A DNA stretch of 21,767 nucleotides from a virus. Numbering within the stretch: the first letter of the stretch is position 1; each line of letters opens with the position of its first letter. Under the pieces are notes generated by a model. The model was not told the DNA's origin. It saw only the letters and a program-made list of their open reading frames with translations, and made no database searches. The stretch is taken from positions 1-21,767 of the IMG/VR virus record IMGVR_UViG_3300021962_008625. One strand, written 5' to 3'. Shown one piece after another: positions 1 through 21,767 of the stretch. The position numbers and the translations under genes are program-made.

Positions 1-98
1 ACCAAGAGTATTTTGAGAAGATTTAGTGCTTTAATCATTCGTTTTAGGTCATTGTCGCTAAAATCTAGTCTAACTGTATCTTGATAATCTTTTTTCAT
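1..98 (-). CDS. Small phage protein, N-terminal part only (cut by window edge)
   Basis: An ATG at 96-98 (minus strand) opens a frame that runs off the left edge after 32 codons. It begins MKKDYQDTVRLDF and continues through a Lys/Leu-rich stretch likely to be helical. A GGAGG site lies 6 bases upstream of the ATG, and the array repeat at 121-142 lies just before that. This is the arrangement of every complete gene in the left arm, so the start is well supported although the gene is incomplete. No family can be named from 32 residues. Confidence 0.7.
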   Translation of the reverse strand, partial: MKKDYQDTVRLDFSDNDLKRMIKALNLLKILL

Positions 99-120
99 AT
101 TGCCTCCTATTAAGTAGTTT

Positions 121-142
121 GTGTTTTAATCAGTTTGCTCAA
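121..142 (-). repeat. Start-associated repeat, copy 1
   Basis: Core of the left-arm intergenic repeat. Read on the minus strand it begins TTGAGCAAACT and ends ATTAAAACAC, followed by AAACTACTTA and the GGAGG of the partial gene at 1-98. This copy has the GATTAAAA variant. Confidence 0.9.
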
Positions 143-163
143 GGGCTTCGGTGATGATAGCCC
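143..163 (-). terminator. Stem-loop after the WG-repeat gene (weak terminator or RNA end)
   Basis: GGGCT (143-147) pairs with AGCCC (159-163) around an 11-base loop. It sits between the stop codon of the gene at 168-641 and repeat copy 1. Nearly the same loop sequence (TCGGTGATGA) recurs in the larger hairpin at 2071-2114, so the element is duplicated. There is no U-run behind it, so Rho-independent termination is doubtful. It may instead protect or process the RNA. Confidence 0.4.
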
Positions 164-167
164 CGCC

Positions 168-641
168 TTAACCCATGTAGTGTGACACCCACCTTACTAC
201 TGTGACAAGATTACCTGCCTTATCGATATGGTAAGTTTGTTCGTTGAGGTCAACCTGAATGAGTCCTTGGTAAGATGAACCTATTTGGTCATACTCAAAT
301 GGAACTATTACATTATTCGCCTTATCGACTAAACCCCACTTGCCGTTGAGTTGGACTCGGACGCCATCTCGATTAACGTAACTTGCATTTTCATATTTTA
401 TTGGAATTACGACCTCGCAAGTCTCGTCGATATAACCATACTTGCCGTCGAGTTTAACCAATGCGAGTCCTTCGTTGAATTGGTGGAGTAGGTCGTACTT
501 TGGCTCAATCAATTCCTTGCCATTCTTATTTACCAAGCCCCACTTACCATTTCGTTTCACTGTGCGGAAACCTTCTTTTTGATTTGGTCCTACCCAGTCG
601 TAACCACGTTTCACTTTCAGCATTTCAGTAAACTTGCTCAT
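168..641 (-). CDS. WG-repeat protein, 157 aa
   Basis: The protein consists of about four WG-type beta repeats after a short N-terminal segment (MSKFTEMLK). The repeats are marked by RNGKWGLVNKNGKELIEPKYD, DGKYGYIDETCEVVIPIKYE, NGKWGLVDKANNVIVPFEYD and a degenerate YHIDKAGNLV. WG repeats (KWGhhd..G..hi...yd) are common in bacterial proteins and are generally thought to mediate binding; no enzyme activity is expected. The start ATG at 639-641 follows GGAGGCAATACA. The first ten residues match the start of the 71-residue WG protein at 1808-2023 (MSKFTEMLK), so the two are paralogues. There is no signal peptide, so the protein is probably cytoplasmic. Its specific role is unknown. Its place in the early-type array suggests interaction with a host component (inference). 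Confidence 0.85.
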   Translation of the reverse strand: MSKFTEMLKVKRGYDWVGPNQKEGFRTVKRNGKWGLVNKNGKELIEPKYDLLHQFNEGLALVKLDGKYGYIDETCEVVIPIKYENASYVNRDGVRVQLNGKWGLVDKANNVIVPFEYDQIGSSYQGLIQVDLNEQTYHIDKAGNLVTVVRWVSHYMG

Positions 642-666
642 TGTATTGCCTCCTATAAGTTAGTTT

Positions 667-688
667 GTGTTTTAATCAGTTTGCTCAA
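667..688 (-). repeat. Start-associated repeat, copy 2
   Basis: Copy of the array repeat upstream of the WG-repeat gene at 168-641. It has the GATTAAAA variant and lies 12 bases past the stop of the gene at 701-1027. Confidence 0.9.
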
Positions 689-700
689 AGGTGAGAGCCC

Positions 701-1027
701 TTAGATAATCTCTCCGGTAGAGGCACTCACGTATCGGGCTGTTGGATTAAACTTCTTGCGTTTAATCGGAGCACCATCCTCATCTAACTCAACCATGGAC
801 ATTTTGGTTTTTAGCGTGTAGGGTAGGTCTGCTCCTAGTTTTTGGTAATCATGAGCAAAAGCGAAGCCTTCGTCATAATCTCCAAGGTTTTCACTTCCCC
901 TATCCCTGAAGTCTTTAGCCAAGGCTTTAGCCTCTTGTGAAGTGTGAGCCTCTACAATTTTGAAACCGACTCGGTATCCCTTGTATTCCTCGACAACGTG
1001 CACTAAAAACTTTCGTTTGTTATTCAT
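701..1027 (-). CDS. Unknown small phage protein, 108 aa
   Basis: Starts at the ATG of 1025-1027, directly behind a GGAGGAAGT ribosome site. An upstream in-frame ATG at 1123 would force translation through the array repeat and is rejected. The protein begins MNNKRKFLVHVVEEYKGY. A charged segment with HTSQEAKALAKDF, likely helical, follows in the middle, and the end is basic (KRKKFNPTARY). It is soluble, with no membrane segment or recognised domain. The VHVVEEYKGYRVGFKIVEAHTSQEA stretch has the look of a small alpha/beta fold in which a strand pair leads into a helix that begins TSQEA. The role is unknown. Confidence 0.8.
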   Translation of the reverse strand: MNNKRKFLVHVVEEYKGYRVGFKIVEAHTSQEAKALAKDFRDRGSENLGDYDEGFAFAHDYQKLGADLPYTLKTKMSMVELDEDGAPIKRKKFNPTARYVSASTGEII

Positions 1028-1038
1028 ACTTCCTCCAT

Positions 1039-1060
1039 TAAGTAGTTTGTAAGTAGTTTG
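1039..1060. repeat. Tandem 11-bp duplication in the repeat leader
   Basis: TAAGTAGTTTG occurs twice head to tail (1039-1049 and 1050-1060) between the RBS and the core of repeat copy 3. Other copies have this segment once. It is a local slippage or recombination product that lengthens this leader by 11 bases. Confidence 0.9.
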
Positions 1061-1081
1061 TGTTTTAATCAGTTTGCTCAA
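1060..1081 (-). repeat. Start-associated repeat, copy 3
   Basis: Array repeat upstream of the gene at 701-1027, GATTAAAA variant. Its leader carries the tandem 11-bp duplication at 1039-1060. Confidence 0.9.
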
Positions 1082-1088
1082 AGGGTTA

Positions 1089-1466
1089 TTAAGATGACAT
1101 TCTCCAAGTTCCGTTATATCCAATCTTAGAAAAGGTTTTAGGACTGCTATCCTTAGACGTAAACCTATGGTTAAGTCCGGTTATTCCTTCAATTATAGCG
1201 TTCAATCTCGAATGCGTGGTTCTGGTAGCCCAGCCACCATTTTCTAATTGCATTTTCCAGCCAGTTCCGTTTTTATGTTCGCTGAATGACAATCTTGCTA
1301 TGATATTTCCATGCAGAGCAACGTCAATTTCAATTTTATAGGTTCCGGGTTCGGGAGGATAACATAGAAACGTGCTTACTCTTGTATTGCCTTTCACCCA
1401 AAATGTATTATGGTTAGTCATTCCTGAAAGAATTGCCCCAATCATTTCTTGTTCTATTTTTCTCAT
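1089..1466 (-). CDS. Unknown small phage protein, 125 aa
   Basis: The ATG at 1464-1466 sits behind GGAGGCAATACA. The protein starts MRKIEQEMIGAILSGMTNHN. The middle is beta-rich (GTYKIEIDVALHGNIIARLSFSEH), followed by GTGWKMQLENGGWATRTTHSRLNAIIEG. The N-terminal half may be helical. There is no signal peptide or transmembrane segment and no catalytic motif that I recognise. It is one gene of the leftward array. The stop codon lies about 7 bases from the next repeat copy, leaving no room for another gene. Function is unknown. Confidence 0.8.
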   Translation of the reverse strand: MRKIEQEMIGAILSGMTNHNTFWVKGNTRVSTFLCYPPEPGTYKIEIDVALHGNIIARLSFSEHKNGTGWKMQLENGGWATRTTHSRLNAIIEGITGLNHRFTSKDSSPKTFSKIGYNGTWRMSS

Positions 1467-1490
1467 TGTATTGCCTCCATTAGGTAGTTT

Positions 1491-1512
1491 GTGTTTTAAT
1501 CAGTTTGCTCAA
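1491..1512 (-). repeat. Start-associated repeat, copy 4
   Basis: Array repeat upstream of the gene at 1089-1466. It is the last copy, counting rightward, with the GATTAAAA variant. Confidence 0.9.
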
Positions 1513-1516
1513 AGGG

Positions 1517-1756
1517 TTATTGATTTCCGTGGAAAAGTTCTTCAAGGTCGAGTAGAGCCCGGTAGAGTTTTTCCCTGGTAGCCTTGCCCCCTGAGAGGTA
1601 GTCCGTCCCGGTAGTTTCACTTGCGATTTCTAGCATTCGTCGATTTGTTGCGACTCTTGTCACTCGGAGTCCGGTGCTTAGGTAGGTACGGATAGCCACC
1701 ATATTCATTCGTGCCCTGAGTTGAGAGATTTTTTCAGGTGTATCAAAGACTTGCAT
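1517..1756 (-). CDS. Unknown small helical protein, 79 aa
   Basis: ATG at 1754-1756 behind GGAGGAAAT. The sequence MQVFDTPEKISQLRARMNMV is followed by a run of Arg-rich helical-looking segments (TGLRVTRVATNRRMLEIAS, KATREKLYRALLDLEELF). It is predicted to be an all-alpha, slightly basic protein. Small phage proteins of this type often bind nucleic acid or a host protein, but no motif proves it. The stop lies 4 bases from repeat copy 4. Confidence 0.78.
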   Translation of the reverse strand: MQVFDTPEKISQLRARMNMVAIRTYLSTGLRVTRVATNRRMLEIASETTGTDYLSGGKATREKLYRALLDLEELFHGNQ

Positions 1757-1777
1757 ATTTCCTCCATTAGGTAGTTT

Positions 1778-1799
1778 GTGTTTTAATTAGTTTGCTCAA
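1778..1799 (-). repeat. Start-associated repeat, copy 5
   Basis: Array repeat upstream of the gene at 1517-1756. It is the first copy, counting rightward, with the AATTAAAA variant shared by all copies from here to 3553. Confidence 0.9.
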
Positions 1800-1807
1800 A
1801 GGTTTAG

Positions 1808-2023
1808 TTAAATTATTCGTAGCCACCCGGTTTTGTTGTTAAGTTTGACAAGGGCTCTACCTCCCCGAAAGTCAAATATATCCTCATAGCGAGGTCCAAC
1901 CACTTCGTTGCCACTATTGTCGACGAAGCCCCATTTCCCATTAAGTTCCACTTTCGTGAGGTTTTCAGAGAAGAGTTCTACTGAGTCGTATCGTTGTTTC
2001 AGCATTTCGGTAAACTTGCTCAT
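1808..2023 (-). CDS. Short WG-repeat protein, 71 aa
   Basis: The ATG at 2021-2023 lies behind a GGAGACAACACA leader. The protein opens MSKFTEMLKQRYDSVELF. It carries one full WG repeat (LNGKWGFVDNSGNEVVGPRYED) and the start of a second (GRALVKLNNKTGWLRII). It is a shortened paralogue of the 157-residue protein at 168-641: the N-terminus is the same but repeats are lost. Whether it is a functional minimal form or a decaying copy cannot be told. The reading frame and RBS are intact. Confidence 0.8.
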   Translation of the reverse strand: MSKFTEMLKQRYDSVELFSENLTKVELNGKWGFVDNSGNEVVGPRYEDIFDFRGGRALVKLNNKTGWLRII

Positions 2024-2047
2024 TGTGTTGTCTCCATTAGGTAGTTT

Positions 2048-2069
2048 GTGTTTTAATTAGTTTGCTCAA
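2048..2069 (-). repeat. Start-associated repeat, copy 6
   Basis: Array repeat upstream of the short WG gene at 1808-2023, AATTAAAA variant. Confidence 0.9.
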
Positions 2070-2070
2070 A

Positions 2071-2114
2071 GTGGTAATCGGGGGCTTCGGTGATGACAGC
2101 CCCCCCCCTACCAC
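2071..2114 (-). terminator. Two-part stem-loop after the gene at 2122-2352
   Basis: The inner stem GGGGGCT (2080-2086)/AGCCCCC (2098-2104) has an 11-base loop. The outer stem GTGGTA (2071-2076)/TACCAC (2109-2114) encloses it. It lies between the stop codon of the gene at 2122-2352 and repeat copy 6. There is no U-run on the minus strand, so it may be an RNA-stabilising or Rho-assisted element rather than an intrinsic terminator. The loop sequence is shared with the stem-loop at 143-163. Confidence 0.5.
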
Positions 2115-2121
2115 GGAGTTA

Positions 2122-2352
2122 TTACTTAACCTCGCAGATGTGCTTAATCCCTACGATTTTGCTTTTGCCGGTTTTTCCTGAGAGGGTCTCAGCCCATTCC
2201 CAATTCAATCCCCCGGTGTTATCTTTCTCAAATCTCTTGGCTACTTTCATAATTTCAGCCATATCGTTCGTCTTGGTATCTACCCAAAAGGTAGCCTCTT
2301 CGATATGGTATTCAATTCGTTCACGTTGTATTGTTACTTTTGATTGATGCAT
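2122..2352 (-). CDS. Unknown small phage protein, 76 aa
   Basis: ATG at 2350-2352 behind GGAGGCAACACA. The sequence starts MHQSKVTIQRERIEYHIEEA. A beta-hairpin-like region (ATFWVDTKTND) and an amphipathic helix (MAEIMKVAKRFEKD) follow, and the end is KIVGIKHICEVK. The strand-strand-helix-strand pattern with a Trp-rich middle (GGLNWEWAETL) suggests a compact alpha/beta fold. No family is recognised. It is followed by the large stem-loop at 2071-2114. Confidence 0.78.
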   Translation of the reverse strand: MHQSKVTIQRERIEYHIEEATFWVDTKTNDMAEIMKVAKRFEKDNTGGLNWEWAETLSGKTGKSKIVGIKHICEVK

Positions 2353-2377
2353 TGTGTTGCCTCCTGATAGGTAGATT

Positions 2378-2399
2378 GTGTTTTAATTAGTTTGCTCAA
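2378..2399 (-). repeat. Start-associated repeat, copy 7
   Basis: Array repeat upstream of the gene at 2122-2352, AATTAAAA variant. The flank reads CAATCTACC rather than CAAACTACC. Confidence 0.9.
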
Positions 2400-2409
2400 A
2401 CCACGAAGT

Positions 2410-2649
2410 TTAACTGACTTCGTAACCTGACTCTATTTCGTTCAGCAAAGCCTCGGCTCGGTAGTACATTACCGCTAATTTGAACTCTGCCCAGGTAATT
2501 CCATCTGACGCACTTGTAGAGCGAAGACCCCAAGGTAGGTTTTGCCATACTTCAAAAGCCATATTGCTTATTCTTGAGGGGTCATTCTCTTTCGTTAGGG
2601 TTACGCCTAACGCCTTTGCTATTGTTTGTAGCATATCTTTTTGGTTCAT
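2410..2649 (-). CDS. Unknown small protein with LPWGLRST motif, 79 aa
   Basis: The ATG at 2647-2649 lies behind GGAGGAAGTAAT. The protein begins MNQKDMLQTIAKALGVTLTK, a helix that could start a DNA-binding domain. It continues to NLPWGLRSTSASDGITWAEF and ends in a predicted helix (KLAVMYYRAEALLNEIESG). The bases for PWGLRST (2513-2535) occur identically at 4127-4149 in the central region, in the same reading frame on the same strand. The next base differs only at a Leu third-codon position. The protein is soluble, probably mostly helical, and its function is unknown. Confidence 0.8.
   Translation of the reverse strand: MNQKDMLQTIAKALGVTLTKENDPSRISNMAFEVWQNLPWGLRSTSASDGITWAEFKLAVMYYRAEALLNEIESGYEVS
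2513..2535. repeat. 23-bp segment shared with 4127-4149 (copy in gene)
   Basis: On the plus strand it runs from CTTGTAGAG to CCCCAAGG without mismatch to 4127-4149. The match extends to 26 of 27 with one T/C difference. It lies inside the coding region at 2410-2649. An exact match of this length is not expected by chance in a window of this size. Confidence 0.85.
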
Positions 2650-2673
2650 ATTACTTCCTCCATTAAGTAGTTT

Positions 2674-2695
2674 GTGTTTTAATTAGTTTGCTCAA
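2674..2695 (-). repeat. Start-associated repeat, copy 8
   Basis: Array repeat upstream of the gene at 2410-2649, AATTAAAA variant, 8 bases past the stop of the gene at 2704-2901. Confidence 0.9.
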
Positions 2696-2703
2696 AGGTG
2701 TTG

Positions 2704-2901
2704 TTACCAATTTTTCAAGTCTTTCGAGGGAGTGCCACAGATGGTAGCGAATAGCCCCCAGGTCAATAGTGAAACCAAGGTTAGTAACCCCATTCCAACT
2801 TGACGTTCAATAGTATCAAGTGGTCTCGGAAAGATTAAGATTGTGGCTAGTGATAAAGTAGCCCCGAAACCTGTGTAAAGAAGCAAGAATGCTTTTTTCA
2901 T
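2704..2901 (-). CDS. Small membrane protein with two predicted helices, 65 aa
   Basis: The ATG at 2899-2901 follows a GGAGACAAT leader. The protein has two hydrophobic spans, about residues 4-24 (LLLYTGFGATLSLATILIF) and 36-55 (GMGLLTLVSLLTWGLFATI). A short charged loop (PRPLDTIERQV) joins them, and a Lys-containing tail ends the chain. This predicts a two-pass inner-membrane protein. A holin is one possibility, since holins are small with two or three spans. However, the gene lies in the early-type array, far from any lysin, so a superinfection-exclusion or other membrane role is equally likely. I do not assign a function. Confidence 0.78.
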   Translation of the reverse strand: MKKAFLLLYTGFGATLSLATILIFPRPLDTIERQVGMGLLTLVSLLTWGLFATICGTPSKDLKNW

Positions 2902-2922
2902 ATTGTCTCCATTAGGTAGATT

Positions 2923-2944
2923 GTGTTTTAATTAGTTTGCTCAA
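2923..2944 (-). repeat. Start-associated repeat, copy 9
   Basis: Array repeat upstream of the membrane-protein gene at 2704-2901. AATTAAAA variant with the CAATCTACC flank. Confidence 0.9.
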
Positions 2945-2959
2945 AGGTGACCGCCCCAT

Positions 2960-2979
2960 GTGTGGTATTTCTACCACAC
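2960..2979 (-). terminator. Perfect 8-bp stem-loop at the stop codon of the basic-protein gene
   Basis: GTGTGGTA (2960-2967) and TACCACAC (2972-2979) form a perfect stem with a four-base loop. The far arm overlaps the stop codon at 2979-2981. There is no U-run, so it is probably not a classical terminator. The stem is built of the same TGTGGTA/TACCACA motif that recurs at 3601-3625 and, as GTGGTA/TACCAC, at 2071-2114. Confidence 0.5.
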
Positions 2980-3362
2980 TAGCGACGTGAGTAAGCCATT
3001 TCGTAGAAAGTGGGTTCCGGTCGCAAGTCGACGGGTCGAATGACGGGTTTGACTTGGACGGGTCCCTTGGTGACCTTGGGCTTGGGCAAAGCCTTGGGCT
3101 TGAGGACCAATTTTGGTACGTGAGCCTTTGGCGTACGTGCCTTGCGTTCAGTCGCCGGACGATTATGTTTCAAGAGGGACTTGAGATAATGAGCCTCGGA
3201 CTTGTAGGTAACTGTTCTCAGTTTCATACCTACGAATACCTTGGTTTTCGAAGTGGTCAGAGAGAGTTTGTTACTGATTCTCTCAGAGCCGTAGCCGTAT
3301 GCTTTGATTCCTTTAGTGTAGATTGTTCGGTACTCAGGTACATTACGTTTGATTGTAAACAT
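2979..3362 (-). CDS. Highly basic Lys/Pro-rich protein, 127 aa
   Basis: The ATG at 3360-3362 is preceded by GGAGGCACA. Residues 1-65 look like a folded basic domain (FTIKRNVPEYRTIYTKG, FVGMKLRTVTYKSEAHYLK). Residues 66-110 are a disordered Lys/Pro/Ala/Val tail with repeated KPK, LVLKPKALPKPKV and PVQVKPVIRPV, similar in composition to histone-H1-like tails. A nucleic-acid-binding role is plausible from charge alone. This is inference, and no specific family is recognised. It is the first real gene of the leftward array, counting from its upstream end, and so would be the first one translated from a promoter near 3560-3700. Confidence 0.8.
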   Translation of the reverse strand: MFTIKRNVPEYRTIYTKGIKAYGYGSERISNKLSLTTSKTKVFVGMKLRTVTYKSEAHYLKSLLKHNRPATERKARTPKAHVPKLVLKPKALPKPKVTKGPVQVKPVIRPVDLRPEPTFYEMAYSRR

Positions 3363-3383
3363 TGTGCCTCCGTTTGGTAGATT

Positions 3384-3405
3384 GTGTTTTAATTAGTTTG
3401 CTCAA
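3384..3405 (-). repeat. Start-associated repeat, copy 10
   Basis: Array repeat upstream of the basic-protein gene. AATTAAAA variant with the CAATCTACC flank. Confidence 0.9.
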
Positions 3406-3501
3406 AGTTCTCTTATTCGTTAGGCGGTGTTGCTTATCAGACGATTGAGGTGCTTGGTTTTCGCTGTCTCAATTCATCACAGATTTTCAAGGGTCTCAGG
3501 G

Positions 3502-3519
3502 GTAACGCCGAAACGTTAC
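3502..3519 (-). other. 6-bp perfect stem-loop in the gene-less unit
   Basis: GTAACG (3502-3507) pairs with CGTTAC (3514-3519) around a six-base loop. It lies just downstream, on the minus strand, of repeat copy 11, in the 126 bases between copies 10 and 11. That interval has no RBS or open frame worth calling, only an 18-codon TTG frame without a ribosome site. Confidence 0.4.
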
Positions 3520-3531
3520 AAGAGGTAGGTT

Positions 3532-3553
3532 GTGTTTTAATTAGTTTGCTCAA
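3532..3553 (-). repeat. Start-associated repeat, copy 11 (orphan)
   Basis: Rightmost and therefore promoter-proximal copy, AATTAAAA variant. Unlike all others it is not followed by GGAGG and a start codon. It leads into the stem-loop at 3502-3519. Either its gene has been lost or the repeat has a role other than translation. Confidence 0.85.
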
Positions 3554-3600
3554 AGTCAAGTGGTGTCCTGATGTGTAGTAAAAAGACAACGTAGCCTTTT

Positions 3601-3625
3601 TACCACATGTGGGATAATTACCACA
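3601..3625. promoter_or_regulatory. Candidate operator: paired TACCACA motifs
   Basis: TACCACA occurs at 3601-3607 and 3619-3625, with CCACATGTGG, a 10-bp palindrome, at 3603-3612. TGTGG (3608-3612) and CCACA (3621-3625) can also pair. The motif lies about 50-70 bases upstream of repeat copy 11, where the promoter for the leftward array should be, and the same motif forms the stem at 2960-2979. It could bind a phage regulator or be RNA structure. The sequence alone does not decide. Confidence 0.35.
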
Positions 3626-3649
3626 CTCGTTTAATTTTCGCTTGACACG

Positions 3650-3698
3650 AAAAAAAAGCGAAAGGGGGGGTAGGTGGGACCCGGTGCGAAACCCCCCC
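3650..3698 (-). terminator. Terminator-like hairpin facing left
   Basis: GGGGGGG (3664-3670) pairs with CCCCCCC (3692-3698). Inside them GGGACCC is a smaller palindrome. On the minus strand the stem is followed by TTTCGC and eight T (3650-3657), the layout of an intrinsic terminator. It would stop leftward transcripts arising in 3700-4300 before they enter the gene array. The array would then need its own promoter between about 3554 and 3650. Confidence 0.5.
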
Positions 3699-3748
3699 GG
3701 GGTAGAAGGCCTCAATCTCTTTTTTACGAGCTAAAACAGGTCTAAATG

Positions 3749-3786
3749 TTGACACTAGGGCAGTTAAGAGCTGTATAACATATAAT
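3749..3786 (+). promoter_or_regulatory. Candidate sigma-70-type promoter elements
   Basis: TTGACA at 3749-3754 matches the consensus -35. Possible -10 elements downstream are TGTATA (3772-3777, spacer 17) and TATAAC (3774-3779, spacer 19). TATAAT at 3781-3786 is too far away. The same bases take part in the helix 3756-3816, so promoter and RNA-structure readings compete. Confidence 0.3.
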
Positions 3787-4135
3787 GTCAAGCTCGCCAG
3801 TGCTTTAATTGCCCTAAGCTGGGTAGGTAGACTCTCCCCTTCCTACGGGGAGAAACTACTTATTACCCTATAGCAGTAATAGATAGAATGCTACAAGCCT
3901 ACTTCCTGCCTCTGGTTGCTCGGTTGGCAGATGTAATTCTCAGCTTGCTCTCATACAACGGTGCATCAACGACCTAGCAATTAGCCGTTAATGTTGTGGG
4001 TTTCCCCTGTTCAATCTTCAGATACTCAAATGTCTCATGCATACGCACTTAGCCCTAGACTGCTCGCGGGACCGTAGTTCCTTCTCGGCGCTCTCTACAG
4101 ATGGGGTATACCCCGAGCCTCTCGACCTTGTAGAG
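3756..4135 (+). ncRNA. Possible structured non-coding RNA
   Basis: Helices visible by eye are listed here. TAGGGCAGTTAA (3756-3767) pairs over 12 bp with TTAATTGCCCTA (3805-3816). Nested inside, GAGCT (3768-3772) pairs with AGCTC (3791-3795). TCTCCCC (3833-3839) pairs with GGGGAGA (3847-3853), TAGCA (3871-3875) with TGCTA (3889-3893), and AACGG (3957-3961) with CCGTT (3985-3989). At the end, CTCTACA (4093-4099)/TGTAGAG (4129-4135) encloses a GGGG/CCCC hairpin (4103-4114) and a GAG/CTC hairpin (4115-4123), a three-way junction. The single non-Watson-Crick pair in the 12-bp helix is G-U on the plus strand but A-C on the minus strand, which favours a plus-strand RNA. No tRNA, tmRNA or intron signature was found. 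Ends and family are unknown. Confidence 0.35.
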
Positions 4136-4149
4136 CGAAGACCCCAAGG
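4127..4149. repeat. 23-bp segment shared with 2513-2535 (copy in intergenic region)
   Basis: Identical to the segment inside the gene at 2410-2649 and in the same orientation. Here it forms the 3' side of the CTCTACA/TGTAGAG stem. A plus-strand transcript of this region would be perfectly complementary to the minus-strand mRNA of that gene over 23 bases. Confidence 0.85.
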
Positions 4150-4312
4150 CAGGCAACTATGTTGGACACGTCCTGACTCGGCTGCGGTGACAATCTTTCG
4201 AACTAGCCTATTTGGTATCACCAGGAAATCCGTTAAAAAAAACCGGCTCCAAATTCATACTACCATAATTTTTTAGGAAAAATTTTACGAAATAATAGTT
4301 GACACATCGAAG

Positions 4313-4318
4313 TATAAT
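4313..4318 (+). promoter_or_regulatory. Candidate -10 box for the rightward block
   Basis: TATAAT lies 43 bases before the GTG start at 4361. TTGACA is present at 4299-4304 but only 8 bases away, too close for a normal sigma-70 spacer. No good -35 lies at 17 bases. This may be an activator-dependent promoter, or the two boxes may be unrelated. Confidence 0.3.
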
Positions 4319-4360
4319 AGTAAGTATTGTTATGAAGACACTTAAGTCTTGGGGGGTGCT

Positions 4361-4558
4361 GTGAAAATATTTTTTACACAAAAACAATTTGAGGAAGCGG
4401 CTAAAGAGTTGCTTTTTGATGAGATTGTTGAGATTGAGATTCTTAAGGCAGAGCGAAATCAAGCCAAGAGAGAGCTTCAGGAATACAGAGACAAACATGT
4501 TTCTGCTATTGTCAAGAAGCGTGTAACCGGAAAAGCGAAATTAAAGCGAAAGAAATAA
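4361..4558 (+). CDS. Small coiled-coil protein with basic tail, 65 aa
   Basis: The preferred start is GTG at 4361, four bases after a GGGGGG run at 4351-4356. A TTG at 4349 in frame would lie before this site. The protein begins MKIFFTQKQFEEAAKELLF. One long charged helix follows (about residues 8-45, rich in Glu and Lys, coiled-coil-like), then a strongly basic tail (VKKRVTGKAKLKRKK). It is the first gene of the rightward block and ends one base before the proteasome-like gene at 4560, so the two are probably translated together. A helical partner or adaptor for that peptidase, or a nucleic-acid-binding peptide, are possible roles. Neither is shown. Confidence 0.72.
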   Translation: MKIFFTQKQFEEAAKELLFDEIVEIEILKAERNQAKRELQEYRDKHVSAIVKKRVTGKAKLKRKK

Positions 4559-4559
4559 C

Positions 4560-5111
4560 GTGACGGTTATCGCTGCAATAAAAGATTCCGAGCACATCTA
4601 CTACGGGTCAGACTCCAGAGTGACCTACGATAGTGGTCCGGCTTATGACATCTGCAACAAATGGCGCGAGGTGCAGAGTAAGCACTTTGATGAGCCTATA
4701 ATGTTTGGCGCTGCAGGCTCAAGCAGGCTGGACAATATCATAGTGTCAAGCTCAAAAATTTTGGAGACTTGTGTGACTCCTTTTGAGATAGCGGATGTTC
4801 TTAAGCGAGCGGTAATTGCGGATTCTTGGAGAGATGCCAAGGGAGACGACGGAGACCCGCAAGATTACTCCGTAGAGATTGTTATGATATTTAATAAAAA
4901 TATATTTAGAATATCCAGTGACTTCTCCGTGACGGCTATTCCTGATTTCACATTAGTCGCGGTGGGTACAGGTGAACCTTATGCTCTCGGTGCTGCGTAT
5001 GCGGCCAGAGCTAAGACCTGCAAGGAGCAAGTAAAGACCGCCGTGCAAGCAGCCATCAAGTACGACCCGAACTGCGGTGGCAAAGTGCAGCTTGGAGATA
5101 TCGAACTATGA
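4560..5111 (+). CDS. Proteasome-beta/HslV-like Ntn-hydrolase, 183 aa
   Basis: The sequence fits a threonine peptidase of the 20S-proteasome beta/HslV superfamily. Removal of Met exposes Thr2 as the N-terminal nucleophile (MTVIAAIKDSEHIYYGSDSR). Counting that Thr as 1, Asp is at 17 (in GSDSR) and Lys at 33 (CNKW), exactly the catalytic positions of the family. FGAAGSSRLDN (about 69-79) matches the conserved Gly-47 segment. VAVGTGEPYALGAAYAA (133-149) matches the GSGG.YA helix start of HslV. D169-P-N-C172-G-G resembles the late D..SG motif, with Cys in place of Ser. The length of 183 is close to HslV. The GTG start at 4560 is one base past the upstream stop, with no strong RBS, so translation is probably coupled. 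No ATPase partner is in the window. Substrate and phage role are unknown. Confidence 0.82.
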   Translation: MTVIAAIKDSEHIYYGSDSRVTYDSGPAYDICNKWREVQSKHFDEPIMFGAAGSSRLDNIIVSSSKILETCVTPFEIADVLKRAVIADSWRDAKGDDGDPQDYSVEIVMIFNKNIFRISSDFSVTAIPDFTLVAVGTGEPYALGAAYAARAKTCKEQVKTAVQAAIKYDPNCGGKVQLGDIEL

Positions 5112-5326
5112 GAAGTAAGAAGGCGGTTGATTATTCACAATGCAAAGCGCCCAGGCTCGACTGTAAACACTGTGGCAAGGAGATGAAGCTGACCGATTTT
5201 TCAGACAGCACGTTAAGACTTCGCGGGCCTTACCACGCCACATATTTGTATCGATGCGAATGCTTTCCTGATGAAGTGCAAGTGCTACCCATTCAAAGAT
5301 ACCCAAAGATAGGAGAATACGTTTAA
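5108..5326 (+). CDS. Small zinc-ribbon-like protein, 72 aa
   Basis: Overlaps the stop of the peptidase gene by ATGA (5108-5111), so translation is coupled. Four cysteines are arranged as CKHC (residues 19-22) and CEC (50-52), consistent with a single zinc-binding ribbon. The intervening segment (LTDFSDSTLRLRGPYHATYLYR) looks beta-rich, as in rubredoxin-like or Ogr/Delta-type fingers. Such small phage fingers may bind DNA, RNA or protein. Ogr/Delta proteins activate late genes, but the spacing here is not clearly theirs. No specific family is claimed. Confidence 0.78.
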   Translation: MRSKKAVDYSQCKAPRLDCKHCGKEMKLTDFSDSTLRLRGPYHATYLYRCECFPDEVQVLPIQRYPKIGEYV

Positions 5327-5871
5327 TGTCACAACTACCACAACCAAAACTAACCTTTAAGCACGATGTCAATGGTGGCCTACAAAGGGTCAGCGTTTAC
5401 GACTCAAAGGGCAACGTGATTCTTGAGCACTCGGACAAGACATTCGAGGGCGCGATGAATGGCATGCAAATTGTTCTAAAAAATTATATTCTTGCACTGC
5501 TTGCCAAGAAAGACAACGTGTATATGCGGGGCCTGTTTAAACCCTGCGACAAGAAGGGCGACGGGCGACTTCCCATCCCAGATTCCCTGTGGGAAAAGAT
5601 TACGATGAACGACTTTCTTATGGGTCACATTGGCGCTATTACTCAGGCTGAGATGGCTCGCATCCGAGGGGTCTCCAGACAGGCCATTAATCAGGCTGTT
5701 AACAAGGGAGACATCGAGGTGTTTGTTTGGAAGAACGAAAAGTATATACCATTTGATACGGTGGCCGTGACGCCTCAGATGTTCGACTTGTACGGTGAAC
5801 CGATGGTGACTTACTATTCTCCATCCGACAAACAAAAGAAGCCGCGAAGGCGCTTTAAAAAGGAGCTCTAA
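5326..5871 (+). CDS. Helix-turn-helix protein, 181 aa
   Basis: The start ATG overlaps the previous stop (TAATG at 5324-5328). Residues 1-60 form a beta-strand region leading into a helix. Residues 105-130 contain a clear helix-turn-helix: ITQAEMARIRGVSRQAINQA, followed by NKGDIEVF, as in MerR/Xre-like winged folds in which a helix reads DNA. The tail is basic (KQKKPRRRFKKEL). It is best read as a DNA-binding regulator or as an accessory packaging protein. It is not the likely small terminase, because a better candidate lies just before the large terminase. It may control the late genes that follow (inference). Confidence 0.78.
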   Translation: MSQLPQPKLTFKHDVNGGLQRVSVYDSKGNVILEHSDKTFEGAMNGMQIVLKNYILALLAKKDNVYMRGLFKPCDKKGDGRLPIPDSLWEKITMNDFLMGHIGAITQAEMARIRGVSRQAINQAVNKGDIEVFVWKNEKYIPFDTVAVTPQMFDLYGEPMVTYYSPSDKQKKPRRRFKKEL

Positions 5872-6185
5872 TGGAGCAAAATAACGAAATAGATAAAGCT
5901 GTCAAGGCTCTCGCTGATGCGGCGGCTACGATAGACAAGCATGATGTTTTGTTTTTAGTCACCGTTAAGGATGACGAGAACGAAGACAGTAATGTTAACA
6001 TCTGTGGTTTTACCAGCAACCGAATGGCCCCGCTGGAGTTAATGGGCCTCTCTAAGTTATTCGATAAATTTTTAAACGATTACATTGAAAACATAAAAGA
6101 GAAAAATGATATGTCTCAAATACTGGATGAGTTAAAGAGACAATTGCTCGATAGAAAAAAAGAAGAGGAAGACGATGAGTTCTAA
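5871..6185 (+). CDS. Unknown acidic protein, 104 aa
   Basis: ATG at 5871 overlaps the previous stop (TAATG) and follows AGGAG at 5861-5865. The sequence MEQNNEIDKAVKALADAAAT gives a helix. A beta segment follows (HDVLFLVTVKDD, NVNICGFTSNR), then a helix (LSKLFDKFLNDYIENIKE) and a very acidic Lys/Glu/Asp tail (RKKEEEDDEF). No domain is recognised. It is soluble and probably oligomeric. It is translated in one run with its neighbours. Confidence 0.75.
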   Translation: MEQNNEIDKAVKALADAAATIDKHDVLFLVTVKDDENEDSNVNICGFTSNRMAPLELMGLSKLFDKFLNDYIENIKEKNDMSQILDELKRQLLDRKKEEEDDEF

Positions 6186-6438
6186 CGAAAAGCACTGGGC
6201 CCTTTTGAACCGTCAAGGATTTGACGGAATCATCGAGTATCTCGAATATGCCGTCAGCAAATTTCCACAAAAAGAAGAGATGAATAAATATGAATTATCA
6301 GAACACCTCAAGATACACGCACATCTTTTTGTTTGCATCAAAACCCTCTTGCTGCACAGCGACCCTGAATACAGGAAGCGAGTGGAGCCTACCCTTCAAC
6401 GCTCGTCAAATGACGACGATAACTTTCATATCTATTAA
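6175..6438 (+). CDS. Unknown helical protein, 87 aa
   Basis: The start ATG lies 11 bases inside the preceding gene, so it is probably translated by re-initiation. The sequence MSSNEKHWALLNRQGFDGII leads into helices (YLEYAVSKFPQKEEMNKYEL, HLKIHAHLFVCIKTLLLHSD) and ends in a polar tail with several Asp. It appears all-alpha and soluble. No family is recognised. Confidence 0.72.
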   Translation: MSSNEKHWALLNRQGFDGIIEYLEYAVSKFPQKEEMNKYELSEHLKIHAHLFVCIKTLLLHSDPEYRKRVEPTLQRSSNDDDNFHIY

Positions 6439-6446
6439 GGATTAAC

Positions 6447-6878
6447 ATGAGCCAACCACAAGCAACTGAAGATTGGAGCCCTAGAGAACCAGAGGTGCAA
6501 GGCGGCTTTGGCGTTTCAATGACCCAAGAACAATTCGATGTTGTGTTGAAACACATCAATAAGGCGACTGAGGAAACCTCAAGACGAGAAGCAGCTGTGG
6601 CACAATCATTAGAGGACCTCAAGCGAGTTGAGGTTGTTAGGACCTACGCTCAATTTGTAAAAGATATTACGACCAGCATACAAACTTTATCCATGATGCC
6701 CGATACCGAAGATACAAGAAGTGAATTGCTAAAAACACTAAGCAATGCAACGTCAGCCTTTAGCGCTGGAGGAGCTTTATCAATCCATGAGGACAAAAAA
6801 GAACTGGAGACCAAAAAAGCACTATACCTTCAAACTGACTCCGGAACAACTGAGCCACCTGAGAACTCTTCAGTATAG
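6447..6878 (+). CDS. Unknown helical protein preceding the small terminase, 143 aa
   Basis: ATG at 6447 follows TAAGGATTAAC, giving an AAGGA ribosome site. The N-terminal 28 residues are polar and probably disordered (QATEDWSPREPEVQGGFG). A long helical region follows, about 28-95 (MTQEQFDVVLKHINKATEE, LEDLKRVEVVRTYAQF), then an Asp/Glu/Ser/Thr-rich tail. The last 92 bases overlap the start of the small terminase frame, so one of the two boundaries may be off. The composition fits a structural or assembly factor. No family is recognised. Confidence 0.7.
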   Translation: MSQPQATEDWSPREPEVQGGFGVSMTQEQFDVVLKHINKATEETSRREAAVAQSLEDLKRVEVVRTYAQFVKDITTSIQTLSMMPDTEDTRSELLKTLSNATSAFSAGGALSIHEDKKELETKKALYLQTDSGTTEPPENSSV

Positions 6879-7476
6879 GTCTAGGTGGGCTAGAACATTT
6901 CACGATAGGACTAAAAAATTGAGCCAACTTAATTCTTACAAGGGAACACTAGACAGAATGCGTAGAGACGCAGCAACCGAAGTGTGGACCATCAATGGTG
7001 TTGAGCACTCACGCCCAGATTTAATGTTTAGAATTACAGACTGGGTAGCGGAAGGTAACTCACTTAAGATGTTTTGTGACCAGCCCGGGGCTCCCAGCGT
7101 GGGCACAATCTACAAATGGTTTAAGAATTACCCAGAATTTGAGAGAGATTTCAGAGCCTCAGAGGAAGCCGGTGCTCATATCATGGCTGATAAGGCACTT
7201 TTGGAGGTATTGCACACCAATGAAAGAGAAGATGTTCCCATTGTTAAGCTAAAATATGACGCTTTGACCCGTAGAGCAGCTCAAATGAGCCAAAAATTCC
7301 AAGATAAACAGGTCTTCAGACAGGAAGAAGACGTAAAATCAGTGTCTGATGACGAGTTGAAGCGCCGAAGAGATGAATTAATGGCCAGAGTAAAGGAAGA
7401 ATTGCGTTCCGAGGGCTGGCAAGAGCCCGCTAAAGAGATAACCGTACAAGCCGAAGAGGAAAAAAATGAAGAATAA
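6787..7476 (+). CDS. terS: Terminase small subunit, 229 aa
   Basis: Recognises the packaging site and brings DNA to the large terminase. The middle of the protein shows the pattern of phage small terminases. RPDLMFRITDWVAEGNSLKM is followed by PSVGTIYKWFKNYPEFERDF, a helix-turn-helix in which a genome-recognition helix is followed by NPEF-like wording, then ASEEAGAHIMADKALLEV. The C-terminus is charged and helical (DDELKRRRDELMARVKEEL), as expected for the oligomerisation and large-terminase contact part. The start chosen is ATG 6787, 12 bases after GGAGGAG (6768-6774). ATG 6745 lacks an RBS. ATG 6958 would avoid the long overlap but has only a weak site. The next plus-strand gene is the large terminase. 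Confidence 0.8.
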   Translation: MRTKKNWRPKKHYTFKLTPEQLSHLRTLQYRSRWARTFHDRTKKLSQLNSYKGTLDRMRRDAATEVWTINGVEHSRPDLMFRITDWVAEGNSLKMFCDQPGAPSVGTIYKWFKNYPEFERDFRASEEAGAHIMADKALLEVLHTNEREDVPIVKLKYDALTRRAAQMSQKFQDKQVFRQEEDVKSVSDDELKRRRDELMARVKEELRSEGWQEPAKEITVQAEEEKNEE

Positions 7477-7484
7477 ACAAAAAG

Positions 7485-7507
7485 GGGGTCCGAAGACCCC
7501 TCTTTTG
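7485..7507. terminator. Bidirectional intrinsic terminator
   Basis: GGGGTC (7485-7490) and GACCCC (7495-7500) form a 6-bp stem with a four-base loop (CGAA on plus, the very stable TTCG on minus). The plus side is followed by TCTTTT. The minus side is followed by TTTTTGTTT. It lies between the converging terS gene and the small minus gene at 7526-7657 and probably ends both transcripts. The stronger T-run faces left. Confidence 0.8.
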
Positions 7508-7525
7508 CAACCGAAAAAGCTGAAA

Positions 7526-7657
7526 TTAGCCTTGGCTGACTTCTGCTTTGTAGCCCTCGGTAGGATGAGCAAAGCCCTTCTTACCTTTAGGCATATCGGT
7601 CTTGGCGGATTCTTGCGAAAATTCTTCGCGAGTTTCTTTTGCACCAAATTTTTTCAT
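7526..7657 (-). CDS. Tiny minus-strand gene between the terminases, 43 aa
   Basis: The only minus-strand gene of the right arm. ATG at 7655-7657 is preceded by AGAGG with an 8-base spacer. The product starts MKKFGAKETREEFSQESAK, continues TDMPKGKKGFAHPTEGYKA and ends EVSQG before TAA. It is hydrophilic, Lys/Glu-rich and probably unfolded or a small helix. It is followed at once by the terminator at 7485-7507, so gene and terminator form a self-contained unit. A possible promoter on the same strand carries TACAAT (plus positions about 7701-7706). It was probably inserted as a moron-type cassette. Function is unknown. Confidence 0.65.
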   Translation of the reverse strand: MKKFGAKETREEFSQESAKTDMPKGKKGFAHPTEGYKAEVSQG

Positions 7658-7721
7658 AATATGTACCTCTAAGGTTGTGAGTGCCATTCAAAACCCAAAT
7701 TAATTGTAACACGGAGAAAAA

Positions 7722-9104
7722 TTGACAAGTTTAAATGAACTTCAAAGATTAGAAGAAGAGTTATTAAGGCGAGAACGGGAAAATAAGCTTAAAAACTTCA
7801 AGCCTTACCCTAAACAACTGTCTTTTATGAATGATGGGCACAAGATTGTGGCTCTTTTTGGGGGTAATCAGTCCGGAAAGACCACCGTTGGGTCTGCTTT
7901 TGTGGCTTATCACCTAACGGGAGAGTACCCATCTTGGTATAAAGGCATAAAATTCGACAGACCCGTAACCATCTGGGTAGCTGGCGAATCCTCAACCCGC
8001 GTGCGAGATACCCTGCAAGAAAAGCTGTTTGGACAGCTTGGAGAGTGGGGAACGGGGCTTATTCCCAAGCAAAACATGGTTGGAGACCCAATTCGCAAGG
8101 GTGGTATCCCTGGTGCTATTGATATTGCTAGGGTTAGGCATAAATCTGGGGGAACCAGCATTATTCAGTTCTTCTCTTATGACCAAGGCCGAGAGAAGTT
8201 TCAGGGTTCAACCGTTGATTTAGTGTGGTGTGACGAGGAACCGCCTGAAGATATTTACAAAGAAGCCAAAATGAGGACGATTGCGGCCTCTGGATATGTT
8301 TTCCTGACCTTTACCCCGCTGAAAGGTATAACGCCCCTCTGTGACGAAATAATGACGAATTCGGAGGATATGTACGGAGTTCACTTCCTGACTTGGGACG
8401 ACGTTACACATTTGACCGAAGAAGATAAAAAATTACAGATAGCGGGCCTCGGTCCACACGAAATAGAAAGCCGTAAATTTGGAAGACCGACTATTGGTTC
8501 AGGCAAGGTTTATCAGTTCGACGAAGAGGATTATGTCATAACCGATTTTTCGGTCAACCCAAAGTGGAAAACTATTGGCGGATTGGACGTTGGTATATCG
8601 CATCCGACCTGCGCCGTTAAGCTCTCAATCGATGAAGAATCGGGTGTTGGTTACATCCATAAAGAATACAAAGTATCTGGAGAAACATCCATTTATCACG
8701 CGTACAAACTAAGGGATTGGCCCTGCAGGTTTGCTATCGACCCAAATTCAAGACAACGCTCGATTGCGAGTGGAGACTCGCCTTACAAAATGTTCCAAGA
8801 CATCATGGGCGACGATAGATTAATTTTGGCGGATAACCGAGTCAATTATGGAATATCTTTGATACGAGCCAAGATAGCTTCCGAACAACTCTACATCTTT
8901 GAATCCTGCGTAGAAACGCTGAAAGAGATGCGTTTGTATAGGTTTAAAGAAAACGGAGATATCCACAAAGTTGATGATGATTTGATGGATGCGATGAGAT
9001 ATGCCGTGACGGGTTGGGATAAAGCAGTTGCTATTACCGAACTTCACAGGCAACATGAGGTAAAATATGAATGGAAGCCTGTTAATAAACGAGTAGGTTA
9101 CTAG
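7722..9104 (+). CDS. terL: Terminase large subunit, 460 aa
   Basis: ATP-driven packaging motor and genome-cutting nuclease. Residues 47-55 (GGNQSGKTT) are the Walker A loop. VDLVWCDEE (165-173) is Walker B with its catalytic Glu. TFTP (196-199) is the coupling motif. The C-terminal RNase-H-fold nuclease shows its acidic residues at D289 (IGGLDVG), D340 (FAIDPN) and D423 within DDDLMDAMRYA. The length is typical. The start is TTG at 7722, five bases after GGAG (7713-7716). No upstream ATG fits. It is followed by the portal gene after 9 bases. Confidence 0.95.
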   Translation: MTSLNELQRLEEELLRRERENKLKNFKPYPKQLSFMNDGHKIVALFGGNQSGKTTVGSAFVAYHLTGEYPSWYKGIKFDRPVTIWVAGESSTRVRDTLQEKLFGQLGEWGTGLIPKQNMVGDPIRKGGIPGAIDIARVRHKSGGTSIIQFFSYDQGREKFQGSTVDLVWCDEEPPEDIYKEAKMRTIAASGYVFLTFTPLKGITPLCDEIMTNSEDMYGVHFLTWDDVTHLTEEDKKLQIAGLGPHEIESRKFGRPTIGSGKVYQFDEEDYVITDFSVNPKWKTIGGLDVGISHPTCAVKLSIDEESGVGYIHKEYKVSGETSIYHAYKLRDWPCRFAIDPNSRQRSIASGDSPYKMFQDIMGDDRLILADNRVNYGISLIRAKIASEQLYIFESCVETLKEMRLYRFKENGDIHKVDDDLMDAMRYAVTGWDKAVAITELHRQHEVKYEWKPVNKRVGY

Positions 9105-9113
9105 GAGATTATA

Positions 9114-11384
9114 ATGACAATGGAATTCGGCGACATTCAAGGTCAGCCACCCAGCGCTACATCGGGATTAGCCAAACTAGTTCAAGACCGTTTTACTTGG
9201 TGTAGAAACCTGCGTTTCTTGCAACAAGAAAAATGGTTAGCCGCAAAGATGAATTTTGACGGTATCGATTATTACGGTTCTGATGAATCCGCAAATCAAT
9301 CGGGTATCTTTTTAAATTTTACACAAATGAAAACAATGTCTGCGTATTCGCAGATTATGAACGTAATGTCTGGAGTGGACGGTTATCCATTTAGTATTAG
9401 GCCAACCCCAATCCCGGAAATTGTTAAATTAGGTTTTAAATCAACCGGAGAGGCAGAGAAACATCCCCGTCTTCCAGAAGATTTAAAAATGAGAATCATG
9501 GCTTCGAATATTTCTTGCGACGGCATGAGAGTAAAAATAAAAGATGATTTAGAAGAAACACATTGGGAAGAGAAGTTTGCAAGAGGGGTTCTTGATTTAG
9601 TTGTTCTTGGAACAATGGTTATCAAGGGACCCTTTGCTGCCCCACCGAATCCTAAAAAATGGATGCTCGTTGATGAAGAAGAAAAAGAAGGAATGCTCTC
9701 TTCAATTAAGGGCGCAATCGGAATGTCTAAGTCAGTCAAAAAAGTATTTAAACTTGTCTCGACTGAATCAGACGCAAGACCTGATTTGGAAGTTGTTTCT
9801 CCATTCGAATTCTATCCGGACCCCGCAGCAGTGAATATTAAAGAAGCCATGTGGGCTATCCATAGACATGTGATGAACAAACATGAATTACTTAACCTTG
9901 CTGAAGTGGAAGGTTTTAATTCTGAGGAAATCAAAAAAGCTGTAGAAGCAAATCCAAAAGGTAACTGGACAGCTGAGACTTGGGAAAGCCGAGTCTTCGC
10001 TTTAAATCAAAGACAGACTCCGATGGCTAGGGGCGACAGGTATGTTGTTCTTGAGCACTGGGGTTATTTCGGAGGCAGAGAACTTGAAAACGCTGGTGTA
10101 GAAATGCCAGAGGGCCACGACAAAAACAAGCAATATATGACTTGCATCTGGACCGTTGGAGAGTATTGCATCAAGGTTTCTCTAAGCTCGCTCGAAAGTC
10201 CCTATATTCCGTTTATGGTCTGTCCATACGAAAAGATTCTCTACAGCATTTGGGGTCGCGGTGTTCCCGAAAAGATGCGTGACCCACAGGATATTGTTAA
10301 TGCCGCCGCTCGCGCGATGGTAGACAATATGGGTATCGCTGCAGGACCTCAAGTCATTTACGACACAAGTCGAATGATTAATGGCTTTAAGTTTGAAGGT
10401 ATCAAACCCTGGGGCGTGTGGCCTCTCAAGACGCTGGAGGGAATCCAATCCCCACCGGTTACATTCGTTCCTGTTCCCAGCATTCTTGGAGACCTAAAAG
10501 TTCTGCAAGACAATTTTAAATTGTTTATTCAGGAAGTTACTTCGATGCCGGATATGGCCGGAGGCTTTGCTGGCTCCGCTACTGGTCAACACAACAGAAC
10601 TGCTTCTGGCATGGGCATGTTATTTAACGCTGCCAATAATTACATTAAAGGCGTTCTTTTCAATATCGATAACAATATTACAAAGCCTATGGTCAGAAGA
10701 ATGTACGATTGGAATATGCAATTCTCTTCCGACATGTCTATCAAGGGAGATTTTAGTATTGAAGCCGGCGGAGTCTCTAGGCTTATGGCTCTTGAAGGCA
10801 AGGCGTCTAGTGTTGCAGAACTGATTCAGCTCATGCAAGACCCAGACTACAAGCCGTACATTAACAAGGAAGCTATTCTCAAAGAATGGATTAGGACGCG
10901 CGGATTCGACGCTACGGACATCATCAATTCAGATGGACAGGCTGAGCAAATCAAACAACAAATGGCGCAACAAGCAGCTGCTATGGCTCAAGCTCAAAAC
11001 GTTCCAACTCTTAGAGCCGAGATGTCAAGACCAGATGCGTTGCTTGAAATGTTGCAAAATACGGATAAGGATAGCCCAATTTATCCTGCCATCTACGAAC
11101 AGGTAGCCTTGTCTCAAGACGCAATGAATCCATCGATGAAAGCCGCTTTAGATTTAATGAAGATGCAATTATTATCTTCAATCGAACCTGATAAACAAGC
11201 CGCTTTAAATGAACTTGCTACCAAGTCTGCTCCGGACCAAATGGACCATCAACAAGCAGCTGGATATCCTATGACTGCACCTCAACAACAAGGTGAACAA
11301 CAAGAGGGTGGCGAACCACAGGATGAAATACAAATGGCTTTAAACGATATTTTTCAAGATGAAAATGGACAAAATCCGTCTTGA
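9114..11384 (+). CDS. Portal protein, P22-like, 756 aa
   Basis: Forms the dodecameric ring at one capsid vertex through which DNA enters and leaves. It starts at ATG 9114 behind AGGAG. The length and layout resemble P22-type portals: an N-terminal helical region (RFTWCRNLRFLQQEKWLAAK), a clip/stem region with an insertion, and a conserved core with QDIVNAAARAMVDNMGIAAG. SGMGMLFNAANNYIKGVLFN, near the channel-loop and crown transition, follows. The C-terminal 120 residues are Gln/Ala-rich and helical (QQMAQQAAAMAQAQN, PQQQGEQQEGGEPQDE), recalling the barrel of P22 portal but lower in complexity. It sits next to the large terminase, as expected for its docking partner. Confidence 0.9.
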   Translation: MTMEFGDIQGQPPSATSGLAKLVQDRFTWCRNLRFLQQEKWLAAKMNFDGIDYYGSDESANQSGIFLNFTQMKTMSAYSQIMNVMSGVDGYPFSIRPTPIPEIVKLGFKSTGEAEKHPRLPEDLKMRIMASNISCDGMRVKIKDDLEETHWEEKFARGVLDLVVLGTMVIKGPFAAPPNPKKWMLVDEEEKEGMLSSIKGAIGMSKSVKKVFKLVSTESDARPDLEVVSPFEFYPDPAAVNIKEAMWAIHRHVMNKHELLNLAEVEGFNSEEIKKAVEANPKGNWTAETWESRVFALNQRQTPMARGDRYVVLEHWGYFGGRELENAGVEMPEGHDKNKQYMTCIWTVGEYCIKVSLSSLESPYIPFMVCPYEKILYSIWGRGVPEKMRDPQDIVNAAARAMVDNMGIAAGPQVIYDTSRMINGFKFEGIKPWGVWPLKTLEGIQSPPVTFVPVPSILGDLKVLQDNFKLFIQEVTSMPDMAGGFAGSATGQHNRTASGMGMLFNAANNYIKGVLFNIDNNITKPMVRRMYDWNMQFSSDMSIKGDFSIEAGGVSRLMALEGKASSVAELIQLMQDPDYKPYINKEAILKEWIRTRGFDATDIINSDGQAEQIKQQMAQQAAAMAQAQNVPTLRAEMSRPDALLEMLQNTDKDSPIYPAIYEQVALSQDAMNPSMKAALDLMKMQLLSSIEPDKQAALNELATKSAPDQMDHQQAAGYPMTAPQQQGEQQEGGEPQDEIQMALNDIFQDENGQNPS

Positions 11385-11435
11385 CACTAAATTTTATTAA
11401 TTTCACTTTATGTTAGTTTTAGCTTAGGATACTGT

Positions 11436-11720
11436 TTGACAAACGAACTGGATTTAAGAAAAAAACAATTGGAGGAAATCAAGCCAGTGGTGAATTCACC
11501 TTACTGGAAATCCCTACAGGACTTGATTAGCTCTTTGATAGAAGAAAAAAGAGACTCTCTTGAGAGAGTCAAATCATTCGAAGAAGTGCTTAAAATCCGT
11601 GGCTTTATAGAAGCCATGAGAGAAATAAGCGAACTAGACGAAGCTATTAAAAGATTTGATGAAGTCACCAACCCGCAATCCCGCGGACGTGATTCAAATT
11701 TATACGACCAAGCCAAATAA
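11436..11720 (+). CDS. Small coiled-coil protein after the portal, 94 aa
   Basis: TTG start at 11436, six bases after AGGA (11426-11429). The protein is almost entirely helical and charged: LDLRKKQLEEIKPVV, then SPYWKSLQDLISSLIEEKRD, then a second helix (SFEEVLKIRGFIEAMREISE) that ends in a polar tail. Small proteins with this SPYW..L helix pattern are common between portal and scaffold genes in phages, but their role is not established. It may assist head assembly. The 51 bases before it contain TTGACA (11381-11386) without a clear -10. Confidence 0.75.
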   Translation: MTNELDLRKKQLEEIKPVVNSPYWKSLQDLISSLIEEKRDSLERVKSFEEVLKIRGFIEAMREISELDEAIKRFDEVTNPQSRGRDSNLYDQAK

Positions 11721-11738
11721 GGCCGTCGAGGAGAAGGT

Positions 11739-12788
11739 ATGCCAAGTAGAAGTGAACAAATCCGTGCTAACGCACAAAAGGCTGACGAGCTTGTAAAGCA
11801 GCTAGCAGCAGAAGGGTCTTTGATGCCAGAATCTGGCTCTAAGAATTCGGTCTTTACGAACGAATTGCCTGACCCCAACGCTCCGACCACTGCAATGCAA
11901 AGTGAACCAGTCTCGCAAGAAACAGAACCCGTTGTTGAGTCGGTGGAAAACAATCTGAGTGCCAACGAGACCTCTCCAGCCAGCGAAACAAAAGATTCTG
12001 ATTCTGCCTCTTTCGAACACAGATATAAGTCTGCTGTAAAAGCAATGAATGAAGCCCAGCGCAAAGCCGCTGAACGCGAAAAGGAAATTGCTAGAATAGA
12101 AAGAGAAAAGGAAGAGTTACTACTTCAACTACAACGTACCCCAAGTAACTACCCAGCTCAGCCGCTAGAAGACACTAGTGTAACGAATCTGGACCAAGCC
12201 CTTAGCGAATGGGAAATGGAACTTCCCGACACTACTAGAATAGTGAAAACCGCTACCGAGGCCGTCAGAAAAGATTTGAGCCGAATGTTCCAAGAAAAAC
12301 TTTCAACTGTTGAGCAACAGCTCGAAGAACAGAAAAGAGAAAAAGAACTCATTAAGATGCAAGAGATTGTCAGATTGCGGGATGAAAGAGTTAAAAAAGT
12401 TCATCCAGATTATGACGAGATTAGATTCTCTGATGATTTTAAATCTTGGATTTACGGTGATGCCCCTAGCATTTACAAAGCTGTCTATGAAGGAACTGTG
12501 TCTTTTGACGACAAAGACGCTTCCAAGGTCATAGAAGACTTTAAGCTTTTCAGAGGGCCAGCTGGAAAATCAACGTCACCAAAACCCAAACCCGGAGCTG
12601 CAGAAGTATCGGTTAAAACTCAATCTGCGGTATCACCAGATATGGGATTAAGTAATAATGAAGAAACATTCACTGCCGAAGACCTTGCTAATCTGCCCTA
12701 TGTAATTAACCGAATCAAGGACCCAAAAGAAAGAAAAGCCTTGATGGATAGAGCCGATAAGTACATGTCCAAGCAACTTTCAAAATAA
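11739..12788 (+). CDS. Putative scaffolding protein, 349 aa
   Basis: Assigned mainly by position (after portal, just before the capsid proteins) and composition. It is acidic and rich in Glu, Lys, Ala, Ser and Gln. The first 95 residues are probably disordered (PVSQETEPVVESVENN). A long coiled coil spans about 100-130 (AMNEAQRKAAEREKEIARIE) and a second about 178-215 (LSTVEQQLEEQKREKELIKM). The C-terminus is charged (DPKERKALMDRADKYM), the part that usually contacts coat protein. Start ATG 11739 behind GAGGAGAAGG. Scaffolds direct procapsid shape and are later removed. No internal protease gene is seen beside it. Confidence 0.7.
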   Translation: MPSRSEQIRANAQKADELVKQLAAEGSLMPESGSKNSVFTNELPDPNAPTTAMQSEPVSQETEPVVESVENNLSANETSPASETKDSDSASFEHRYKSAVKAMNEAQRKAAEREKEIARIEREKEELLLQLQRTPSNYPAQPLEDTSVTNLDQALSEWEMELPDTTRIVKTATEAVRKDLSRMFQEKLSTVEQQLEEQKREKELIKMQEIVRLRDERVKKVHPDYDEIRFSDDFKSWIYGDAPSIYKAVYEGTVSFDDKDASKVIEDFKLFRGPAGKSTSPKPKPGAAEVSVKTQSAVSPDMGLSNNEETFTAEDLANLPYVINRIKDPKERKALMDRADKYMSKQLSK

Positions 12789-12796
12789 TTTTTGTT

Positions 12797-12809
12797 TTAA
12801 AGGATTTAT
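12797..12809 (+). promoter_or_regulatory. Translation leader shared by two head genes (copy 1)
   Basis: TTAAAGGATTTAT lies four bases... counted as 3 bases between its end and the ATG at 12813. It contains the AAGGA ribosome site and is identical to 13261-13273, upstream of the major capsid gene. Confidence 0.7.
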
Positions 12810-12812
12810 CAA

Positions 12813-13241
12813 ATGGCAACCTATAATTTACAAACAGGTGCTGATGGTTACTTTCAAAAACTCTCTACTGAATTTACCGTTTTGCAAAAAACCGTAGATT
12901 TTGCTAAAGCCACTGGCTCTGCCTCTGGCGATACCGGAGATGTTCTTCAAGTAATCTCTCTTCCTGCCAACTTTTACGTTCATGGCGTCATTGTCAAAGT
13001 GACGACTGCTTCTACCACTGCATCTTCCGTTGTTGAAGTTGGAGATGGAACCGACCCCAATGGTTGGTTGACCACTTCTGCTGCGACTATGGACAGCACT
13101 GGCGTTAAAGCCGCTGATGGTGCTTATGTTTCTGCTAACGGCAAATTCTATGCTTCTGCTGACAGCATTGACATCACTCTTGGCGCAACTGAACCCGAAA
13201 ACGGTATCTGCGAAGTTATCGTTGTCGGTTTTCAATGCTAA
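12813..13241 (+). CDS. Putative head decoration or minor capsid protein, 142 aa
   Basis: The gene lies directly before the major capsid gene, where decoration or head-stabilising proteins are often encoded. The protein starts MATYNLQTGADGYFQKLSTE. The rest is beta-rich, small-residue-rich and acidic: VLQVISLPANFYVHGVIVKV, ASSVVEVGDGTDPNGWL, SADSIDITLGATEPENG. This is the look of an extended beta-sandwich capsid accessory. It has the same strong leader as the capsid gene, suggesting a high copy number. The lack of a recognised family keeps the exact role open. A T-run (13244-13251) follows the stop, without a hairpin. Confidence 0.65.
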   Translation: MATYNLQTGADGYFQKLSTEFTVLQKTVDFAKATGSASGDTGDVLQVISLPANFYVHGVIVKVTTASTTASSVVEVGDGTDPNGWLTTSAATMDSTGVKAADGAYVSANGKFYASADSIDITLGATEPENGICEVIVVGFQC

Positions 13242-13260
13242 TTTTTTTTAACTAACTAAT

Positions 13261-13273
13261 TTAAAGGATTTAT
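13261..13273 (+). promoter_or_regulatory. Translation leader shared by two head genes (copy 2)
   Basis: TTAAAGGATTTAT, identical to 12797-12809, ends 3 bases before the ATG at 13277 of the major capsid gene. The AAGGA site gives an 8-9 base spacer. Confidence 0.7.
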
Positions 13274-13276
13274 ACA

Positions 13277-14230
13277 ATGCCAAATCAAGTTTCACGCTCA
13301 GGTGCGAACCTTTCGGCTGGCGCATTTATTCCTCAGATTTACTCCGCTAAATTGCAGGATAAATTCTATGCCGCCTCTGTTGTTCCCGCCATTGCCAACC
13401 ATAACTGGGAAGGCGAAATCATGGCTTTCGGTGATACCGTCAACATTCGTAAGGTTCCTACCGTTACGATTTCTGACTACTCCGTAAACAGCCCCATCAA
13501 CTATCAAGACGTTTCTGATGAGCTCATTCAATTGAACATCAACCAAGCTAAATACTATGCTTTCAAAGTTGATTACATTGATGACTACCAGTCAGATATC
13601 GCATTGATTGATACCATCACCCAAGACGCTTCCATGCAAATGGCCGTCAAGGTTGACCAATCGGTTCTTCAATCAATCTATTCCGATGTCGCTACTGCCA
13701 ACACGATTGGTGGAAGCTCCACCGGTATCGTCCCCACCATTGGTGATGCTACCTACGGAATCGACCTTTCTGGTCTCTGGAACACAAGTGCTGCAACCGG
13801 TGGTAACTCTTTATTGTTAACCCCCTTAATGCAAGCTGGTCAAGTTCTTGATACCAACAATGTGCCCCGCGACGGTCAACGTTTTGCTGTTGTCACGCCG
13901 GAATATGCTCGTTACCTGAAACAATCAGACCTCAAGTCTGTTTTAATCACCGGTGACAGCGAATCTCCGCTACGCAACGGTTACGTTGGTGAAATCGACG
14001 GAATGAAACTATATGTTTCGACTAACCTCTTGAATGCTGCTAGCAGCACCTCAACAGCTTGGTCACGCATGTACGTTGGTCACATGTCGGCTTTGACTTT
14101 CGCAAGTCAATTCATCAAGCACGAAATGCTGCCCTTGCAGAACACTTTCGGATACGGAATTAAAGGACTTCAAGTCTACGGATTTAAAGTCGTTAAGCCC
14201 GAATCCTTAGTGCTTATCAACGCTTATTAA
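13277..14230 (+). CDS. Major capsid protein (P22 coat-like), 317 aa
   Basis: Builds the icosahedral shell. The N-terminal stretch FIPQIYSAKLQDKFYAASVV is the typical opening of P22-coat-like phage capsid proteins (F.P.i.s..l......s.v...). It is followed by GDTVNIRKVPTVTISDYSVN and the segment INQAKYYAFKVDYIDDYQSD, with later TPEYARYLKQSD and VGEIDGMKLYVSTNL, patterns shared by HK97-fold capsids. The length fits a capsid without a large insertion domain. It starts at ATG 13277 behind the strong TTAAAGGATTTAT leader and is followed by an intrinsic terminator. No cleavage site for a maturation protease is evident. Confidence 0.87.
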   Translation: MPNQVSRSGANLSAGAFIPQIYSAKLQDKFYAASVVPAIANHNWEGEIMAFGDTVNIRKVPTVTISDYSVNSPINYQDVSDELIQLNINQAKYYAFKVDYIDDYQSDIALIDTITQDASMQMAVKVDQSVLQSIYSDVATANTIGGSSTGIVPTIGDATYGIDLSGLWNTSAATGGNSLLLTPLMQAGQVLDTNNVPRDGQRFAVVTPEYARYLKQSDLKSVLITGDSESPLRNGYVGEIDGMKLYVSTNLLNAASSTSTAWSRMYVGHMSALTFASQFIKHEMLPLQNTFGYGIKGLQVYGFKVVKPESLVLINAY

Positions 14231-14266
14231 TCTTTTGTTAATAAGTTCTCAAACGCAGTAGGAGAG

Positions 14267-14296
14267 GGGGGAGTTTAGGCTCCCCCTTATCTCTTT
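14267..14296 (+). terminator. Intrinsic terminator after the major capsid gene
   Basis: GGGGGAG (14267-14273) and CTCCCCC (14280-14286) form a 7-bp stem with a six-base loop, followed by TTATCTCTTT. It probably lowers transcription of the tail genes relative to the capsid gene. Confidence 0.75.
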
Positions 14297-14315
14297 ACCC
14301 CTAATGGAGAATCAA

Positions 14316-14621
14316 ATGTCAAGACAATTAGTTAGCATCACCAACACAGTAACTGGCTCTGTATTTAAAGGGCAAGATTTAAAGAACAACCATCTCATCA
14401 AACACGCCGAATTGAACCCGGAAACGTTTCAATTCAACTACGAAGATGTAAAAGAAGAAGCTTCTGCCCCCATGTATACGATTAACAAGTTGATGGGCAA
14501 AAGCGTAAAAGAACTGCTTAAAATAGCAGGTGATAACAATATGCAGTTTCAACTGCCTCCTTCACACATGTCCAAGGCCGAAATAGCGGGTGCTATTATG
14601 GAGTTTATGAAAGGCAAGTAA
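14316..14621 (+). CDS. Small protein with LEM/HeH/SAP-like C-terminal fold, 101 aa
   Basis: The ATG at 14316 is preferred because GGAGA (14306-14310) lies just in front of it. ATG 14304 would place that site inside the gene. Residues 1-50 are polar (SRQLVSITNTVTGSVFKGQD). Residues 58-101 read TINKLMGKSVKELLKIAGDN, then MSKAEIAGAIMEFMKGK. This is the helix-extended-helix pattern of LEM/HeH and Rho N-terminal-like domains, often present in a small phage protein after the capsid gene. It is probably a head-completion or DNA-binding factor. Family membership is judged by eye. Confidence 0.65.
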   Translation: MSRQLVSITNTVTGSVFKGQDLKNNHLIKHAELNPETFQFNYEDVKEEASAPMYTINKLMGKSVKELLKIAGDNNMQFQLPPSHMSKAEIAGAIMEFMKGK

Positions 14622-14633
14622 TAAGGAGTTTTA

Positions 14634-16016
14634 ATGTCTTCGACTTACACTGTAAGGTCTATACTCGGAAAAACTAGGTTACACCGACCCGACCTTCGGG
14701 AAGCGGAGATTGACTATCTTACTCAGGAAACCGTAAGGAAGATTTGCCGATTAACCATGTTGGCTCAAGAGAACCTTGAATATTACTTCAATGGTCCTAT
14801 TGAGGCGTTTACACCCGTTCCTTCCAATGGAAACAAACTAAACCGAGTTCATCAGGTAAGATTTCAAGATTCCGTTATAGAAAAACCCACGGCTCCTACC
14901 GTGACACTAACGCCAAGTGCAACAGGATACGCTACTGGCAAAAGATTAATCTACACAATTGTAGCCGTTGGACCACAGGGTTGGGTTTCTAAGTATTCTG
15001 ACTTAAGTACCGTAGTTACTACGAGCGGAAATCTTCAGACAATCATCACGATGCCAACTCCACCAAAGGCTCCCAACGGATTTTATAATTTTAATTTATA
15101 CAAACAGGTTTTAAATTCTTCAGACGACAAAAGTATTAACGGAATTAGCATTGCAACTCAAGCCGTTATAACTTACAACTCTGCTCACGGCTACGTTGCG
15201 GGAGACTATATCACTCTATTCAATGTTGGTGGTATGACTGCTATAAACGGTAAGGTTTTAAGTGTCGTTTCTGTTACAAGTTCTGTTGGAAATTACACGG
15301 TAACTGTTGACTTGGATACAACCGATGCCGCCACATACGCAATCTACACCAGCGGCGGCACTTCATCAAAAATTAATATCTCAGGTTGGAACCGGTGCTC
15401 AACAAAGCTGACCTGCCAACAAGGACCGAATATCAGCGCTGTCGTTGATTCCAATAACAGCTTAGCCGGTACGGTTACTATATCTAACGTTGTATACACA
15501 TACGTTAACTTTGAAACATCTACATCTGAGATTTCTGATGTCCCAACTGGAGATTTCAGAACCCTGGGAGAAGCAAATTACCAAGGCATCAAGAACTCTC
15601 TTCCGAAGCCAGACGCGGTATCCGGTACACCCAATCTTTGGGCTTATGACGCAGAAAACAATGAAGTTCATTTGTACCCGCCGCCATCTGTTATCACAAG
15701 AGAAGTTAGATTAACCTGTGTTGTGTCATATATTCCTGTCGGTGAAATCGATGAGATACCATTGTTACAGGAGTCTGAGGACGCTGTTATTTATGGAACT
15801 CTAGCGGAAGCCTACATGCTCCCCGGTCCTGGACAAAACTTGCAACTTGCAAAAAATTACGAAATTAAATTTAACTATGAAATGTCAAACCTGAAAGCCG
15901 TTGCTATTCAGGGCCAAAGCGGTAGGCTTACTGTTACCGCAAATCCACTGGGTGGAAGACGACGCAAGCCTTATGGCGCGTGGGGAAGCCCGTGGGATAA
16001 TAGTTGGGGTTGGTAA
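14634..16016 (+). CDS. Putative head-tail adaptor or tail accessory protein, 460 aa
   Basis: ATG 14634 lies behind AAGGAG. The N-terminal 60 residues are helical (SILGKTRLHRPDLREAEIDY, TVRKICRLTMLAQENLEYY), of the type found in small adaptor proteins that bind the portal. The middle carries beta domains with fibronectin-like wording (KPTAPTVTLTPSATGYATGK, YTIVAVGPQGWVSKYSD), and then NGFYNFNLYK. The C-terminal part returns to helices (SEDAVIYGTLAEAYML, LAKNYEIKFNYEMSNLK) and a Trp/Gly tail (GAWGSPWDNSWGW). It reads as an adaptor with beta-domain insertions. It overlaps the next gene by TAATG. P22 gp4 is a functional analogue to consider, not a claimed homologue. Confidence 0.55.
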   Translation: MSSTYTVRSILGKTRLHRPDLREAEIDYLTQETVRKICRLTMLAQENLEYYFNGPIEAFTPVPSNGNKLNRVHQVRFQDSVIEKPTAPTVTLTPSATGYATGKRLIYTIVAVGPQGWVSKYSDLSTVVTTSGNLQTIITMPTPPKAPNGFYNFNLYKQVLNSSDDKSINGISIATQAVITYNSAHGYVAGDYITLFNVGGMTAINGKVLSVVSVTSSVGNYTVTVDLDTTDAATYAIYTSGGTSSKINISGWNRCSTKLTCQQGPNISAVVDSNNSLAGTVTISNVVYTYVNFETSTSEISDVPTGDFRTLGEANYQGIKNSLPKPDAVSGTPNLWAYDAENNEVHLYPPPSVITREVRLTCVVSYIPVGEIDEIPLLQESEDAVIYGTLAEAYMLPGPGQNLQLAKNYEIKFNYEMSNLKAVAIQGQSGRLTVTANPLGGRRRKPYGAWGSPWDNSWGW

Positions 16017-16624
16017 TGCCTGCTGTTGTACTTTCTAATTACACACTTGCGCAAGTTCGAGACGAAGTAAGAACGTTGATTGGGGATGCTCCTTCTCTGG
16101 CAACAGCTTTTTCTGATGCAAGCTGCAACGCTGCAATTAATTTTGCTGTGATGCATTACTTCAGGATTACGGGAAAATCCTATGTTGAGAATACATTAAC
16201 CAAATCGGGAGATACATTCCCATTACCCAACTCCTATATCGAAGTTAACAGGGCTGGTTATACACCCGTTGGCGGGGCCAATACTTGGTTGCTACAAACA
16301 AACATTCAAGAAGAGACCAATAGAAACCCAGACTGGGAAACGCTTGTAGGAACCCCAAAACGATGGATGATGTTTAGTGGTAATAAAGTTAGACTCACTC
16401 CAAACCCACCAACTGGGACTTGTGTTATTGGTTATACCGAGGAACCAACGAACTTAAGCGCAGATAACGACCAAGTTGATTCTCGCATACCTGTTCCGCA
16501 TCAAAGACATCTTAAATATGCTGCTGCTTATTGGCTACTACAAATAGATGGAGATACCCAAGACATGCAAACAGCAATGGCGTTTATTCAACAATTCACA
16601 GAACTAATTAAGGATGTATCATGA
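16016..16624 (+). CDS. Putative head-tail adaptor, 202 aa
   Basis: Start ATG 16016 overlaps the upstream stop (TAATG). ATG 16004 in the same frame would add MGLV and is less likely. The N-terminus is helical (NYTLAQVRDEVRTLIGDAPS, DASCNAAINFAVMHYFRIT), like connector proteins that stack under the portal. A beta-rich middle (TFPLPNSYIEVNRAGYTPVG, PKRWMMFSGNKVRLTPNPPT) follows, then a final helix (HLKYAAAYWLLQIDGD). This all-in-one alpha/beta/alpha layout with a YAAAYWLL helix is common in phage adaptor or neck proteins. It is followed by the fibre-like gene (ATGA overlap). Confidence 0.6.
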   Translation: MPAVVLSNYTLAQVRDEVRTLIGDAPSLATAFSDASCNAAINFAVMHYFRITGKSYVENTLTKSGDTFPLPNSYIEVNRAGYTPVGGANTWLLQTNIQEETNRNPDWETLVGTPKRWMMFSGNKVRLTPNPPTGTCVIGYTEEPTNLSADNDQVDSRIPVPHQRHLKYAAAYWLLQIDGDTQDMQTAMAFIQQFTELIKDVS

Positions 16625-17406
16625 GTACCACTTTAAATGGATTTCGTTATATCGGAGATGTCGAGCCGGCAAACGGTTTTGCAGGTTATCAATGGTTTGA
16701 TACCACGACGGGAGAGATAGCCGAATGGACAGGAACGAACGTATATCCAACTACTGGAGCAGGAACTTGGAGAAAAATATACGTTAACAACCTTGACGAC
16801 GGTGGATTGCTTCCTCGCACAGGTGGAGCCGTGCAAGGGGCTATCACCGGTCCCGCAGGCTGGGCCGCTAGCGACAACTACAATTTCCCCACGTCGCTAA
16901 AAGTGTCTGGTCAAAACGTTGCCACCGTAGCCTATGTTAACCAACAGGTTGTTGCGTTTAATGATTTAATCTCATCTAAAATTTCTCAAGCGATATCCTC
17001 AGCTACGTCTTCTATTAATACAAATGCAAACGTAGCGAAGTATGGTGTTGGAGCATTGGGTAATGGGTATTTCGAACCAACAGCCGCAGCTCCCCAAACT
17101 ACCGCACCAGATGCCTTTGCTCCCATTCCTTTACCAAAATATCCAGACGGAGGTTTGGCTGCAGAGTCTGAATGTGTATGGATTGGGGCTCCTGGAACGC
17201 AAGCCGCTGGCTTTAGCACAGAAAATGGAACAAATGCTTACAACTATTACACAAATGCAAAAATGTATTTCCAACAAACTGGAAACAGAATATATCAGGG
17301 ATATTGGTATAACCAATATTTCGGAGCTGGCCCTGGACACAGAACCCTCCCCTATGTAGGTCTAGGGATGAACTGGTTGATATTCGGAATAAAGGCAAGC
17401 TCATGA
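16621..17406 (+). CDS. Fibre- or collar-like tail protein, 261 aa
   Basis: ATGA overlaps at both ends. The N-terminal 55 residues form a small beta domain with WFDTTTGEIAEWTG, the wording of peptide modules that follow YQWFDT in phage fibres. Residues 63-80 read LLPRTGGAVQGAITGP, the LP..GG...GaI. repeat of tail fibres. Residues 90-110 read PTSLKVSGQNVATVAYVNQQ, a fibre-trimer motif. A helical segment (LISSKISQAISSATSSINTN) then leads to a Gly/Tyr/Asn-rich C-terminal domain (about 145-261). It is therefore probably a trimeric fibre or collar attached to the tail. Its place between adaptor and nozzle genes is unusual for a receptor-binding fibre. Confidence 0.65.
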   Translation: MSTTLNGFRYIGDVEPANGFAGYQWFDTTTGEIAEWTGTNVYPTTGAGTWRKIYVNNLDDGGLLPRTGGAVQGAITGPAGWAASDNYNFPTSLKVSGQNVATVAYVNQQVVAFNDLISSKISQAISSATSSINTNANVAKYGVGALGNGYFEPTAAAPQTTAPDAFAPIPLPKYPDGGLAAESECVWIGAPGTQAAGFSTENGTNAYNYYTNAKMYFQQTGNRIYQGYWYNQYFGAGPGHRTLPYVGLGMNWLIFGIKASS

Positions 17407-20400
17407 AAACCGTACGCCTCGATTTCAGCGGCGGCGTAAACGTAATAACCGATAAGTCTGTATTGCCAGACAAGTTCGCCTCCGTAATAGATAACGTTGA
17501 TTTACGCAGTGGATTCCCACGATGCGTAAAAGAACCTATTTTCTATAGAGCTGTGGCGGAAAGCAATACCAAACAAATATTTTCATACAGGGGAAGATGG
17601 ATTTATTCCGATAAGCCAAGAGACTATGCAACAGAGTTTATAAATGGTAGCGAAAGAATATACTTCACAGAAGACGGCGCGATACCCAAAAAAATGGTTG
17701 AAGGTGTTGAGGTCCCACTGGGTACACCTCGCCCGACAAGTCAGCCACTAGTTTCTTCTGCAAATAACATTGTTCCCATCATTGATAAAATAGAGCTTAT
17801 AGACGGCGGTAATCTAGCTGCTGGTGGTTATTATTATGCCGTTTCAGCTGAGTTCCCAAATGGTATTACCGCACCAAGCAACATTGCAAGCAAAACATTT
17901 ACGGGAGCTAATGAGAAAAATGTAAAAATAACATGGACGGCTGTCAGTGGAGCGATTGCCTATGTTGTTTTTGGTAGAGCCAACGGCTACGAAAACATGC
18001 AAAGAATGGTTCGTGTTGATGCCTCAGTTAATACGTTTATCGATGACGGAACTCTGACCCCAAGCCAAGACAGAGCTTCCCAATATTTTGACGACAATCA
18101 GGTTTCCTATGTTTATACATACGAAAGACTCGTAGTTAACATGTATGACGAATCCGGATTAAGCCCTGTTTCCGAAGTTATTAGAACGAACAGTGGAAGA
18201 AATGTAACAAGAGACTTTCTTAATGACGGATTTTTAAATCAGCCTAGCAGTAAATATATTACAGATACGGACGGATATCAATTTCAAGCCATACCAAATC
18301 CGTCTACATCTACATTCCCTTATTACCCACAAGTCAACATTATCAGTTTTGTTTTTGACAGATATTTAAAGCAAGTAATATTTGAGTGTTATGAAGACCA
18401 TAACCTCTCAACTGGAGACGAAATAAAATTTTCTGGAAGCAGCTGGACGGACGCAAGCTATAAAAACAGAAAGTTTAATGTAATTGTAACTTCACCAAAA
18501 ACATTTGCGATTAAAGATATACCAGCTCCAACGGATTCTATTTCTGGATTCCTAGAGCCAGACAGTCTTGTTTTGCAAAACCCTGTTGATAACTACAAAA
18601 ACAATATAAATCAAAATTTCCCACTTAGCGGTGGGTTCGGAGCCAATGCAACTGTAGATATCGTTACCGGAAGTCTTGTTAATGGTGCAGCCAGTATTAC
18701 TAGCTGGGCGCTCAACAATGTTGGTAACGGATATTACAGAGTGGGAGATATTTTAAAAGCCGCAATCCCTAACGTTACCAATGGTGTTCCTACAAACGAA
18801 ATTACTGGTATATCATCATTTACGTCTGGAACTCAATATCCCACAGATGGTATACCAGCTAGTATAGCGATTGATGGCATGGCTGCTGGTTCTGGATATA
18901 CCGATGGGGCTTTTATCGGGGAAGAAGCTTTAGGTATATCTGCCACGGGTACACAATTACGATTTAGCGGTACTGTAGTAAGCAACGCAGTTAGCGCTAA
19001 CGGATTAGTTCCGTACCCGCCTAACCCCGGAGCCGGTTACACGATTGGAGATACATTTACATTTCAAAACCCTCCGGGTGGTGGGTCTGGTTTTGTCGGC
19101 AAAGTCGTAACCCTGCAACCAAAAACTTATACAAATGTTCCGCTTGTAGCCGCCCCATCTGGAACAGCCAGTGGAACCGGAGCTACCGTAAATGTTACCG
19201 TTAACGGAAATGGTACGATATTTGCAGTTTCGATTGTTAACGGCGGTTCTGGTTATTTGGCTACTGACTTGTTAACTTTTGATTCTTCAGTTTTACCGAC
19301 ATCTGGAACCAAGTATACATTTACACCTACGGTACAAGCTCAAACAACCGATGCTGTATTTAGAGTTATATCAGTATTTGATGACTACACCATAAGTGTT
19401 GGTAGAGCAAGAATATCAATAACGCCCAGCCTGAATGACCTGAACGATGGGGATGCCATTTATTTAAGCATGAAAGATTCTGGTAACGGTGGTGTTGGAA
19501 GAGTTATAATTAACTACGAGGGAAGTGGATACAACGTAAGCACAATAACGAAATTTGAAGATATACCTCTCGTTTACGTTTCTGGGTTTTCAGGTAATGG
19601 AACAGGCGCTACAGCCGACCTTCAAGTTCAAAATGGAACTTTTATAGATTTTGTGATATCAGAAGATGGTGTTGGATATGAGATTGGCGATAAATTAACA
19701 ATTAACCCAGCTCTAATTAATTCTACAAATCCAAATACATCAAGTCCACTTTTGGTAACCGTTTCGGCCATTAATGGTCCTTCTGAAATTGTTGGTTTAT
19801 ATAGAGTTTACAAAAATGACATTTATGGAAACCCAATACTCAACGGGCAGTTTGATATAAATACAGTCGTAGATGATTGGGATAACCCAACACAGCTGGG
19901 CGCATTCGCAAGATGGACCCCTCATAACGGATACTATAAAACTTGGAATGTATATAGAACCGGAGCAGCCGGTGCGTTTCAGCTCGTTGAAAGGGTTGAC
20001 GTATACAATTCAAACTATTTGGATACGACAAGCGCTGAATACCTTGGGTCAGAACCCACCTCTTACTACACAGACACTGGTATATTTGGCCAATTGCAGA
20101 TTGATTTTATGACTCCGCCTGTGGACCTTTTTGGCGTTGTTTCTCACTATGGCATGTTGTTCGGAATCAGTGGACAGACGGTTAAGTGGACCCCCATCAA
20201 TGCTCCAGACGCTTGGCCAGATAACTACTACATACCATTCTCTTATAGGCCACTAGCATTGGCCAGCTTCGGAACAGGGTTAATTGTTCTTTGTGAAGAC
20301 GCGATTTACAGGATAGACGGGAATCAACCCAGCTCAATGTCGCTTTCAAAAACGATGGCTGAAGATGGCTGTATAGCTCCATATAGCGTTCAGCTTACAA

Positions 20401-21260
20401 CGCACGGGCTTGTGTACGTTAGTAAGCGCGGAGTTATGCTTTTTGACGGTATGAATGCTACATGTATAACCGATACAAAGATACCACCCAGACTACTGCT
20501 TGGGCCAAGTAAGATGGAATCGCCCTATAACTTCTGGTGGCTAACAACAAAACAAAGTTATTTTTATGGAAATTTTGCAAATAAAGATAACATTTGGTTC
20601 ATAGAGCCTTCTGGTAATAAATACTTTTTAACAAATCAAATACCAACACCAAACTACGACATCAAATCTTTTTATCAATATGGTAAATACTATGTTGTGT
20701 TTACTGGAACTGATACTTATGGTGCTCATAGCACGTTGTGTATTGATTTAATGGCAGAGGGTATGCCAATAACAACACTTGGGTTAAAACCAATAGACGT
20801 TTTTGTTGATGAGTTTGAAGATGCTTACGTTCTTGTTGACAACCAAGGTAACGGAAACAATGAAAACCTTGAGACGTTCAAGTTGGCTCAGTCTTCCATA
20901 GACCAAAACACAACTTACGCATCTAATTCTGGACTCAGCATTTGGAAACTGTTCTCAGGGAAAAGCAATATGCCACTGTTTATACGTTCAGGTCAAAAGG
21001 GTTTTGGTAACACGACAGAGCGCAGAAGATATGAACAGGTAGAGTTTTACGGTAATGGGAGATTTGCTATCAGGGTCTATATCGACGGAAGACACATTGC
21101 TGATGATATTGTGACTCTTACCGAAGCTCCATCAAGACCCAGACGATTAAATATGCCAAGGGGCAACAGAATGGGCTATGTCGTTGACATGGAAGTCGCT
21201 GGTGATACAGACAGGATAATATTTGAATATGCTTTCTCAGACTTGCCGAGGCCCTCGTAA
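17403..21260 (+). CDS. Large tail nozzle/stabilisation protein with GSGY repeats, 1285 aa
   Basis: The start (MKTVRLDFSGGVNVITDKSV, with DNVDLRSGFPRC) has the wording of short-tail nozzle proteins of the P22 gp10/T7 gp12 type (functional analogy). The last third is beta-propeller-like: GVVSHYGMLFGISGQTVKWT, APDAWPDNYYIPF, ALASFGTGLIVLCEDAIYRI, GLVYVSKRGVMLFDGMN. Between the halves, residues about 435-770 hold six GSGY-type repeats (for example NVGNGYYRVGD, NPGAGYTIGD, NGGSGYLATD, EDGVGYEIGD). Fibronectin-like pieces with AYVVFGRANGYENM also occur near residue 190. At 1285 residues it is much longer than P22 gp10 or T7 gp12, so the middle is a likely insertion that faces outward. ATGA overlap with the fibre gene; TAATG with the next. 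Confidence 0.75.
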   Translation: MKTVRLDFSGGVNVITDKSVLPDKFASVIDNVDLRSGFPRCVKEPIFYRAVAESNTKQIFSYRGRWIYSDKPRDYATEFINGSERIYFTEDGAIPKKMVEGVEVPLGTPRPTSQPLVSSANNIVPIIDKIELIDGGNLAAGGYYYAVSAEFPNGITAPSNIASKTFTGANEKNVKITWTAVSGAIAYVVFGRANGYENMQRMVRVDASVNTFIDDGTLTPSQDRASQYFDDNQVSYVYTYERLVVNMYDESGLSPVSEVIRTNSGRNVTRDFLNDGFLNQPSSKYITDTDGYQFQAIPNPSTSTFPYYPQVNIISFVFDRYLKQVIFECYEDHNLSTGDEIKFSGSSWTDASYKNRKFNVIVTSPKTFAIKDIPAPTDSISGFLEPDSLVLQNPVDNYKNNINQNFPLSGGFGANATVDIVTGSLVNGAASITSWALNNVGNGYYRVGDILKAAIPNVTNGVPTNEITGISSFTSGTQYPTDGIPASIAIDGMAAGSGYTDGAFIGEEALGISATGTQLRFSGTVVSNAVSANGLVPYPPNPGAGYTIGDTFTFQNPPGGGSGFVGKVVTLQPKTYTNVPLVAAPSGTASGTGATVNVTVNGNGTIFAVSIVNGGSGYLATDLLTFDSSVLPTSGTKYTFTPTVQAQTTDAVFRVISVFDDYTISVGRARISITPSLNDLNDGDAIYLSMKDSGNGGVGRVIINYEGSGYNVSTITKFEDIPLVYVSGFSGNGTGATADLQVQNGTFIDFVISEDGVGYEIGDKLTINPALINSTNPNTSSPLLVTVSAINGPSEIVGLYRVYKNDIYGNPILNGQFDINTVVDDWDNPTQLGAFARWTPHNGYYKTWNVYRTGAAGAFQLVERVDVYNSNYLDTTSAEYLGSEPTSYYTDTGIFGQLQIDFMTPPVDLFGVVSHYGMLFGISGQTVKWTPINAPDAWPDNYYIPFSYRPLALASFGTGLIVLCEDAIYRIDGNQPSSMSLSKTMAEDGCIAPYSVQLTTHGLVYVSKRGVMLFDGMNATCITDTKIPPRLLLGPSKMESPYNFWWLTTKQSYFYGNFANKDNIWFIEPSGNKYFLTNQIPTPNYDIKSFYQYGKYYVVFTGTDTYGAHSTLCIDLMAEGMPITTLGLKPIDVFVDEFEDAYVLVDNQGNGNNENLETFKLAQSSIDQNTTYASNSGLSIWKLFSGKSNMPLFIRSGQKGFGNTTERRRYEQVEFYGNGRFAIRVYIDGRHIADDIVTLTEAPSRPRRLNMPRGNRMGYVVDMEVAGDTDRIIFEYAFSDLPRPS

Positions 21261-21544
21261 TGTATCATAGAGTTTCAAATGCAGATGTTTCAGAAATAAA
21301 TAGAGTTCTCTCTTTGATTCAGCAGGGAATGCAAAATCAGGAATTAAAGCAAAAAGGAAAATCTAGCACCATAAACGATAGACCAACTACCACCCCAACG
21401 AATGCAACCGGAAAGGTAGTCATACAACACACCCAGGAAACTGGCTCCGTGTCAATTGTTCCGGTTATCCTAAATGCTACAATAAGTACTAGCTATCCTC
21501 AGTTTGGCTTTGGAGCCAACTGGGGAGAAAATTGGGGTTTATAA
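21260..21544 (+). CDS. Small tail-associated protein with Trp/Gly tail, 94 aa
   Basis: The start overlaps the nozzle stop (TAATG). The first 35 residues are helical (HRVSNADVSEINRVLSLIQQ). A Lys/Thr/Asn-rich linker (NDRPTTTPTNATGKVV) and a beta segment (GSVSIVPVILNATISTS) follow, and the chain ends FGFGANWGENWGL. The last part recalls GAWGSPWDNSWGW at the end of the adaptor encoded at 14634-16016. It is probably a small structural component. No family is recognised. Confidence 0.72.
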   Translation: MYHRVSNADVSEINRVLSLIQQGMQNQELKQKGKSSTINDRPTTTPTNATGKVVIQHTQETGSVSIVPVILNATISTSYPQFGFGANWGENWGL

Positions 21545-21767
21545 TGTCTCAAATTACAGGGCCGGTATTCGACATATTTGGCGGTCAGACAAACGATGGC
21601 GAAAGTGGCTGGAGACAGGCTATTAACCAATCTTTGGTTAAAATTGACGCTGTTATATCACTGTCTGTTTTAAACCCAGCTCAAGCCCAGAATCCATCTT
21701 CACCCTCCCCTGGGGACAGATACATCGTGGCTTCTGGAGCCACAGGGTCATTTTCTGGGCACGGCAA
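21544..21767 (+). CDS. DUF2793-type tail protein, N-terminal part only (cut by window edge)
   Basis: ATG 21544 overlaps the previous stop (TAATG). The 74 visible residues run MSQITGPVFDIFGGQTN, then GWRQAINQSLVKIDAVISLS, then SPSPGDRYIVASGATGSFSG before the window ends. The l..lda.v..sV followed by P..Gd.YiV..gatG.w.Gh pattern is that of DUF2793, a domain of phage tail and fibre proteins with a beta-rich C-terminus. It probably belongs to the tail-tip or fibre set. The remaining part is outside the window. Confidence 0.78.
   Translation, partial: MSQITGPVFDIFGGQTNDGESGWRQAINQSLVKIDAVISLSVLNPAQAQNPSSPSPGDRYIVASGATGSFSGHG

Follow-up and report, generated by a model that had tools for sequence, protein, structure and literature searches.

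The stretch of DNA analysed here, a 21,767-base record of an uncultivated bacterial virus referred to below as the window, encodes on its plus strand a proteasome/HslV-like threonine peptidase of 183 amino acids (4560-5111), followed by terminase, portal and capsid genes. This protein is probably a phage-encoded, catalytically competent peptidase of Ntn hydrolase group I, most likely a BPH-like ring working without an AAA+ unfoldase.

The open reading frame begins with a GTG codon and its predicted N terminus reads MTVIAAIKD. Relatives of the peptidase were gathered through scans with the large terminase subunit and the major head protein, which yielded 22 and 23 loci, respectively, and were then aligned. 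The Met-Thr start stands in the same alignment column in all 13 listed relatives (two of them near-identical), each with an ATG start, which is why we regard the GTG start in the window as sound. A search of a viral contig collection with the single protein gave no matches, and neither did tblastn against named phages at E<=1e-3 or a weak search for BPH fragments in plasmids. Two matches in genome contigs were discarded: one (L058) stems from a stretch, AGSSRLDN, that occurs by chance within a 626-amino-acid LuxR/TPR-like protein, and the other (L059) is likewise short and weak (33% identity over 45 residues).

The only PHROGs entry to match the protein was phrog_1040 (E=2.3e-21), annotated ‘peptidase HslV family’. 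The HslV models of NCBIfam reached E=2e-5 with 24.4 bits against a curated cut-off of 157.75, so that the protein does not qualify as an HslV equivalog. In Pfam no family matched at E<=1, the Proteasome model included. A sequence search of the PDB ranked BPH first, both with the single sequence (E=0.0018) and with a profile (E=5e-5). The lack of a T1 profile match, which the initial annotation had listed as an argument against its assignment, was therefore found in Pfam but not in PHROGs, NCBIfam (below threshold) or the structure search.

An AlphaFold model based on 13 sequences (pLDDT 86.1, pTM 0.84) shows N-terminal strands, two helix pairs (residues 55-68/74-87 and 139-148/154-168) and a final strand. 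Comparison of this model with the PDB by Foldseek gave BPH as the best match (E=2.6e-10, TM about 0.75), followed by HslV and proteasome beta subunits; 989 PDB entries matched at E<=0.001, and the best ones were all BPH, HslV or proteasome. The best viral matches likewise include proteins named HslV or proteasome subunit. Based on the PHROGs, PDB profile, AlphaFold and Foldseek results, we consider the predicted alpha-beta-beta-alpha proteasome fold secure. The family and fold proposed in the initial annotation are thereby confirmed, including by the structure prediction that it had suggested as a check, which recovered a proteasome-like fold and matched the crystal structures of BPH and HslV. 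Also supported is an exposed N-terminal threonine that is not preceded by a propeptide.

In the 20S proteasome, Thr1, Lys33 and Asp17 form the catalytic triad and Gly47 the oxyanion hole, while Ser129 and Asp166, together with Ser169, act on the Thr1 amine (PMC4792962). The motifs named earlier as counterparts of these residues are all present in the open reading frame, and we scored their conservation in the 13-sequence alignment. Thr2 (4563-4565), the predicted catalytic Thr1 after removal of Met, and Lys34 (4659-4661), which corresponds to proteasome Lys33, are invariant. Asp18 (4611-4613; proteasome Asp17) is Asp in 12 of 13 sequences, the sole relative with Glu at this position being L002 (611-1159). 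This Glu17 may mean an altered or weakened active site in L002. The GAAG segment (4707-4718; GxAG, with G50, A52 and G53 invariant) contains the candidate oxyanion-hole glycine. Judged from these residues, the set of Thr1, Lys33, Asp17 and oxyanion glycine is intact in the predicted protein of the window.

The second triad was matched by motif and not by geometry. Its Asp is invariant and lies in DPNCGG (5064-5081), the equivalent of proteasome Asp166..Ser169-Gly-Gly with Cys in place of Ser (D169, C172, G173 and G174 invariant), and the Ser129-equivalent position falls in Gly-Thr-Gly (residues 136-138; 4965-4973). The initial annotation had called both the Thr and the Cys odd. The Thr is a variant of the window only, as every other aligned sequence has GSG, and we discarded it as a family marker. 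The Cys of DxxCGG, in contrast, is a trait of the whole clade, since C172 is invariant in the alignment. Pairwise dN/dS values of the peptidase gene range from 0.02 to 0.11 in the pairs where they could be computed; the gene is under strong purifying selection.

An acidic loop, predicted to line the pore, lies at residues 92-102 (4833-4865) between helix H2 and the next strand. Its sequence, WRDAKGDDGDPQDYS, was modelled with low confidence; it is elongated and acidic as in BPH, where the loop lies between H2 and S7, and K94, G98 and P100 of this segment are invariant in the alignment. BPH has a long acidic pore loop that is disordered between residues 95 and 101 in crystals, and no apparent unfoldase, whereas in HslV, which requires HslU, the pore linker is short and contains basic residues that are necessary for activity (PMC5777263). 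Among the phage records, which are mostly fragments, the AAA domain (PF00004) was absent from all 14 scanned and the HslU-type AAA_2 domain (PF07724) from all 10 scanned, while 14 of 14 control genomes were positive. The earlier remark that no ATPase partner is visible in the window therefore also holds for these records. As they are mostly fragmentary, a partner may be encoded in DNA that they lack, or the host may supply its HslU.

The latter would make the protein a viral HslV that borrows the host unfoldase and acts as an ATP-dependent protease. We regard this as unlikely. HslV is the second-best fold match and its NCBIfam model was hit at E=2e-5, but the score of 24 bits is far from the 158-bit cut-off, the long acidic loop contrasts with the short HslV linker and its required basic residues (PMC5777263), and the C-terminal DxxCGG motif differs from that of E. 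coli HslV. Taken together, the acidic low-confidence loop, the lack of a recognised AAA+ partner and the best fold match with BPH favour a self-compartmentalised peptidase that would be independent of ATP over both an HslVU-type protease and a decoy.

The genomic position of the gene is constant within the clade. It is present in every locus whose DNA extends upstream as far as the gene; loci that begin within the gene or downstream of it carry no information in this respect. The conserved plus-strand order comprises a variable small open reading frame or none, the peptidase, often a 72-amino-acid open reading frame, a helix-turn-helix protein and further small genes, followed by the small and large terminase subunits, the portal, a likely scaffold and the major head protein. 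In the window, a 69-amino-acid open reading frame (4349-4558), missing from some relatives, ends 1 nt before the GTG start. The 72-amino-acid frame (5108-5326), which is conserved in several relatives, overlaps the peptidase stop codon and is followed by the helix-turn-helix gene (5326-5871), which comes next among the conserved genes in every relative whose DNA covers this stretch. Downstream are the small (6745-7476) and large (7722-9104) terminase subunits, both identified by Pfam and PHROGs, an SU10-like portal protein (9114-11384; Pfam) and the major head protein (13277-14230; PHROGs). The genes upstream of the peptidase operon face the opposite direction. A promoter-like -35 box, TTGACA (4299-4304, plus strand), precedes the operon and is invariant in eight aligned loci; it may serve as a promoter, and a consensus promoter scan of the window scored no site there.

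The arrangement is the same in a 54.9-kb contig of a more complete relative (L038): the structural run opens with the peptidase, and replication-type genes diverge from it. The layout in the window and in this contig suggests late expression of the peptidase gene. The location beside packaging genes, pointed out in the initial annotation, recurs in all informative relatives, where the peptidase heads the terminase-portal-capsid run. We also compared neighbourhoods in a small, hand-picked sample of family members. The gene lies on the same strand within about 4 kb upstream of the terminase in the window clade, L055, Salmonella phage VT223, Proteus phage RS51pmB and Microbacterium phage BarnCat, and also upstream of the terminase in Raoultella phage RP180 if that record is circular. 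ZY21, VpV262, VLCpiM12a, 4L372D, RXM and Rhizobium phage RHph_TM2_3B carry a family gene without such a terminase-proximal position.

The position in front of the packaging and capsid genes would fit a protease that acts in virion assembly by trimming the scaffold, the portal or the capsid protein, and the genes scanned from portal to capsid included no known head-maturation protease family. Against this, the capsid protein appears from its sequence to start with a folded part and has no obvious N-terminal propeptide, BarnCat possesses a relative of the family next to a separate capsid maturation protease, and in other phages the family is found far from head genes. Processing of scaffold or capsid, one of the functions initially proposed, has no positive evidence in our data, and we consider such a role distinctly unlikely.

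Phages carry many inhibitors of host proteases and unfoldases. The protein could accordingly be a non-cutting decoy or inhibitor by which a host protease or unfoldase is poisoned or sequestered, and the lack of a reported substrate would fit this. Such a function is unexpected because the catalytic residues (Thr1, Lys33, the oxyanion glycine and the Asp of the second triad) are invariant under strong purifying selection. The conserved catalytic site and the BPH-like acidic loop also weaken the earlier suggestion that HslU or Mpa is sequestered, and we judge a decoy to be very unlikely. A role as a protein ligase of high specificity, or as an enzyme with a single substrate, is highly improbable: proteasome-like folds were repurposed in this way in connectase, which has a two-helix insertion and lacks the first helix pair (PMC8665760), but in our model S3 and S4 are not separated by such an insertion, and both helix pairs are present.

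For the BPH-like peptidase that we favour, the following mechanism can be envisaged. Owing to the Met-Thr start without a propeptide, host methionine aminopeptidase would remove Met1 and expose Thr1, which would hydrolyse peptide bonds in concert with Lys33 and Asp17. The subunits would most likely assemble into a closed ring or double ring like that of BPH, with no AAA+ unfoldase, and the acidic pore loop may select unfolded segments or one particular substrate. As its gene stands first among the late genes for packaging and head formation, the peptidase would be active in the late phase, with a protein of the host or the phage as its target. BPH was inactive on the model substrates tried, and peptidase activity can therefore not be assumed. 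The Glu in place of Asp17 in L002, the missing Pfam match and the fragmentary state of the records also count against this explanation. It may further be speculated, as a rather improbable scenario, that the protein is a substrate-specific viral proteasome, that is, an ATP-independent ring which belongs to the late assembly programme, has a Cys-modified second triad and trims or removes one defined phage or host protein that the acidic pore loop selects.

Phage-borne proteasome homologs have been described before, namely PPH, AAH and CPH by Fuchs, Alva and Lupas in 2021 (PMC8665760), and a phage BPH has been annotated in one paper (PMC8953757). The Kagunavirus PPH has matches in 298 records of the phage collection, and the protein of Pseudomonas phage ZY21, at loose cut-offs, matches a further 70-210, which overlap in part; many of the matching records are annotated ‘peptidase HslV family’. 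In view of these record counts, annotations and papers, such homologs are a known kind of phage gene. The description of a phage copy as notable gene content was consequently too strong, considering the homologs published in 2021 (PMC8665760), the hundreds of phage records with the family and the standing phage annotation.

PPH are defined as proteins of about 140 residues without helix H2 from Caudovirales phages (PMC8665760). The protein of the window agrees with this definition in its Caudovirales phage origin and its membership in PHROG 1040, but not in its 183 amino acids or in the predicted helix 74-87 before the pore loop. With the Kagunavirus/Jerseyvirus ‘peptidase HslV family’ it shares PHROG 1040, the GSG-PYAL and [KY]-[FY]-DPNxGGK motifs, a compact C terminus and, in some of those members, the location upstream of the terminase. 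It differs from them in length (183 versus about 140-147 amino acids) and in the Cys before GG, where they have Ser or Thr (DPNTGG in the Kagunavirus PPH), and the identity of 40-43% is limited to the last third; where PPH lack H2, it has this helix and a long acidic loop. BPH (PDB 5ovs, 5ovt, 5ovu) is the best match among solved structures by profile and fold and resembles it in the acidic elongated pore loop and the lack of a recognised unfoldase. In contrast to the window gene, however, BPH is a chromosomal bacterial gene, the identity is 18-20%, and the window clade shows the DxxCGG motif without additional length. HslV (ClpQ) has the same fold, Thr1/Asp17/Lys33 and Met-Thr start, but the protein of the window is far below the HslV cut-off and differs from HslV with HslU in having no HslU, an acidic instead of a short basic pore loop and another late motif. 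A 163-amino-acid HslV-family protein of the L055 type, from other IMG/VR phage contigs, shows 27% identity over its full length and a Thr start, and its gene likewise lies upstream, about 1.3 kb before a terminase gene; it lacks aligned GSG and DxxCGG segments. The window clade is therefore a divergent member of the family and possibly a separate subfamily, the comparison having been made with PPH and HslV and not with AAH or CPH.

We found no report in the literature of a substrate or complex for any phage proteasome homolog. These homologs are common and conserved, and the present clade offers a compact, well-conserved set in which the active site is intact, the genome position fixed and the loop similar to that of BPH, so that a ring without ATPase and its cleavage target become directly testable questions. 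In Aeromonas phage 4L372D (L074, 3402-4855), two genes, both annotated ‘peptidase HslV family’, form a tandem pair, and their products could form a mixed complex.

The region between the divergent gene sets (3788-4240) is conserved wherever the DNA of a close relative covers it. Its consensus folding energy is -88.7 for the minus strand and -60.0 for the plus strand, compared to -16 +/- 4 for the column-shuffled plus-strand alignment. The minus-strand consensus contains 93 pairs, 32 of them with two-sided changes, 97.4% of the cells are paired, and on the measures given none of 500 shuffles and none of the slid versions equals it. One seven-pair helix has an almost entirely different sequence in the window and yet retains its pairing. 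Rfam contained no matching family, even at E<=10, blastn against named phages gave no matches, and a motif search of the viral collection returned only contigs of the window phage clade. This suggests a conserved structured RNA candidate of roughly 450 nt on the minus strand, possibly a new large phage RNA family, and this neighbour may be a more novel object than the peptidase itself. A link between the two is unsupported, because the L038 contig keeps the peptidase and a model of the RNA 5' domain found no match there.

At 3749-3753 and about 3785-3792 the window contains TTGACACTA; in several relatives a TAGTGTCAA copy faces it close to the far end of the RNA region. This arrangement resembles an inverted repeat or operator-like pair. 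On the minus strand of a relative (L012, 594-1610), a protein starting with MCGIWAIIPEH resembles class II glutamine amidotransferases; if it is one, the same phage clade would possess another N-terminal-nucleophile enzyme. Two further minus-strand genes of the window (168-641 and 1808-2023) encode proteins that share the N terminus MSKFTEMLK and, with repeats of the KWGLV/KYGYI type, resemble WG-repeat proteins.
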